Source of the DNA: Candidatus Nitrosacidococcus sp. I8
Lineage (GTDB): Bacteria; Pseudomonadota; Gammaproteobacteria; Nitrosococcales; Nitrosococcaceae
DNA length: 64,000 nt
Direction: 5' to 3'
Assembly: GCF_945836005.1 (NCBI RefSeq)
Contig: NZ_OX241534.1
Span: 1,412,275-1,476,274 of the forward strand
Shown here: positions 1 to 64,000 of the stretch, piece by piece
How the letters are laid out: each line of letters begins with the position of its first letter
Numbering within the stretch: position 1 is the first letter of the stretch
The notes under the pieces: model-generated
The model's database searches: none
The model's input: the letters and a program-made list of their open reading frames with translations, nothing else
Told to the model about the DNA's origin: nothing
Position numbers and translations under genes: made by a program

Positions 1-1
1 T

Positions 2-388
2 ACTAAACTCCATGATCAAGCACCAGAAGATATCATTGTATTGAATAATTTGGCTTGGTTAATGCGGGATGAAAACCCAAAGAGGGCACTTGGCTATGCA
101 CAACAAGCCTTAACTTTAGATCCAGATAATCCTGAAGTAATGGATACTCTGGGTACTTTATTACTAAAACAGGATCAACCTAAAAAAGCCTTAAAATTAT
201 TAGAAGAAGCAGCTAAGAAACTACCTAAGAATCAAACAATTCAGTTTCATAGGGTTCAAGCACTTATACAGAGCAAGCGTACCGATACTGTAGGTGCTAA
301 AAAACTGCTGCAGGATTTGCTCTCTTCCGATGATCCATTTTTAGAACGTGATGAAGCAGAGTCTATGCTAAAGAAATTAGGGGGCTAA
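2..388 (+). CDS. PEP-CTERM system TPR protein, PrsT-like (3' end only)
   Basis: The reading frame is open from the first bases of the window, so only the last 128 codons are present. They contain degenerate tetratricopeptide repeats: a helix pair around 'LNNLAWLM', then 'ALGYAQQALTLDPDNPEVMDTLG' type spacing, then 'KALKLLEEAAKKLPKNQTIQ'. The wording matches the C-terminus of the XrtA-associated TPR lipoprotein PrsT (TIGR02917), which is thought to act in the periplasm or outer membrane in exopolysaccharide-linked PEP-CTERM sorting. The next gene, on the other strand, is another member of that system, which supports the call. The N-terminus and any lipobox are outside the window, so the assignment rests on the tail and on context. 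Confidence 0.75.
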   Translation, partial: TKLHDQAPEDIIVLNNLAWLMRDENPKRALGYAQQALTLDPDNPEVMDTLGTLLLKQDQPKKALKLLEEAAKKLPKNQTIQFHRVQALIQSKRTDTVGAKKLLQDLLSSDDPFLERDEAESMLKKLGG

Positions 389-400
389 TTACCTAATTTA

Positions 401-462
401 GGGACCCTTCAATCCTTAAAGGATTGAAGGGGGGGTTCGCTAATAAAACTAGCGAACCCCTC
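401..462. terminator. Two inverted repeats between convergent genes
   Basis: An 11-bp perfect stem (405-415 with 421-431, loop TTAAA) is followed at once by a 10-bp perfect stem (432-441 with 451-460, loop of 9). The second overlaps the stop codon of the minus-strand gene. There is no long T-run on the plus strand, so termination is inferred from the position between two converging genes. Confidence 0.55.
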
Positions 463-1846
463 TTCCTGTAACTACTACTTCAGCTGTTTGAAGTAAAATC
501 ATAAGATCGAAGAAAAACCCATAGTTCTTTACATAATAAAGATCATATTCAAGTTTTTTAAGCGCATCATCTTCTGTACTTCCGTAGGGGTAACTAATCT
601 GAGCCCATCCTGCTAATCCTGGTTTAATTCGATGCCGTTCATTGTAATAAGGAATTTTTTTAGCAAGAGTCTCAACAAATTCTGGCCGCTCTGGACGAGG
701 ACCTACAAAACTCATTTTTCCTTGAATAATATTAAAGATTTGAGGTAACTCATCAATTCGAGTACGCCGTAACCACCAGCCAATAGGGGTTATTCTCGAG
801 TCGTTACTTGCAGCCCAGCGTGCCTTTCCATCCGCCTCTGCATTTTGATACATGGTACGGAATTTCCAAATTCGAAAAACTTTACTCCCCTCTCCTACAC
901 GATTTTGATAGTAAAAAATAGGGCAACCGCTTTCTAAAAAAATAGCAATAGCTGCAAAAATCAAAAGAGGAGCACAAAGTATAAGCAGAATAATACTGAT
1001 GGCAATATCGGATGTACGCTTACCTATTTTACGTAAAAAATAGCCTTTAAATCCTGTAGCGAGCAACAGCCAACGAGGATCCATAATATCAATCTTGATT
1101 TTACTGGTAGTGCGTTCAAAAAAATCAAGTATATCTGTAACCTCAATACCTAGTAGACGACAGCTCAGTAACGCATCAAAAGGTAGATTATCTCTACACT
1201 CATTAGTTGCAATAATAATTTCATCTACATTTTCCTGTATCGCATATTTCTGCAGAGAAGAAATATTAATTTCAACCAGATTTTGATTTGAAATCAAAAT
1301 AGGTTCATCAGGAATCGGAATATAACCGATAATATGAATGCCAAGCTGATTAAAATTATCATGCATGTTCTCTAGGGTTTTAGCCCGGTTACTTGCCCCT
1401 AAAATGAGTAATCTTCGCTGTAAAGCCTTTAAATTAAGAAGATAAGAAAAAGTAAATCGAGTTGATAATAGAGCAAAAAAGGTAGTGATAATATCAGCAG
1501 TAAAAATACGCTTACCTAGATAAAGATCTGGAATAAAATAAAGAACAATTCCCAGTCCTAATGCAGCTAAAAATATAGCTGCAGCAATATGGTAAAAAAT
1601 ATCAATTCTTTCTTGGGATTGGCGGCGGCGATATAACCCTGCAATCACAAGTGAGGCGGTAACAATCAATACGTAGATAGTTGCATTTATCCATGTTGCC
1701 TCTATACTCTCTTTAGGAAGGTCGGACCAGCCTAAAAAAATAGTATAAATGGCAAGCCAGATACTAGGTAGTAAGATAACGACTTCAAAAAATGCAAGTA
1801 ATAAAAAACTTGCTCTTACATAATGATTAAGGAATCGAATACTCAT
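449..1846 (-). CDS. XrtA/PEP-CTERM-associated polyprenyl glycosylphosphotransferase (TIGR03013-like)
   Basis: Predicted inner-membrane enzyme that transfers a sugar-1-phosphate to undecaprenyl phosphate to start exopolysaccharide synthesis. About 110 N-terminal residues form four hydrophobic segments. A CoA-binding-like nucleotide domain follows (around 'LLILGASNRA'), then a fifth transmembrane segment near residue 280 and the C-terminal bacterial sugar transferase domain. That domain carries KFRTM, DELPQIFNIIQGKMSFVGPR and KPGLAGWAQI, all typical of WbaP/EpsB catalytic domains. The length of 465 aa and the start 'IRFLNHYV' fit the TIGR03013 group tied to exosortase XrtA. It converges on the PrsT-like gene at the left edge. 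The catalytic motifs are intact. Confidence 0.88.
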   Translation of the reverse strand: MSIRFLNHYVRASFLLLAFFEVVILLPSIWLAIYTIFLGWSDLPKESIEATWINATIYVLIVTASLVIAGLYRRRQSQERIDIFYHIAAAIFLAALGLGIVLYFIPDLYLGKRIFTADIITTFFALLSTRFTFSYLLNLKALQRRLLILGASNRAKTLENMHDNFNQLGIHIIGYIPIPDEPILISNQNLVEINISSLQKYAIQENVDEIIIATNECRDNLPFDALLSCRLLGIEVTDILDFFERTTSKIKIDIMDPRWLLLATGFKGYFLRKIGKRTSDIAISIILLILCAPLLIFAAIAIFLESGCPIFYYQNRVGEGSKVFRIWKFRTMYQNAEADGKARWAASNDSRITPIGWWLRRTRIDELPQIFNIIQGKMSFVGPRPERPEFVETLAKKIPYYNERHRIKPGLAGWAQISYPYGSTEDDALKKLEYDLYYVKNYGFFFDLMILLQTAEVVVTGRGVR

Positions 1847-1896
1847 AATTAATTATTTAGTACTTAAATTTAAAGATGGTTATTATTATTTTTAGC

Positions 1897-2850
1897 TTAA
1901 AGATCTAGGGTAGGACCAATAGAGATAATACCGTAGGGATTTATAGTTGGATGGCTTCGAAAATAATGATTACGAATATGATTCCAATGGACAGTTTCTG
2001 TAACCCCAGGCATATGATAGATGCGATGAAGTAAGCGACTAAGATTTGGATAATCTACAATCCGCTTTTGATCACACTTAAAGTGGGTAACATAGACAGG
2101 ATCGAATCGTAGTAGACTTGTCCATAGTCTTAAATCTGCTTCAGTAAGTTGGTTACCCACTAGAAAATCACTTTTTTCTAATTTAGATTCTAGTGCTTCT
2201 AAGGTATCAAACAGAACAGTAACCGCCTCATCATAAGCCTCTTGACTAGTGGCAAATCCTGCTTTATATACGCCGTTATTTACGTTATCATAAACAAGGT
2301 TATTCATGGCATCAATATCCTATTGTAAATAATATGGACAATAGTCTCCTGCTTTAGCACCAATACAATCAAAAGCACTGTTTAGCATCCGGATAATTTC
2401 ACTCGATTCATTATTTACAATGGTTTCTTGCTGTTTATCCCATAATACAGGGACTACTGATCGACCTGTGTAATCTGAATTTGCTTTTAAGTAGAGCTGA
2501 TAGAGTTTTTCTAATCCGTAAAGCGAATCTCCTGTAGCCCCTTCAAAGTCAGTACGAAACTCCCAACCATTTTCTAGCATCAATGGATGAACTACAGAAA
2601 TACTAATATGGTTCTCAAGCCCTTTCCATGCACGCATAATTAGGGTGCGATGGGCCCAAGGACAAGCATAGGATACATATAAATGATAGCGATTAGATTC
2701 TGCTTTAAATCCCCCTTCTCCAGATAATCCCGCCGATCCATCAGGGGTAATCCAACTTCGAAATTGACTCACTTCTCTCTTAAACCTCCCGCCACTACTT
2801 TTAGTATCATACCATTGATTATGCCACTGCCCATTTACAAGAAGCCCCAT
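1897..2850 (-). pseudogene. Glutathionyl-hydroquinone reductase (YqjG/ECM4 family) interrupted by an in-frame TAG
   Basis: Two pieces in the same frame, 176 and about 140 codons, are separated by a single TAG at 2320-2322. Together they make a normal-length glutathione S-transferase-fold protein that would reduce glutathionyl-hydroquinones. The first piece has the family's catalytic motif ACPWAHR and 'NNESSEIIRML'. The second resumes as 'DIDAMNNLVYDNVNNGVYKAGFA', where intact homologues read straight through, and keeps 'FKCDQKRIVDYPNL' and 'INPYGI..IGP'. No base is gained or lost. ATG at 2305-2307 could restart translation, but it would give only the all-helical domain without the active-site cysteine. 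A nonsense pseudogene is the simplest reading; amber read-through or a sequencing error is possible. Confidence 0.85.
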
Positions 2851-2951
2851 AGTTTATACCTCTATATGTTTATAACGTGGATTTTAAATAACTATTATAG
2901 GGAATAAATACAGGTGAAAAAGAAGAGGAACGACGGGGATATTTATTTAAG

Positions 2952-3028
<77 letters not shown>

Positions 3029-3090
3029 TTTGACGTTAAGAGGGAAGAATACCTGCTTTTAGAGATAACGTCTATGTTTAAGATGAAAAA

Positions 3091-4941
3091 TTACTTTTTA
3101 AGTTGAGTAATATCCCGTACTGCTCCTTTTGCTGCAGATGTAGTTAAGGCTGCGTAAGCTTGAAGGGCTGAAGAAATAGGGCGATTTCTATTTTGAGGCT
3201 GCCAAGCTTGTATTCCTTTTTGCTCTATAGCCATTCTACGCTGGGCAAGTATTTGCTCATCTACTGCCAAATGAATTCGTCGATGAGGAATGTTGATTTC
3301 TATTACATCACCTTCTTCTACTAATCCAATTAATCCCCCTTCCGCTGCTTCTGGGGAAACATGACCAATAGACAGCCCTGATGTGCCTCCAGAAAATCTA
3401 CCATCAGTAATTAAGGCACAAGCCATCCCTAACCCTTTTGCCTTTAAATAGCTAGTAGGATAAAGCATTTCTTGCATTCCCGGACCTCCTTTAGGCCCTT
3501 CATAGCGAATAATCACAATCTCCCCTGAATGGATGGAGTCGCTTAAAATAGCATCTACAGCATCTTCTTGGCTTTCAAAGACTCGAGCAGGACCAGAGAA
3601 AATCAAAATGGAAGGATCTACTCCAGCGGTTTTCACCACACATCCTTCTTTTGCAAGGTTACCATAGAGTATGGCCAATCCTCCATCTTGGCTATAAGCA
3701 TGAGCAGCATCACGAATACACCCTTTTTCTCGATCTAGATCAAGATTTCGCCAGCGATTACTTTGACTAAAAGCTACTTGGGTTGCAATTCCTCCCGGTG
3801 CTGCTAAGTATCGACTCTGAATAGTCTCATCTTGAGTACGAGCAATATCCCACTGTTCAATAGCATCTCCCAAAGTTTGGCTATGAACCGTATATGCTTT
3901 CTGATTAATTAATCTTGCTTGATTTAGTTCTCCAAGAATGGCCATAACTCCTCCTGCCCGATGTAAGTCTTCCATATGGTATTCTGGGGTGGCTGGAGAA
4001 ACCTTACATAAATGAGGCACTTTTAGAGATAAGCGATCAATATCTGCCATAGAAAAATCTACCCCTGCTTCGTGAGCAGCCGCAAGAAGGTGCAGTACGG
4101 TATTAGTGGATCCCCCCATAGCAATATCCAAGCTCATAGCATTTTCAAAAGCATCAAAGCTCGCAATTGATCTAGGCAATACCTTATGATCATCCTGCTC
4201 ATAGTAACGCTTTGCTAAATCTACAATAATTCGTCCTGATTCTAAAAATAAATCTTTACGATCTCCATGGGTGGCTAATAAAGATCCATTACCTGGTAAG
4301 GATAATCCGAGTACTTCAGTCAAGCAGTTCATAGAATTAGCAGTAAACATCCCTGAGCAAGAACCACAAGTTGGGCAAGCAGATTGCTCATAGGTCATGA
4401 CATCTTCATCACTAGCATAGAAATCTACCGCAGCTACCATAGCATCTACTAAATCAAGACTCATATTTTTTCCGTGAAGCTTAATTTTCCCCGCTTCCAT
4501 GGGTCCACCTGAGACAAAGATAGTAGGAATATTAAGCCGCAATGCTGCCATCAGCATGCCTGGGGTAATTTTGTCGCAGTTGGAAATGCACACCATGGCA
4601 TCAGCACAATGGGCATTGACCATATATTCTACCGAATCGGCAATAATTTCTCGGGAAGGTAGAGAATAAAGCATGCCACTATGACCCATGGCAATTCCAT
4701 CATCCACTGCAATGGTGTTAAATTCTTTAGCTACTCCCCCTGCTTTTTCAATTTCTCTAGCAACTAATTGCCCTAGATCTTTCAAATGTACATGACCGGG
4801 AACAAATTGGGTAAAAGAGTTGGCAATGGCAATAATTGGTTTTTCAAAATCCTCTTCTTTCATGCCCGTAGCTCGCCATAGTGCACGAGCACCTGCCATA
4901 TTTCTACCATGGGTTGTTGTTCGAGATCGATAAACCGGCAT
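3091..4941 (-). CDS. ilvD: Dihydroxy-acid dehydratase
   Basis: Catalyses dehydration of 2,3-dihydroxy-isovalerate and 2,3-dihydroxy-3-methylvalerate, the third common step of isoleucine and valine synthesis, using an Fe-S cluster and Mg2+. The product is 616 aa, the full family length. Visible marks are '[14 protein letters not shown]', '[13 protein letters not shown]', cluster cysteines in 'CISNCDK' and '[16 protein letters not shown]', and the C-terminal '[21 protein letters not shown]'. I chose ATG at 4941 (MPVYRSR) rather than the TTG four codons upstream, because GGAGAG lies at the right distance before the ATG. No leader peptide or attenuator is visible in the 48 bp before it. Confidence 0.97.
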
Positions 4942-4989
4942 TGCTCTCTCCAAAAAATAGTTTAAGTTAGAAGTATTTTAATTTAAAAA

Positions 4990-6993
4990 TTAATTTAATA
5001 ATGTACGCAAATGCGCTAAATGAGCTTGTCCCCGCTGAATACGTTCAGCTGGATCTTTTGATGATTCTTGATTTTCCCATCTTAGATCTGCTGGAGGTAA
5101 TTCTGATAAAAACCGGCTAGGTTCACAAGTGAACACCTCACCATATCGTTGGCGCTTTTCAGCTAGGGTAAACCACAAATTTCGTTGTGCCCGAGTGATA
5201 CCTACATAAGCTAAACGCCGCTCTTCTTCTATAATGTCTTGCTCGATGCTGTTACGATGAGGTAATAGCTCCTCTTCCATACCTACCATAAATACGTGAG
5301 GAAATTCTAATCCCTTAGCAGCATGAAGGGTAGATAAGCTCACTGCATCCTGGTTTTTTTTCTCTTGGTTTCGCTCCAAAATATCTTGGAGACTAACGTG
5401 GGCGACTAGATCGCTGAGTGTTTGCTTATTGTCTCCTTGTTCATATACACGCCCTAACCACTGAACTAAATCTTCAATGTTTGCTATTTTTTTCTCTACC
5501 GTACGGGGATCATTATAGGTTTCAGTTAGCCAATGGTAATAGTCAGATTGTTTGATTAAATCCTTAACTACTTCAATGGGATCGCCACGTTGCCCTTGAT
5601 CTTCTAAGTCAACAATCCATCGGGCAAAATTATATAATTTTTCTACTGCCTCTTTTGGAAGTTGGCTATTTAACCCTACTTCAAAGCAAGCACCTAGTAG
5701 ACTTTGCTCCCGGCAAGTCGCATATTGTACTAATTTTTCTAGGGTGGCTGCTCCAATTCCTCGCCGTGGCATGTTTACGATTCGTAAAAAAGCGTGATCA
5801 TCATCCCCATTAGTTAAAAGCCGTAGATAAGCCATCATATCTTTAATTTCAGTGCGATCAAAAAAGGAGGTGCCTCCACTCAAAGTATAAGGAATTCCTT
5901 GAGTACGTAAGGCTTTTTCAAAGGGTTGAGATTGATAATTACCTCGGTACAAAATGGCATAATCTTTAAATGCACAACGATATTTAAATTGATGGTACAT
6001 TAGTTGAGCAATTACCTTGTCCGCCTCATGAAATTCATCTTGGCAAGAGAGTACTTGAATTGGATCTCCCTCACCTAAAGCACTCCAAAGTTGTTTTTCA
6101 AAAATATGGGGATTTTGGCTAATCAGCTGATTAGCTACCCGTAAAATACGGGCAGTAGAACGATAGTTTTGTTCTAACTTAATGACTGTAAGCTGAGGAA
6201 AATCTGCTTTAAGCTGGTGTAAATTCTCTGGACGTGCCCCTCGCCATGCATAAATAGATTGATCATCATCACCTACTACAGTAAAGGCACTCCACACGCC
6301 TGCTAAAGTTCTAATAAGCTGATACTGTGCCTCATTAGTATCTTGATATTCATCCACGAGCAAGTAATGCAAACGGTTTTGCCAGCGATGAAGTACTTCT
6401 ATTTGAGAAGTAAATAAATATAGAGGCAATACAATAAGATCATCAAAATCCACTGCATTATAGGATCGTAGCCGCTGATCATAAATTTCGTACACTCGAG
6501 CAGCTAAATTTTCCTGTGGGCTGCCATCTTGCTTCAATGCCTGTTCAGGTGTGATTAAAGTATTTTTCCAAGCAGAGATTTGCCACTGTAAATTGTTTTT
6601 ATCTCCATCATTGGTATACTCTTGTTGGCATATATTTGCAATCAGAGAGAGACTATCCTGAGAATCTAGCAGTGAGAAGTTCTTTTTAAGATTTAGATAT
6701 TCCCATTCCTTGCGTAAAATATTTAACCCTAATGTATGAAAAGTCGAAACAGTTAGCCCTCGAGTTTTTTCTTTAGGTAAAAGTTGATTAATTCGATCTT
6801 TCATCTCTCGAGCTGCTTTATTAGTAAATGTAACGGCTGTAATAGTTCGAGCTGAAATCCCACAAGCTTGGATAAGGTAGGCTATTTTATGAGTAATCAC
6901 TTTTGTTTTACCGCTACCTGCTCCAGCCAATACTAATAGAGGACCATCAATATGTCGTACTGCTTGTTTTTGTTGCGAGTTAAGCGTTTCCAT
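4990..6993 (-). CDS. rep: ATP-dependent DNA helicase Rep (SF1)
   Basis: A 3'-5' superfamily 1 helicase that clears roadblocks ahead of the replisome. It is 667 aa from ATG at 6993, typical for Rep. Motifs in order: Q motif and Walker A AGAGSGKT (residues 23-30), 'TFTNKAAREMKDR' (Ia), VDEYQDTN (II), 'VVGDDDQSIYAWRGA' (III), 'LEQNYRS' (IV), 'STLHAAKGLEFPHVF' (V) and VGITRAQR (VI). The sequence between III and IV ('ARPENLHQL') resembles Rep more than UvrD. Its start overlaps the last 14 bp of yifB on the same strand, so translational coupling is likely. A longer in-frame reading upstream lies inside yifB and is not needed. Confidence 0.93.
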   Translation of the reverse strand: METLNSQQKQAVRHIDGPLLVLAGAGSGKTKVITHKIAYLIQACGISARTITAVTFTNKAAREMKDRINQLLPKEKTRGLTVSTFHTLGLNILRKEWEYLNLKKNFSLLDSQDSLSLIANICQQEYTNDGDKNNLQWQISAWKNTLITPEQALKQDGSPQENLAARVYEIYDQRLRSYNAVDFDDLIVLPLYLFTSQIEVLHRWQNRLHYLLVDEYQDTNEAQYQLIRTLAGVWSAFTVVGDDDQSIYAWRGARPENLHQLKADFPQLTVIKLEQNYRSTARILRVANQLISQNPHIFEKQLWSALGEGDPIQVLSCQDEFHEADKVIAQLMYHQFKYRCAFKDYAILYRGNYQSQPFEKALRTQGIPYTLSGGTSFFDRTEIKDMMAYLRLLTNGDDDHAFLRIVNMPRRGIGAATLEKLVQYATCREQSLLGACFEVGLNSQLPKEAVEKLYNFARWIVDLEDQGQRGDPIEVVKDLIKQSDYYHWLTETYNDPRTVEKKIANIEDLVQWLGRVYEQGDNKQTLSDLVAHVSLQDILERNQEKKNQDAVSLSTLHAAKGLEFPHVFMVGMEEELLPHRNSIEQDIIEEERRLAYVGITRAQRNLWFTLAEKRQRYGEVFTCEPSRFLSELPPADLRWENQESSKDPAERIQRGQAHLAHLRTLLN

Positions 6994-8497
6994 AGATACG
7001 ATCCAAGCGTCGATAGCCAATTGCCTCTGAGAGATGAGGTATCTCAATAGGTTTACTGTTCTCTAAATCAGCAATAGTTCGAGCTACTTTTAAAATACGA
7101 TGATAAGCACGTGCAGAAAACCCTAAGCGTTCTGAGGCTTGTTCTAATAAAGAATAGCCTTGAGCATTAAGCATACATACCTGGCTAATTTCTTTGTTAT
7201 TAAGCCAGCAGTTAAGTTTATTTGATCGGCTATATTGTACTTTTCTTGCTTTTTTTACTCTTACTTGAACTTGTATGCTTTGCTCTACAGATTCTTCTGC
7301 TTTAGAGTGTAATAAATTTAATGGTACTGAAGGTATCTCCATGTGAATATCAATCCGATCCAATAAGGGGCCTGAAACTTTAGCACGATATCGTTGAATT
7401 TGCTCTAAAGTGCATCGGCACTTTCCATTAGAATCTCCTAAATAACCACAAGGACAGGGATTCATTGCTGCAATCAGCTGGAATTTTGCAGGAAATTCTA
7501 CTTGTTTTGCTGCTCGAGAAATAATAATTTTTCCAGATTCTAGAGGTTCTCTGAGTACTTCTAAAACTTTCCTTTCAAATTCAGGTAACTCATCTAAGAA
7601 CAATACCCCATGGTGAGCTAGAGAAATCTCCCCTGGTTTGGGTTGCCCCCCACCGCCTACTAGGGCTGTTGCAGAGGCTGTGTGATGAGGTGCACGAAAA
7701 GTTCGATGCTGCCAGCTACGATCTGGATTAAAACCCTGGTTACTAATAGATTGCACGGTCGCGCTTTCTAAAGCTTCTTGTTCTGTCATTGGAGGCAAAA
7801 TCCCTGGTAGACAGTTAGCTAGCATGGTTTTTCCAGCCCCGGGTGGACCAATCATTAACATATTATGACCCCCAGCGGCAGCGATTTCTAAAGCTCGCTT
7901 CGCTTGGTATTGACCACGCACATCACTTATATCTGTATAGCGGTTTTTGTTAACTTTAGGTAGATTTGGTAGCGGAGAAAGAGGGAATTGCTCTTGAAGA
8001 AATTGACATACTTCTAATAAATTAGAGGAAGAAAATATTTTAATATCAGAAACTAACCTAGCTTCTAGTAGATTTTCTTTAGCTATAATTAGAATTCGTT
8101 TAGCCCTTTTCGTTTGTAATGCAGTAGGCAATACCGCACGAACACTTCTCAACCCTCCGTCTAAGGAAAGCTCGCTAATAAACTCATAATCCGTTAAGTT
8201 TAAGGGAGAAATTTGTCCTGAAGCAGATAAAATACCTAATGCTATGGCTAAATCAAATCGCCCACCTTCTTTAGGAAGGTCGGCAGGTGCTAAATTGACG
8301 GTAATCCGCCGTGCTGGAAACTCAAAACGAGAATTGAGTAATGCTCCTCGAACTCGCTCTCTACTTTCTTTTACCGTAGCTTCAGGTAATCCTACAATGG
8401 TAAAAGCAGGAAGCCCATTGGAAAGATGTACTTCTACTGTAACTAAGGGGGCTTCAATTCCAGATTGAGCACGACTATAGATAACTGCTAAGGGCAT
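6980..8497 (-). CDS. YifB/ComM family AAA+ ATPase (Mg-chelatase-like)
   Basis: The product is 505 aa with the N-terminal ChlI-like S5/Lon-type domain ('VEVHLSNGLPAFTIVGLPE', 'RRITVNLAPADLPKEGGRFDL'), a Mg-chelatase AAA+ domain with Walker A GPPGAGKT at residues 217-224, the paired-cysteine segment 'NPCPCGYLGD', and the C-terminal helical domain 'GFSARAYHRILKVARTIADL'. In naturally competent bacteria ComM is a hexameric helicase that promotes branch migration of incoming DNA. Non-competent species also keep it, so competence cannot be inferred from this gene. It overlaps rep by 14 bp and follows ubiK by 37 bp. Confidence 0.93.
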   Translation of the reverse strand: MPLAVIYSRAQSGIEAPLVTVEVHLSNGLPAFTIVGLPEATVKESRERVRGALLNSRFEFPARRITVNLAPADLPKEGGRFDLAIALGILSASGQISPLNLTDYEFISELSLDGGLRSVRAVLPTALQTKRAKRILIIAKENLLEARLVSDIKIFSSSNLLEVCQFLQEQFPLSPLPNLPKVNKNRYTDISDVRGQYQAKRALEIAAAGGHNMLMIGPPGAGKTMLANCLPGILPPMTEQEALESATVQSISNQGFNPDRSWQHRTFRAPHHTASATALVGGGGQPKPGEISLAHHGVLFLDELPEFERKVLEVLREPLESGKIIISRAAKQVEFPAKFQLIAAMNPCPCGYLGDSNGKCRCTLEQIQRYRAKVSGPLLDRIDIHMEIPSVPLNLLHSKAEESVEQSIQVQVRVKKARKVQYSRSNKLNCWLNNKEISQVCMLNAQGYSLLEQASERLGFSARAYHRILKVARTIADLENSKPIEIPHLSEAIGYRRLDRIYGNA

Positions 8498-8534
8498 GAA
8501 TATAGATATGACTTAGCAGAAAATAAAATGAGGC

Positions 8535-8819
8535 TTATTCGTGCTTTTCTGTAGGTGTTTTAGAACTAGCACCTACTCCTAATTTCTCCTCTAGTTCAGC
8601 TACTTGTGCTTCTAGTACTTCTAATTTTATTCGAGTTCGAGCAAGCACTGCTTGTTGTACATCAAATTCTTCCCGAGTCACCAAATCTAATCGGGAAAAA
8701 GCACTACTGAGTATGGCACGAAAATTTTTTTCTATATCTTTTTGAATATCTTGCAATCCTGTAGGTACTACTTTTGATAATTTATGGGCAAGATCATCTA
8801 ATATTTTTCCGTCAATCAT
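8535..8819 (-). CDS. ubiK: Ubiquinone biosynthesis accessory factor UbiK (YqiC/BMFP family)
   Basis: A 94-residue protein. 'MIDGKILDDLAHKLSKVVP' is a helix at the start, and residues 55-82 ('VLARTRIKLEVLEAQVAELEEKL') form a trimeric coiled coil, as in the BMFP family. UbiK assists the soluble ubiquinone synthesis complex with UbiJ under aerobic conditions. It is first in a minus-strand run with yifB and rep; this ubiK-yifB linkage is common in gammaproteobacteria. Confidence 0.9.
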   Translation of the reverse strand: MIDGKILDDLAHKLSKVVPTGLQDIQKDIEKNFRAILSSAFSRLDLVTREEFDVQQAVLARTRIKLEVLEAQVAELEEKLGVGASSKTPTEKHE

Positions 8820-8985
8820 AAGTTCATCCTTTAAATTCTCATACTTAAAATTAAGTATAACTTAATATTTATTTGCTAAGCTAAAGACTAGGTACTATAT
8901 ATAGTGGTTAATCGAGATTCTATTCATCTTTTTAAACTAGGATTTTACTATATTTTTAAAATTTAAAAAAAAGAGGCTGGATTCG

Positions 8986-10224
8986 ATTAAAAGTAAAATA
9001 AAATATCAATTACGGCTAAGTCATCTACTGTCTATAGCAATTGCTTCAATTGCTATTCCCCTAGAGGCAGTAGATTTTAAAAAAAGTAATGGGCTTATTG
9101 ATCTTCTATCGGAAAACAAACTAAGCCAAGAATCACTTATGAAACAGCTAGGGTTTTCTATAGATGGTTGGGTAGAAAGTGGCGTTGTAATTAATCCTTA
9201 TCTTCCAAAGAGTGGCCGTAACGGTCCACTAACTTTTGATAACCGGGCTAATGTTCCAGTACTCGATCAGTTCTACTTATTCGTAGAGCGTGCTATTAGT
9301 AAGGAAGAAAATCAATGGAGTTTCGGTGGTCGAGCTGATTTCATGTTTGGGGTAGACGCTCCATTTACCCAGGAAACTGGGTTAGATATGAATATAGTAG
9401 ACAATAACTTTTCAAATTTTTATAAAGTTGCTACTCCCCAATTTTATGCAGAAATTTTTGCCCCTTATGGAAAAAATGGCAAAGGGGTTAGTCTAAAAGT
9501 AGGTCATTTTTATACGATAATTGGTCATGAAACGGTAACTTCTCCTAATAACTTTTTTTACTCCCATGCTTATACCATGCAATATGGAGAGCCTTTCACC
9601 CATACAGGATTTATTACTCAGTCTGATATTACTAATAATATAAAAATTAATGCAGGAGGTGTTTTAGGCTGGGATAATTTTTCTAAAGATCCGCAAAATT
9701 TTAATTTTTTAGGAGGAATCAGTTTTGTTAGCAATGATGGGCGTAGTACTTTTGATGCTAATGTAATTACTGGCAGTGTATCTGCTCTACCCTCCAGCCT
9801 TCTCCATAGTGAACGTACTATGTATAGTCTTGTGTTTAACCATGATATTACTGATCGTTGGCATTATACTTGGCAGCATGATTTTGCAATCCAACATAAC
9901 AATACAGCAAGCGATCAAGTGGATAAATGGTATGGTATGAATCAATACTTGATCTATAAGCTTAGTGAAAATCTTGGAATAGGGATGCGCTTTGAGTGGT
10001 TTCGTGATGCTAATGGTGTTCGGGTGTTTTCTAATGGACTCTCTGCTCCTGCAGACTATTTTGAATCAACCGTAGGGATAAATTGGAAAGTGGCAGAATG
10101 GGTTACTTTTCGACCAGAGGTTCGTACTGATTGGATGTACTCTAATACAGGCTATAAAGCGTTCGATGATAATACTAGGAGTAGTAGAGTCATCATTGCT
10201 GGAAACGTAATTATCAATTTTTAA
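8986..10224 (+). CDS. Outer-membrane beta-barrel porin with a probable non-canonical (ATT) start
   Basis: From ATG at 9139 the protein is 361 aa of amphipathic beta-strands. 'GFSIDGWVESGVVINPY', 'RADFMFGVDAPFTQ', 'FYTIIGHETVTSPNNFFYSHAYTM' and the terminal '..VIIAGNVIINF' ending in an aromatic residue match BBP2/OmpL-like porins. ATG 9139 has no signal peptide behind it. The frame stays open upstream to a TAG at 8938 and encodes a fine signal sequence (KSKIKYQLRLSHLL, then a hydrophobic core, then IPLEA), but with no ATG, GTG or TTG. ATT at 8986, nine bases after AAGAGG (8971-8976), is the best start; CTG at 8977 is the alternative. Export to the outer membrane needs this upstream part. Either the original start was lost or a rare codon is used. 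Confidence 0.75.
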   Translation: MKSKIKYQLRLSHLLSIAIASIAIPLEAVDFKKSNGLIDLLSENKLSQESLMKQLGFSIDGWVESGVVINPYLPKSGRNGPLTFDNRANVPVLDQFYLFVERAISKEENQWSFGGRADFMFGVDAPFTQETGLDMNIVDNNFSNFYKVATPQFYAEIFAPYGKNGKGVSLKVGHFYTIIGHETVTSPNNFFYSHAYTMQYGEPFTHTGFITQSDITNNIKINAGGVLGWDNFSKDPQNFNFLGGISFVSNDGRSTFDANVITGSVSALPSSLLHSERTMYSLVFNHDITDRWHYTWQHDFAIQHNNTASDQVDKWYGMNQYLIYKLSENLGIGMRFEWFRDANGVRVFSNGLSAPADYFESTVGINWKVAEWVTFRPEVRTDWMYSNTGYKAFDDNTRSSRVIIAGNVIINF

Positions 10225-10278
10225 TCAATAAAATTTGATTACTTTTTTTGCTCTATTCTCAGAGTTTATCCTTAAGTA
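10154..10278. repeat. Left copy of a diverged direct repeat (porin 3' end plus ATP-grasp 3' end)
   Basis: The last 70 bases of the porin gene and its downstream spacer (10154-10260) recur at 11549-11655 with scattered, mostly third-position changes. The next 18 bases (10261-10278) recur exactly at 11684-11701, inside the end of the ATP-grasp gene, so the left copy lacks 28 bp present in the right copy. The pair brackets the 394-aa membrane protein gene. Confidence 0.85.
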
Positions 10279-10294
10279 TTTTATATTCAGATTC

Positions 10295-11479
10295 TTAGTT
10301 TCCAGAAAAATGTGCTACATGCTCTATCCCTCCTGCTTTAAGGGAAAAAAAGATAGAAATGAGCACTAAGATTTGATTTCGATAAAATAAAGAAATAAGA
10401 GATGCACGAAATTGGTTATCTAACCATGCAATAAGTGCTGTTATTGTAAATAAGTTAGTTAATGCCAATGCCCACCATCTAAAAAAATCATATCCAATAG
10501 GATATAAGCATAATGGACTTAATGTGGATAAAAGTAATAATAACTCTTTAGTCTTACCGTGCTTTTTGATTTCTTCAGAAACTAAGCTAATATAAATTAA
10601 AAAGGTGGGTATTAAAACAATAAATAGCTTGATATGATTCCTTACTATAAAAGGCTGATTAGACTTGATATCTTCCATTACTCTACCTATAGTTACATTT
10701 AAATTCTCTTTTAGTTCCCGATCATGTACTACTGCCACTGATTTTTCCATTACCATGGTTCCATAAGTATTGACTAGCTTTGCATAGTGCTCCTCTAAAG
10801 TACTATTTTTAGCTAGTCCAAAAGCTGAAACAACATATACAGTACATAATACTGTACCTAGCAAAAACAAAAGCCGTAATATATTTGCTTTACTGCTATC
10901 AAGGTAAAAAGAAAAAACTAATACTAATGGAATATGTATAAATAAGACAGCCTCATGAATGAGTATGGCAATAGCTATAAGTAAGTAAACAAAAATGTAC
11001 TTATATGGTTTTTTAATTTTATGGATTAAAAACAGAGAAAGTAGAGCTAAAACAAAATTAATTCCATCCATATGTTGGAAATCAGCATAGAAGTGCTGGA
11101 TAGTACCTGAATGAGAAAAAACGAATAGAAAGAATAATAAAAATCCGGTATGTTTCCAATAACCTTTAAAGGGAGCGATTGTTACAATAAGTAAAGCAGT
11201 ACAAACGACAAAGAAGATACCATAAGATAGTTTAGTTACAAAATCATAACTCATTTGATAACCAAGCTGGCGAGCAAGCTCACCTACTAACCCTCGCTTT
11301 AAAAATTCATCTCTATAATCAAATAAAAACTGAGTGTATTCCCAAGAACATAATTTTCCTCCATAAAAACCATGAATCATAAAGAATAGAGAAACTAAAA
11401 TACATAATATAGCTATTTGTATAGTAGTTATTTCTTCATTTTTCAAAATCAAAATATTTTTTTTATTATTTAATCGCAT
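10295..11479 (-). CDS. Polytopic membrane protein of unknown function
   Basis: 394 aa with about ten hydrophobic segments spread over its length, starting near residue 22 ('IAILCILVSLFFMIHGF'). Charged motifs lie between segments: 'DYRDEFLKRGLVGEL' near residue 54, 'HFYADFQHMDGINF' near 130, 'LIHEAVLFIHIP' near 173, and 'IGYDFFRWWAL' near 335. Conserved acidic and arginine loops between membrane helices are seen in GT-C-type glycosyltransferases and O-antigen polymerase-like proteins, but I cannot assign a family. It is very AT-rich. It sits between two diverged copies of the neighbouring gene ends, so it was probably brought in or left behind by a duplication. A polysaccharide-related role is only a guess. 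Confidence 0.7.
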   Translation of the reverse strand: MRLNNKKNILILKNEEITTIQIAILCILVSLFFMIHGFYGGKLCSWEYTQFLFDYRDEFLKRGLVGELARQLGYQMSYDFVTKLSYGIFFVVCTALLIVTIAPFKGYWKHTGFLLFFLFVFSHSGTIQHFYADFQHMDGINFVLALLSLFLIHKIKKPYKYIFVYLLIAIAILIHEAVLFIHIPLVLVFSFYLDSSKANILRLLFLLGTVLCTVYVVSAFGLAKNSTLEEHYAKLVNTYGTMVMEKSVAVVHDRELKENLNVTIGRVMEDIKSNQPFIVRNHIKLFIVLIPTFLIYISLVSEEIKKHGKTKELLLLLSTLSPLCLYPIGYDFFRWWALALTNLFTITALIAWLDNQFRASLISLFYRNQILVLISIFFSLKAGGIEHVAHFSGN

Positions 11480-11547
11480 ACCTTTGATATTTAGGTCTCT
11501 TTAGTCATCGAGAGTCTATACTGAGAGGGCATAATAATAACCAAGCT

Positions 11548-11619
11548 AATAAAGCGTTTGATGATAATACAAGGAGTAGCCGAGTTATTGTTACTGGAAA
11601 CGTAATTATCAATTTTTAA
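11548..11619 (+). pseudogene. 3' remnant of a second porin gene copy
   Basis: Reads NKAFDDNTRSSRV, then IVTGNVIINF, then TAA, almost the same as the end of the porin at 10154-10224 but with several silent changes and two residue changes. No porin sequence precedes it. This pattern of coding-type divergence points to an old paralogue of which only the tail survives. It lies between the membrane protein gene and the ATP-grasp gene. Confidence 0.8.
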
Positions 11620-11633
11620 TCAATAAAATCTGA

Positions 11634-13100
11634 TTACTTTTTTTGTTCTATTCTCATTACAAAAGTTTCAATGATTTGCTCATAGAGTTTATCCTTAAGT
11701 ACTCCGTCTTCAACCCCAGCATCAATATTAGGGTTATCATTAATTTCAATTACTTTTACTCCGTGGGGAGTTTCTTTTAAATCCACTCCATATAACCCAT
11801 CTCCAATTAAGTTCGCAGCTTTTAAACCTACTTTCATAACTTTGGCAGGTATATCCTCAACGCTTAGAGTTTGATACTTTCCATGTTTAGGTCGGTAAGG
11901 ATTATTATGGTTGACGATTTGCCAGTGTTTTTTAGACATAAAGTAGCGACAGGCAAATAAGGGTTTTTTATTTAATACACCTAGTCGCCAATCAAAATCA
12001 GTATAAACAAATTCTTGAGCAAGTAGTAAGTCTGTTTTTTTAAATAATCTCTGGGTAATTTGAGCCAACTCTACTTTATCTGTTGCTTTAAATACGCCAC
12101 GGGAAAAAGATCCATCAGGAATTTTAATTACCACCGGATAAGGGATATGTTGTTCTACTTTTTCCCAGTTTTTTTTATGAATCATCACTGTTTTAGGAAT
12201 AGGTAAGTGATGGCTTTCTAGTATTTCTTTTAGATAAATTTTGTTTGTACAGCGTAGTATAGAGTCTGGATCATCAATTACCACCATCCCTTCTCTTTCT
12301 GCCTTTTTTGCAAAGCGGTAGGTATGATGATCAATTTGAGTTGTTTCACGGATAAATAAGGCATCATATTCAGCAAGCCGCCCATAATCTTGCTTTTGGA
12401 TAAGCTCTATATTAACTCCAAGCCGTTTTCCTACCCTAATAAATTTATTGAGCGCTACAGGATCAGAAGGAGACAATTGCTCTTTAGGATTGTGTAATAT
12501 AGCTAAGTCATAACGAGCATGAGATCGGCTCTTAGGCTTACGCCATGGCTGGCTAAGATACCCTTCTAAGGCAATAAAAAAGGAATTAGCTTGTTCAGAG
12601 GTAAGCTTGTTAAAAGCAAAGGGTTTAATCGCTGTAATGCGCCAATAACTATGATATTGAAATTCAACTTGCAAAATTGGCGTTCGAAAAGTTTCAAAAA
12701 GTAAGCGACCAAGCTCTTTTAATTCTTTAAATTCACAAAGACCAAAAAATAAAACTAAAGTAAATACTTTTGCCTCTTTATTCTCTTCTCTTCGGGATAA
12801 AATCTTATCTAGCTTGGCCGTTAAATTTTTAATATCTAAGCTATAAATAGCTTTACGACTCAAATCTTGAATAGTTCGTACCGTAGGAACAGATTTATGC
12901 CCTCTTGCCTCTGCAAGTAAGGAGCAGTAATAACCAAGACTTAAATAATGGTAACTACGGCATAAATTAATAATATGAAAATGACTCTTTTTGGCATATT
13001 CAGGAAGCGTAAGGTAATCTTTTGCCGAAATGATAGGAAGAGAGGGATAGCTCTCTTTCCAGTCGGAGAGACGATCCAGTAATAAGAGATGTTCAGCCAT
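11634..13100 (-). CDS. RimK-like ATP-grasp ligase with RLAN N-terminal domain
   Basis: 488 aa. The first 150 or so residues match the RimK-like ATP-grasp N-terminal (RLAN) domain ('IINLCRSYHYLSLGYYCSLLAEARGHKSVPT'). The C-terminal half is an ATP-grasp ligase: 'NKIYLKEILESHHLPIPKT', 'YPVVIKIPDGSFSRGVFKA', 'LLAQEFVYTDFDWRLGVLN' and the Mg-binding 'GVDLKETPHGVKVIEINDNPNID'. Such enzymes join an amino acid to a carboxylate through an acyl phosphate. The substrate is unknown here, and ribosomal protein S6 should not be assumed. Its stop region forms the right copy of the direct repeat. It is monocistronic, with about 220 bp of AT-rich DNA before the next gene. Confidence 0.85.
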   Translation of the reverse strand: MAEHLLLLDRLSDWKESYPSLPIISAKDYLTLPEYAKKSHFHIINLCRSYHYLSLGYYCSLLAEARGHKSVPTVRTIQDLSRKAIYSLDIKNLTAKLDKILSRREENKEAKVFTLVLFFGLCEFKELKELGRLLFETFRTPILQVEFQYHSYWRITAIKPFAFNKLTSEQANSFFIALEGYLSQPWRKPKSRSHARYDLAILHNPKEQLSPSDPVALNKFIRVGKRLGVNIELIQKQDYGRLAEYDALFIRETTQIDHHTYRFAKKAEREGMVVIDDPDSILRCTNKIYLKEILESHHLPIPKTVMIHKKNWEKVEQHIPYPVVIKIPDGSFSRGVFKATDKVELAQITQRLFKKTDLLLAQEFVYTDFDWRLGVLNKKPLFACRYFMSKKHWQIVNHNNPYRPKHGKYQTLSVEDIPAKVMKVGLKAANLIGDGLYGVDLKETPHGVKVIEINDNPNIDAGVEDGVLKDKLYEQIIETFVMRIEQKK

Positions 13101-13324
13101 GCTTTATGGTCTTGCTATCATTAAGCAGGCTCAAAGCCATTATAGAAGCGTAAATTATTAGATGATAAAATAAATACTTAGCCACTGGTTTTTATATCTA
13201 TAAAAAATATCTTAATTTTATTTTTTTGATGGTAGATTTTTTCTATATGATTAGAAAAAAATACAAAGTACTTAAGAAAAATATTTCTAACCTAAGGGCT
13301 ATTATATTTATTTTGTACTAAAAG

Positions 13325-14335
13325 CTACCACTTAATTACAATTTTTCCAAAATGTTGACCGTTTTGCATTTTATCGAATGCATCAGCCAGTTCATCTAAA
13401 CTAAAACTACAATCGATAACTGGTCGTATACCTGTTTGTTCAAGTGCAGCGATATAATCTTGTTGTTGACAGCGATTACCTACGATTAAACCCTGTAATC
13501 TAATTTGCTTAGTCATTAATCGGCGAGTAGATAGAGTACCTTGTTGCCCCGTAAGGATACCGATTAATGCAATATGACCACCTGCTTTAGTTGCAATAAT
13601 TGACTGATCTAGAGTACCAGGTCCACCCACTTCGACCACATGATCTACACCATCTTCTGTAATTTCTAATACCTTTTTACCCCATTCTGCTATTTCTTGG
13701 TAGTTAATCAGATAATCAGCACTCAATATTTTGGCACGATCTAATTTTTCATTAGAAGAGGAAGTGCATATTACTTGAGCCCCCGTTGCTTTAGCAAGTT
13801 GTAATGCGGCAATGGATACTCCGCCCGTACCTAGCAACAAAACTTTTTCACCTGCTTTAAGAGAACCATTTACAATTAATGCGCGCCAAGCAGTTAATCC
13901 AGCTGTAGGAATGGTAGCTGCTTCAGTATACCCCCAGCCACAAGGGGCTAAAGTAAAATCTGTAGCTGGTCTTACCACGTATTCACAGGCAAAGCCATCG
14001 ATGCCATCCCCCGGAGTACCTGAAAAATTGGTAACTTGTGTAAATGGTAACCCATTTTGCCACTGGGGAAAAAAACAAGATACGACTAAATCACCCACTT
14101 TAAACTCTGTTACACCTTCACCAACTTCTTCAACTACTCCTGCCGCATCTGCCATTAGTACTCGACCGTCAGCGGTAGGAATGCTTCCATTAGCAACTAA
14201 GAGATCGTGAAAATTTAATGATGAGGCGTGAACTGCTACCCGAATCTGATTAAATCCAGGTGCACCAGGATCAGGCAAATCAGAAATTTTAAGGTGATCA
14301 AGACCTCCAGGTGAGCAAACAGTAACTGCTTTCAT
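13325..14335 (-). CDS. Zinc-type alcohol dehydrogenase-like oxidoreductase (MDR family)
   Basis: 336-aa medium-chain dehydrogenase/reductase. The N-terminal GroES-like fold is followed by a Rossmann domain with the dinucleotide motif 'VLLLGTGGVSIAALQLAK' near residue 165. 'ASSLNFHDLLVANG' near residue 40 shows the zinc-ligand cysteine replaced, and there is no structural-zinc four-cysteine lobe, so it is probably a zinc-independent NAD(P)H-dependent quinone- or enone-type oxidoreductase. It lies 31 bp downstream of the GNAT gene on the same strand, so the two are probably cotranscribed. The substrate cannot be told from sequence. Confidence 0.85.
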   Translation of the reverse strand: MKAVTVCSPGGLDHLKISDLPDPGAPGFNQIRVAVHASSLNFHDLLVANGSIPTADGRVLMADAAGVVEEVGEGVTEFKVGDLVVSCFFPQWQNGLPFTQVTNFSGTPGDGIDGFACEYVVRPATDFTLAPCGWGYTEAATIPTAGLTAWRALIVNGSLKAGEKVLLLGTGGVSIAALQLAKATGAQVICTSSSNEKLDRAKILSADYLINYQEIAEWGKKVLEITEDGVDHVVEVGGPGTLDQSIIATKAGGHIALIGILTGQQGTLSTRRLMTKQIRLQGLIVGNRCQQQDYIAALEQTGIRPVIDCSFSLDELADAFDKMQNGQHFGKIVIKW

Positions 14336-14366
14336 AATTTTTTCTTAAAAATATATCGAATTACTC

Positions 14367-14807
14367 TCATTTAAACTGTTTCTCTAAGCGTACTCCATCC
14401 ATACCATCTTCGTAGTAGCTTTTGAGTTCTTTAATTTTTTTATACCCTAATTGGTGAAATAATCCTAATGAAGCAAGATTATCTACTCGAATTTCTAAAC
14501 GAAGAGAAGTAGATCCTCTGGCTTGAGCAAAAATTTCAGATTCTTTCACTAGTGCTTCCCCAATTCCTTTTCTACGAGCAGTTGGGTTGACTGCAATAGA
14601 ATATAACCGTGCTATTTTTGAATTTTTTCTAAATAATAGTAACCCATAACCTAATATTACTCCGTTTTGCTCAGCTACTAGTATCTGTCCATTGGCTTGA
14701 GTAAGCATATAGCGAACTTGGCGATGAGAAAGGCGATCTGAGTTGAAACAAATATGCTCCAAAAATATTAAGTGATCTAAATCAGAAAGAGTAGCTTGTC
14801 GAATCAC
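14367..14807 (-). CDS. GNAT family N-acetyltransferase (RimI-like)
   Basis: 146 aa. Acetyl-CoA binding motif A is seen in 'LYSIAVNPTARRKGIGEALV' (R-R-K-G-I-G) and motif B in 'LRLEIRVDNLASLGLFHQLGYKK', close to the RimI/ArsN2 type. It begins at ATG 14807 and diverges from argA across an 80-bp AT-rich spacer. The target is unknown; RimI-like enzymes acetylate protein N-termini. It precedes the MDR oxidoreductase as a likely two-gene operon. Confidence 0.8.
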   Translation of the reverse strand: MIRQATLSDLDHLIFLEHICFNSDRLSHRQVRYMLTQANGQILVAEQNGVILGYGLLLFRKNSKIARLYSIAVNPTARRKGIGEALVKESEIFAQARGSTSLRLEIRVDNLASLGLFHQLGYKKIKELKSYYEDGMDGVRLEKQFK

Positions 14808-14886
14808 AAATCTTTAAAAAAATTAAAATGGCTTTTATTTTTATCGCAAAGCTAGGCTGTATTTTAGTAAAAATATTTAATTAAAA

Positions 14887-16203
14887 ATGGCTAATTCTAC
14901 TCACTTATTACCAGAAATTCATTGGCTTAGGAATTCCTCCCCCTACATTTATGCCCATCGAGGAAAAACTTTTGTTATTTCCTTTAGTGGAGCATTTATT
15001 TTAGATGCGAGATTTCTCTGCTTTGTCCAAGATATAGCCCTTCTATATAGTTTAGGAATACGCATTGTATTAGTACATGGTGCGGAAACTCAAATTGAGA
15101 ATATTCTAACTCAAAATAATTTAAATTTAAGCGAGGTTAATGGTATACAAATCATACATTCTGGACTCCTACCTCACATTAAAGCAGCATTAGGTGCTAC
15201 TCGAATTGAATTAGAGTCCTTGTTTTCCATAGGGCTAACACATTCTTTTATGGTAGGGATGAGTATACAAATACTATCAGGTAATTTTATTACAGCTCGC
15301 CCCTTAGGAGTAAGGGGTGGTGTGGACTATTGCCACAGAGGGGAAATAAGAAAAATAGATATCAATGCAATACAGCAATCTTTAAACCAAGGATCCATTG
15401 TGTTGATTTCCCCCATAGGTTATTCCCCTACTGGAGAATCTTTCTATCTTGATAGAGAGGAGATTGCTGCAGCTATAGCAATAGCAATGGGAGCAGATAA
15501 GCTTATTTTTATGATGCAATCTACTGAGATGGACTCAGTATCTCTGCCTCAAGAGCTATCCCCTACAGGAGTAACTCAATTTATCCAATCCTATCCTAAG
15601 CTCCATCCATCTTTAATCACCCATTTACTTAATGCAGCCCATGCCAGTCAGTACGGAGTAAAGAGAGTTCATATTATTAACAAAGATACGGATGGTGCAT
15701 TGCTTATGGAGCTATTTAAACGAGATGGGGTAGGAATCCTCATTACTAATGCTATTTTTGAAGATACTAGAAAAGCAACTATAGAGGATGTAGGGGGAAT
15801 TTTAGAACTCATCACTCCTCTTGAACAAAAAGGACTATTAGTACGAAGACCCAGAGAACAATTAGAAACTGAAATTCATCGATTTATTGTAATGGAGAGG
15901 GACAAAATGATTATTGCTTGTGCCGCTCTATACCCTTTTGCAAAAGAGAAAGTAGGAGAACTTGCATGTTTAGTGGTTCATCCAGAATATCGCAAATCAG
16001 GACGAGCTACAGCGTTATTAGCAACTATTGAAAAAGCAGCGAAACAAAAAGGGTTAAATCAACTCTGTGTGCTTACCACCCAAACTTTCCATTGGTTTCA
16101 GGAACGAGGGTTCGTACTTACTGATTTGGAAGCACTACCTGAAAATAAACGAGCACTCTATAATTATCAACGCAATAGCAAAATCTTGATAAAGCCCCTA
16201 TAG
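14887..16203 (+). CDS. argA: N-acetylglutamate synthase (amino-acid N-acetyltransferase)
   Basis: Makes N-acetyl-L-glutamate from glutamate and acetyl-CoA, the first step of arginine synthesis. 438 aa, matching the classical two-domain form. An amino-acid-kinase-like domain (about 1-290: 'RGKTFVISFSGAFI', 'RIVLVHGAETQIE', 'RPLGVRGGVDYCHRGEIRKID') carries the arginine feedback site in relatives. A GNAT domain follows (about 295-438: 'LACLVVHPEYRKSGRATALLATIEKAAKQKG', 'WFQERGFV'). Arginine is also consumed locally by the speA product encoded elsewhere in the window. The start ATG at 14887 follows a very AT-rich spacer without a strong Shine-Dalgarno match. Confidence 0.95.
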   Translation: MANSTHLLPEIHWLRNSSPYIYAHRGKTFVISFSGAFILDARFLCFVQDIALLYSLGIRIVLVHGAETQIENILTQNNLNLSEVNGIQIIHSGLLPHIKAALGATRIELESLFSIGLTHSFMVGMSIQILSGNFITARPLGVRGGVDYCHRGEIRKIDINAIQQSLNQGSIVLISPIGYSPTGESFYLDREEIAAAIAIAMGADKLIFMMQSTEMDSVSLPQELSPTGVTQFIQSYPKLHPSLITHLLNAAHASQYGVKRVHIINKDTDGALLMELFKRDGVGILITNAIFEDTRKATIEDVGGILELITPLEQKGLLVRRPREQLETEIHRFIVMERDKMIIACAALYPFAKEKVGELACLVVHPEYRKSGRATALLATIEKAAKQKGLNQLCVLTTQTFHWFQERGFVLTDLEALPENKRALYNYQRNSKILIKPL

Positions 16204-16217
16204 TATTTTGTTTCCGA

Positions 16218-16751
16218 TCAACGCTTATTGTATTTATATAAACTTCTATAATGTCTTCTAGGTTTAAAAGGGCGATAATCAGGAAAAATTAAGGGTGCCA
16301 GCTCATTAAGTGCTCTATGATATACTTTGCGCTTAAAATATACGATCTCATTCAAAGGATGCCAATAGTTTACCCATCTCCAGTAATCAAATTCTGGAAC
16401 ATTAGAAAAATTTAGTTGTACATCTTGATGCTGACCAATAAAGCGAAATAAATACCAAATCTGCTTTTGACCAATGCATAAAGGTTTATTATCATAACGA
16501 ATAAAATGCTGAGGAAGGCGATAATGCAGCCAATTCCGAGTGCAACCAATAATTTCTGCGTGATTTGGTTTTATTCCAATCTCTTCTTCTAATTCACGAT
16601 ATGCCGCCTCCTCTGGAGTCTCATTTTTTTTTACCCCACCTTGCGGAAACTGCCACGCCTGTTCTTTAATACGCCGTGCCCACAACACTTTATTATCAGG
16701 ATTACATAGAATAATTCCTACATTTTCTCTAAAACCATCTTGGTCAATCAT
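16218..16751 (-). CDS. rppH: RNA pyrophosphohydrolase (Nudix)
   Basis: 177 aa. The Nudix box G-x5-E-x7-REUxEExGU is complete at residues 38-60 ('[22 protein letters not shown]'), and the start [15 protein letters not shown] is the RppH signature. RppH removes pyrophosphate from 5' triphosphate ends of mRNAs and so starts 5'-end-dependent decay by RNase E, which is also encoded in this window. The gene converges with argA (14 bp between stops). Confidence 0.95.
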
Positions 16752-16874
16752 GACCTGCTACACCCTTTACCTTAAGATAACGATTATCATATTTTAAGAT
16801 ATCTAAATTTTAACACTTAGATCTAAATTATTGGCTATTTATAAAGAAATTTAAAATAAGGACGTAATGAAAAA

Positions 16875-17534
16875 ATGGGATTGGCAATATTTGATTTAGA
16901 TAATACATTGATTGGAGGGGATTCTGATTATTTGTGGAATTTATTCTTAGCAGAACTAGAAATTGTTGATGGTACTCATCGAATGGCAAAAAACGATGTG
17001 TTCTATCAACAATACTTAGAGGGTATTCTAGATATTTACGAGTTTCTTACTTTTCAATTTGAGCCACTAAAAAACCACCCTGTTAGCCAGCTCACTACGT
17101 GGAGATCCCAATATATTAAAGAAAAAATTCAACCTATTATTTTACCTAAAGCCCTAGAGCTAATTAATTTTCATCAAAGGCAAGGGCATATATTACTAAT
17201 TATTACCGCAACTAATCGATTTATTACCCAACCTATTGCAGAAATACTGGGTGTGAAGCATCTCATTGCGACTGAACCTGAAATGCAAGATGGATGTTAT
17301 ACAGGAAGAGTGGTAGGAACTCCTTCCTATCGAGAAGGTAAAATAACCCGTCTAAACGAATGGCTAGCTACACAACATCTATCTTTAAATAATCCTAGCT
17401 GGTTTTATAGTGATTCCCATAATGATATTCCTTTGTTAGAGCGAGTCACCTATCCCACTGCAGTGGATCCAGATAAAAAATTAGCAAATCATGCTAAAAA
17501 TGAAGGTTGGAAAATTATCAGTTTGAGAACCTAG
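16875..17534 (+). CDS. HAD-IB family hydrolase (SerB-like phosphatase)
   Basis: 219 aa. HAD motif I is 'FDLDNTLI' with nucleophile Asp7 and acid Asp9. Motif II is 'LLIITATNRF', and motif IV is 'WFYSDSHNDIPLL'. The helical cap ('FLTFQFEPLKNHPVSQL') is of the IB type (TIGR01490), which includes phosphoserine phosphatase-like enzymes. The physiological substrate is unknown. The start is ATG 16875 (MGLAIFDLDNT); the TTG six bases further on would remove the first strand. Its last 17 bp overlap the end of the XrtA ATPase gene on the opposite strand. Confidence 0.88.
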   Translation: MGLAIFDLDNTLIGGDSDYLWNLFLAELEIVDGTHRMAKNDVFYQQYLEGILDIYEFLTFQFEPLKNHPVSQLTTWRSQYIKEKIQPIILPKALELINFHQRQGHILLIITATNRFITQPIAEILGVKHLIATEPEMQDGCYTGRVVGTPSYREGKITRLNEWLATQHLSLNNPSWFYSDSHNDIPLLERVTYPTAVDPDKKLANHAKNEGWKIISLRT

Positions 17535-18354
17535 AGTCATTCGTAAAACTCTCTAAACTTGTCTCTTCAATAACGGATTGAACCGTATCCTCACTAATAG
17601 TATGTAATTCTTCAGTATAGGCATGAAGTAATAATCGTTCACAAAAAATATTGATCCGCCGGGGAATACCTTGGGTATGTTTATATATCAACTGGTAAGC
17701 ATCACTAGTGATTACAGGATCCTTATGCCAACCCACATGTTTTAAGCGGTGTTCAATATAGCCTTGAGTTTCTTCTCTGCCTAGAGGGCTAAGATGGTAG
17801 GCAGCGATAATTCTTTGCCGTAAGTGTTCCATACTTTTTAAAGCTAAAATTTGCCGTAGCTCATTCTGCCCTAGCAAAAAGCATTGTAATAGTGCTTTAC
17901 CATTAATTTGAAAATTAGAAAGGAGTCTTAATTCTTCGAGGGAATCTGAAGGCAGATCTTGAGCTTCATCTACAATTAACAGTACACGCCTACCTCTTTG
18001 AGTTTGGTTAATTAAAAAAGATTCAAGATTTTTTAATAATGCAGCTTTCGTTAATCCTTCATAGGTCAGGTGATAGGAAGCAGCAATGTATCGGAGCATA
18101 TCGCTTGACTCTAATTGAGTTGTGCCTATTTGGGTAGCAATGACATCATTCTCAAGCTCTGAAATAAGCATTTGAACGAGCATACTTTTACCAGTGCCCA
18201 CAGGGCCGGTAATAGCAATAAACCCCTCTCCTTGCATAAGTCCATAGCGTAGATAAGAAATAGCCCGTTTATGGATAGTACTTCCATAAAAAAATTGAGG
18301 ATTTACACTGAGTTGAAAGGCTCTTCCCGTTAAATTATAAAAACTTTGATACAT
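17518..18354 (-). CDS. XrtA/PEP-CTERM system-associated ATPase (ExeA-like AAA, TIGR03015 type)
   Basis: 278-aa AAA ATPase of the ExeA/GspA-like family. 'MYQSFYNLTGRAFQLSVNPQFFYGS' at the start, Walker A GPVGTGKS near residue 50, Walker B 'VLLIVDEAQDL' and 'TQGIPRRINIFCERLLL' at the C-terminal sensor are the pattern of TIGR03015, found next to exosortase XrtA and exopolysaccharide genes. Unlike full ExeA proteins it lacks a C-terminal peptidoglycan-binding domain. Its role is unproven but is thought to be in export or assembly of PEP-CTERM-associated polysaccharide. Here it lies away from the other XrtA genes, next to ugd, which supplies UDP-glucuronate for polysaccharide. Confidence 0.87.
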   Translation of the reverse strand: MYQSFYNLTGRAFQLSVNPQFFYGSTIHKRAISYLRYGLMQGEGFIAITGPVGTGKSMLVQMLISELENDVIATQIGTTQLESSDMLRYIAASYHLTYEGLTKAALLKNLESFLINQTQRGRRVLLIVDEAQDLPSDSLEELRLLSNFQINGKALLQCFLLGQNELRQILALKSMEHLRQRIIAAYHLSPLGREETQGYIEHRLKHVGWHKDPVITSDAYQLIYKHTQGIPRRINIFCERLLLHAYTEELHTISEDTVQSVIEETSLESFTNDSRFSN

Positions 18355-18503
18355 AAGTACTTTATTATAAAGAGGGTTTTAAATGTAATTTTTTATTTTA
18401 GCAACAAATAAATAAGCCTTATAATACAGTTTCTATAAATGATAAATATACATTATTGAATATCTACCTTTAAAAAACCAAATTACGAAAAAGTTAGAAG
18501 AAG

Positions 18504-19823
18504 ATGAAAGTTACAATTTTTGGATCAGGTTATGTAGGGCTAGTTACTGGAGTTTGCTTAGCAGAGGTAGGTAATGAGGTCCTTTGTATTGATATTGATG
18601 AGCAGAAAATTACAGCCCTAAAACAAGGAAAATCCCCAATCTATGAACCTGGATTGGAAGCTTTATTACAAAAGAATATAGAGGGAAATCGAATTGATTT
18701 CACTACAGATATATCCTTGGGAGTAGCTCATGGTCTTTTTCAATTTATTGCAGTAGGCACTCCTCCTGATGAAGACGGAGCGGCCGATTTACAGTATGTT
18801 CTCGCCGTTGCTAAAAGTATAGCCGAATCTATGGGAGATTACCGAGTTATTATCAATAAATCTACTGTACCGGTAGGTACCGCTGATAAGGTTAAAGAAA
18901 CCATTCAGAAAACCCTAGATAGCCGGAAAGTAAATGTTGAGTTTGATGTGGTTTCAAACCCTGAATTCCTTAAAGAGGGTGCAGCGATTGAAGATTTTAT
19001 GAAGCCCGATCGGGTTATTATTGGTACTGATAATCCACGAACTACCGAATTGTTGCGAGTATTGTATGCACCATTTAATCGAAATCATAATCGGCTTATT
19101 ACTATGGATATTCGATCGGCAGAGCTTACTAAATATGCAGCCAATGCCATGCTCGCCACTAAAATTAGTTTTATGAATGAGCTGGCTAATCTTTCTGAAA
19201 AATTAGGTGCAAATATTGAACAAATCCGCCAAGGAATTGGTGCCGATCCTCGAATTGGCTATCACTTCATCTATCCTGGATGTGGGTATGGAGGATCTTG
19301 TTTTCCTAAAGATGTAAAAGCTCTAGAACGCACTGCTCGGGGAGTTGGCTATCATGCACAGTTACTGAGTGCTGTTGAAGCAGTCAATGATCGGCAAAAA
19401 AATATACTTTTTAAAAAAATAAAAAATCATTTTAAAGACAATCTTTCAGGAAAGACTATTGCACTTTGGGGGCTTTCATTTAAACCTAATACAGATGATA
19501 TGCGAGAAGCTCCCAGTCGCACTTTAATAGAAGCTCTTTGGGAAGAAGATGTTCGAGTACAGGCCTATGATCCAGTGGCTATGGAAGAGGCACGGCGTAT
19601 CTATGGAAAAGAAGAAAAACTTACTCTATGTAAAATGCCAGAGGCTGCATTAGAAAATGCAGATGCACTGGCTATTGTGACAGAATGGAACATATTTCGT
19701 AGCCCAAATTTTGAAAAAATTAAATCTACCTTGAAGGAAGCTATTATTTTTGACGGTCGTAATTTATACGACCCTTTGCTCTTAGCAAAGCTAGGTATTA
19801 CTTATTATTCAATTGGACGGTAA
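18504..19823 (+). CDS. ugd: UDP-glucose 6-dehydrogenase
   Basis: Oxidises UDP-glucose to UDP-glucuronate with two NAD+. 439 aa. The NAD fold is '[19 protein letters not shown]' at residues 5-23; '[11 protein letters not shown]' and '[20 protein letters not shown]' line the substrate site, and the catalytic cysteine is Cys266 in '[10 protein letters not shown]'. Its product feeds exopolysaccharide or LPS, which fits the many glycosyltransferases in this window and the diverging XrtA-type ATPase gene. GAAG precedes the ATG. gatB starts only 17 bp after its stop, so the two may share a transcript. Confidence 0.96.
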
Positions 19824-19840
19824 TTTTTAGGATTTTATCT

Positions 19841-21277
19841 ATGCAATGGGAATCGGTTATTGGGTTAGAAATTCATACCCAGCTTGCCACGCAATCTAAA
19901 ATTTTTTCAGGAGCAGCTACTGCCTATGGGGCACTACCTAATACACAAGCTTGCGCAGTAGATTTAGGATTACCCGGGGTGCTTCCAGTGCTTAATGAAG
20001 CAGCAGTAAAAATGGCAGTAAAATTTGGGTTGGGAATCCATGCGGACATTACCCGTCATTCTGTATTTGCTCGTAAAAATTATTTTTATCCAGATTTACC
20101 TAAAGGCTATCAAATCAGCCAATATGAGCTTCCCATTGTAGCAAAAGGTCATATAACCATTAGGTTAGAAGATGGCACTGACAAAAGGATTAATATTACC
20201 CGTGCCCATTTAGAGGAGGATGCAGGAAAGTCTCTCCATGAAGATTTCCAAGGAATGACTGGGATCGATTTAAATCGGGCTGGCACACCTCTATTAGAAA
20301 TTGTCTCAGAGCCAGAACTACGCTCTGCAAAAGAGGCAGTCGCTTACATGAAAAAAATCCATACCTTAGTGCGTTATTTAGGCACTTGCGATGGTAATAT
20401 GCAGGAAGGATCTTTTCGTTGCGATGCTAATGTCTCGGTACGTCCTTTTGGGCAAGAAACTTTTGGCACTCGTACAGAACTTAAAAACATCAATTCCTTC
20501 CGTTTTGTAGAGCGTGCTATTGAATATGAAATTGAGCGCCAAATTGAAGTTTTAGAATCGGGGGGCACCATTACTCAAGAAACCCGTTTATTTGATCCCA
20601 GTAAAAATGAAACTAGACCCATGCGCAGTAAAGAAGAAGCTATGGATTATCGATATTTTCCAGATCCTGACTTGCTCCCTTTAGTGATTGATGATGAATT
20701 TATTGCGGCAATTAAAACTACTCTACCAGAGCTTCCTGATACAAAGCGAGAACGGTTTATTAATGAATATCAACTCTCTGCTTATGACTCAGATGTATTA
20801 ACTTCAAGCCGAGAATTAGCAGATTACTACGAGCAAACGGTACAAGCGGTAGGTGGAGAACCTAAACTTTGCGCCAATTGGGTGATGGGGGATTTGGCAG
20901 GTGCCTTAAATAAAGAAGGCAAAGAAATTCAACAGTGCCCTGTTTCTCCTCAACAACTAGGAGGGTTAATTCAAAGAATTGTCGATAATACCATTTCTGG
21001 AAAAATTGCAAAAACAGTCTTTGAGCAAATCTATGATCAGCAAGGTGATGCTAATGAAATTATTGAACGTTCTAGCTTAAAGCAAGTGACTGATACTGCC
21101 AGTATTGAAAAACTTATTGATGAAGTGCTGGCGGCCAACCCTGATCAGCTTGAACAGTATCGATCTGGAAAAGATAAGCTATTTGGCTTTTTTGTAGGTC
21201 AAGCGATGAAAGTATCTAAGGGTAAAGCTAACCCTCAACAGCTCAATGAAATACTTAAGAAAAAACTGAATAGCTAA
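19841..21277 (+). CDS. gatB: Asp-tRNA(Asn)/Glu-tRNA(Gln) amidotransferase subunit B
   Basis: 478 aa, full length. '[13 protein letters not shown]' at the start, the kinase-like amidotransferase core ('[20 protein letters not shown]', 'HLEEDAGKS', '[20 protein letters not shown]'), and the C-terminal GatB/YqeY tail that binds tRNA ('[27 protein letters not shown]'). It phosphorylates and amidates mischarged Glu-tRNA(Gln) or Asp-tRNA(Asn). The usual gatC-gatA partners are not adjacent; the gene instead follows ugd by 17 bp, so GatA and GatC must be encoded elsewhere. Confidence 0.97.
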
Positions 21278-21310
21278 AAATATAGCGTATTTAGTAAATG
21301 CAATGTTTAA

Positions 21311-21347
21311 TAAGTCTATATGCCGTAAGGCATATAGACTTATTTGT
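21311..21347. terminator. Strong hairpin between gatB and the CotH-like gene
   Basis: A perfect 14-bp stem (21311-21324 with 21329-21342) is closed by a GTAA tetraloop (GNRA type) and followed by a short T-run on the plus strand. It is almost symmetric, so it can serve both converging transcripts. Confidence 0.8.
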
Positions 21348-21377
21348 AGTCCTCGGTTCTCTATAGCTTTAAATAAA

Positions 21378-24267
21378 CTATTCTTTATTGCAAAGGGTTT
21401 GTATCACCCGATTACAAGTACTCTCTGAATTACAAGCGACTATCATCGGACTAGATTGTCTTTGATTCAACGAATTGCTGATAGAAGAGTCTGCGAAAGA
21501 AGGAATAATAGAAAAGGAATTTCCAGAAATATTACGTCCATTTAAGGAGTTTCTATTTCTTCCTTTACTAGAAGAGCCTATAGAAGAACTTATGGCAGGG
21601 ATTTCACAAGAAATAGTAGGCAGATTAGATGTAGGCACCTCTGAATTATAGCTAGGCGAATTTGGGATAGGTGCTGGTGGGTTATATCCACGGATAGGTG
21701 GGCTAAAAGTAGAGGTAGACGCACTAGGATTATAGCTAGGTGGGTTTGGGATAGGTGCTGATGGATGATATCCACGCATTATCGGATTAGATCTAGAAGT
21801 AAATGCTCCTGGATTAAAAGAGGGCGATCCTGAACCTGAACTAGGTGGATTAGGATTAGATGATCCTGAGTTTGATCCAGAACCTGAGCTAGGCGGGTTA
21901 GGATTAGATGATCCAGAATTTGATCCAGAACCTGAGCTAGGCGGGTTAGGGTTAGATGATCCAGAATTTGATCCAGAACCTGAACTAGGCGGGTTAGGGT
22001 TAGTGGTAGATGATCCAGAATCATCAGAACCAGATGAGTTAGAGTCAGATGCCCCAGAATCACCAGAGTCATCTGGATCAGGGGCAAATAAATAAGCTAG
22101 CGAGCTCATAATGGAGTTAGAGGTAGATACTCTATAAAAATCACTTCCCATATAATTTGCAGTGACACTAGTATTCACAGTTCCTTCCCTTGTACCGGGT
22201 ATGGAAATATCAGAGAAATTAGCTGTTCCATTACCACTTAGAATTGCTGTTCCTAAAGACTTACCTGCACCATTAAGTGCCACCTGACCTGTAGGAATTC
22301 CATCACTAACTGTTGGAATAACAGATAGGGTAAAATTATTATCTCCAGAGGTGTTAGCTAGGCTAGTTACAGTTTGAATCAGTGGTTTAGCCACTTCTAT
22401 GGTTTGTAAATCAGAAGTAGAGAGTGCATTATTTTCATCCCCAGTATAAACAGCAGCCAAGCTAAAAGTGCCTGCAGGAATCTGATCAGTGATTAAAGTA
22501 GCTTGCCCATTTTCAACTGGAGCTATTCCTACAAGTACTCCGTTTCTCATAAAACCTATACTACCTGTTAAAGGAGATGATCCCTCCACTTGTGCAGATA
22601 AGGTAGTCAGCTCACCTTGACGTATAGAATCGGATATATCTGTAATGGTAGTAGTAGTGGTTGCTTTGTTATTGTTAAATACTGAATCTAAATAAGCGAT
22701 TCGTAGCTTTAACCAATTAGTGAAGTAATTGATTTCTCCCTGATAGCTACCCGCAGCTTCTGCGTTAGGCCATACTCTTATGCCTTGCATGGGCCATCTG
22801 TCATTATTAATTATCCTGTTGAACTTGATTTAATTTTTGAGCTTCTAATTGAATTGAAGCTAGCCATTGATCAAAAACCCCATTATGTTTCAGGGTATTC
22901 CATTGCTTTTTCGCATTAGCTACAAACCCCGGATCTTGAAAAAATCGAGCATACCAGCCCTGAATTTGCATCCGTGGAACAGTTGGGTTTTTAATATCCA
23001 TCTGATTATCATTACCCGAGCTAATATCAAAATCCCATACCGGCCCCATATAGAGAAAAGGATTGTTCCGAGCTTTATAGAAATAGGTACTACTATACAT
23101 TGCACCCGTATCCCGGTTACCCATCACATCATTGACGATATAAAAATTAATGGCTGCCGCTTCATCAAAATACTTACGCCATCCAGTTTCAGGATCGGTA
23201 AAATCTACAGAATAAAGTGCTGTTTCTGCTCCATTGACATAATCAGTAATATAATTAAGTTGCTCTGGTATTGGGGGGAAAATATCAGGACTCTTTAGAA
23301 TAATTGGAAACCCACGAGTTGTTACAAATCTAGGATCATCAGGATCAGGTGGATGGCGATCAATTTCATTAAGGTATCCACCTGTAATCTGAGGCAATTC
23401 TGTATCTGATTCGGAAAGTTCGTCTATATTAACTTGGTGTTCACCAACATCTCGTTTTTCAACAAGTTGATATAACCCTGCATAAGAATCGTTTAAATAA
23501 AGTGCCACAAATAGTGAATGGGGTGCCCATGGCATCAATTCTGAGGTGCCACTAGGGGTAGGAATAACACCAGTATAGCCTGTAGGTATCAGAGTTTCAT
23601 CTAGATAATCCCCACCGTAAGGGATGTGATTTGCTAACCAAAAAGCCGACCAATTTCGCAAAAAAGTTTTATCATCGTAATTGGCAAGTAGAAAATAAGT
23701 TTTTTTACTTCCACAGGTCGGCTGTCCTGAATCTTTATCCACATAGCCACAGTCAAATCCCATGGTAGATAAAACATCCATTTTTTTACTTAATTTAATA
23801 GTATAAGAAAGCTTAGGCATATTCACTGTGGAATTACCGTGAACTTTAAACTTTCCTGTACTATCAGCATGGGTTGAATTGGGTAAATAGCTCTCTCCAT
23901 CTGCAGAAGTAATCGTTATGTTACCGTTTATATAAGTGCCATCTAAGATGGGAGCACTATTATTAGTATCAATACGCAGAATAGGAAGATTAGCTTCTAG
24001 GAGAACAAATGCAGGATCTGAAATGGATATGGTTAAAGCAATAGATTGTGTGATCTGATCAGAGCCTACAGCACCCACTAGAGTGGCGGTGGTTTGCCAG
24101 TCAGTTCCTCGACCTCGTGAAGGAAGTCGCTTTTCTTCGTTAGTATTTTCATCGCCAGCTACTACCCCTTGACCTGTAGAAGGAGACGCACTTAAAGTAA
24201 GTACACCAGAGCCTCCTGGATTTAATGTGACTGGTGTAACAGTGATGCCAGAAGGAAGATTAGTCAT
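21378..24267 (-). pseudogene. CotH-kinase-family surface protein, frameshifted and lacking its N-terminus
   Basis: Two open frames, 22807-24267 and 21378-22790, together encode one protein. The first has the CotH-like protein-kinase fold: 'STVNMPKLSYTIKLSKK', 'YDDKTFLRNWSAFWLANHI', 'NDSYAGLYQLVEKRDVG', 'MGPVWDFDISSGN'. It stops after 'LNQVQQDN'. One frame over, the expected continuation 'NDRWPMQGIRVWPNAEAAGSYQGEI' follows without a gap, so a net +1 shift in the AT microrepeat at 22803-22812 split the gene. The second part adds one or two Ig-like (Big_3_5-type) domains, a Ser/Gly/Asn/Pro tandem repeat region and a cysteine-containing end. The first part starts inside a domain, with a stop five codons before its ATG and no signal peptide, so the 5' end is missing too. 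CotH relatives phosphorylate surface proteins; function here is doubtful. Confidence 0.82.
21826..22005. repeat. 48-bp tandem repeat, nearly four copies, inside the CotH-like gene
   Basis: Units start at 21826, 21874, 21922 and 21970, exactly 48 bp apart, and encode a 16-residue unit of the type NPNPPSSGSGSNSGSS. Copies differ at only a few positions. The last is incomplete, and the reading frame is kept across the array. Copy number could change by slippage. Confidence 0.9.
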
Positions 24268-24509
24268 AGTAATGACTACTGGTTAATAGTTTTTTTAAAC
24301 TTTTCAAAATAAACTATTTTATTTTTTATATCAATGGAAAATATTGATGATTTTTTAAATCAAAAAATAAATGTATCTATATGATATTAGAGTTTAAGTC
24401 TAATATTTTTAGGTAGGATAAATTTAGTAGCCTTATTTTTTAATAAGGCATAAGGGGAAAATCAGAAGAAATAAGTTTTATAAAGATATGAAGAGTTAGG
24501 ATTTTTGTT

Positions 24510-25241
24510 TTAAAAATCCCCCCAAAGTAGTTGGAGGCCAGTTAATGCAGCTGTCGTAGCAGTTTCTGTACGTAAAATTCGAGGACCTAACCGTATTCCA
24601 ATAAAACCAGATTCTTGAGCTTGTTTTATTTCTGTAGTACTTAATCCCCCTTCTGGACCAATCACTACCATAAATAGTTTATTTGAAGGAGGAGAGAAGT
24701 TTTTTAATAAACTGTTTGCGGTAGGGTCAAGTAATATTTTTAGCCCTTGCTCATGATGGATAACTTTTAGAAAGTCGGCAAGTAATTGAGGATTTTCTAA
24801 GGTAGGAAGATAATTACGGCCGCATTGTTCACAGGAACTCATTATAATTCCTTGCCAGTGGGCTAAGCGTTTTTCAGCTCGCTCTTGGCTAACATTACTA
24901 TATTCCGTAATTAAAGGAATAATCCGATTTACCCCTAGCTCTACTGCTTTTTGCACCGCATAATCCATATGATTTCCACGGGAAATTCCTTGAGCTAGGG
25001 TAATAGTGAGTGATGATTCAGTTTCTCGATCTAGCCGATCTAATAAATGAATTTGAACTTGTTTTTTATTGATTTCAGTTAAAATCCCTTTATATTCGTT
25101 TCCCTGCCCATCAAATACATATAGAGAAGATCCTAGTTTAAGGCGGAGTACCCTAATGTGTGTCGCTGCCCTTTCATCCAATGTCACTGTCATATCTGTT
25201 TCTAAAGATAAGGGCATATAAATACGGGGGATGGTTGCCAT
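24510..25241 (-). CDS. rsmE: 16S rRNA (uracil(1498)-N3)-methyltransferase
   Basis: 243 aa. An N-terminal PUA-like domain ('THIRVLRLKLGSSLYVFDGQGNEY') is followed by a SPOUT methyltransferase domain with the trefoil-knot motifs 'VIGPEGGLSTTEIKQA' and 'RLGPRILRTETATTAAL'. 'QGISRGNHMDYAVQKAVELGVNRIIPL' is the family signature. It methylates U1498 of 16S rRNA in the assembled 30S subunit. It is separated from the CotH-like gene by about 240 bp of AT-rich DNA in which I see no gene. Confidence 0.95.
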   Translation of the reverse strand: MATIPRIYMPLSLETDMTVTLDERAATHIRVLRLKLGSSLYVFDGQGNEYKGILTEINKKQVQIHLLDRLDRETESSLTITLAQGISRGNHMDYAVQKAVELGVNRIIPLITEYSNVSQERAEKRLAHWQGIIMSSCEQCGRNYLPTLENPQLLADFLKVIHHEQGLKILLDPTANSLLKNFSPPSNKLFMVVIGPEGGLSTTEIKQAQESGFIGIRLGPRILRTETATTAALTGLQLLWGDF

Positions 25242-25339
25242 ATTCTCGTAGTTTTCTAGTTTTAAATAGCATTAAATACTACTGTATTTCACAGTGGAAA
25301 ATGCCACTCTTTATAGAAAAAACTAAGTTTATTATTATG

Positions 25340-25369
25340 TTGACAAAAATAGTCACTTACTGTGATAAA
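25340..25369 (+). promoter_or_regulatory. Possible sigma-70 promoter upstream of the PEP-CTERM gene
   Basis: A perfect TTGACA at 25340-25345 is followed after 18 bp by GATAAA at 25364-25369, a four-of-six match to the -10 box. It lies about 130 bp before the ATG and upstream of the better-placed sigma-54 site. Confidence 0.4.
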
Positions 25370-25384
25370 AAATTACACTTTTCT

Positions 25385-25405
25385 TCTACGCTCTACGCTC
25401 TACGC
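25385..25405 (+). repeat. Three perfect 7-bp direct repeats (TCTACGC) upstream of the sigma-54 site
   Basis: TCTACGC occurs three times with no spacer, ending 26 bp before the -24/-12 element. Such phased short repeats can be regulator-binding sites, but no binding protein is known for this motif. It may instead be a simple slippage repeat. Confidence 0.7.
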
Positions 25406-25430
25406 CTTATTTTTCTAATATTATACTTCT

Positions 25431-25446
25431 TGGCATGAATTTTGCT
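25431..25446 (+). promoter_or_regulatory. Sigma-54 (RpoN) promoter for the PEP-CTERM gene
   Basis: TGGCATGAATTTTGCT matches the -24/-12 consensus (TGGCACG-N4-TTGCW) at nearly every position. GG (25432-25433) and GC (25444-25445) are exactly 10 bp apart. Transcription would start near 25457, giving a leader of about 40 nt with GAAGGA before the ATG at 25499. The XrtA system often comes with the sigma-54-dependent response regulator PrsR, so control of a PEP-CTERM gene by RpoN fits the family. Confidence 0.75.
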
Positions 25447-25498
25447 TTATCTACTACATTATTGATAGTAACGTAGATATATAGAAGGAATATTATAT

Positions 25499-26236
25499 AT
25501 GTATAAAAAAATAGCACTTTTGGCAACAACCACTCTATTGGGTTTTGTAGCTATCCCCATACAGGCAGTTGTGATTACTGGCTCTACCGTGAACCTTACT
25601 TCAGGCGATGTGGGTAAATCTTTTGATTTAAATTGGGCACAGCAAGCTAGTGGAAAGACTCCTGCACTATCAGCCAGTAGTACTTGGATCATGGATTCTT
25701 TTGATACCAGCACAAATACTGCAACTTTCTCAATAACACTTGATAATACAACTGATTTAGCTACCTCTGGACTTAGCAACGCAGGTATTACTACCTTTGG
25801 GTTTCAAGCAGATAATTTAGATTTTGCTGATTCCTCCATAACTGGTGATGTATTTAATAATATCGGCAATGTTAATGGTAACTTCCCTGGCGGTTTTAGT
25901 GTGAATACATGTGTATCTACTGCAGGTTGTAAGGGTGGAGCACAAGGTAGTGCACTGGCAGCAGGAGATAGCACTTCAATGAATCTATCCCTAGCTTTCG
26001 GTGGTGGTGGTATTGAAAATGGGATAACACTTTCAACGTTCCCAATCAAATTCCAAACCTCCGCTGGTTCTTATGAATTTGCTGCATCTGTATCAACACC
26101 AAACAATGGTAACCCAACGAATCCATCAGTGCCTGAACCTAGCATTCTTTGGTTATTTGGTGCAGGGTTATTTGCATTAGGCTGGGTCAATCGTCGTCAC
26201 AATTTCTGTAGCCATAGCCAAACTTGCTTTGTTTAA
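25499..26236 (+). CDS. PEP-CTERM sorting domain-containing secreted protein
   Basis: 245 aa. A signal peptide comes first (MYKKIALLATTTLLGFVAIPIQA, cleaved near residue 23), then a Ser/Thr/Gly/Asn-rich beta-type body of unknown fold. At residue 211 is the sorting signal VPEPSILWLFGAGLFALGW followed by basic VNRRHN. The signal directs cleavage and surface release by exosortase XrtA, whose accessory genes lie elsewhere in the window. The tail continues ten residues past the RR (two cysteines, FCSHSQTCFV), longer than usual. It has a sigma-54 promoter upstream and a clear terminator downstream, so it is a single-gene unit. Confidence 0.93.
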   Translation: MYKKIALLATTTLLGFVAIPIQAVVITGSTVNLTSGDVGKSFDLNWAQQASGKTPALSASSTWIMDSFDTSTNTATFSITLDNTTDLATSGLSNAGITTFGFQADNLDFADSSITGDVFNNIGNVNGNFPGGFSVNTCVSTAGCKGGAQGSALAAGDSTSMNLSLAFGGGGIENGITLSTFPIKFQTSAGSYEFAASVSTPNNGNPTNPSVPEPSILWLFGAGLFALGWVNRRHNFCSHSQTCFV

Positions 26237-26259
26237 TTATCTGTTAGAGTAGTAAACTA

Positions 26260-26287
26260 GCCCTAGCCTTAAGTTAGGGCTTTTTTT
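26260..26287 (+). terminator. Rho-independent terminator of the PEP-CTERM gene
   Basis: Stem GCCCTA (26260-26265) with TAGGGC (26275-26280), extended by weaker internal pairing, followed by eight T (26280-26287). It is 24 bp past the stop. Confidence 0.88.
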
Positions 26288-26331
26288 ATGAGCAGCTAAA
26301 AATTAATGTAACCATTAATATTAAAAATACT

Positions 26332-27681
26332 TTAATCACAAGTAGCCCGATTAATCCCTTCCCAAGCTATTTTTGCCAATAGTTCAATTTCTTCAGGTGT
26401 AATTACATAAGGGGGCATAAAATACACCACATTACCTAAGGGACGTAAGAGCACTCCTTGGGTTAAGCCATATTCATAGACTCGCAGCCCTCGCCGTTCT
26501 TGCCAAGGATAAGGGGTTTTGGTCGCTTTATCTTTAACCATTTCAATGGCTAAAATCATCCCATGTTGACGTACTTCTGTCACATGGGGATGATCTATAA
26601 AGTGGGCAGTAGCCATTTTCATCACTTTAGCTAGGGTTTGATTATTCTCTAGTACTGGATCTTCTTTGAAAATATCTAGGGTAGCTAAAGCTGCCCGACA
26701 AGCAAGAGGATTGCCCGTATAGCTATGGGAGTGAAGAAAAGCTTTTAAGGTACCATAATCATCATAAAAAGCTTGATAAATATCATTATGAGTCAAGACT
26801 ACTGCTAGAGGCAAATAACCTCCTGTGAGTCCTTTAGATAAGCATAGAAAATCAGGGGCAATATTGGCTTGATTACAGGCAAATAAAGTACCAGTACGAC
26901 CAAAACCCACCGCTATTTCATCATGAATTAAATGAATCCCATAGTGATCGCAGGATTCTCGGAGTAAAGAAAGATAAATAGGATCATACATCCGCATATT
27001 GCCTGCACACTGGACTAAAGGCTCAACGATTACCGCACAAACTTCTTCATGATGGCGTTCAAGTGTTGCCTCCATGTGACTAAATTGCCTTTTAGTATAA
27101 TCTGCCTCACTTTCCCCTGCTTCTCGATAAAAACAATCGGGAGAAGGTACCGTAATTACATCCATCAACAGAAGTTTATAGGTTTCTTTATAAAGCGCTA
27201 CATCTCCTACTGCTAATGCCCCCAAGGTTTCTCCATGGTAACTATTAGTTAGGGTAATGAAGCGTGTTTTTTTGGTTTTCCCTTGGTTGTACCAATACTG
27301 GTAGCTCATTTTTAACGCTACTTCAATGGCAGCAGAACCAATGTCGGCATAAAAACAACGGGACAGCCCTTCTGGAGTGATGGCTTTGAGTCGCTCAGAG
27401 AGTTCAATAATCGGTTTGTGGGAAAATCCAGCCAGAATCACATGCTCCAGAGTATCTAATTGGGCTTTTACCTTTTCGCTAATTCTTGGATTAGCATGAC
27501 CAAATAAATTCACCCACCAAGAGCTAATCCCATCTAGGTACTTTTTACCATTAAAATCTTCTAGCCATACTCCTTTTCCTCGGCGAATGGGAATTAGAGG
27601 GAGTTTTTCGTGATCTTTCATTTGAGTGCAAGGATGCCATAGCACATTGAGATCCCGCTCTACCCATTGCTGATTATTCAT
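26332..27681 (-). CDS. bioA: Adenosylmethionine-8-amino-7-oxononanoate aminotransferase
   Basis: PLP enzyme of biotin synthesis that converts 7-keto-8-aminopelargonate to 7,8-diaminopelargonate with S-adenosylmethionine as amino donor. 449 aa. 'LWHPCTQMKDHEKLP' at the start and 'YLDGISSWWVNLFGHANPRI' are BioA marks. 'HLIHDEIAVGFGRTGTLFA' holds the cofactor aspartate, and the Schiff-base lysine is in 'CLSKGLTGGYLPLA'. It stands alone; no other bio gene is adjacent. No BirA operator-like inverted repeat is evident upstream. Confidence 0.96.
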   Translation of the reverse strand: MNNQQWVERDLNVLWHPCTQMKDHEKLPLIPIRRGKGVWLEDFNGKKYLDGISSWWVNLFGHANPRISEKVKAQLDTLEHVILAGFSHKPIIELSERLKAITPEGLSRCFYADIGSAAIEVALKMSYQYWYNQGKTKKTRFITLTNSYHGETLGALAVGDVALYKETYKLLLMDVITVPSPDCFYREAGESEADYTKRQFSHMEATLERHHEEVCAVIVEPLVQCAGNMRMYDPIYLSLLRESCDHYGIHLIHDEIAVGFGRTGTLFACNQANIAPDFLCLSKGLTGGYLPLAVVLTHNDIYQAFYDDYGTLKAFLHSHSYTGNPLACRAALATLDIFKEDPVLENNQTLAKVMKMATAHFIDHPHVTEVRQHGMILAIEMVKDKATKTPYPWQERRGLRVYEYGLTQGVLLRPLGNVVYFMPPYVITPEEIELLAKIAWEGINRATCD

Positions 27682-27784
27682 ATTACATTCTATGCTGCGT
27701 TGTAAATTTATAGATAAACCCTACCACATTCCCTACTAAATAAGATAGGTTCAATAATTTTCACTCTACTTCTTGGATAAATAA

Positions 27785-28702
27785 TCACTCTGAAGTAGTG
27801 TTTATTTGATTAGCCAGAGCATTTAATTGACTAACCAGAGTATTCCATTGAGTCATTACAGCATCGAATAAGTTAGAATTAACATTTGTGTTTATCTGAT
27901 CGGCTAGTGCATTGAGCTGAGTCATTAAAACAGAAAGTTGACTGTTAGGCGTGTTAGCTAAAATATATTTTGCAGATTGAGGATCGCCCAATTCGGTGCT
28001 CAGATTTTTCCCAACGTCATACATACGGCTAGCCACAAAAAATGAGGCATTCTCCATAAAACTACTTAAACTAGCAAATTCTATTGGTGCTCCATCATTA
28101 CTCACAACTCCTATCATATGGTTAAGCCCATTTAAGATAGCTATAAAAAATTTTTCACTTATTCCACTGCCCATTATTCCTATATAAACATTATTGCCTA
28201 AAGTGTTAGAAAAAGCAGGATATGTGGAAATACCTACCACACTAGAAGAAGCACTATAGGCTCCTATAGTCATAGAGGTGTTAGTTTGGGGATCAGTATA
28301 TGTACTTGTCAGCATCATAATGCTTCCTTCGTTCAATACAGGGAGTATGGGAGATGTAATTGAAACTGTCCATAATCCTTCAAGGGAATTTAAGCTATCT
28401 GTTCCGTCCTTAAAATTAAGTCGGTGAATGCCTAGATTATTAATGGATAAACTACTGTTACTGTTTACACTATAAGTGTCTGTGCCTTCGGGTGTAGTTG
28501 TATTATCAGGGTTAGTCTTCACCATTTGCACTTGAGCTATGCTGTCTTGAAAAGTTCCACTTCCACTTGTCCAAGTGTCATCTAGATTAAATTTAGAGAC
28601 AAATAGCGTATTGTTCTGAACTTCAATATTAATGCCGCTAAATTCACTGGTGGGTTGATCAGCAACATACCATCCATTTTCTGGAGCAAGAGAAGGTTGC
28701 AT
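27785..28702 (-). CDS. Secreted protein of unknown function; signal peptide out of frame with its ATG
   Basis: The open frame from ATG 28702 gives 305 aa with no recognisable domain. It has a beta-rich body ('ENGWYVADQPTSEFSGINIEVQNNTLFVS') and a C-terminal duplicated segment with heptad-like spacing ('QLNALADQINTNV' and 'QLNALANQINTTS'). Upstream in the same frame lies a clear signal sequence (TTFVLLVIFTHFRIAFSA-DNG), but it has no start codon and reaches a TAA. An ATG at 28783-28785 with TGAGGT about 10 bases before it begins 'MNKIN' one frame away, stopping after 12 codons. A net one-base change near 28770 would join them. As it stands, the protein is probably not exported. Confidence 0.6.
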   Translation of the reverse strand: MQPSLAPENGWYVADQPTSEFSGINIEVQNNTLFVSKFNLDDTWTSGSGTFQDSIAQVQMVKTNPDNTTTPEGTDTYSVNSNSSLSINNLGIHRLNFKDGTDSLNSLEGLWTVSITSPILPVLNEGSIMMLTSTYTDPQTNTSMTIGAYSASSSVVGISTYPAFSNTLGNNVYIGIMGSGISEKFFIAILNGLNHMIGVVSNDGAPIEFASLSSFMENASFFVASRMYDVGKNLSTELGDPQSAKYILANTPNSQLSVLMTQLNALADQINTNVNSNLFDAVMTQWNTLVSQLNALANQINTTSE

Positions 28703-28914
28703 TCCATTGTCTGCAGAGAATGCTATTCTGAAATGAGTAAATATTACTAGTAGAACAAATGTGGTAATAGATTGATTTTATTCATTATTTTAGTACCTCA
28801 TTTATTATACTTGGTTATTGGTTTTTTGATTTATTTTATTTACTCACTAATATAGGTTATAGCAATAGAGATTGCTTCCCTATTATTTAATTAGTTAATG
28901 TAGTTGATTAACTC

Positions 28915-29646
28915 ATGCTACCTATCATTACCCCTAATTGGTCTGCTCCAAGCCATATTCATGCCTATACCACGACACGACAAGGTGGCATTAGTACTAC
29001 TCTCTATGATTCTTTAAATTTAGGAGATCATGTGGGGGATGTACCTGAATTGGTAAAACGAAATAGAGAGATTCTCTATCAATCCTTATCTTTGCCTAAT
29101 GAACCTATTTGGCTTACTCAAATTCATGGCAATAAAGTCATTGATGGATCGAATAGTTTAGAACGACAAGGAGATGGATGTTTTTCTCATTATCCAAATG
29201 TAGTCTGTGCTATTTTAACTGCCGATTGCTTACCGATTTTAATTTGTAATCAACAAGGCAATCGAGTCACAGCAATTCATGGCGGTTGGCGAGGATTAAC
29301 AAATGGAATAATTCAAAATACCATTAAAAAATTAGCTACCCCAGCAGAAGAATTATTGGCTTGGTTAGGTCCTGCCATTGGTCCACAGGCTTTTGAAGTA
29401 GGCAATGAAGTCAGAGAAATTTTTATAGATCAGGATAAGGAAAACCACATCGCATTTACCTATGTAGATAATACCCACTGGCTTGCCGATATTTACCAGT
29501 TGGCTCGGTTACAGCTTAAAAAACTAGGAATACATGCTATTTATGGGGGGGAATACTGCACAGTACGAGATGCTGATCTGTTTTATTCCTATCGGCGAGA
29601 TGGGATAAAAACCGGACGAATGGCTACTCTCATTTGGTATACATAG
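28915..29646 (+). CDS. pgeF: Peptidoglycan editing factor PgeF (multicopper polyphenol oxidase family, YfiH)
   Basis: 243 aa. Family marks: 'YTTTRQGGISTTLYDSLNLGDHVGD', 'WLTQIHGNKVI', 'CAILTADCLPILI' and 'AIHGGWRGL', whose His and Cys residues bind zinc or copper, and 'GPAIGPQAFEVGNEV'. PgeF removes wrongly incorporated amino acids (L-Ser in place of L-Ala) from cell-wall precursors in E. coli; older annotation calls it laccase domain protein. It often lies next to rluD, but here it does not. The start is ATG 28915 after an AT-rich leader. Confidence 0.93.
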   Translation: MLPIITPNWSAPSHIHAYTTTRQGGISTTLYDSLNLGDHVGDVPELVKRNREILYQSLSLPNEPIWLTQIHGNKVIDGSNSLERQGDGCFSHYPNVVCAILTADCLPILICNQQGNRVTAIHGGWRGLTNGIIQNTIKKLATPAEELLAWLGPAIGPQAFEVGNEVREIFIDQDKENHIAFTYVDNTHWLADIYQLARLQLKKLGIHAIYGGEYCTVRDADLFYSYRRDGIKTGRMATLIWYT

Positions 29647-29778
29647 AGTAAAGTGCTGGGAAATTATAAATATAGAAATAGGTATCTAAATTATATCTCC
29701 CTGTTCTAGGTATCTTTCAAATGGCTGTAAGCTAAAATTTAAACTCGGTAATGGTATAACTCCTAGGGTTTGTTCAAA

Positions 29779-30684
29779 TTACTTTTCAATACAATCGATA
29801 GAGTAGTGTGCAGGCCAATTTTTTGGCCGGATATCAAAACCATATTGCACCATAAGGTCGTATGATCGTAACTGAGGCTCAAGTAATTTCCAAGTTTTTC
29901 TATTATTGTAGAACGGTGTAGATGGATATAAGTGGTGAATTAAGTGATATTGGTGCCCCTGCAAAAGTGATCCTAAGAGCCACTCATAACCAATGCGGAT
30001 TGTCGTTGCTCTCATAGGGTGCTCCTCCTCCAGTGACAAATGTGGTAACCAAAAGAAGGAGAAACAGAGCATGATGGTGATAATGCGTGATGGGATATAC
30101 CATAGCATCAAAACTTCTAACCCATAACCCATCGCAATGAGTATACTAATCACGATAGCACTTCCTATCATCCAAGGGATACATGCACGTATATACTTTA
30201 TCCCAGTTTTGCCTCCATGATTTAACGCATAAACAAGGTATGTCACATCAATAAAGACCCATCTTGTTAGTGCCCATCCTCCACCGTGAAAAGCACAATC
30301 TGGATCTTTTTTAGGGTTATTAGTAAAACGGTGATGTTGTAGATGCCCCCATCGAAATAGGGACAGGCTTCCGTATGGTGCAATTAAGAAAAGTACACTT
30401 TGTGCTATCCAATCGTTTATCTGCTTATTGCGACAAATGCCAAAATGAATACCATCATGTATTGGAGTCATCACATAATACCCAACAACACTATTAATCA
30501 GCATTCCACCCCATAGAGGGATGATTCCCAGTACGGCCGATGTATCCGTTACAATATAGGACCCAATTATTATAGCCGCTACTAAAATAGCTGGCCACGA
30601 TACATCTGGGCGGGATGTCAATCGGTGAAGATCTTCGAGTTGTGTTGGTGTCATACTGGAAAGATCAATATTAGGACGGTTCAT
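29779..30684 (-). CDS. Membrane fatty acid desaturase/hydroxylase family protein
   Basis: About 301 aa, with four or five hydrophobic segments and the three histidine clusters of the di-iron membrane desaturases: HDGIH ('TPIHDGIHFG'), 'HLQHHRFTNNPKKDPD' and 'HQYHLIHHLYPSTPF'. The spacing resembles the beta-carotene hydroxylase/fatty acid desaturase group. The substrate is not evident. I prefer ATG 30684 (MNRPNIDL) to the TTG at 30720, which has no better ribosome site. Neighbouring genes on both sides run the other way, so it is monocistronic. Confidence 0.85.
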   Translation of the reverse strand: MNRPNIDLSSMTPTQLEDLHRLTSRPDVSWPAILVAAIIIGSYIVTDTSAVLGIIPLWGGMLINSVVGYYVMTPIHDGIHFGICRNKQINDWIAQSVLFLIAPYGSLSLFRWGHLQHHRFTNNPKKDPDCAFHGGGWALTRWVFIDVTYLVYALNHGGKTGIKYIRACIPWMIGSAIVISILIAMGYGLEVLMLWYIPSRIITIMLCFSFFWLPHLSLEEEHPMRATTIRIGYEWLLGSLLQGHQYHLIHHLYPSTPFYNNRKTWKLLEPQLRSYDLMVQYGFDIRPKNWPAHYSIDCIEK

Positions 30685-30817
30685 AGCTTGATTCTCTTGC
30701 AAGCCAAAGGTTAAGTCCAATAAAGATTTTTTCTCTCACTATTATTTTCCGTATATATCATATTACTTTATAAATTTTTATGATTATACAAACCATATCT
30801 AATTGAAATTTGGCTAA

Positions 30818-31735
30818 ATGCACCGAATACTTATAATTACCTTAAGTAATATTGGGGATGCGATTATGACTACCCCAGTTTTGGAAACCCTATACCAGCA
30901 GTTTCCAGAGGCAAAAGTGGATATAGTAGCCGATCGCCGATCCAGTGAAATTTTCCAGTATTGTCCTTATATTGATGGTATTTTCCATAAAAATAAAAAT
31001 GAAGGCTGGCAGGGTGTTATCCGCTTAATTCGCCAATTAAGAACAACCCGTTATGATTTAATTGTAGATTTACGAACCGATGGGCTTTCCTATCTACTCA
31101 GGGCAAAGAAACGACTGACTAAGCAAAAAACTAATGTAGAGACTACCCATTCCGTAATTCGTCATAGATCAGCACTTGATCCTATTCTACCTAAAGAATT
31201 TCCCATTCCTCCTTGTTCCATTTGGATTCCAGAAAGCTACCTTAAAGAAGCCAAACAAATCCTTGCAGTGATACCAAATCAAAGAATGCTTGCCATTGGG
31301 TTAGGGGCAAACTGGCCTCCCAAAATATGGCCTGCCCTCGAATTTTTAAATCTCATTTCTTTAATCAAAGATAACTTTGATAGTATTGTGCTCGTAGGAA
31401 GCCAAAATGATCGGGTATATAGCCAGCAAGTGATCCCTACCCTACCCTTGCCTTACCTCAATTTATGTGGGCAAACCAATTTATTACAAGTGGCAGCCAT
31501 TTTGAAGCAAGCCCAGATTTTTATTGGCAATGATTCGGGATTAGGCCATTTAGCAGCCGCAGTCGGTACCCCTACATTTACCGTATTTGGTCCGGGAAAT
31601 CCAGATCGGTATCATCCTTGGGGACTCTATAACTATTGGCAAGTCGCTTCTGATCAAAATCTGCAAAATTTAAAAGCAGCTGATATTAAAAATCAAGTAC
31701 TTGATTTGATTCAACTTACTTTCCAGCGAAAATAA
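30818..31735 (+). CDS. Glycosyltransferase family 9 (heptosyltransferase-like)
   Basis: 305 aa, GT-B fold. 'ILIITLSNIGDAIMTTPVLETL' is the N-terminal GT9 signature. 'AIGLGANWPPKIWP' and 'IFIGNDSGLGHLAAAVGTPTFTVFGPGNPDRYHPWG' are the ADP-heptose binding region of WaaC/WaaF relatives. It probably adds a heptose or related sugar to the LPS core on the cytoplasmic face of the inner membrane. The next GT4 gene starts 5 bp after its stop, so the two form an operon. Confidence 0.88.
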   Translation: MHRILIITLSNIGDAIMTTPVLETLYQQFPEAKVDIVADRRSSEIFQYCPYIDGIFHKNKNEGWQGVIRLIRQLRTTRYDLIVDLRTDGLSYLLRAKKRLTKQKTNVETTHSVIRHRSALDPILPKEFPIPPCSIWIPESYLKEAKQILAVIPNQRMLAIGLGANWPPKIWPALEFLNLISLIKDNFDSIVLVGSQNDRVYSQQVIPTLPLPYLNLCGQTNLLQVAAILKQAQIFIGNDSGLGHLAAAVGTPTFTVFGPGNPDRYHPWGLYNYWQVASDQNLQNLKAADIKNQVLDLIQLTFQRK

Positions 31736-31740
31736 ACTCC

Positions 31741-32778
31741 ATGAAAATTACTCAAATCATGCTTACTCAAGGATTTGGTGGTGCAGAGCGTTATTTTTTA
31801 GATTTATCCTTAGCTTTAGCAGATCTGGATTATCAAATCCAAGTCATTTGCCACCCCAAGTTTCAATATAAAGCTAAATTAGAAAATCACCCTAATATTA
31901 CCCTTAGCCCTGTACGAGGGTATGGTACTTGGGATCCCTGGGCAGGTCATAACATAAAAAAACAACTTCAAGAATTCCAGCCTCAAGTAGTACATACCCA
32001 TTTATCCCGAGGCGCTTGGCTAGGTGGGAAATCCGCTGCAAAATTAAATATCCCCACCCTTGCCAGTATCCATAACTATATAAAGCTTAAACGGTATCAA
32101 TATATTGATATTTTTATTCCCTCTACTTTAGATGAAAAAACATTTCTAATAAATCAAGGAATCCCCCCTAGCAATATTGAACATATTCCCCATTTTTCTC
32201 GATTATCTCCAGTAGTCCAGCCACGCACCTTACCCAATGATCCTGTATTTATTGCTTTAGGTCGATTGGTGAAGAAAAAAGGGATGGATGTATTGCTCCA
32301 AGCCTTTGCCCATTATCTGCAACAAGGAGGAAAAGGAATTCTTAAAATCGGTGGCGATGGAGCAGAAGCAAAAACATTGTTAGATCTATCTCATCAACTC
32401 AATATAATGGATAAAGTAACATTTTGTGGCTGGGTAGATGATGTGGCTAAATTTTTAAAGCAAGGAGATATATTTATCTTGCCTTCTTTTGATGAACCTT
32501 TTGGGATTGTGGTATTAGAAGCTATGGCACTAGGGTTGCCCATTATCACCACCCAAACTCAAGGACCTTTAGAGATTCTAAGTGCAGAGTCAGCTTACTT
32601 TGTTCCTATTCAAGATCAGGTAGCACTCGCTGAAGCGATGAAAGAGGCAACCCATAATCCAGAGTGTACTTATCAAAAAGCAGCAGCTAGCTTAAACTTA
32701 TATAAAACCCAATATACTTTTGCAGCCCTCGCTCCTCAAATGCAAGCCCTTTACCAAAGGGCAGTAAATCTAACTTAA
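31741..32778 (+). CDS. Glycosyltransferase family 4
   Basis: 345 aa, GT-B fold. 'MLTQGFGGAERYFLDLSLAL' at the start matches GT4 acceptor domains; 'FIALGRLVKKKGMDVLLQAFA' and the C-terminal E-x7-E region 'PSFDEPFGIVVLEAMALGLPIITT' bind the nucleotide sugar. It is likely an LPS-core or O-unit hexosyltransferase. It is translationally close to the preceding GT9, and its last 9 bp overlap the end of the opposing GT9 gene. Confidence 0.88.
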   Translation: MKITQIMLTQGFGGAERYFLDLSLALADLDYQIQVICHPKFQYKAKLENHPNITLSPVRGYGTWDPWAGHNIKKQLQEFQPQVVHTHLSRGAWLGGKSAAKLNIPTLASIHNYIKLKRYQYIDIFIPSTLDEKTFLINQGIPPSNIEHIPHFSRLSPVVQPRTLPNDPVFIALGRLVKKKGMDVLLQAFAHYLQQGGKGILKIGGDGAEAKTLLDLSHQLNIMDKVTFCGWVDDVAKFLKQGDIFILPSFDEPFGIVVLEAMALGLPIITTQTQGPLEILSAESAYFVPIQDQVALAEAMKEATHNPECTYQKAAASLNLYKTQYTFAALAPQMQALYQRAVNLT

Positions 32779-33765
32779 AAAGCCATCTTGCTTTAATTGA
32801 GCCAGCACCATTTCTGGCTTTAGATCCACTAAACATTTATGCCCTCGTTCTGGGGGACATTGGGGAATAAAACAAGGACTGCATTCTACATGATGAGTTA
32901 GGACTCGATCTTTTTGCCCCACGGCGTAGCTTCGTTGCCAATCTGTAGGACCAAACAAAGCATAAACTGGGGTTCCCGTGGCTGCAATAATGTGCATAGG
33001 AGCCGAATCGGTAGTGATGGCAAAATAAGCATGATGTGCCAACTCTGCTAACTCTAGTAAAGAAAATAATCCAGTAGCATCAGTGCCTGCAAATTGCACT
33101 AGCTTTTGGTTAATTTCGGCATCTTCCTTACCTCCCAGCCAAATGACTGCCAGTCCATATTGTTCCGCTAAAATAGTGCCTAAGGTAACAAAATGGTTAG
33201 TGGTCCACCGTTTGCTTTCCCAACGAGTACTAGATCCAGCATGAATGAGTACTATTTTTTGCTCAAAAATTCCTTGCTGTTTTAACCATTCAGTCACTTG
33301 CTGCCGATCTGCACTGCTACCTTGCAAATGAGGACCATCCAGTGCAATAGGAATATTTGCCGATTCCAACAAGCGGTTTAATCGATGAAAGCTATGGACT
33401 TCCCCATCAATAATCCCTTTATTTTCTGGAAAGTGGGTGTAAGGAAATCCGGGACCTAGCCCCGCTTTTTTGTTAGCACCAGAAAGGGAAACCATCATTT
33501 TGCTTCGATCGCTACCCTGTAAATCTATCACCACCTGAAAGGTTTTACTCCGTACCCAACGGATAGGATCAGCCACCGATCGTAACCCTTTGCGAGGAAA
33601 AGTTTGCACCTTGAGATGAGCAAATTCTGAAAATAAGGATCCATATTCTGGGGCTGTCAGTAGCCACACTTCATCCTCAGGATAGTGTTGAATAATTTGC
33701 TGAATATGGGGCATGGCAATAATCACATCCCCCAAAGCCCCCAGCTTAATAATGAGTACCCGCAT
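32770..33765 (-). CDS. Glycosyltransferase family 9 (heptosyltransferase-like)
   Basis: 331 aa. 'VLIIKLGALGDVIIAMPHIQQII', 'VLIHAGSSTRWESKRW' and 'AITTDSAPMHIIAAGTPVYALFGPTDW' (with one more T after the AA) are GT9 features close to WaaF/WaaQ. 'CSPCFIPQCPPERGHKCLVDLKPE' near the end resembles the cysteine-rich tail of heptosyltransferases. It starts 5 bp after the unknown 635-aa gene, so the two are one transcription unit. A role in LPS core assembly is inferred. Confidence 0.87.
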   Translation of the reverse strand: MRVLIIKLGALGDVIIAMPHIQQIIQHYPEDEVWLLTAPEYGSLFSEFAHLKVQTFPRKGLRSVADPIRWVRSKTFQVVIDLQGSDRSKMMVSLSGANKKAGLGPGFPYTHFPENKGIIDGEVHSFHRLNRLLESANIPIALDGPHLQGSSADRQQVTEWLKQQGIFEQKIVLIHAGSSTRWESKRWTTNHFVTLGTILAEQYGLAVIWLGGKEDAEINQKLVQFAGTDATGLFSLLELAELAHHAYFAITTDSAPMHIIAATGTPVYALFGPTDWQRSYAVGQKDRVLTHHVECSPCFIPQCPPERGHKCLVDLKPEMVLAQLKQDGFLS

Positions 33766-33770
33766 TTTAA

Positions 33771-35678
33771 TTAAAATCCAAACATATGATCCAAACTAAA
33801 TTGGGTACCTTGGGCATTGATTAAGCCATGATAACCAAACAAACGACACGTGGTATCTCGCACAATAATATAGGCTTTTGCCCCTGCCTCTGCCCTTTCT
33901 TGTGCATCAAATAAATCATCATAGTACCAAAGTGCAGAGCCACTACAAGGAATCATCAGTTGCTTTCTTACTATTTCCATCCCTTTTTGATTATAGAGAA
34001 TAATTTGAGTATTAGAATAAGGATGCCAAGGGGTGGAGGCTGGATAAATCAAATGGCAAAAGGTTCTAGTAGAATCTCGCCCTAGCCGTAAAAATAATCG
34101 AGTGGTTAATCCCGGTGGCGATCCAGTATAAGACTGGGGTTCGTTTTTATAGGTCAACACGGTATTAAACACATGACTACCAAAGCTGGTATCAGCACCC
34201 CATAAATATTCTCGATCTTCATAGCGGAATAAACCATGAAGCCAACCATCTGCTGCTGTGCCTACTTCAAAATCATAGACTAACTCTACATGACCATAGT
34301 CATGAAGAAATTGGAATTCTCTTAATAAATCATCTAAATTCAAAGTGACGCTTTGATTCCGAGATAAATTTCCAAAGCAATGGCTAGCGATGATTTGCCC
34401 GGAAGGATCATAGGCAATTAATTTAATCGGTAGATGTTGCTGGCTGGTTGCCATAGGCGTGGGCATGACAAGAGTTTTCCAGTGGCTTCTTGGCAAAATA
34501 GGTGCAGGCAAAAGATAGCCTTTACCCAGCCAAGGACTCATGTGAGAGATTTTATTATCAGGTACTAAATCCACCCGCTCCACATTGGCATGGGCAATTC
34601 GCCTGCTATGATCAGTCATCACCTCATAACGAGGGCGAACAAAATATTTACCGGCTCGAATTTCTAATTGCTCAGGCCAAATCGCATGGGGCAATAAATC
34701 TGTTACCTGCAAAGGATAAGTGGCAAAAGGCGGGATTTCCTTATCTAACCATTCAATCTCCTCACTGCCCATCAAATTTAGCCCAATTTCCCCTTTAGGA
34801 ATAGGGCAAGGTTGGCTATTTTGAATCCATAATGTCACTTGCTCCCCTGCTCTAGGCGCAGGCAATCCGGCATAACGCTCTGCCGGCCAGGCATTGGCAT
34901 CATGGGTAGAGGATAAAATAGAGCGATTGTCATCGTAAATATCCAAGGCATATTTCACTACGTCATGGCCAGCCACATTAATAAAGTGGACAAACAGACT
35001 ACCAGTAAAATCTGGAAGTTTAAACCGCTGTTTTACCTCTTGGCTATCGATGGTAATGGTATGCACTGAATCAGAAAGCAAAGTTTGCCATTGGGCAAGG
35101 GATTTGCCAGATTCATCAAACAGGGTGCACCAAAGGCTTGCTTTTTTTGCTCCATAACCTGCCCAATAATTAGCCGTGGTTAAACGAGTATGGAGATTTT
35201 GACTTTCTCGGAACAATACAAAGTTAGTAGCAAAATTAAGGGGATCTAAATACTGCTGAGGGTTGGCAAGCATGCGATCCGCAAGCCGTAAAATATCTAA
35301 GGTGAACAGGGGCATTTTGGGAGAGAGTAAATGCTGGATTTGCCATTGATACACCCCAGAGTCAAACACTGCAATAAACAATGCCGAATCTGGATAGTGG
35401 GGTAACACGGTAATAGGCTGAGTGGTATGACCCTGCACCACCTGCCCAATGTGTTCTGTTTTTTGTACTAAAATAGCCGCAATGTTGAGCTTGGATACAT
35501 CATACAAAGCAGCAAAACTTTGGAACTGCCCCACAGGATCATAAACCACCATGGATTGTGCTTGGACAAGCAACTTAAGCAACTGATGGGCTTTTTGAGC
35601 AGCCAAAGGATGGCCCAGAGCTTTTACTAAACTTTGCCCTCCTTGGATTTGATGAAAGGTATCAATGATTAATGGCAC
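33771..35678 (-). CDS. Uncharacterised 635-aa protein in a glycosyltransferase operon
   Basis: I do not recognise this family. No signal peptide or transmembrane segment is visible. The first 180 residues are helical with a GT-like feel ('IIDTFHQIQGGQSLVKALGHPLAAQKAHQLLKLLVQ', 'MVVYDPVGQFQSF'). The remainder is beta-rich and aromatic-rich, suggestive of carbohydrate-binding sandwiches ('GSLFVHFINVAGHDVVKYALDIYDDN', 'WLHGLFRYEDREYLWGADTSFGSHVFNTVLTY'). It sits 5 bp upstream of a GT9 gene and just after a Sel1-repeat gene. Base composition is a little richer in G+C than its neighbours. A role in surface polysaccharide handling is a guess from position only. Confidence 0.7.
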   Translation of the reverse strand: MPLIIDTFHQIQGGQSLVKALGHPLAAQKAHQLLKLLVQAQSMVVYDPVGQFQSFAALYDVSKLNIAAILVQKTEHIGQVVQGHTTQPITVLPHYPDSALFIAVFDSGVYQWQIQHLLSPKMPLFTLDILRLADRMLANPQQYLDPLNFATNFVLFRESQNLHTRLTTANYWAGYGAKKASLWCTLFDESGKSLAQWQTLLSDSVHTITIDSQEVKQRFKLPDFTGSLFVHFINVAGHDVVKYALDIYDDNRSILSSTHDANAWPAERYAGLPAPRAGEQVTLWIQNSQPCPIPKGEIGLNLMGSEEIEWLDKEIPPFATYPLQVTDLLPHAIWPEQLEIRAGKYFVRPRYEVMTDHSRRIAHANVERVDLVPDNKISHMSPWLGKGYLLPAPILPRSHWKTLVMPTPMATSQQHLPIKLIAYDPSGQIIASHCFGNLSRNQSVTLNLDDLLREFQFLHDYGHVELVYDFEVGTAADGWLHGLFRYEDREYLWGADTSFGSHVFNTVLTYKNEPQSYTGSPPGLTTRLFLRLGRDSTRTFCHLIYPASTPWHPYSNTQIILYNQKGMEIVRKQLMIPCSGSALWYYDDLFDAQERAEAGAKAYIIVRDTTCRLFGYHGLINAQGTQFSLDHMFGF

Positions 35679-35684
35679 GGAAAT

Positions 35685-36419
35685 CTAGCGATGCTGTAAA
35701 TAATTGTTCAGTGCTTTGAGTAAATTCCCCGGCTGACTCATAGATGCACTGAGATCTTGTCCGGCACTAATTTCCTCTTGTGTCATATCTTGGCTAATAA
35801 GCTCCCGTGTTTCTCTTGCTTGATCAAGCTCAATGGCTGCTACATTGGCTAAGGCATAAGCGATTACCTTATTTTGAATCACCCCTTGCCCTAATGCGTA
35901 GTTAAACGCCAACATATCTTGAGCTGAAGCATTGCCTTGATCGGCGGCTTTTTGATACCAATACACCGCTTGTTTATCATTTTTAGCCACCCCTTGGCCT
36001 TTGCCATACATGGTTCCTAAATTAAATTGAGCTGAAGCATGTCCTTGATCGGCAGCTTTTTGATACCAATAGACGGCTTGCTTGTAGTCCTGAACAACAC
36101 CTCGACCATCAAAATACATAGTTCCTAAATTATACTGCGCTAAAGTATCTCCTTGATCAGCGGCTTTTTGATACCAATAGGCTGCTTGTTCGTAGTTTCG
36201 AGCAACCCCTTTTCCATCAGCGTACATAATCCCTAAGCCGGATTGGGCTGAAATGTTTCCTTGTTCTGCTAATTTTTTAAGTAACTTAAAAGCAGTTTTA
36301 TAGTCTTCTTGACTATAAGCAGTGACGACTGGATCAAAATCCGTATCTGCCCAGCTCAGTTGATAGGAAAGCAATGATTCGCAAAATAAAAAGAGCGTAA
36401 AAGCTAATTTCTTTATCAT
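35685..36419 (-). CDS. Sel1-repeat (SLR) protein, paralogue 1
   Basis: 244 aa from ATG 36419 (MIKKLAFTLFLFCESLLSYQLSWA), which gives a proper signal peptide; the longer TTG-started reading does not. Four Sel1-type repeats of about 36 residues follow ('AQYNLGTMYFDGRGVVQDYKQAVYWYQKAADQG'), then a conserved tail 'IAYALANVAAIELDQARE..DMTQEEISAGQDLS'. SLR proteins are periplasmic adaptors. It is one of three tandem paralogues on this strand and ends 6 bp before the 635-aa gene. Confidence 0.9.
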   Translation of the reverse strand: MIKKLAFTLFLFCESLLSYQLSWADTDFDPVVTAYSQEDYKTAFKLLKKLAEQGNISAQSGLGIMYADGKGVARNYEQAAYWYQKAADQGDTLAQYNLGTMYFDGRGVVQDYKQAVYWYQKAADQGHASAQFNLGTMYGKGQGVAKNDKQAVYWYQKAADQGNASAQDMLAFNYALGQGVIQNKVIAYALANVAAIELDQARETRELISQDMTQEEISAGQDLSASMSQPGNLLKALNNYLQHR

Positions 36420-36605
36420 GGTGCAAATGATGTTTAAATTTAAGCCTAAGATCAAAGATACAAACTTTAAGAGGAAAGCGAAAGGTTAATTTAACCTTTC
36501 ATTTCAAAGAAGTTGTAGACTAGACTAGCTTAGTTTTAATTTACTAAGAGATAGGGAGCTTTATCAGAGAGATTTTGAAACAAAATAGTTGGTAAAACGA
36601 TTAAT

Positions 36606-37475
36606 TTATTTTAAATAAATAAGCGGATAGGAATGCTTTTGTAAATACTCATTTACAGCAGATAATAAATTTCCGGACTGACTTATCTGCTTGCTTAAAT
36701 CTTGTCCAGCCGTGCGTTCCTCCTGAGACATTTGCTGGCTTATGATGTTCTGTGCTTTTTTTACGTTATCGTCCCTTATTGCTGATGCTTTAATTAAAGC
36801 ATAAGCCACCACATTATTTTTAATCACCCCTTGCCCTAGGGCATATCTCAGCCCTAAATTATATTGAGCTAAGGCATTTCCTTGTTCGGCTGCTTTTTGG
36901 TACCAGTACACGGCTTGTTCATAGTTTTTAGCCACTCCTTGCCCATTGTCATGCATATTTCCTAAATTATTTTGAGCTAAGGCATATCCTTGCTCAGCGG
37001 CTTTTTGATACCAATAGGCTGCTTGCTTATAATTTTGAATTACCCCTTGACCGTTATTGTATTTCACTCCTAAATTATATTGTGCCAAAGTATTGCCTTG
37101 TTTGGCCGCTTTTTGATACCAATTCACTGCTTGTTCATAATCTTGAGTTACACCTTGGCCATTGTCATACATATTCCCTAAATTAAATTGGGCTAAGGTA
37201 TTGCCTTGCTCAGCGGCTTGCTGATACCAATAAGCTGCTTGCTCATCATTCTGGGCTACTCCCTGACCATTGGTATACATAACCCCTAAATTATATTGAG
37301 CGATAGCGTGGCCTTGATGTGCTAGCTTGTTAAGCAAACCAAAGGCAATTCTATAATCTTTGCGATTATAAGCTATAGTTGCTGTCCTAAAATCCGAATT
37401 TATATCTGCCCAACCTGTTGAACTAAAAAATAGTGATCCACTTAGTAAAAAAGAAATAAAAATTAATTTCTTCAT
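36606..37475 (-). CDS. Sel1-repeat (SLR) protein, paralogue 2
   Basis: 289 aa with a signal peptide (MKKLIFISFLLSGSLFFSSTGWA) and five Sel1 repeats ('AQYNLGVMYTNGQGVAQNDEQAAYWYQQAAEQG' and variants), the longest of the three paralogues. The tail 'QMSQEERTAGQDLSKQISQSGNLLSAVNEYLQKHS' matches the other two. Exported scaffold or adaptor; the partner is unknown. The spacers after and before it resemble one another (shared AAAGATACAAACT and TTTCAAAGAA words), consistent with tandem duplication of gene plus spacer. Confidence 0.9.
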   Translation of the reverse strand: MKKLIFISFLLSGSLFFSSTGWADINSDFRTATIAYNRKDYRIAFGLLNKLAHQGHAIAQYNLGVMYTNGQGVAQNDEQAAYWYQQAAEQGNTLAQFNLGNMYDNGQGVTQDYEQAVNWYQKAAKQGNTLAQYNLGVKYNNGQGVIQNYKQAAYWYQKAAEQGYALAQNNLGNMHDNGQGVAKNYEQAVYWYQKAAEQGNALAQYNLGLRYALGQGVIKNNVVAYALIKASAIRDDNVKKAQNIISQQMSQEERTAGQDLSKQISQSGNLLSAVNEYLQKHSYPLIYLK

Positions 37476-37630
37476 AGTATTTAAGTACCTTTATGGTGTT
37501 AGGCTTGGCATAAAGATACAAACTCTAAGGGAAAATCCAAAGGATAGTCTCTCTTTATTTCAAAGAAATTATAAAATTGAGTGGCTATAGAATAACTAAT
37601 TAATTTCAAATCAATAAGAGAATAAAAAAA

Positions 37631-38371
37631 CTAGGAATGTTTTTTTAAATACTCATTTAAGGCAGGTAACAAATTGCCGGGTCGAATCATTTGGTCACTA
37701 AGTTCTCGCCCTGCCGTAAGCTCTTCCCAGCTCATTTTTATACTTATCTTTTTTTGTGCTTTTCTTGCTTTACTGTTACTAACAGCAGCAGTACGGACCA
37801 AAGCATAGGAGACTACCTTATTTTTAGGTGCGCCACGACCATGGTAATACATCACCCCTAAGTTATATTGTGCATCGGTTAACCCTTGATTAGCAGCTCG
37901 TTGATACCAATGTACTGCTCTTTTATTACTTTGAATCACACCGATACCATTGGCGTACAACACACCTAAATTAAATTGAGCATCTGCCAGTCCCTGATCA
38001 GCTGCTTTTTGGTACCAGTTAGCAGCTTTTATATCATCTTGAACAATCCCAATGCCATTGAGATACATGACTCCTAAATTATTTTGTGCCGAAGCGTGTC
38101 CTTGTTCAGCAGCCTTTTGGTACCAATAGACGGCCTTTTTATCATCTTGAGCAGCACCGATGCCATTGTGATACATCACCCCTAGATTATTTTGCGCTCC
38201 TGAATCCCCTTGATTGGCTAGCTTTGTCAGTAAATCAAATGCAGTCTTATAATCTTTACGATCATAGGCAGCCACTGCTGCATTAAATTCTGCACTGGTA
38301 TCTGCCCAGTTAAGCTGAGGGAAAAGAAATAACCCAATGAATAGCAGAGGAAAAAGTGTGTATTTTTTCAT
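37631..38371 (-). CDS. Sel1-repeat (SLR) protein, paralogue 3
   Basis: 246 aa. A signal peptide (MKKYTLFPLLFIGLFLFPQLNWA) is followed by four Sel1 repeats ('AQNNLGVMYHNGIGAAQDDKKAVYWYQKAAEQG') and the same conserved tail 'KMSWEELTAGRELSDQMIRPGNLLPALNEYLKKHS'. It is the most upstream of the three tandem copies and may carry the promoter for all three. Repeat number and loop sequences differ between copies, so they are not recent exact duplicates. Confidence 0.9.
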   Translation of the reverse strand: MKKYTLFPLLFIGLFLFPQLNWADTSAEFNAAVAAYDRKDYKTAFDLLTKLANQGDSGAQNNLGVMYHNGIGAAQDDKKAVYWYQKAAEQGHASAQNNLGVMYLNGIGIVQDDIKAANWYQKAADQGLADAQFNLGVLYANGIGVIQSNKRAVHWYQRAANQGLTDAQYNLGVMYYHGRGAPKNKVVSYALVRTAAVSNSKARKAQKKISIKMSWEELTAGRELSDQMIRPGNLLPALNEYLKKHS

Positions 38372-38875
38372 GAAAATTAAGATAGATTTTTAGCTCTAAC
38401 TAAATTGTATAAATACTTTATATAGAAAAAGCTTAGATAAGCATTATTTTAAAAGCCACCCAAAAAATCTCAGCATAGTCAAATTCTAACAAGGAAATAT
38501 TCTATTTTTCCTATATTACCCACTTACTTTAAACATAAAAACGAAATTTTCCCTTTAATAGGGTAATTATTCCTTCTCCAGTATTTGTTCCTAATCCCAA
38601 TGAATTTAGCTAAAACTTAAGAGCAAATGGCATTATTTGGTCTAAAGTAATAAGCATATTTTGTAAGACTTAATTAATTTTAAATATAGATTTATATAAC
38701 CAAATATCGTATTAATTATATAAAAAAAATTACTTTATCTTTTTCATAAAATTCCTATAATAGATTTTTATAAAAATAATTTTTTTCATAGTTTTTCAAA
38801 AAACCATCATATATAACAAACACCATTAAAAAAAACTAATTTTTGTTTCCATCTTAGTTTAAAGGCTAATAATAT
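38372..38875. other. AT-rich intergenic region
   Basis: About 500 bp between the divergent Sel1 gene and the second PEP-CTERM gene, extremely AT-rich with many A- and T-tracts. I see no open frame, tRNA or convincing GG-N10-GC sigma-54 element here, unlike the region before the first PEP-CTERM gene. It must hold promoters for both flanking genes, but none can be picked with confidence. Confidence 0.5.
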
Positions 38876-39520
38876 ATGATTAAATTTTTATTAAGGTTGA
38901 TGGTAGGTGTATTGGCGACGATCAACATAGCTCAGGCCGATATCATTTATCACTGGGTGCCTAGTGCACCACTCCCTGGAGGATCACCCACCAATAAAGG
39001 AGATATATGGATTACTGGTGGAGAAATTACGATTAACGATGATGTGTTTGAAACATCTCTCAATGATGGTTATGTGATTGGATCTTCTACTCCACCAATA
39101 TCTTTCAGCATTAATTTATCTAGTACCACTATGGGGGATAGCATCTTCAGCGGAAATACTAATAGTTTGGCTTTTCCTTATGCTACAGACGTACCACTTA
39201 CAAATGCTGGCTTTGAGATAAACAGTCTTTATTTTGGTGATGAAATATTACCGACTACTGATGTAACCAGCTCGTTGTCTGGGGTAATTGCTTTTGATAA
39301 TGTGGAAAGTCCAACATATTCTATTGCAATTTCTCCAACTTCAAATACAGGTAATGCATGGTCAGTGGTAATTATAGATCCTGATCATCCTAAGGGAATA
39401 GGCGGTACATCCTTGGGCAGTTTTGTAAGTAATGTTCCTGAGCCTAACACTTTACTGTTGTTTAGTTTAGGCGTTTTTGGATTCATTACCTTATCTAGGT
39501 TAAAGCAAGAACCCATTTAG
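38876..39520 (+). CDS. PEP-CTERM sorting domain-containing secreted protein
   Basis: 214 aa. The signal peptide is MIKFLLRLMVGVLATINIAQA. A beta-rich body of unknown fold follows ('GDIWITGGEITINDDVFETSL'). The sorting signal VPEPNTLLLFSLGVFGFITL begins at residue 187, followed by SRLKQEPI. It is expected to be processed by exosortase XrtA and placed in the extracellular matrix. It has no detectable similarity to the other PEP-CTERM protein outside the tail. It is a lone gene converging with the O-antigen ligase gene. Confidence 0.92.
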   Translation: MIKFLLRLMVGVLATINIAQADIIYHWVPSAPLPGGSPTNKGDIWITGGEITINDDVFETSLNDGYVIGSSTPPISFSINLSSTTMGDSIFSGNTNSLAFPYATDVPLTNAGFEINSLYFGDEILPTTDVTSSLSGVIAFDNVESPTYSIAISPTSNTGNAWSVVIIDPDHPKGIGGTSLGSFVSNVPEPNTLLLFSLGVFGFITLSRLKQEPI

Positions 39521-39536
39521 CTGATTATTTTGAATT

Positions 39537-39574
39537 CTCTAGGTATGTTTCTTAACTCTAAGAAATGCCTAGAG
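39537..39574. terminator. Inverted repeat between the PEP-CTERM and O-antigen ligase genes
   Basis: Outer stem CTCTAGG (39537-39543) with CCTAGAG (39568-39574), and inner stem TTTCTTA with TAAGAAA around an ACTC loop. There is no T-run, so termination is inferred from the position between converging genes. Confidence 0.55.
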
Positions 39575-39581
39575 AGTTAGG

Positions 39582-40886
39582 CTAGTTACTTACTACTTTT
39601 GAAGCTTTAGGTACAATTTTTGCTAGGGTTAAGACAATGAGCCACCAAGTTAGAGACGACCAATAACTGCCATAAAAAGCCATATGAGCATTTAGAGGAA
39701 ATAAGGAGACGAGCACGGCAATTGCCCAAGGCATGGCATCAGCTCGCTGACTCAGTGGTGCTCTCTTTATATAGCTCCAAAAAATCCAGCCAAATAATAA
39801 ATAGCCGATTATCCCTATTGCTCCAGCCTCTGCACCGATTTCAAGTAAAAATGAATGGGGATGGGTAGAGCAGCCATAAGTAGGTTGAGTAGATTCATAG
39901 AGGTTAACATTTTTAGGGTTTTTAGCAGTATATTCCTTACATGCCTGACGAAACCCCCTAACTCCAATTCCATTTAACCAGTGTTCTTTACCAATCATAT
40001 AAACTGTATTCCATAGAGGAAGACGATAAGAAGTGGCTAAATTAATAGCTTGATAATTCTGAGTGAAAAGACCTAAAGTTTGACTCATTCGCTGAGAAAA
40101 AGGGCTATAGAGTAGAGAAATAGGAATAAGTAATAGAATTCCTATACTCGCAATAAGTAAATGCCTTTTCCAGTACTGCCAAAATCCCATTTTAAAAAGA
40201 TATATTCCATAACAAATGCTTGCTATCACTAGCATAAACCATGCGACTCGTCGACCTGTAAACAGTATCACGACTACAAATAACAGCCCTAAAATCCACG
40301 CTAGCCATTGGTAAGATATATATCGGCGTAATCCTTCGAAATACAAGGGGGTAAACACAGCTAAAATATGCCCTAGACGAAGCTTAGGATAAAAAAACCC
40401 GCTAATATTGCCTTCATCTAGCGGGTAACCTAATAAGTTTTTACCCAAGATTAGCTGAATAATGCCATCTATAGAGCAAAGTGCCACCATCAATGTAATA
40501 GCAATTAATAAGTTATCTTGTATTTTCCTTTCTTTGCCTACTTGGAAAACTATGATTCCTGATAAAAAATATAGTAGGAAAGTAAAGCTAGTAGATAAAG
40601 TGGGAATAGGGGTTACCGAATCAGGCAGAGAGAATAATATAGGTAGCCAAAGACAAAGAAAAAGAAAAATAAAGGGGCGATAAATAGAGTTAGTTAAAAT
40701 TTTATTAGGTCTTTCAATAAGCTGATATAAGCCTAAAATAGCCATCACTACAATAGGTCGCATTGCATAGGCGTTAGTAGCTAATAAGGGAGGAAAAATA
40801 AAAACAAAGAAATAGCTATATTTATTTAACTGCTTAAGGAAGAGCCCAAAATATTTAAAGCCTTTCAACGCTATATTCACACCCAT
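39582..40886 (-). CDS. O-antigen ligase/polymerase family membrane protein (Wzy/WaaL type)
   Basis: 434 aa with about twelve hydrophobic segments and a large periplasmic loop near residues 255-350 that carries 'HWLNGIGVRGFRQACKEY' and 'THPHSFLLEIGAEAGAIG', the Wzy_C/WaaL signature with its functional histidine. It joins O-antigen or another glycan to lipid A-core, or polymerises repeat units. Start ATG 40886 overlaps the preceding GT9 gene by 10 bp and has GAGGAA directly before it inside that gene, so translation is coupled. Confidence 0.87.
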   Translation of the reverse strand: MGVNIALKGFKYFGLFLKQLNKYSYFFVFIFPPLLATNAYAMRPIVVMAILGLYQLIERPNKILTNSIYRPFIFLFLCLWLPILFSLPDSVTPIPTLSTSFTFLLYFLSGIIVFQVGKERKIQDNLLIAITLMVALCSIDGIIQLILGKNLLGYPLDEGNISGFFYPKLRLGHILAVFTPLYFEGLRRYISYQWLAWILGLLFVVVILFTGRRVAWFMLVIASICYGIYLFKMGFWQYWKRHLLIASIGILLLIPISLLYSPFSQRMSQTLGLFTQNYQAINLATSYRLPLWNTVYMIGKEHWLNGIGVRGFRQACKEYTAKNPKNVNLYESTQPTYGCSTHPHSFLLEIGAEAGAIGIIGYLLFGWIFWSYIKRAPLSQRADAMPWAIAVLVSLFPLNAHMAFYGSYWSSLTWWLIVLTLAKIVPKASKVVSN

Positions 40887-41872
40887 TTCCTCTTATTATT
40901 TTTTAATTCAATCGCTACTTCTTCAGGAAAGATAGCACTCATTCCTCCTTGAGTATCACTTGGCGTAATACTATGAATATATTGAGAGTGTTGCAGAGTA
41001 GGAGATGCACCAAATAACCCCCAAGCATGGGTATTTACCGCAGCTGCAATATTTAATACTCCTGTATCATTACCAATGTAGACATTACAAACTGCAAGTA
41101 ATGCTATTACCTGATCTAAGGGAAATCCAATCACTTTTTCTTGATGAATACCTAATTGCTGCAAATTCTGATAAATAGTTTGCCCTATAGCATGCTCAGA
41201 TTCTCCACCCACAATAAATACAGTACCTATCTCTTTTTTTAAAAGCCAAATGAGTTGAATAAAATTTAATTCCCCCCACTGCTTATAAGGCTCACTGCTT
41301 CCAATTCCAAGGACAATCCAAGGCCTAGGTAAGTGTTGAAAAGATTGGCGTATTAAGTCTCGAGACTTAGAATCAATAGTAAGTTGTGGTTCAGATTCTA
41401 CCGCAGGGATACCATTGATAGTTAGAAATTTCGTAGCAAGTGCCAAAGGATGATCTCGGGTTTCCTTTTGAGGTAAGGGTCTTAAATGGTTTAAAAAATA
41501 CCTTTGCAACCCCCTTCCATAACCTGCCCGCTTAGGAATACCAGCGATCCAACAAATAAAGGCATAGCGTAAACTTCCATGTAGGATCCAAGCTTGGCAA
41601 AAATTATGCTGCCGTAGTAATTTTGCTAGTCGAAACATCCCTAAAAACCCATCATGTATTCCGGGCTTACGATAAAGCCAAAGAATTTGCTTAATGGTAC
41701 TATCTGCTATTAATAGTTGGTGAGCTTGGCTTCCGAGTTTTGTAAGTAAAGTAATTCTCTTATCTGGCGTTGTATCTGCAATAGCATGGATGGTGGGTAA
41801 ATGCCAAATCATATCTCCAATGCCCGGTAAGGGTTGAATAATTAAAACAGAATAGGGATTTATGTTTGACAT
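40877..41872 (-). CDS. Glycosyltransferase family 9 (heptosyltransferase-like)
   Basis: 331 aa. 'VLIIQPLPGIGDMIWHLPTIHAIA' is a GT9 N-terminus with the Gly-Asp pair. 'WIVLGIGSSEPYKQW' and 'CNVYIGNDTGVLNIAAAVNTHAWGLFGASP' form the donor site. Gene order (GT4, GT9, O-antigen ligase) with 12-bp spacing and overlaps indicates one operon for LPS core/O-antigen assembly. Confidence 0.87.
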   Translation of the reverse strand: MSNINPYSVLIIQPLPGIGDMIWHLPTIHAIADTTPDKRITLLTKLGSQAHQLLIADSTIKQILWLYRKPGIHDGFLGMFRLAKLLRQHNFCQAWILHGSLRYAFICWIAGIPKRAGYGRGLQRYFLNHLRPLPQKETRDHPLALATKFLTINGIPAVESEPQLTIDSKSRDLIRQSFQHLPRPWIVLGIGSSEPYKQWGELNFIQLIWLLKKEIGTVFIVGGESEHAIGQTIYQNLQQLGIHQEKVIGFPLDQVIALLAVCNVYIGNDTGVLNIAAAVNTHAWGLFGASPTLQHSQYIHSITPSDTQGGMSAIFPEEVAIELKNNKRKWV

Positions 41873-41884
41873 AATTTATTGTTA

Positions 41885-43015
41885 TTAAGATAAGGAAGAG
41901 GGATAAAATTCCATATAACACGCTAAAGTTTTATCTATCATGGCTTGAAGGGTATATTTTTGATTTAAAGGAGGCACTTTAGGTGGGTTTTTAATCAATG
42001 CTACGATGCAATCGTATAACTTATCTATCTTTCCTAAAGGTATTCTTCCTTGAGGAAAAAGATTTTTTAATATTTCCCCTACCCCACCATGATCATATCC
42101 TACAACCGGAATTCCTAAACTTAAAGCTTCTAAAACAGTACGCCCAAAAGATTCTGGCTTCTTAGAAAGAGATAGTACAAAGTGAGATCTGGTATATATT
42201 TCCCGCATATTTCTACGATACCCTGTAAATGTGATGGCACTTTCTAGATTTTTAACTGAAATTAGCTGCTTAATTTTATGGAAGTATCCTTGGCGACTAG
42301 GATGAGTATCACCGACGATTAATCCATGGACTCGATATTGAGTTTTAATTAATTTTTCTATTAATACAATAAAATCTTCATGGCCTTTAAGGGACGTTAA
42401 TCGCCCAGGTAAGGTTAAAACTACCTTATTTCGAAGTTGAGGATAGGTACGATGCCAATTCTCTAGCCATTGCTGATTAGGTTGATATCCATAAGGGTAA
42501 TCTTCTGGATCAATACCCCGAGGAATAAGCGTAATATTTGCAACTGGTGTTTTAGGATAGTGAGTTCTAATATACTGATAAGCCGTTTCAGATACCGCAA
42601 TCACCTTCTCTCCTTTTGTCATAATTGCACTATAGGGATTGGCTGAATAAAGCCCATGAACGGTGGTTATAAAATGAGGTTTAGGTAATTTTTTAATACT
42701 CTTCCAAGCCAACCAAGCAATCCATGCTGGCACCCTAGATCGGGCGTGAAGAATATCTATTTTTTGTGTCAATAGAAAATTTCGTAATTTTGATATAAGT
42801 AATAAGGTGCGAAAAGATTTAACGCCAATAGGCCACAAGTAATGCTCACTGCCTTCAGCAACAAGTTGATCTACTAAACGCCCTCCCCTAGAGATGACAA
42901 GAGAGCGATGACCTTTTTTAACTAACGCATTAGCAATCTCTAAGGTACCTCTTTCAACTCCTCCTGATTCTAAGTCAGGAAGCAGTTGAAGCACAGTCAA
43001 TCGCTGAGATGGCAT
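41885..43015 (-). CDS. Glycosyltransferase family 4
   Basis: 376 aa, GT-B fold. 'QLLPDLESGGVERGTLEIANALV' at the start, 'VVLTLPGRLTSLKGHEDFIVLIEKL' at the hinge and 'LSLSKKPESFGRTVLEALSLGIPVVGYDHGGVGEIL' with the E-x7-E pair at the donor site are typical of GT4 enzymes of LPS cores. It starts only 3 bp after the stop of speE and is followed by a GT9 and an O-antigen ligase gene, so the four genes appear to be cotranscribed. Confidence 0.9.
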   Translation of the reverse strand: MPSQRLTVLQLLPDLESGGVERGTLEIANALVKKGHRSLVISRGGRLVDQLVAEGSEHYLWPIGVKSFRTLLLISKLRNFLLTQKIDILHARSRVPAWIAWLAWKSIKKLPKPHFITTVHGLYSANPYSAIMTKGEKVIAVSETAYQYIRTHYPKTPVANITLIPRGIDPEDYPYGYQPNQQWLENWHRTYPQLRNKVVLTLPGRLTSLKGHEDFIVLIEKLIKTQYRVHGLIVGDTHPSRQGYFHKIKQLISVKNLESAITFTGYRRNMREIYTRSHFVLSLSKKPESFGRTVLEALSLGIPVVGYDHGGVGEILKNLFPQGRIPLGKIDKLYDCIVALIKNPPKVPPLNQKYTLQAMIDKTLACYMEFYPSSLS

Positions 43016-43018
43016 CTA

Positions 43019-43870
43019 TTATTCAGAATGAATGCAGCGTAAAAATTCAGGAAGTGCTAAGGCTGCTTGATGAATATCAGCGTTGTAATAGTGGGTAGGA
43101 AAAATTTTACTTTGAGAATCTGTTTTTCTAAATTGGGTAAGGTTTTTCCCTGCTAAGGTAAGACTCCACCACCCTGAAGGGTAAACACACTGAGGATAAG
43201 TGAGAGTTCTGGTTTTTAAAAACCCTGCCTTTTTCATCTCTTCATGAATACTCTTAATCAGAGGTTGATGAATTAAAGGGGATTCGCTTTGTTGAACCAA
43301 AATTCCCTCTGTACCAAGTAAGCGATAACAATGAGTGTAAAATGGGGCTTGAAATAATCCTTCAGCAGGACCAATGGGATCGGTGCTATCAATAATAATA
43401 ATATCCATACTATTATCGGGTGCTTCAGCTACAAAACGGATTCCGTCCTCAAAGTAAAAATGCGCTCTTGAGTCATGGTTACTTTCACATAGGTTAGGAA
43501 AATATATCTCCGAAAGACGAGTGACTCGTTCATCAATTTCTACCTGTACCGCATATTCTATCTGGGGATGTTTTAATACTTCTCGTAAGGTGCCACAATC
43601 TCCCCCACCAATAATAAGCACCCGTTTTGGGTTAGAATGGGTAAATAGTGAAACATGAGACATCATCTCATGGTAAAGAAAATTATCCCGATCCGAGAGC
43701 ATAATATAGCCATCAATCACCATCAATCGACCAAAGGTTTTGGTTTGGTAAATTTCAATATGCTGGTAGGGAGTTGTCTCCTCATGGAGCTTCTTTTCAA
43801 TAGCAAGAGAAAATGCAATTCCCGTTTTTTCTCCAATTTCAGTAAACCATTCTGTATTATTTAATTTCAT
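43019..43870 (-). CDS. speE: Spermidine synthase (polyamine aminopropyltransferase)
   Basis: Transfers an aminopropyl group from decarboxylated S-adenosylmethionine to putrescine. 283 aa. 'TKTFGRLMVIDGYIMLSDRDNFLYHEMMSHV', the cosubstrate motif 'VLIIGGGDCGTLREVLKH', and the catalytic segment 'IIIDSTDPIGPAEGLFQAPFY' with the Asp pair are all present. It diverges from speA (arginine decarboxylase) across a 64-bp spacer, so both arms of spermidine supply may be regulated together. A glycosyltransferase operon follows it without a gap. Confidence 0.96.
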   Translation of the reverse strand: MKLNNTEWFTEIGEKTGIAFSLAIEKKLHEETTPYQHIEIYQTKTFGRLMVIDGYIMLSDRDNFLYHEMMSHVSLFTHSNPKRVLIIGGGDCGTLREVLKHPQIEYAVQVEIDERVTRLSEIYFPNLCESNHDSRAHFYFEDGIRFVAEAPDNSMDIIIIDSTDPIGPAEGLFQAPFYTHCYRLLGTEGILVQQSESPLIHQPLIKSIHEEMKKAGFLKTRTLTYPQCVYPSGWWSLTLAGKNLTQFRKTDSQSKIFPTHYYNADIHQAALALPEFLRCIHSE

Positions 43871-43934
43871 TCATACCTTCTTGTTGATTAAATTTTAAAA
43901 TCTAACATACTAGCCTTTTATATTTTCAGTGAGA

Positions 43935-45827
43935 ATGACAGTAGAAATGACATGGAACATTCAAAATGCTAAAGATTTATATAATATTCCTCATTGGAGT
44001 GAGGGGTATTTTAGTATTAATGAACAAGGCTATATCACTGCTCATCCTCACGGACCAAATAGTTCTCTAAGCATTGATCTCTATCAAGTAAGCCAAGAAG
44101 CACTAAAAACAGGGCTTTCTTTCCCTATATTGGTACGGTTTTCTGAGATATTACATCACCGAGCAAAGAGTTTATGCACTAGTTTTCATCATGCTATGGA
44201 AGCTATTAACTATCAAGGTAATTTTACTGCAGTTTATCCTATTAAAGTGAATCAGCAGCGGCAGGTTATCCAAGAGATATTAACCGCAGACTCAGAACAT
44301 ATTGGATTAGAAGCTGGAAGTAAGCCGGAGTTACTTGCAGTGATGAGTTTGTCTAACCCCAATGGTCTTATTATTTGTAATGGTTATAAAGATAGGGAAT
44401 ATATTCGCCTTGCCCTCATCGGGAGAAAATTAGGGCTACAAATTTATTTAATTGTTGAGAAGCCCTCCGAGCTTGAACATATTATTAAAGAATCCCAAGA
44501 CTTGGATATTACCCCTTTATTAGGGGTGCGGGTACGACTTGCCTCCCTTGGAAAAGGAAAATGGCAGAATACAGGGGGGGAAAAAGGTAAATTTGGTCTC
44601 ACCTCCTCTCAGATACTCTCTATGATTCATCGGTTAAAACAGGTAAATCTGTTAGATTGCTTAACATTGCTACATTTTCATATGGGATCTCAGCTAGCTA
44701 ATATTAGTGATATTCAACAAGGTATCCAAGAGGCAGGTCATTATTACGTATCGCTGCATGCTCTAGGCGTACCTCTCACTACCATAGATGTGGGTGGTGG
44801 ATTAGGCGTAGATTATGAGGGTACCCATACTCGAAGTTTCTGCTCTATTAATTACACTATTTCTGAGTACGCTCAAAAGATTGTCCAAGGATTATGGGAA
44901 ATCTGCCAAGCACATCATTTATCTCACCCTAATATTATTACTGAAGCAGGTCGTACTATGACTGCCCATCATGCAGTGCTGATAAGTAATATTGTGGATG
45001 TAGAGCCTGCACCTATTAAGAATAGTCTTATTGTGCCTACTGATAAATTACCTATTATTCAAAAACTATGGAGTGATTATCAGAATCTTACGCGCCGATC
45101 AGCTATAGAAACCTACCACAATGCTAGCCAAGCAGTGGCAGATTCTTTAAAAATGTTTAACTATGGTGTCATTAATATTGAGCAGCGAGCACAGATTGAA
45201 CAACTTTATTTTGTGCTATGTGATCGAATTCGCTCTTTTTTACAACCTCAGATTAAAGCTCATCGAGAGATTATCGAAGAACTAGAAGGAAAATTAATTA
45301 CTAAGTATTTTTGTAACTTTTCCTTATTTCGATCCCTTCCGGACTCTTGGGCAATTAATCAGGTTTTTCCTATTGTACCTTTACAAAGACTCACTGAAGC
45401 ACCCACAGAGCGGGTATGGATAGAAGATCTAACATGTGATTCGGATGGGCGGGTAGATCTCTATGTATGCGGGGATGGATCTGAAACTAGCTTGCCGCTA
45501 CATTCAATAAACGTTAATGAACCTTACTTACTTGGGTTTTTCTTAATAGGTGCTTATCAAGAAATCCTTGGGGATATTCATAATCTATTTGGAACTACTG
45601 ATTCGGTTCATGTAAAAAGCGATCCTCAAGGAGGGTTTCAATTACACTCTCCTCTAAAGGGAGATCAGATTGAAACTGTTCTTACTCAAGTACATTTTGC
45701 CCCTGCAGAAATAAGAGCAAATTTATTTTCTAAACTCAAGCAATTAAGTCTTAATCCCAATCAAGCCCAGCGTTATCTGCAAGAATTTGAAGCTGGGCTT
45801 AAAGGGTCTACCTATTTAGGAGATTAA
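43935..45827 (+). CDS. speA: Biosynthetic arginine decarboxylase
   Basis: PLP enzyme converting arginine to agmatine, the entry to putrescine and spermidine. 630 aa. The PLP lysine is in 'AVYPIKVNQQRQVI'; 'LLHFHMGSQLANI', 'IDVGGGLGVDYEGTHT', 'ITEAGRTMTAHHAVLI' and 'CDSDGRVDLYV' (the active-site CDSD) are the SpeA set. Starts in frame are GTG 43929, ATG 43935 and ATG 43947; no Shine-Dalgarno match clearly decides, and I use the first ATG. It diverges from speE. Confidence 0.96.
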   Translation: MTVEMTWNIQNAKDLYNIPHWSEGYFSINEQGYITAHPHGPNSSLSIDLYQVSQEALKTGLSFPILVRFSEILHHRAKSLCTSFHHAMEAINYQGNFTAVYPIKVNQQRQVIQEILTADSEHIGLEAGSKPELLAVMSLSNPNGLIICNGYKDREYIRLALIGRKLGLQIYLIVEKPSELEHIIKESQDLDITPLLGVRVRLASLGKGKWQNTGGEKGKFGLTSSQILSMIHRLKQVNLLDCLTLLHFHMGSQLANISDIQQGIQEAGHYYVSLHALGVPLTTIDVGGGLGVDYEGTHTRSFCSINYTISEYAQKIVQGLWEICQAHHLSHPNIITEAGRTMTAHHAVLISNIVDVEPAPIKNSLIVPTDKLPIIQKLWSDYQNLTRRSAIETYHNASQAVADSLKMFNYGVINIEQRAQIEQLYFVLCDRIRSFLQPQIKAHREIIEELEGKLITKYFCNFSLFRSLPDSWAINQVFPIVPLQRLTEAPTERVWIEDLTCDSDGRVDLYVCGDGSETSLPLHSINVNEPYLLGFFLIGAYQEILGDIHNLFGTTDSVHVKSDPQGGFQLHSPLKGDQIETVLTQVHFAPAEIRANLFSKLKQLSLNPNQAQRYLQEFEAGLKGSTYLGD

Positions 45828-45830
45828 ATG

Positions 45831-46208
45831 CTAAAAGCGGAAAAAAACCCAACTAGGAGTTACTAAATTTGTATCTTCTAAGTTAGGACCAGTGTTAAAC
45901 CGCTTTTCAAAATCCCCTTTGCCATTAATATCTACTAAGTAATAAGAAGGGCCAGCCATGGGTGTAACTTTAACCTTATAGAGCTTACCGTTAAGCCGGT
46001 ATTCTTTGATTTGTGTATCTCCATCCTGAATAATTTTAACTTCAGGACCTGTAGAGTCGCCAGCCTGATCAGGTGCAGCAGGAGCACCTAAATCAGGTAA
46101 AGAACTTTCTATATCATCAATATCAGTAACTGCAAACCCCGGTATAGCAAATGAAATTCCAAGAATTAAAACGAGTAAATATAAATAATTAAGTATACGC
46201 ATAACCAT
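45831..46208 (-). CDS. DUF2782 family exported protein
   Basis: 125 aa. A signal peptide (about residues 1-26, MVMRILNYLYLLVLILGISFAIPGFA) is followed by an acidic linker and the DUF2782 core 'VKIIQDGDTQIKEYRLNGKLYKVKVTP..GPSYYLVD', ending 'SWVFFRF'. This small family is common next to polA in gammaproteobacteria, as here. The function is unknown. Starts at ATG 46208 and at the third residue are both possible. It converges with speA, with 3 bp between the stops. Confidence 0.88.
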   Translation of the reverse strand: MVMRILNYLYLLVLILGISFAIPGFAVTDIDDIESSLPDLGAPAAPDQAGDSTGPEVKIIQDGDTQIKEYRLNGKLYKVKVTPMAGPSYYLVDINGKGDFEKRFNTGPNLEDTNLVTPSWVFFRF

Positions 46209-46353
46209 GTCCCCCTTAAATTTTTGCCATGGCTTTCTTCTATTCTACCAAGTAATTTCTCCTATATCTTAGAAATCATGTAAAAATTCTACAGCTTTAA
46301 TTTAAACTACTTATTACAAGTACTATTTAAAATTAAATATAGTTCAGTTTTTA

Positions 46354-49056
46354 ATGAAAACACCTACCTTAATTTTAGTTGATGGTTCTTTTTATCTATT
46401 TAGAGCCTTTCATGCACTACCTCCACTAATTACTTCTTACGGTCAGCCTACAGGAGCTATTTACGGGGTAGCCAATATGCTGCGTGGATTAATCAATGAA
46501 TATCAGCCCCAATATATTGGCGTGGTGTTTGACGCTAAAGGTAAAACTTTTCGCCATAATTTATACGATTCCTATAAAGCCCATCGTCCCCCTATTCCAG
46601 ATGAGCTTGCCGCTCAAATTCAGCTTCTTCATGAACTAATTTATGCTCTTGGGTTACCTCTACTATGTATTAATGGAGTAGAGGCGGATGATGTGATAGG
46701 CACCCTTGCTAAACAAGCAAGCACTCAAGGAATGATGACTATTATTTCTAGCGGAGATAAGGATCTCGCTCAATTGGTAAATAACAAAATCACCCTTATT
46801 AACCCCATGAATCAAACCAAGCTAGATCCTGAAGGAGTTAAAGAAAAGTTTGGGGTTTTTCCAAAACAGATTATTGATTATTTAACCCTAATGGGAGACT
46901 CATCGGATAACATTCCAGGAGTACCGGGAATAGGACCTAAAACAGCTGCAAAACTGCTTAATCAATATGAAACTCTAGATTCCCTATTAGAAAATATTGA
47001 AGAAATTAAAGGTAAATTAGGGGATAATCTCCGTGCTTATCAAGATCAATTCCCTCTAGTAAAGCAGCTTACTACTGTTTGCATTGATATACCTTTAGAG
47101 TTAACAGCAGCCGATTTAAAACCTAGAGAAGCTGATACCACTACTCTTTTCAAACTTTATAAAAAATTAGAGTTTAAAACTTGGCTTACCCAGCTTGAAG
47201 AATTCAGTAAAGAAAATAATGATCTCCTAGATCCTACTCTCACTTGCACTCCTCGCTATGAAACTATCTTTACTTTAGAGGCATTGAGTATTTGGCTAGC
47301 AAGACTGAAAAAAGCCAAATTATTTGCCTTTGACTTAGAGACAAATAGCTTAAATTATAAGGAAGCAGAAATTGTAGGGCTTTCTTTTGCAATTACACCC
47401 AATGAAGCTGCCTATGTCCCAATAGGGCATCATTATCTAACTGCACCTACTCAACTTTCTTGTGCGGAAGTTTTAAAGAAACTAAAACCCTTACTTGAAG
47501 ATTCTGGCTTAGGGAAAATTGGTCAAAACCTTAAATTTGATCGTAACGTACTGGCTAATTATGAAATTAGTTTAGAAGGTATTGTGCATGATTCCATGCT
47601 GGAATCTTATGTTTGGGACAGTACGGGATCTCGTCATAATCTAGATGCGCTGGCTTTAAAATATCTTCAGCAAAATACCATTACGTTTGAAGAAATTACC
47701 GGTAAAGGCACGAAAAAACTTACCTTTGATCAAGTAGATGTAGAAAGAGCTACGATTTATGCAGCTGAAGACGCAGATATTAGTCTGCAGCTTCATCATT
47801 ATTTTTGGCCAAAACTACAACAAAAACCCTCTCTTTGCCGGCTTTACCAAGCCCTAGAAGTTCCTCTTATCCCTGTTCTTTCCCATATGGAATGTCATGG
47901 AGTACTAGTAGATAAAGGTTTATTAAAAGACCAAAGTGATAAGATCACAATACAGTTAAAAGAATTGGAGCAATCTGTATTTGAGCTTGCAGAAGAATCT
48001 TTTAACTTAGCCTCCCCTAAGCAGTTACAAACCATACTCTATGATAAATTAAATCTCCCAGCAGTACGAAAAACCCCAACAGGTCAAGCTTCTACTTCAG
48101 AGGCTGTACTGCAAGAGCTTGCCCATATTCATCCACTACCTCGATTAATTCTTGAATATCGAACGCTACATAAATTAAAAACCACTTATACAGATCGCCT
48201 TCCTTTACAAATTAACCCCAGTACAGGGAGAATTCACACCTCTTATCATCAAGCAGCAGTATCAACAGGACGGCTTTCCTCCTCCGATCCTAATTTACAA
48301 AATATCCCGATTAAAACCCCTGAAGGAAGACAAATCCGGCGAGCATTTATTGCTCCACCGGGTTATTGTTTACTTGCTGCCGATTACTCTCAAATTGAAT
48401 TACGGATTATGGCCCACTTGTCTAATGATGAAGGATTACTTTCTGCATTTAATCAAGGAGAGGATATTCATCAACGCACTGCTGCTGAGATTTTTAATAC
48501 TTCTCTAAGGCAGGTTACTTCAGATCAACGCCGTAGTGCTAAAGCAATTAATTTTGGGCTAATTTATGGCATGTCAGCCCATGGGCTGGTAAGAGAATTG
48601 GGGATTAGTTATAGTGACGCACAAAATTACATGGATCGCTACTTTCAACGCTACCCTAAAGTAAAGGAATATATGGATAAAATATGCCAAGAAGCTAGAA
48701 GTTATGGATATGTAGAAACCTTATTTGGGCGGCGGCTTTATTTACCTGAAATCCATGCAAAACAATCCCAACAACGCCGGCAAGCAGAACGAGTTGCGAT
48801 TAATGCCCCTATGCAAGGTAGTGCTGCAGATATTATTAAAAAAGCGATGATTAATACTTATCAATGGCTACAGGATAAAACATACGATACTAGAATGATT
48901 ATGCAGGTTCATGATGAGCTTGTCTTTGAAGTGCCTGAGAATAAATTAGATAGGGTGATTCAGAGAGTTCAAGAGAGTATGAGCACTGCCGTTCAACTTA
49001 AAGTACCTCTCATCGTAGATATAGGTTATGGGTTTAACTGGGACACAGCCCATTAA
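46354..49056 (+). CDS. polA: DNA polymerase I
   Basis: 900 aa with all three domains. The 5'-3' exonuclease/FEN domain covers about 1-290 ('LILVDGSFYLFRAFHALPPL', 'VEADDVIGTLAKQA', 'GDSSDNIPGVPGIGPKTA'). The 3'-5' proofreading exonuclease covers about 310-490 with intact 'FDLETNSL' and 'YAAEDADI'. The polymerase domain carries motif A 'DYSQIELRIMAH', the O-helix 'RRSAKAINFGLIYGM' and motif C 'QVHDELVF'. It removes RNA primers and fills repair gaps. It is followed by a candidate sRNA and the opposing engB, an arrangement also seen in enterics and pseudomonads. Confidence 0.98.
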   Translation: MKTPTLILVDGSFYLFRAFHALPPLITSYGQPTGAIYGVANMLRGLINEYQPQYIGVVFDAKGKTFRHNLYDSYKAHRPPIPDELAAQIQLLHELIYALGLPLLCINGVEADDVIGTLAKQASTQGMMTIISSGDKDLAQLVNNKITLINPMNQTKLDPEGVKEKFGVFPKQIIDYLTLMGDSSDNIPGVPGIGPKTAAKLLNQYETLDSLLENIEEIKGKLGDNLRAYQDQFPLVKQLTTVCIDIPLELTAADLKPREADTTTLFKLYKKLEFKTWLTQLEEFSKENNDLLDPTLTCTPRYETIFTLEALSIWLARLKKAKLFAFDLETNSLNYKEAEIVGLSFAITPNEAAYVPIGHHYLTAPTQLSCAEVLKKLKPLLEDSGLGKIGQNLKFDRNVLANYEISLEGIVHDSMLESYVWDSTGSRHNLDALALKYLQQNTITFEEITGKGTKKLTFDQVDVERATIYAAEDADISLQLHHYFWPKLQQKPSLCRLYQALEVPLIPVLSHMECHGVLVDKGLLKDQSDKITIQLKELEQSVFELAEESFNLASPKQLQTILYDKLNLPAVRKTPTGQASTSEAVLQELAHIHPLPRLILEYRTLHKLKTTYTDRLPLQINPSTGRIHTSYHQAAVSTGRLSSSDPNLQNIPIKTPEGRQIRRAFIAPPGYCLLAADYSQIELRIMAHLSNDEGLLSAFNQGEDIHQRTAAEIFNTSLRQVTSDQRRSAKAINFGLIYGMSAHGLVRELGISYSDAQNYMDRYFQRYPKVKEYMDKICQEARSYGYVETLFGRRLYLPEIHAKQSQQRRQAERVAINAPMQGSAADIIKKAMINTYQWLQDKTYDTRMIMQVHDELVFEVPENKLDRVIQRVQESMSTAVQLKVPLIVDIGYGFNWDTAH

Positions 49057-49074
49057 AAAAATTTATGTAATTAT

Positions 49075-49101
49075 GAACTTTTTCTTAGGCTAGCTGTCTT
49101 T
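49075..49101 (+). promoter_or_regulatory. Sigma-E/AlgU-like promoter upstream of the polA-engB sRNA candidate
   Basis: GAACTT (49075-49080), then 16 bp, then TCTTT (49097-49101), close to the extracytoplasmic stress consensus GAACTT-N16-TCTGA; the base before TCT is G as in E. coli RpoE sites. It lies 18 bp after the polA stop. Pseudomonas ErsA, at the same locus, is driven by the AlgU-type factor. Confidence 0.5.
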
Positions 49102-49107
49102 AACTCC

Positions 49108-49233
49108 ATAGGGTGTAGAAAATATCTATACCACTACCTGCCCCCCTCCCTGGGTAGGGTAAGTCTTAGTAGATCTGGATCTCCTAAACCAGATCTAGGG
49201 TTGCCCCGGTTTCCCCTTAACCGGGGTTTTTTT
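49108..49233 (+). ncRNA. Candidate Spot 42/ErsA-like small RNA between polA and engB
   Basis: About 126 nt from the predicted start near 49108 to the end of a strong terminator. Internal structure: hairpin AGATCTGG (49171-49178) with CCAGATCT (49189-49196), then the terminator. The word GTAGGGTA at 49154-49161 also begins enteric Spot 42. No open frame is present. The position matches spf of E. coli and ersA of Pseudomonas, both located between polA and engB. The terminator alone could serve polA, so the RNA is a prediction from synteny, promoter and structure. Confidence 0.5.
49204..49233 (+). terminator. Strong Rho-independent terminator after polA / sRNA candidate
   Basis: Perfect 8-bp GC-rich stem CCCCGGTT (49204-49211) with AACCGGGG (49219-49226), 7-nt loop, then seven T. 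Confidence 0.95.
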
Positions 49234-49276
49234 GGTCTATTTAGAGTTAAATAAAAAATTTAAGAAAATAATTGAT

Positions 49277-49879
49277 TTAGCTAAACCCAAACCAGCTATC
49301 TAGATGAACCTGAGCTTCTTTAACACCTGCTTTGGTTTGTGCGGAAAATAACTGTAATTCGGCAGTAGGAATTATTTCTCTAGCAAGTTGAGTTGCCTTT
49401 CTAAGCGCATCTAACCCAGGTCCTCGTTTCAACTTATCGCTTTTAGTTAATAAAATATATACTGATAAATCACAATCTCTACACCACTCAAGCATTTGAT
49501 AATCAAAGGGTTGAAGTAAATGACGAATATCCATCAATAGCACGATACCTCGGAGTGCTTGGCGCTGCTCTAAGTAACTACTGATATTTTTTTTCCATTG
49601 ATTTTTCATTTCCTGAGGAACTTTGGCATAACCATAGCCCGGCAAATCGACTAAATGACAAGTTAAGTTAAGCTGAAAAAAATTAATCATTTGAGTCCGC
49701 CCCGGGGTTTTACTGATTCGGGCTAACCCTTTGTTATTAGTAATTGCATTAATGGCACTGGATTTCCCCACATTAGATCGACCTGCAAAGGCCACCTCGA
49801 TTCCCTGATCTGGGGGAAGCTGAAATAAATGATAAGCACTTACTTGGTAAGTTGCTTGCTGATAAATAGAATGAGTCAT
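49277..49879 (-). CDS. engB: Ribosome biogenesis GTP-binding protein EngB (YihA/YsxC)
   Basis: 200 aa TRAFAC GTPase. G1 is 'GRSNVGKSS', G3 is 'LVDLPGYGYAKV', G4 is 'LLTKSDKLKRG' and G5 is 'LFSAQT'. It is essential in many bacteria for late assembly of the large ribosomal subunit. It converges with polA and diverges from the cytochrome c4 gene, a standard gammaproteobacterial arrangement. Confidence 0.96.
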   Translation of the reverse strand: MTHSIYQQATYQVSAYHLFQLPPDQGIEVAFAGRSNVGKSSAINAITNNKGLARISKTPGRTQMINFFQLNLTCHLVDLPGYGYAKVPQEMKNQWKKNISSYLEQRQALRGIVLLMDIRHLLQPFDYQMLEWCRDCDLSVYILLTKSDKLKRGPGLDALRKATQLAREIIPTAELQLFSAQTKAGVKEAQVHLDSWFGFS

Positions 49880-50036
49880 TCTTTATTTTTAAGAATAAAA
49901 AGGCTGAATAAAACTAGGCTAGAAAAAAATGCTTAAGCAGTGTAGCATTCATAACATAAATTTCTAATGCTAGTTATCTAAATTAGATTCTATAATAAAG
50001 ATTTATCCCTATTCCAGATACTGAGGATATTTAACA

Positions 50037-50672
50037 ATGTTAAGATATTTTGTAGCGACCGCTGCGTTTATTTTTTTTACTGCATCATCCTATGCCGCTT
50101 TAGTTAATACCGTTTTAGTGAATGGTAATGCCAAAGCTGGCGAAGGTAAATCTGTTGCTTGCCAAAGCTGTCATGGTGTAGATGGGAACAGTGAAGCCCC
50201 AGAATTCCCTAATCTTGCTGGGCAAAATGCTCGTTATATCCAAAAACAGCTTGAAGATTTTAAATCTAAAGCTCGGGAAAACCCTATTATGTCCCCTATG
50301 GCAGAAGCACTCAGTGATGAAGATATCGCTGATTTAGCTGTGTATTTCTCTAGCCAGAAACTAAAGCAAGGACAAACCCCAGATAAATATCTTGATTTAG
50401 GGAAAAAGGTTTTTCGCAGAGGTATGAAAGAAGATAATGTACCTGCTTGTATGGCTTGCCATGGTGCATTTGGTGAAGGAAATCCTGCCGCTGCTTTTCC
50501 TAGAATTTCTGGGCAAAATGTAGCATACATAGAAACTCAGCTTAAATCCTACCGCAAGCTAGAACGCTCTAACGATCCTAATCAGATGATGGAAGATGTC
50601 ACCCATAAAATCACTAATGATGAAATCACTGCGGTGGCACATTACGTCAATGGACTAAGTGAGGAAAGGTAA
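50037..50672 (+). CDS. Dihaem cytochrome c4
   Basis: 211 aa with a signal peptide (cleaved near residue 20, SSYA-AL). Haem sites are CQSCH (Cys42, Cys45, His46) and CMACH (Cys138, Cys141, His142). Each lies in a similar half of about 95 residues with axial methionine candidates ('NPIMSPMAEALSDEDIADLAVYF' and 'QMMEDVTHKITNDEITAVAHYV'). It is a periplasmic electron carrier feeding terminal oxidases. It is 37 bp upstream of dsbA on the same strand. Confidence 0.94.
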   Translation: MLRYFVATAAFIFFTASSYAALVNTVLVNGNAKAGEGKSVACQSCHGVDGNSEAPEFPNLAGQNARYIQKQLEDFKSKARENPIMSPMAEALSDEDIADLAVYFSSQKLKQGQTPDKYLDLGKKVFRRGMKEDNVPACMACHGAFGEGNPAAAFPRISGQNVAYIETQLKSYRKLERSNDPNQMMEDVTHKITNDEITAVAHYVNGLSEER

Positions 50673-50709
50673 TTCTTCATTGCTAATCACATTAGGCTAA
50701 GAAATAAAA

Positions 50710-51339
50710 ATGTTTCGACTTATTTCGCAAATACTATTTATCTCTTCCTTATTAGTTACAGGATCTTTTGCTCTTGCTGAAGACAATGCACCTTATACAG
50801 AAGGGAAGAACTATAAGGTGATTAACCCGCCTTTACCTGTTTCCCAAACTGAGAAACCAGAAGTCGTTGAGTTTTTTTGGTATGGATGCCCTCACTGCTA
50901 TAACTTCGATCCATTTTTAGAAAAATGGGTTAAAGACAAAGGAGAAAGTATTGTCTTTGATCGGGTACCTGCTGTATTTAGGGATTCGTGGGCACCGGGA
51001 GCGCAGGATTACTATACCCTTAAAGCCATGGGGATTTTCGATAAAATCCATCGGGCTTTATTTGATGAAATCCATATCAAGAAAAATCCCTTAAATACCA
51101 AAAAAGCATTTATAAACTTTTTAGGCACACAAGGAATTGATAAGGAAGAGGCATCTTCTACTTTTGATTCTTTTGCAGTGCAAGGAAAAGTGCAACAAGC
51201 AACCACAATGACGAAAGCATCAGGAATTACTGGTGTGCCTGCTTTAATTATTAATGGCAAGTATAGTATTGATGCAGGGCTTGCTGGAAATTTTGAAGGA
51301 ATGCTTGATATTGCAAACTATTTACTTTCTAAAAAGTAA
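50710..51339 (+). CDS. dsbA: Thiol:disulfide interchange protein DsbA
   Basis: 209 aa with a signal peptide (residues 1-23, cleaved after ALA) and a thioredoxin fold with helical insert. The active site is CPHC at 60-63 ('FFWYGCPHCYNF'), the DsbA rather than DsbC type; the cis-proline is in 'ITGVPALIINGKY'. It introduces disulfides into exported proteins. It probably shares a transcript with the cytochrome c4 gene, a linkage common in pseudomonads, and ends at a clear terminator. Confidence 0.95.
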   Translation: MFRLISQILFISSLLVTGSFALAEDNAPYTEGKNYKVINPPLPVSQTEKPEVVEFFWYGCPHCYNFDPFLEKWVKDKGESIVFDRVPAVFRDSWAPGAQDYYTLKAMGIFDKIHRALFDEIHIKKNPLNTKKAFINFLGTQGIDKEEASSTFDSFAVQGKVQQATTMTKASGITGVPALIINGKYSIDAGLAGNFEGMLDIANYLLSKK

Positions 51340-51370
51340 ATAGCTACAATAAAGATGACATGAGCATTTA

Positions 51371-51401
51371 GGGCTAGGTTCTTTTCTAGCCCTACTTTTT
51401 T
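51371..51401 (+). terminator. Terminator of the cytochrome c4-dsbA unit
   Basis: Stem GGGCTAG (51371-51377) with CTAGCCC (51386-51392), 8-nt loop, then TAC and six to seven T. Confidence 0.9.
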
Positions 51402-51418
51402 ATAATCCGATTTAGACT

Positions 51419-51507
51419 GGAGAGGTACCGAAGCGGCCATAACGGCACCGACTCGAAATCGGCTGGGGCGTTTGCCCACGCGGGTTCGAACCCCGCCCTC
51501 TCCGCCA
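51419..51507 (+). tRNA. tRNA-Ser (anticodon CGA)
   Basis: 89-nt class II tRNA. The acceptor stem is GGAGAGG with CCTCTCC, the anticodon loop CTCGAAA carries CGA, there is a long variable arm (GGGGCGTTTGCCC), the T arm is CGGGTTCGAACCCCG, the discriminator is G and CCA is encoded. TATAAT at 51401-51406 suits its -10. It reads UCG. DNA of foreign character begins right after it, a classic island integration position. Confidence 0.97.
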
Positions 51508-52100
51508 ATTAAAACCGTTTACAAGGTGTGGCAGGGTTCTAACTCACCTTCGAGCTTCTAGCTGTTAAATGGCTTTACTGTAGCTCTCACAGCGTTTAGT
51601 AAAACTTATGGTGTGGTAGTGCTATATTGCACCCCTTGGTCCAGCACGTGGTAAGTGGATTGTTGTAGTCAGTACACCGTACCGCCGACCTCAGCGGCGG
51701 GGGTTCTCGTTCAAATCCTTGCGCACAGAGATTTTGGCTTTCTTCCGCCTTCCGCATACGCTGCTGTATTTTCTGATATGTCTTCATTCTGTGCTGGGTA
51801 CAAGGATACATCTATGATGTCCGACTGGATATGACCAGCATAAAAAATCATACGGCTTAAGATATGGTTGACACGTTCATTGCTGGCTTCGCCTTTGGCG
51901 TTCTTGGAAAATTTTGGGAACTGCTCAGAGTACCTTTTAAGATCAGCTTTGATCTGAGAATCCCCTCTGGCATAATGTTGTAGTCCCTCAACACTTGCCA
52001 ACGACTCTGCACCAGTACCTTTCCGCGGTCCAGTTTGGAGGCGTACTTATAATTGATTAAGTTAGCTCTCTAACAGATTGTTGTCATTTGAAATCTCGGC
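51508..52100. other. Left part of the tRNA-Ser island: decayed DNA, no intact gene
   Basis: About 590 bp. There is no integrase, and I find no second copy of the tRNA 3' end. A hairpin (CCGCC with GGCGG near 51681-51701) sits before a T-arm-like stretch at 51700-51720, but no full tRNA folds. The minus strand is open from about 52030 to 51711. Confidence 0.5.
51711..52030 (-). pseudogene. Start-less ORF remnant in the island, family not recognised
   Basis: The minus strand is open for about 105 codons. 'LQTGPRKGTGAESLASVEGLQHYARG' begins right after a TAA without ATG or GTG; TTG at 52001 is the first conceivable start. The central part 'ADLKRYSEQFPKFSKNAKGEASNERVNHILSRMIFYAGHIQ' looks like helical, real protein rather than a chance frame. 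It is probably the 3' part of a gene truncated when the island formed. I cannot name the function. Confidence 0.4.
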
Positions 52101-52994
52101 ATGAAAATTTTGTATATCATTGGGAATGGATTCGATTTATGGCATGGCCTACCGACTAAATACACTGATTTCTATGTATTTGCAGCAAATTATCTCGATG
52201 AGCTGGAAGAGTATTTTCTTGATCTACGCTCAGAAACTTTATGGACTAACTTTGAAGAGAGCCTTGGCAGATTCGATTGGCACAAATTTTATGATAGAAA
52301 CAATTTCACTAACATATCAGATGAATCGTTCAAACCTAGCATGGCGTTCGGTCTAGAAGATGCTCTTAGAGAGCAAAGCAGTGATATGGTCGATAGCATA
52401 AAATCTCACTTTCGAGAGTGGATTGAATCTATCCCCATAAATGATGCTGAAGCAAAGTTTGATTTTAGCTTGGAGGAGCGATTTATCTCATTCAACTACA
52501 CACCTCTTCTTCAAGCTGTATATAAAATACCTGATAGTCTCATTTTTCATATCCATGGCAGCGTAAGCAAATATGATGATCTAATTTTTGGGCACGGCGA
52601 ATCGAGGAAAGCAGAACCTGAACTAGATGAAAATGGAGACAGTAATCGGCATTTATTCACCGATGCTGAGGGTGCAGCTAAATACCCGTTCTATGCCTTT
52701 CAGAAACCCGTTGATGATATTCTAAACCGTAATTCTAGTTGTTTTGAAAGTCTTAATAACATCGAAGTTGTAGTGATCATGGGACATTCATTAAATGCAA
52801 TTGATCTTCCATATATCAGAAGAATAGCCGGCGTGGCTCGGAGGAGCAAATGGGTTGTTAGTCAATGTTCAGAGGACGAAGGAAAGCACCACATAATGCA
52901 GTTGGAAAAGTGCGGTGTAACGTCAAACAAAATCACATCGTGTTTTATTGAAGATATACCCACGGTGCTTGAGACTATGAGTTGTACAGATTGA
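52101..52994 (+). CDS. AbiH family abortive-infection protein
   Basis: 297 aa. 'ILYIIGNGFDLWHGLPTKYTDF' at the start, 'FISFNYTPLLQAVY', 'IFHIHGSVSKYDDLIFGHG' and 'VVIMGHSLNAIDLPYIRRI' are the hallmarks of AbiH, first described as a lactococcal phage-resistance protein; the fold is SIR2-like in its first half. The mechanism is unsettled. No partner gene is adjacent, in line with AbiH acting alone. Composition is close to that of the host but differs from the following restriction gene, so the two probably came separately. Confidence 0.9.
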   Translation: MKILYIIGNGFDLWHGLPTKYTDFYVFAANYLDELEEYFLDLRSETLWTNFEESLGRFDWHKFYDRNNFTNISDESFKPSMAFGLEDALREQSSDMVDSIKSHFREWIESIPINDAEAKFDFSLEERFISFNYTPLLQAVYKIPDSLIFHIHGSVSKYDDLIFGHGESRKAEPELDENGDSNRHLFTDAEGAAKYPFYAFQKPVDDILNRNSSCFESLNNIEVVVIMGHSLNAIDLPYIRRIAGVARRSKWVVSQCSEDEGKHHIMQLEKCGVTSNKITSCFIEDIPTVLETMSCTD

Positions 52995-53645
52995 CAATCT
53001 TCGATTGGTTCATCCAGTTTTTTTTGTATACATACCGCTTCTACCCTACATCGCTTCACGCTACGTGCAAGAGGTGCAACGTACTATAAATGTTCCATTT
53101 TTCCGTCCGTCACACCTTGGCAAGGGGACCCGCTAGCTCGTCCCCGTTGCATCCCTATGGCCGAGAGAGATTTCAGCTCTCCCTCCGGATACGCATTGAC
53201 CAACCTTATACTGTTTGGGTATACACTAACCTAAACAGATGCTATACTCGATCTCCCGGTGTAGTCCCCCCCTTGGCCATGCGGAGCTTGAATCCAGTTA
53301 CTCGTCCTGTTCTTAGTGCATTCGGGTGCATTTTTGTATAGAGTCTGATTCTATGAAATCATACGAATTGCCATTCATACTTATCCCATTGTTATTCATG
53401 CGTTTTACCCTATCACCTAATATAGAAGATTATGAAGTCTCGTCTACGCTTGCACAGATCCAATTCCCTCCGTTTTCACTGCAATACGCCATGCGGATCG
53501 CTGTCCATCGTCTTCTGGACGAACATGAGGGGCACTCTATAAAGCTTGCCGTCAGTCAGCCGGTTCGATGGGGCAATAGATGGCAATAGCACGCCAAACA
53601 AGCTCTGCACGACACACATCCGTTTCCGCATAGGAGTTGGGTGAG
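52995..53645. other. G+C-richer intergenic stretch of unknown content
   Basis: 650 bp between the AbiH gene and the restriction gene, clearly richer in G+C than the host chromosome. Open frames here (for example 53090-53341) have implausible composition and no ribosome site, so I do not call them. It may hold the promoter and leader of the restriction gene, a structured RNA, or the debris of another element. No controller-protein box can be identified by eye. Confidence 0.45.
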
Positions 53646-56177
53646 ATGTACGGTAGCCTATTTCCTCTTAGTGGTATAACCGAATTTTATCGGGTTGATG
53701 CTGTGCTCAAACTCGATTCGCGTCGGCGGTCCGATCTTGGTCAGTACATGACGCCTGCACCCATTGCGCGGTTTATGGCGAGTCTGGTTACGGATATCTC
53801 TGGCGATATCCGTTTGCTAGATCCCGGTGCAGGTGTTGGCTCTTTAACGGCAGCCTTCGTCGATCGGATCAGTAGGGTGCCAAAGAAACCCCGGTCAGTA
53901 ACGCTCGTGGCTTACGAGATTGAGTCGGTACTCACTAGCTATCTTCGAAACACACTGGACGAAGCGGTGACTCAGTGCAGCCACGCGCAGATAAAGACCA
54001 GCAGTACTCTGCGTGAGCAAGACTTCATTCTTGACCATAGATATGGGGAGCAACCGGATATCTTCAGCCCAGCGTGCGATGAGAGTAGCTTCTCCCACGT
54101 CATCATGAATCCGCCCTACAAAAAGATCAATTCCGCCTCCATACACCGTGCGGCACTTCGTAAGGCAGGCATCGAAACCTCCAATCTCTACACTGCTTTC
54201 ATGTATCTAGCCGCGCAACACCTCCGTGAAGGCGGTGAGATGGTTGCCATCGTCCCTAGATCATTTTGTAATGGCCCTTACTTTAGGCCCTTTCGGAAGC
54301 AATTCTTTGACATGATGGGTCTGCGCCATATCCACATTTTCAAAAAGCGTAACAGTGCATTTAATGGCGATGAAGTTCTGCAGGAGAACATCATCCTGCA
54401 CGCGGTAAAAGGCACCCCACCTAGCAACGTGAGGATTACCACTAGCCACGGCGGCAATTTTGAGACAACTGCAGATAATGAGATGTGCGTTGCCGAAGAC
54501 ATGACTCAACGCACTGTTTCATATAGGAGCGTAATCCGCACTAACGATCCCGACCGCTTTGTCCATATCGCCACTAATGATCTCGAACAGAAGATCGTAG
54601 ACCGTATGGCGCATTTTACGGCGAGTCTGGCTGATCTTGGGGTGGAAGTCTCCACTGGTCCAGTGGTTGATTTCCGGCTAAAGGACGATTTGTGCGCCCA
54701 GCCCGAAAAGGGAACCGTTCCACTTCTTTATGCTGCACACTTTCAAAACGGTATGTTGGTCTGGCCCAAAGCCATAAAAAAGCCCAACGCAATTCGTGTG
54801 TCCCCAGAAAGTCGCAGGTGGCTTTGGGAGAAGAAAGGTCATTTCGTGGTGACAAAACGCTTCACATCAAAAGAGGAGCGACGCCGCATCGTGGCCTCGG
54901 TATATGCCTCGGAACTACCTGGTGAACTTGTCGGCTTTGAAAATCACCTCAATGTCTTTCATACGAAACAAATGGGGCTGCCCGAAGCTCTGGCACGGGG
55001 ACTGGTCCTCTATCTCAACAGTAGTCTTGTGGACTGCTACTTCCGGCAGTTCAACGGTCACACGCAGGTCAACGCGACCGATCTTCGGTCACTTAGATAT
55101 CCACAACGAGAGGTTTTAGAGCGCATAGGACAACAGGCGAACCGTGCAACCCTCTCCCAACAGCACATTGACACCATCATTGAGGGGGAGCTTGCTCACA
55201 TGACCGACGATAAAAACCCACTACGTGCACAGCAAAAAATAGACGATGCCCTAAAAATCCTGACGGTGCTCGGAATGCCGCATGGGCAGCGCAACGAGCG
55301 GTCGGCACTAACTCTGCTGGCACTACTCAATCTTAAACCCGAGGGAACGTGGGACGTTTTGAAACGTCCGCTAATCGGCATAACGCCGATAATGGACTTC
55401 ACGCGAGGGCACTATGGTCGTGAATATGCACCCAATACGCGCGAAACTTTCCGCCGCCAGACTATGCATCAATTCGTGGAGGCAGGAATTGCCCTCTATA
55501 ATCCCGATGATCCAGCACGTCCGGTCAATAGCCCGAAGGCTTGTTATCAAATAAGCGAAGAAGCGTATACAGTCATCCTAACTCTCGGGACTGACAAGTG
55601 GCAGGTGACACTCGACACTTACCTTAAAGGGCGGGAAACGCTGGCCGCCAAGTGGGCAAAACACCGGAAGATGCAAATGATTCCTGTGCAGGTCGCGGAT
55701 GGTAAGGAAATCACGCTCACGCCGGGTGCACACAGTGAACTTATTAAGAAGATTATTGCCGACTTCGCTCCGCGTTTCGCACCGGAGGCCGAAGTAATCT
55801 ATGTGGGAGATACAGGCAACAAGGCTGGCTATTTTCAGAAAGAACGACTGGCAATGCTAGGCGTTACCGTGGATAAGCATGGCAAGATGCCAGATGTGGT
55901 GCTGTATTTTGGAAAGAAAGACTGGCTGTTGCTGGTTGAATCCGTAACCAGTCACGGCCCCGTCGATTCCAAAAGGCACAATGAACTGGCCAATCTGTTC
56001 AAAGGCGCAAAACCTAGCCTTGTGTACATCACAGCATTCCCTCACCGAGGTATCATGGGGCGGTATTTGATCGACATCTCATGGGAAACGGAAGTTTGGT
56101 GCGCCGATGCACCCACTCATCTCATCCATTTCAACGGTGAGCGTTTTTTAGGCCCTTACGAGAAGGGTGAACAATGA
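53646..56177 (+). CDS. Single-chain type II restriction-modification protein: N6-adenine methylase fused to BsuBI/PstI-type endonuclease
   Basis: 843 aa from ATG 53646, which has GGAG nine bases upstream (TTG 53637 is too close to it). N-terminal half: Eco57I/N6-adenine methylase with 'YMTPAPIARFMASL', SAM site 'RLLDPGAGVGSLTAAF', catalytic NPPY (54108-54119) and 'LREGGEMVAIVPRSF', then a target-recognition-like middle ('FENHLNVFHTKQMGLP'). C-terminal 300 residues: BsuBI/PstI endonuclease with 'GDTGNKAGYFQKERLAMLGV', the PD-(D/E)xK-like 'MPDVVLYFGKKDWLLLVES' and 'KRHNELANLFKGAKPSLVYITAF'. In BsuBI and PstI the two activities are separate genes; here they are one chain. Base composition is much richer in G+C than neighbours, indicating transfer. 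Cognate site CTGCAG is only a guess from homology. Confidence 0.9.
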   Translation: MYGSLFPLSGITEFYRVDAVLKLDSRRRSDLGQYMTPAPIARFMASLVTDISGDIRLLDPGAGVGSLTAAFVDRISRVPKKPRSVTLVAYEIESVLTSYLRNTLDEAVTQCSHAQIKTSSTLREQDFILDHRYGEQPDIFSPACDESSFSHVIMNPPYKKINSASIHRAALRKAGIETSNLYTAFMYLAAQHLREGGEMVAIVPRSFCNGPYFRPFRKQFFDMMGLRHIHIFKKRNSAFNGDEVLQENIILHAVKGTPPSNVRITTSHGGNFETTADNEMCVAEDMTQRTVSYRSVIRTNDPDRFVHIATNDLEQKIVDRMAHFTASLADLGVEVSTGPVVDFRLKDDLCAQPEKGTVPLLYAAHFQNGMLVWPKAIKKPNAIRVSPESRRWLWEKKGHFVVTKRFTSKEERRRIVASVYASELPGELVGFENHLNVFHTKQMGLPEALARGLVLYLNSSLVDCYFRQFNGHTQVNATDLRSLRYPQREVLERIGQQANRATLSQQHIDTIIEGELAHMTDDKNPLRAQQKIDDALKILTVLGMPHGQRNERSALTLLALLNLKPEGTWDVLKRPLIGITPIMDFTRGHYGREYAPNTRETFRRQTMHQFVEAGIALYNPDDPARPVNSPKACYQISEEAYTVILTLGTDKWQVTLDTYLKGRETLAAKWAKHRKMQMIPVQVADGKEITLTPGAHSELIKKIIADFAPRFAPEAEVIYVGDTGNKAGYFQKERLAMLGVTVDKHGKMPDVVLYFGKKDWLLLVESVTSHGPVDSKRHNELANLFKGAKPSLVYITAFPHRGIMGRYLIDISWETEVWCADAPTHLIHFNGERFLGPYEKGEQ

Positions 56178-56257
56178 AACCGAGAAGATACATTGATGAC
56201 ATCATCATTTCGCCGATGAGGTTGCTGTATTTATACAATCGCACATTAATCTTTTAG
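56174..56257 (+). pseudogene. 27-codon ORF overlapping the restriction gene stop, probably truncated
   Basis: ATG at 56174 overlaps the TGA of the restriction gene (ATGA), as in coupled operons. It reads MKPRRYIDDIIISPMRLLYLY, then six codons, then stops. The start would suit the first residues of a second operon gene whose remainder was lost when AT-rich DNA joined at about 56220. No function can be given. Confidence 0.35.
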
Positions 56258-56454
56258 ATAGATAAAAGGACAGGTGCACAGCAAGCACAGAAAACAAACA
56301 ATGGAAAATTTTTTAAAAGGTTCGGAATAGCAATGCTGAGATTTACACCTCCATACACCCGATACAAAACTTTCTAATAGTTTTGGCACCGACGCTGACG
56401 TGTGGGACAAATATATAGACATATTAGAAGCCTCACTCGTTCAAGCTTTTGTAA

Positions 56455-56886
56455 TTACCGATTATTTCTGTGATGGTTATTATAATTTAATTGAGAAATA
56501 CCAAAAAAAGTATCCTGCTTCAAAAAGTGAATCATCTCCGTTTTTATATGCAATTCTGTAACTACATGGAAGCTATTATTATTGAAATTCTCAAAATCAA
56601 TAAGCTTAGTTTGAGAACGATTCGTAAGTCGTTCAAAAAAAGCTTTACCTAAATCTTCATTATCAAGTAGTAGCTTAAGATCCGCTAAGATACGGTTACC
56701 ATCGCCTCTAGGAATATTTGGATTAATTTTAGAAATGGCAGCAATAAATAATTGAGGAAAAATATTGGTATCTTTATCCCAATCTTGATTTTTAAGAGAA
56801 AGGTAATCGTAGCCAAGGTGGATTAGATGTAAAATGGCAGGGATTTTTACCCGAGTATTTTCATTGAACATGGAGGTATTAATCAT
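56455..56886 (-). pseudogene. 5' fragment of a type I restriction enzyme R subunit (hsdR)
   Basis: 143 codons. 'MFNENTRVKIPAILHLIHLGYDYLSL', 'NEDLGKAFFERLTNRSQTKLIDFENFNNNSFHVVTEL' is the start of HsdR (family usually about 1000 aa). After 'VVTEL' the HsdR-like continuation YKNGDD is found one frame over, at about 56547, showing a one-base deletion. Soon after, homology ends and the frame stops. The nuclease and helicase domains are absent. The AT-rich composition resembles the host, unlike the neighbouring type II gene. It marks the right edge of the island, and kdsB follows divergently. Confidence 0.85.
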
Positions 56887-56945
56887 ATTATTAAGATGGT
56901 TTTTTCTTATTTTATATTGGATTATTTGATTTATCTAAAACTCCT

Positions 56946-57707
56946 ATGTCCTATAAAGTCATTATTCCTGCCCGTTACAATTCAAGTCGCTTGCCTGGAA
57001 AATTATTGTTAGATTTAGGCGGTCAGCCTATCTTAAGTCATGTCATCGAAAACGCTAAAAAAAGTAGTGCCGATGAAGTATTAGTAGCTACCGATGATTT
57101 AAGAATTGCAGAAGTCGCTAAGAAACATAATATTGAGGTATGTATCACTTCAAGCAGTCATAACTCAGGTACTGATCGGATTGCAGAGGTAGTTTCCCAA
57201 CGAAAGTATCTTAATGAAACGATTATTGTAAATGTCCAAGGGGATGAGCCATTTCTCCCCTTTCAGCTCATCGATCAAGTGGCTAAAGATTTAGCACAGA
57301 ATCCTGAAGCAGATGTTTCTACTCTCTCCATAGAGATAGATAGTGACAAAGATTTGTTCGATCCCCATGTGGTCAAAATAGTATGTAATGCTAAAAACTA
57401 TGCCTTATATTTTAGTCGAGCACCTATCCCTTGGGATCGGGAAAATTTCCCTAATAAAAAGAATAATCTACCTAAGATCTATTCTCGCCATATTGGGCTT
57501 TATGCATATCGTGCAAAGCTTTTGTCCAACTATACTCAACTTTCTCCATGTTTTTTAGAAAAAATTGAACACTTAGAACAGCTCAGAATCCTATACTATG
57601 GAGGATCTATTCATGTAGCTCCTGCTACTATCATCCCTGCCCCTGGCATTGACACTCCTTATGATTTAGAACGAGCTAGAGAATCTCTTAAGCATTTATT
57701 TTCTTAA
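56946..57707 (+). CDS. kdsB: 3-deoxy-manno-octulosonate cytidylyltransferase
   Basis: Activates Kdo as CMP-Kdo for attachment to lipid A. 253 aa. 'VIIPARYNSSRLPGKLLLDLGG', 'VLVATDDLRIAEVAKKHN', 'NVQGDEPFLPFQLIDQVA', 'RHIGLYAYRAKLL' and 'EHLEQLRILYYGG' are the KdsB set. It resumes the normal chromosome after the island. A phosphatase gene follows after 170 bp on the same strand. Confidence 0.96.
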   Translation: MSYKVIIPARYNSSRLPGKLLLDLGGQPILSHVIENAKKSSADEVLVATDDLRIAEVAKKHNIEVCITSSSHNSGTDRIAEVVSQRKYLNETIIVNVQGDEPFLPFQLIDQVAKDLAQNPEADVSTLSIEIDSDKDLFDPHVVKIVCNAKNYALYFSRAPIPWDRENFPNKKNNLPKIYSRHIGLYAYRAKLLSNYTQLSPCFLEKIEHLEQLRILYYGGSIHVAPATIIPAPGIDTPYDLERARESLKHLFS

Positions 57708-57877
57708 TTTATTTATTAGGCATGATATTTGCACTATATGATATAGTTTAGAAAAGAATTATAGCTATCTTACCTAAACTACACGCTTAATGCCTATGAG
57801 TACGCTAATCACTGGCTAAAGCAAAATATTAATTAAATAGTTTAGCGTGACAATTTTTTACTTTAGGGTGATAAATT

Positions 57878-58432
57878 ATGGCTATAGGAAACTGGGTTAA
57901 ACATAGAAAATCAAGCACTAGAGCTACATCCTCTGAGCATAGAGTAAATGTACTCTTTGTGTGTACTGCTAATGTATGTCGCTCTCCAATGGCAGAAGGA
58001 ATATTTAAGCAGCTGGTAGCACAACATAATTTAAGCCATTTTATTTTTACTGATTCGGCAGGCACTAGTAGTGGTCTAGGTATACCTCCTGATCCACGGG
58101 CAAGAGTATGCTGCCAGAATAATGGAATCTCTATTGATCACAGTAGATCTAGGCAGATACAAAAGTTAGATTATTCATCTTTTGATTATATTATTGCTAT
58201 GGATAAGAAGAATAAAATTCTTCTGCAAAAATCTGCTCTTGATAAGAATATATTAAATAAAATCCACCTATTTTTGGATTTTTCGCATGACTTTAATAAT
58301 AAGGGAAAAGATATACCTGATCCTTACTACTCTCCTGCTAAAGAATTTGAGAATATATTCAATCTTATCGAAGAAGCTAGCGTAGGATTACTGCAAGAGA
58401 TTTGCCGCCAGCATAATTACATTGCTGCTTAA
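57878..58432 (+). CDS. Low-molecular-weight protein-tyrosine phosphatase
   Basis: 184 aa with the P-loop CTANVCRS (Cys29, Arg35 of CX5R) and the general-acid loop 'DIPDPYYSP'. It resembles Wzb/Etp enzymes that dephosphorylate the polysaccharide co-polymerase tyrosine kinase. About 22 residues precede the usual start (VNVLFVCT); the ATG at 57878 is the only early one. Linkage kdsB-phosphatase is seen in other gammaproteobacteria. It probably takes part in control of exopolysaccharide, but the substrate is not shown. Confidence 0.88.
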   Translation: MAIGNWVKHRKSSTRATSSEHRVNVLFVCTANVCRSPMAEGIFKQLVAQHNLSHFIFTDSAGTSSGLGIPPDPRARVCCQNNGISIDHSRSRQIQKLDYSSFDYIIAMDKKNKILLQKSALDKNILNKIHLFLDFSHDFNNKGKDIPDPYYSPAKEFENIFNLIEEASVGLLQEICRQHNYIAA

Positions 58433-58796
58433 GATAGGGGGAGGAGATTTTTTATCCTCTCTTAAAAAATGAGAACAGAGTTAGGGATGGCTGGGATTAT
58501 TATAAGAGTGTTATAAATCTCTATAGTAGTCCCCAATTTTTTATTTTTATAAGCTTTTTACTTATTCTAGCCTGATAAGTTATAAGTTTTTTTAAAGATC
58601 ACTTATTATTCTTTTTTCTAGCAAATACTTATCTTTCTAGGCAGGAAAAAATAACTGATGCTAAATGTAAGATTAAGCTATAGCAGAAATCTAGGAGCAT
58701 AAAATAAGGACCCTACTTAGAGGAGGACTACTAAGTAGGGATAGTTTTTTTTGGCTTCTAAGAATTTAGAATATCTTTATTTACTACGAATTCCTT
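58433..58796. other. Intergenic region between phosphatase and rne
   Basis: 364 bp without an open frame. It contains an isolated Rho-independent terminator at 58711-58752 about 280 bp past the phosphatase stop, plus several GGA-containing words. A short RNA could be made here. Confidence 0.45.
58711..58752 (+). terminator. Hairpin with T-run; loop carries AGGAGGA
   Basis: Perfect 10-bp stem CCCTACTTAG (58711-58720) with CTAAGTAGGG (58731-58740). The 10-nt loop AGGAGGACTA contains two GGA motifs. Then comes ATAG and eight T. It reads in the plus direction, far from the phosphatase stop, so it may end a separate small RNA. Confidence 0.75.
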
Positions 58797-60908
58797 TTAC
58801 TGAGTGTGTTGAGAATCTGATTCTGGGATTACTAAATCCGTAGCTGTTTCTATCGCTTGTTGTGCTAACTCATTTTGAGTTATTGTTTTGTTTTCTTTAT
58901 AACTTTGCGAATGTTTACTTGAAGCAGCTGTTCGATGATAACGTCCTCTATATCTATTTCTATCTTGTCTTGGACGATGATAAGGCTTAGAGGAAGAATT
59001 ATTGTGATTATCTTTAGATTCGGATGGTTCTTTATTATTGCAATCTATCACTTCCTCTGATTTAGAGGAGGTATGATATTGTTTCTTGCTATTTCTATGG
59101 TGGGGCTTAGATTGATTTTGGTACTCATTTATATTTAATCTATTTTCTCCTAAATCCTCATGATTAAATACTTTCCAAAAATGAGTTAAAAATCCAGGTT
59201 GAGTTTTTAATAGAGTAGGCTTGAGCTTAAAAGGTAGAATATTGCTTTCTAAATCTTCTTTAGATGCTATGGGGACAGTTTCTATTGAAATGGATTCTTC
59301 TTTAGGGTTAGACGTATTTTTAGTAATCTTTGTATCTATAGGATCTTCTTTAACCGTATCAAATAAAAATCCATAATCCTTCATGTCAAAAGAAGTATTA
59401 ATTTGTTCTTTTTTCTTTTCTTCTTTTTCTTCACCCTTAAATTTCTCAAACTCAAAAATAGATGTCTCAATTTGAGAGTTTGGAATAAGGGATAGCTCTA
59501 TACCGTATCGCTTTTCAATTGCCGCTAAGTGGGTACGTTTTTTATTAAGTAAAAAAGAGGCAATAGGAACAGGTAGCTGTATTGTAATAGAAATTAGTTT
59601 TTCTTGAGTTACTTTTTCTTCAATATGACGTAACACAGATAGAGCAAAGGATTCTATTCCTCGAATATATCCCTTACCTTCACAGCTAGAGCATGGTGTT
59701 TGGTAGGTATCTCCTAGAGAGGGACGTAGTCGTTGCCGAGACATCTCTAGGATACCAAATCTGGAAATACGACCCACCTGTATCCTTGCTCGATCTGCTC
59801 GTAAGCATTTTTTTAGATGGTGTTCTACCGATCTCTGGTGATGTACCATTGCCATATCGATAAAATCAATAACAATTAGCCCTCCTAAATCTCGGAGTCT
59901 CAATTGTCGTGCAATTTCTTCGGCTGCCTCTAAATTTGTTGAAAGTGCTGTTGCTTGAATATCTTCTCCTTTATTAGCTCGAGCAGAATTTACATCAATC
60001 GCTGTTAATGCCTCTGTATAATCAATGACAATAGCACCCCCTGAAGATAAATGAACTTCTCGTTCAAAGGCTGATTCCACTTGATTTTCAATATCAAAAC
60101 GAGCGAATAAAGAAATCTTATCTTGATAGAGTTTTAGTTTATGTAATTCATTAGGAATGACTTGACACATGAAGTCATAGGCACGCTGGTAAATACTAGG
60201 GGTATCAATCAGTATCTCATCTACATCTAGGTGCAAGTGATCTCGCAAAGCACGAATAATTACATCACTTTCTTGGTAGATAAGAAATGGAGCTTTTTTT
60301 CCTTCAGCAGCTGTTTTAATAACCTGCCAGAGATGTATTAAATAATCGAAATCTCGTTTTAACTCTTTCTCATCTTTATTTGCTGCTGCTGTTCTAGCAA
60401 TCAACCCTATCCCCTCAGGAATATCTAGCATATTTAAGGCAGATAAAAGGCTGGATCGCTCTTGCCCTTCAATTCGGCGTGAAACTCCTCCTGCCTTAGG
60501 GCTATTTGGCATTAATACTAAATATTTACCCGCAAGGCTAATAAAAGTGGAAAGTGCTGCCCCTTTATTTCCTCGTTCCTCTTTCTCTATTTGAACAATA
60601 AGCTCTTGACCTTCTTTTAATAAATCTTGAATTTTAGGATAGCTTTCATTAGAGAGTTCTGAGGAAGATCGAAAATACTCATTGGATATATCTTTTAAAG
60701 GAAGAAATCCTTGCCGATCAGTACCATAATCTACAAATACTGCTTCTAAACTAGGTTCAACTCGAGTAATTTTTCCTTTATAAATATTTCCCTTCTTTTG
60801 CCCTCGGCTTGCATTTTCAATATCCAAATCTTGTAACTTCTGGCCATTTACCATGGCTACACGCAGCTCTTCCGGGTGCGTTCCGTTAATTAACATTTTT
60901 TTCATCAA
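58797..60908 (-). CDS. rne: Ribonuclease E
   Basis: Essential endonuclease of mRNA decay and rRNA/tRNA processing. 703 aa, shorter than E. coli RNase E (1061). It has an S1 domain (about 38-118, 'GNIYKGKITRVEPSLEAVFVDYG'), 5' sensor and DNase I-like catalytic core with the metal aspartates in 'AIDVNSARANKG' and 'GGLIVIDFIDM', and zinc-link 'CSSCEGKG'. The C-terminal 230 residues are polar and unstructured with one Arg-rich RNA-binding stretch ('RPRQDRNRYRGRYHR'). The degradosome scaffold is therefore reduced. A long AT-rich leader precedes it. Confidence 0.95.
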   Translation of the reverse strand: MMKKMLINGTHPEELRVAMVNGQKLQDLDIENASRGQKKGNIYKGKITRVEPSLEAVFVDYGTDRQGFLPLKDISNEYFRSSSELSNESYPKIQDLLKEGQELIVQIEKEERGNKGAALSTFISLAGKYLVLMPNSPKAGGVSRRIEGQERSSLLSALNMLDIPEGIGLIARTAAANKDEKELKRDFDYLIHLWQVIKTAAEGKKAPFLIYQESDVIIRALRDHLHLDVDEILIDTPSIYQRAYDFMCQVIPNELHKLKLYQDKISLFARFDIENQVESAFEREVHLSSGGAIVIDYTEALTAIDVNSARANKGEDIQATALSTNLEAAEEIARQLRLRDLGGLIVIDFIDMAMVHHQRSVEHHLKKCLRADRARIQVGRISRFGILEMSRQRLRPSLGDTYQTPCSSCEGKGYIRGIESFALSVLRHIEEKVTQEKLISITIQLPVPIASFLLNKKRTHLAAIEKRYGIELSLIPNSQIETSIFEFEKFKGEEKEEKKKEQINTSFDMKDYGFLFDTVKEDPIDTKITKNTSNPKEESISIETVPIASKEDLESNILPFKLKPTLLKTQPGFLTHFWKVFNHEDLGENRLNINEYQNQSKPHHRNSKKQYHTSSKSEEVIDCNNKEPSESKDNHNNSSSKPYHRPRQDRNRYRGRYHRTAASSKHSQSYKENKTITQNELAQQAIETATDLVIPESDSQHTQ

Positions 60909-61451
60909 TAATTCCCTAAAATTATGACAGGTGCTGTCTTTGCATCCTTAATAAAATAGATAAATAGAGAATTTGAGTAAGAAATAAAAATAATAAAGAG
61001 AAGACAAATTCTGAAATAACGCCTATAAAATTAAGAGTCTGATTTAAACTCATTTAAGATTATTAGAAAATTCAGTAATTATTTTTTCTTTTATCAAAAG
61101 TTTTCTCTTTATAGTGCTATAGAATCACTATCTTGAAATAAACTCAATTTAATTGAGTGGTTTCTAAAAATATACTTTTATTAATTGATTTCGTTAAAAT
61201 CTCAGCTCTATTTTTCTACTTTGCATTAAATCATTAAAAAAATTTTCTTAATTTAGTAAGTGCTCTACTCTGTAATAAGATAGTAGGCAAATCTGTTTAG
61301 TTTAAGTCTTAAAAAATTCCCATAAAAAACAGGTAAAGTCTTCAAATTTATCAGGGGATATAATCTATAATTTCCCCTCTAATTTGGACCATTATTTTAT
61401 CATTAATATCCTGTAGACTATAGGGTTGCTTTAGTTTTATAAGAGATAAAA
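60909..61451. other. Divergent rne-rluC intergenic region, probable long rne leader
   Basis: 543 bp, strongly AT-rich, without an open frame. RNase E genes in enterics have a long 5' leader used for autoregulation, and the same gene order (rne divergent from rluC) is kept here. An inverted repeat ACTCAATTTAATTGAGT lies near 61142-61158. TATAAT at 61359-61364 could be the -10 of rluC, but no good -35 is visible. Confidence 0.5.
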
Positions 61452-62390
61452 ATGCCCTCTGTACGTATCCTAGAAATAAAAGAAGAGCAAAAAAATCAAA
61501 GAATTGATAATTTTTTAATTACCTACCTTAAGGGTGTCCCTAAAAGTAGGATTTATCGGTCCCTAAGAAAAGGAGAGGTGCGAGTTAATAAATCTAGGGT
61601 AGAAAGCCATTATCGGCTTCAGTATAAAGATCAGGTAAGAATACCTCCTCTAAGAGTACCTACTCCTGATCAGAAATTAACAATTAGTCATCAGCTATCA
61701 TCAAGAATACATGATAGCCTACTACATGAAGATGATAAGCTCATTGTATTAAATAAACCTGCAGGTATCCCTGTTCACAGTGGAAGTAACATAGCGTATG
61801 GAATCATCGAGATTCTACGATATTTGAGACCTAATGCTCCTTTTTTAGAGCTAGCTCATAGACTCGATCGGGAAACATCGGGTTGTTTAATGATTGCAAA
61901 AACCCGGGATATGTTACTTACTTTACAAAATATGCAAAAAAATGGATTAATACATAAATCCTATCTTGCCCTTGTAAAAGGGCATTGGCAGAGAAAAAAC
62001 CAGCATATCAATCTACCTTTATCAAAAAATATACTCCAATCTGGTGAACGGATTGTTAAGGTGGATTTAGGAGGGAAATCTGCTTCTAGTCATTTCTACC
62101 CTAAAAAATATTATAATAAAGCCACCCTAGTGGAAATAGCTTTAGAGACAGGTAGAACTCATCAAATCCGAGTACATTCGTCTTACCTAGGTAACCCTAT
62201 TGCAGGAGATCAAAAATATGGAGATCCTATTTTTAATAAGGAATTAAAAATATTAGGGCTTCATCGATTATTTCTACACGCACGACAAGTAGTGTTTAAT
62301 TTTCCTAGAAAGAAAAAACCCATAGAGATAGTAGCCCCTACTCCTACAGAATTAGATAATGTTCTAAAACTGTGGCACGATGAAACATAG
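61452..62390 (+). CDS. rluC: 23S rRNA pseudouridine(955/2504/2580) synthase
   Basis: 312 aa. An N-terminal S4 RNA-binding domain ('QRIDNFLITYLKGVPKSRIYRSLRKGEVRVN') is followed by the RluA-family catalytic domain with Asp in 'ELAHRLDRETSGCLMIAKT', and 'GRTHQIRVHSSYLGNPIAGDQKYG'. The divergent rne neighbour is typical of RluC rather than RluD. It is followed by sppA/sohB-type peptidase 38 bp downstream, likely one operon. Confidence 0.94.
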   Translation: MPSVRILEIKEEQKNQRIDNFLITYLKGVPKSRIYRSLRKGEVRVNKSRVESHYRLQYKDQVRIPPLRVPTPDQKLTISHQLSSRIHDSLLHEDDKLIVLNKPAGIPVHSGSNIAYGIIEILRYLRPNAPFLELAHRLDRETSGCLMIAKTRDMLLTLQNMQKNGLIHKSYLALVKGHWQRKNQHINLPLSKNILQSGERIVKVDLGGKSASSHFYPKKYYNKATLVEIALETGRTHQIRVHSSYLGNPIAGDQKYGDPIFNKELKILGLHRLFLHARQVVFNFPRKKKPIEIVAPTPTELDNVLKLWHDET

Positions 62391-62428
62391 TGTTTATTTC
62401 TTCCAAATACCAATTTTAGAGAGGTTTT

Positions 62429-63412
62429 ATGTCCGAAGATAGTTCTTCTATCTCTAGTACCCGTCAGCAATCTCAAGGAGAAATGCTAACTTGGGAGCAA
62501 AAAACGCTCAAAGAATTAGCTTTTGCCACCCTGAAAGAGCAGCGCCGAGCTCGACGCTGGGCAATTTTCTTTAGATTACTCTACCCTATTCTTTTAATTG
62601 TTTTTCTATTCTCTTATCTTTCAAATGGTAGTGAAAGCAGCAACTTAAAAACCTCAAAACCCCATATTGCATTGATATCACTGGATGGAATTATTAGCTC
62701 AGGGTTACCTGCCAGTGCAGAGAGTATTAACAAAGGACTAAGTACAGCTTTTACCAGCAAAGGGGTTACTGGAGTAATTTTACGTATTAATAGTCCTGGA
62801 GGAAGCCCTGTTCAAGCAGGCTATATTAATGACGAAATACATCGATTACGAGAAAAACATCCTAAAACTCCCATATATACAGTAATTACAGATATCTGTG
62901 CTTCTGGTGGATACTATATTGCAGTGGGCACTGATAAAATATACGCAGATAAAGCAAGCATGGTCGGATCCATTGGGGTACTACTTAATAGCTTTGGTTT
63001 TGTAGACATCATGAATAAATTAGGGGTGGAACGGCGGCTATTTACAGCTGGGGATCATAAAGGGTTTCTAGATCCGTTTTCCCCTACCAAAGAAGGAGAA
63101 TCTAAGCATCTTCAAGGAATGTTGGATAATATTCATCAGCAATTTATTAAAAAAGTCAAAGAAGGTCGTGGAAATCGACTTAAAAATAACCCTGATTTAT
63201 TCAGTGGTTTGATCTGGACTGGAGAGCAAGCTCTTGATTTAGGATTAATTGATGGATTAGGTGATAGTGAGTATGTTGCTAGAGAGCTGTTAGGTACAGA
63301 AAAAATAGTAGATTATACCTCCAAACCTGATCTACTAGAGCGACTTGGTCATCAGTTTGGCACTACGCTAAGTTATGTATTATCGAACTTAAGAATAAGC
63401 TATTTGCAGTAA
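62429..63412 (+). CDS. Signal peptide peptidase SppA-type (S49 family, short form)
   Basis: 327 aa. One N-terminal transmembrane anchor (about residues 45-65) precedes a periplasmic S49 domain: 'VILRINSPGGSPVQAGYINDEI', nucleophile Ser159 in 'DICASGGYYIAVG', and the general-base lysine candidate Lys211 in 'GDHKGFLDPFSP'. It digests leftover signal peptides in the membrane. The short single-domain form is common next to rluC in gammaproteobacteria. Confidence 0.92.
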   Translation: MSEDSSSISSTRQQSQGEMLTWEQKTLKELAFATLKEQRRARRWAIFFRLLYPILLIVFLFSYLSNGSESSNLKTSKPHIALISLDGIISSGLPASAESINKGLSTAFTSKGVTGVILRINSPGGSPVQAGYINDEIHRLREKHPKTPIYTVITDICASGGYYIAVGTDKIYADKASMVGSIGVLLNSFGFVDIMNKLGVERRLFTAGDHKGFLDPFSPTKEGESKHLQGMLDNIHQQFIKKVKEGRGNRLKNNPDLFSGLIWTGEQALDLGLIDGLGDSEYVARELLGTEKIVDYTSKPDLLERLGHQFGTTLSYVLSNLRISYLQ

Positions 63413-63419
63413 CGCATAT

Positions 63420-64000
63420 ATGTATCGCCAAAATTTAATACAAGATTTAACTAGAATCATTAAAGCAATTCTAACAAATCAATTTGCACGTTGGGCACCT
63501 CATCTTTATATTAAATACACTAAGCAAACAGGTCGAGGATCTAATGAAGCTTCACCTCCTGAGGTAGCACGTTATTTCCAAAATTGCTTTATGGATTATT
63601 TTAATATCTTAGGTATATCTTCAAATGCTATTCCAGAATATCTATCAGGGAAGCATGTATTTGAGTATGGACCAGGAGATGTTCCCGGAGTAGCTTTACT
63701 CATGATTGCACATGGGGCTGAACGTGTTACTTGTATTGATCGCTTTCCGATGCTTGCTTTCTCACCTAAAAATATTGAAATTATGAATCAACTCATGGCT
63801 AACATGAGCGGGGAGATATTACAAAGAGTAAGGGATTGCTTTTTAGAAAATGGAAATCCATCTTCTGGTTTTTCATCTCGTATCCAGTATTTAGTACGCC
63901 AGAATGGGCTTTCTGGATTATATGAGGAAGCTGACTTAATTATTTCTCGGGCTGTATTAGAGCACACAAATGATTTATCTGCTAGTTTTACTGATATGCG
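63420..64000 (+). CDS. SAM-dependent methyltransferase-like protein (5' part only)
   Basis: Begins MYRQNLIQDLTRIIKAIL at 63420, 7 bp after the peptidase stop, and is open to the window end (193 codons). A Rossmann-type motif I is seen in 'VFEYGPGDVPGVALLMIAHGAERVTCIDRF', with 'ADLIISRAVLEHTNDL' further on resembling motif IV of class I methyltransferases. The substrate is unknown; proximity to envelope genes hints at a polysaccharide or lipid target. The 3' end is outside the window. Confidence 0.7.
   Translation, partial: MYRQNLIQDLTRIIKAILTNQFARWAPHLYIKYTKQTGRGSNEASPPEVARYFQNCFMDYFNILGISSNAIPEYLSGKHVFEYGPGDVPGVALLMIAHGAERVTCIDRFPMLAFSPKNIEIMNQLMANMSGEILQRVRDCFLENGNPSSGFSSRIQYLVRQNGLSGLYEEADLIISRAVLEHTNDLSASFTDM

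Follow-up and report, generated by a model that had tools for sequence, protein, structure and literature searches.

A predicted small RNA gene with a sigma-E-type promoter between polA and engB of Candidatus Nitrosacidococcus, and its relatives in Gammaproteobacteria

A short regulatory RNA is almost certainly made between polA and engB in Candidatus Nitrosacidococcus sp. I8, in the 64-kb stretch of DNA analyzed here (the window). Very probably, it is a trans-acting small RNA (sRNA) induced by sigma-E and repressing translation through its loops, and a member of an ancient family attached to the polA/engB locus. The window RNA is an ordinary member of a seemingly widespread family of stress sRNAs, and the greater interest lies in this family. 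Databases so far contain only three of its branches, scattered ones (anti-hemB, sX13, and ErsA). What is new is a locus-wide, stress-promoter-linked family that would unite these three separately curated Rfam families.

The sRNA gene of the window and its close relatives

The gene, its parts, and its neighbors in the window are as follows.

46354–49056, + strand: polA, DNA polymerase I (NF004397, 1202.9 bits, above cut-off; also TIGR00593)
49075–49080, + strand: −35 element of the sigma-E (RpoE/AlgU) type, exact GAACTT
49097–49101, + strand: −10 element TCTTT, after a spacer of 16
49108–49233, + strand: predicted sRNA of ∼126 nt, its start placed from the promoter (MFE z −3.66)
49109–49136, + strand: SL0, 5′ hairpin, kept in relatives with a differing sequence
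49137–49158, + strand: SL1, with the anti-Shine–Dalgarno-like loop CCCUCCCU at 49144–49151
49170–49197, + strand: SL2, with the loop AUCUCCUAAA at 49179–49188
49203–49233, + strand: SL3, predicted intrinsic terminator, with the C-rich loop UCCCCUU (49212–49218) and a U tail
49277–49879, − strand: engB/ysxC (TIGR03598, 233.5 bits, above cut-off)

polA and engB are convergent and, as the earlier note had claimed from synteny, the predicted sRNA lies between them, its 3′ end ∼43 bp from the 3′ end of engB. The promoter claimed there, GAACTT-N16-TCTTT, is found exactly at 49075–49101 and nowhere else in the window, where chance would give 0.23 matches. The structured 126-nt region with a strong terminator is borne out as well: segment 49108–49233 folds at −51.5 kcal/mol, none of 200 shuffled sequences does as well, and the SL3 hairpin (49203–49227) is followed by a run of Us. 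The single internal hairpin of that proposal has to be replaced by three (SL0, SL1, and SL2), making four with the terminator. A small-ORF explanation was rejected: the only ORFs touching the region have 21 and 23 amino acids, none lies within the sRNA, and the covariation favors an RNA. A structure on the antisense strand was also rejected (z −1.53); the hairpin in the direction of engB has no U run.

Elsewhere in the window, a gene for an AbiH abortive-infection protein (PF14253; 52101–52994) is followed by an ORF in which a methylase is fused to a BsuBI/PstI-type restriction endonuclease (53637–56177). The segment 52101–56177 constitutes a small defense island adjoining dsbA.

The window genome (1.85 Mb) was compared with relatives of the same family, one of genus g2 (G001) and four of genus g3 (G002–G005). 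The gene for subunit A of ammonia/methane monooxygenase (PF02461) is present in all five family genomes tested, the window's own included. In the four g3 genomes, polA is followed by GAACTTTCT-N-GTCTTT (GTCACT in one), then by the same hairpins and by engB. The GAACTT of the −35 element is kept in all four and the promoter is conserved, while the sequence separating polA from the −35 element is not. The RNA of every relative folds with z from −5.0 to −8.0, and SL0 is preserved through compensating changes. In the sister genus g2 (L007:2118–2242, − strand), SL2 and SL3 are present, but GAACTT and the SL1 loop are lost, so that promoter and SL1 are dispensable there, a point against the main reading. 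Among the fetched engB loci of the neighboring family f2, none has the polA/engB sRNA arrangement. A lack of conservation in relatives had been set beforehand, in the earlier note, as part of what could overturn the claim; promoter and hairpins are kept in close relatives and far beyond.

Distribution, promoter, and structure in the class

A covariance model (R1) was built from SL1–SL3 only of six family sequences. Among 80 named engB loci, 42 convergent polA–engB pairs were identified. In the gaps read by eye, GAACTT-N-TC followed by C-rich hairpins is seen in Methylothermaceae, Neptuniibacter, Neptunomonas, Pseudomonas, and further lineages. Over 645 kb of engB loci, R1 gives 33 matches, the best with E 2e-9, and all but one lie past the 3′ end of engB on the strand facing it; the genera matched include Ectothiorhodospira, Acidithiobacillus, Nitrosomonas, and Pseudomonas. 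At E 0.01 or better, matches occur in whole genomes from 92 of 276 members of the class and 75 of its 216 genera (Gammaproteobacteria being taken in the GTDB sense, with the former Beta included). Outside the class, only six weak matches were found among 397 genomes of the phylum, and the two loci read (L270 and L277) are not beside polA or engB; an extension of the family beyond the class was therefore rejected.

The 89 class loci adjoin both polA and engB (37), polA (13), engB (17), or neither (22). Thus, 67 of the 89 adjoin at least one of the two genes, and 63 of these 67 are on the polA strand, convergent to engB as in the window. The covariance model is blind to neighbors, so that this clustering constitutes independent evidence of a real and positionally conserved gene. 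The 22 matches adjoining neither gene speak against the main reading.

The motif GAACT[TC]-N15-18-TC is present upstream of 67 of 106 family matches (the 89 fetched class loci and 17 named loci), versus 1.2 expected from mononucleotide shuffles. In the promoters of class matches the spacer is mostly 16 (46/57), and the distance from the −10 element to SL1 is 16–39 nt in 56 of the 57 motif-bearing class matches. The window RNA has the motif at the same place, shortly 5′ of SL1 (34 nt), together with the polA/engB linkage and the C-rich loops. In the 67 promoter-bearing matches, the SL0 segment folds with a mean of −9.5 kcal/mol, against −4.0 kcal/mol when shuffled.

One hundred sequences were aligned to R1 for covariation. 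That alignment is fitted to the model, and so biased toward it, but the margins are large: 93.1% of paired cells can pair, against 69.3% in column shuffles; double-change cells number 592 against 149.8 ± 12.6; and changes on both sides are seen in 26 of 27 base pairs. The score collapses when pairing partners are shifted by one base. Across the family, the stems vary and the loops are conserved, with CUCCCU in SL1 (76/100), a C-rich SL2 (82/100; a loop of the UUCCCCAA type in most relatives), and a C-rich SL3 (86/100).

These data bear on the simplest alternative, a mere 3′ untranslated region of polA with its terminator, structured and C-rich, with neither a regulatory role nor a promoter of its own. 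The polA stop is just 18 bp upstream of the −35 element, and SL3 is the sole terminator found downstream of polA, as that alternative would have it. However, the promoter with its fixed spacing is conserved in dozens of genera, the sRNA occurs also beside engB without polA (17/89), and the promoter is kept in 12 of the 22 matches far from both genes. In addition, the conserved loops are carried on covarying stems, several genomes have tandem copies, and the relatives sX13, ErsA, and anti-hemB are known as separate transcripts. We give very little credence to a polA trailer and retain an sRNA gene of its own.

Two to four tandem copies of the sRNA occur in several genera (L151:1551–2285, − strand; L158, L046, L138, L170, L154, L159, and G119:C7:46013–46306). 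Mostly beside engB/polA, they suggest an evolution of copy number. The 12 promoter-bearing matches away from both genes (L130, L142, L145, L147, L159, L161, L164, L172, L174, L181, L183, and L192) would represent relocated genes or additional copies. A second copy recurs in three genomes of genus g25.

Relations to known RNA families

At the gathering level, no Rfam family matches at 49075–49233. With relaxed thresholds, the best four are anti-hemB (34.1 bits), ErsA (24.5), sX13 (22.2), and sbrA (19.9). A second covariance model (R2) was built from 66 sequences, with the window, its family, Pseudomonas, and the Xanthomonadaceae sX13 excluded. On the 64-kb window, R2 gives a single match, at 49136–49233 (E 2.2e-12), and on the whole window genome again a single one (67.9 bits, E 6.3e-11), which places the window RNA in the family defined by R1 and R2.

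The nearest Rfam family, anti-hemB (RF02837; ncS04 of Burkholderia cenocepacia), was not named in the earlier note. Its match to the window has E 3.3e-6 over 601 bases, and the order of elements is the same, a hairpin with a CCUCCCUG loop and then a GC-rich terminator. The window RNA is below the gathering score of 49.5 bits, as are most of its relatives. In most class genomes the matches of the anti-hemB model and of R1 coincide in position, and 15 of 276 genomes exceed the anti-hemB cut-off. In several of the sampled sequences above the cut-off (L206, L209, and L211), SL2 is replaced by a middle segment that is short or altered. R2, trained among others on L207, L209, and a small number of loci also above the anti-hemB cut-off, detects the top anti-hemB locus, L206, at E 5.1e-6; this locus adjoins neither polA nor engB.

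In Xanthomonadaceae, sX13 (RF02232) lies directly 3′ of polA and has stable stems and C-rich loops, as in the window. True sX13 loci are detected by both R1 and R2 (R2 E 1.8e-6 to 5.2e-6), and the three loci above the sX13 cut-off all adjoin polA. The window RNA scores 22.2 bits on the sX13 model against a gathering score of 50, and the first loop of sX13 is of the AUCCCCUGG type, unlike in the window RNA. engB is not adjacent to polA in these three sX13 loci, and in the sole sX13 locus read by eye (L227) a sigma-E-type promoter was not seen.

ErsA (RF01719, Pseudomon-1), like the window RNA, is encoded on the same strand as polA, in the gap before engB. Its promoter is of the sigma-22 (AlgU) type, GAACTT-N16/17-TC, which the conserved window motif matches in sequence, and the C-rich loops of SL2 and of the terminator are common to both RNAs. 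ErsA is without the CUCCCU hairpin SL1 and has a U-rich unpaired domain for pairing with anr; its Hfq-dependent partners are algC, amrZ, and anr. R2 finds the ErsA loci at the right place, with E 7.7e-5 to 1.3e-3. The designation as an ErsA-type RNA with a promoter of the stress-sigma type stands well as far as the mode of action goes, and homology of the window RNA with ErsA, suggested by these R2 matches, is weakly supported.

Spot 42 (RF00021) occupies the same locus with the same orientation in Enterobacterales and Vibrio; it is an RNA transcribed under CRP/cAMP control, with targets of the galK type. The GAACTT promoter was looked for in Spot 42 loci and not found. The Spot 42 model gives 13.5 bits (E 8.7) on the window, and R2 does not detect the Spot 42 loci (E 0.28–0.42). 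The locus alone is common to both, homology is not supported, and the Spot 42 part of the earlier designation falls.

A strict orthologue of Spot 42 (spf) or ErsA, with targets among gal and carbon genes or algC, has in its favor the shared locus and strand, the ErsA-type promoter, and the 24.5 bits on the ErsA model. The covariance check proposed for these two families leaves both below their gathering scores (50 bits for ErsA, 80 for Spot 42), ErsA is devoid of SL1, which carries the most conserved loop of the family, and Spot 42 escapes R2. Strict orthology is thus improbable, and membership in a broader family is preferred.

Anti-hemB, sX13, and ErsA stand in Rfam 15 as separate families without a clan, and the literature searched, thin in subscription papers, gave none treating the three together. 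R2 detects loci of anti-hemB, of sX13, and, weakly, of ErsA, so that the three curated entries appear to belong to a single family, of which ErsA, without SL1, is the most derived.

Convergence would offer a different account: C-rich hairpin RNAs would have arisen repeatedly at this locus, with the window RNA, sX13, anti-hemB, and ErsA as analogues. The models are indeed short and low in information, and the ar14 RNAs present a similar three-hairpin anti-Shine–Dalgarno design (PMC10746234), with an Rfam model that weakly matches several loci. However, locus, strand, promoter type, distance from promoter to SL1, order of hairpins, and loop sequences all coincide, and the reciprocal models recover each other. 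We regard repeated origin as unlikely and keep to common descent. The ar14/NfeR1 RNAs themselves (cuckoo RNAs of Alphaproteobacteria, RF02344) have three hairpins with anti-Shine–Dalgarno loops CCUCCUCCC on variable stems (PMC10746234, PMC3927594). The NfeR1 promoter is of the sigma-70 type, unlike that of the window RNA, and the ar14 model has no match at the window spot at E up to 10. In other Gammaproteobacteria, that model gives 28–41 bits at the same spot (L123:1496–1599, L124, L128, and L039), sequence matches hinting at a wider relationship of anti-Shine–Dalgarno sRNAs.

Predicted mode of action and meaning

The window genome contains rpoE and hfq, with products above the cut-offs (curated for RpoE), and a gene for an RseA-like anti-sigma factor adjoins rpoE. 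Upstream of rpoE is GAACTA-N16-TCTCT (L251, upstream of 2061, − strand), and relatives have GAACTA-N16-TCTAT in this position, as expected if sigma-E recognizes GAACTW-N16-TCT. Autoregulation of rpoE is likely from this motif, and the promoter motif of the sRNA likewise points to dependence on sigma-E.

The sequence CCUCC is the core of the anti-Shine–Dalgarno at the 3′ end of 16S rRNA. The apical loops CCUCCCU, CUCCU, and CCCCUU of the window RNA, all C-rich, resemble it. Under envelope stress, sigma-E (RpoE) would be freed from the RseA-like anti-sigma factor and would transcribe the ∼126-nt RNA from GAACTT-N16-TCTTT, with a stop at SL3; some of the RNA may also arise by read-through from polA. 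The loops would then pair with G-rich sites of the Shine–Dalgarno type in certain mRNAs and block translation.

Without the help of Hfq, sX13 represses mRNAs through C-rich loops directed at G-rich (4G) motifs close to the start codon (PMC3771888). ErsA depends on sigma-22 and pairs with the ribosome-binding site (RBS) of algC, with Hfq (PMC6321483, PMC5819304). In NfeR1, anti-Shine–Dalgarno loops in three hairpins silence through occlusion of the RBS (PMC10746234). An ErsA-type promoter combined with loops of the sX13/NfeR1 type would make a translational repressor induced by sigma-E and acting via its loops. The need for Hfq differs between the known cases, ErsA requiring it and sX13 not, and either may apply to the window RNA.

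Among the 51 predicted genes of the window, with start sites that are unreliable, the best loop-to-RBS duplexes have a median of −7.9 kcal/mol versus −8.6 kcal/mol for shuffled loops; this lack of an advantage over shuffled loops and the failure of hfq as a shared target (below) speak against the main reading. The gene for a DUF2782 protein (45831–46208, − strand), divergent from polA and with the upstream DNA AAGGGGGACATGGTT, has before its start AAGGGG, complementary to the SL3 loop CCCCUU, and is a possible candidate target. sX13 is known to repress hfq; as a family-wide target hfq was tried and rejected, since the RBS of hfq contains GGGAG in 1 of 30 sRNA genomes versus 2 of 22 in the comparison set. 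In the window's family, the hfq site is AGGGAG in three of four cases; the exception, g2 (AGGAG), is the genus without the SL1 loop, a single coincidence that is only a lead.

On the whole, we lean toward one ancestral anti-Shine–Dalgarno sRNA, driven by sigma-E and established beside polA/engB early in Gammaproteobacteria, from which ErsA, sX13, anti-hemB, and the window RNA would descend. It would be a core riboregulator of envelope stress, unrecognized in most of the class, and Spot 42, at the same locus, may have drifted from it or taken its place. The class-wide searches answer the first half of the question left open by the sX13 paper (PMC3771888) with yes, for about one third of the 276 class genomes at strict settings, and they add a promoter that in most cases is of the sigma-E type. 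Taking the RNAs as a single family allows testable predictions in many organisms without sRNA annotation, including the ammonia oxidizer of the window, and suggests that translation repression by sigma-E via a C-rich sRNA may be a general feature.
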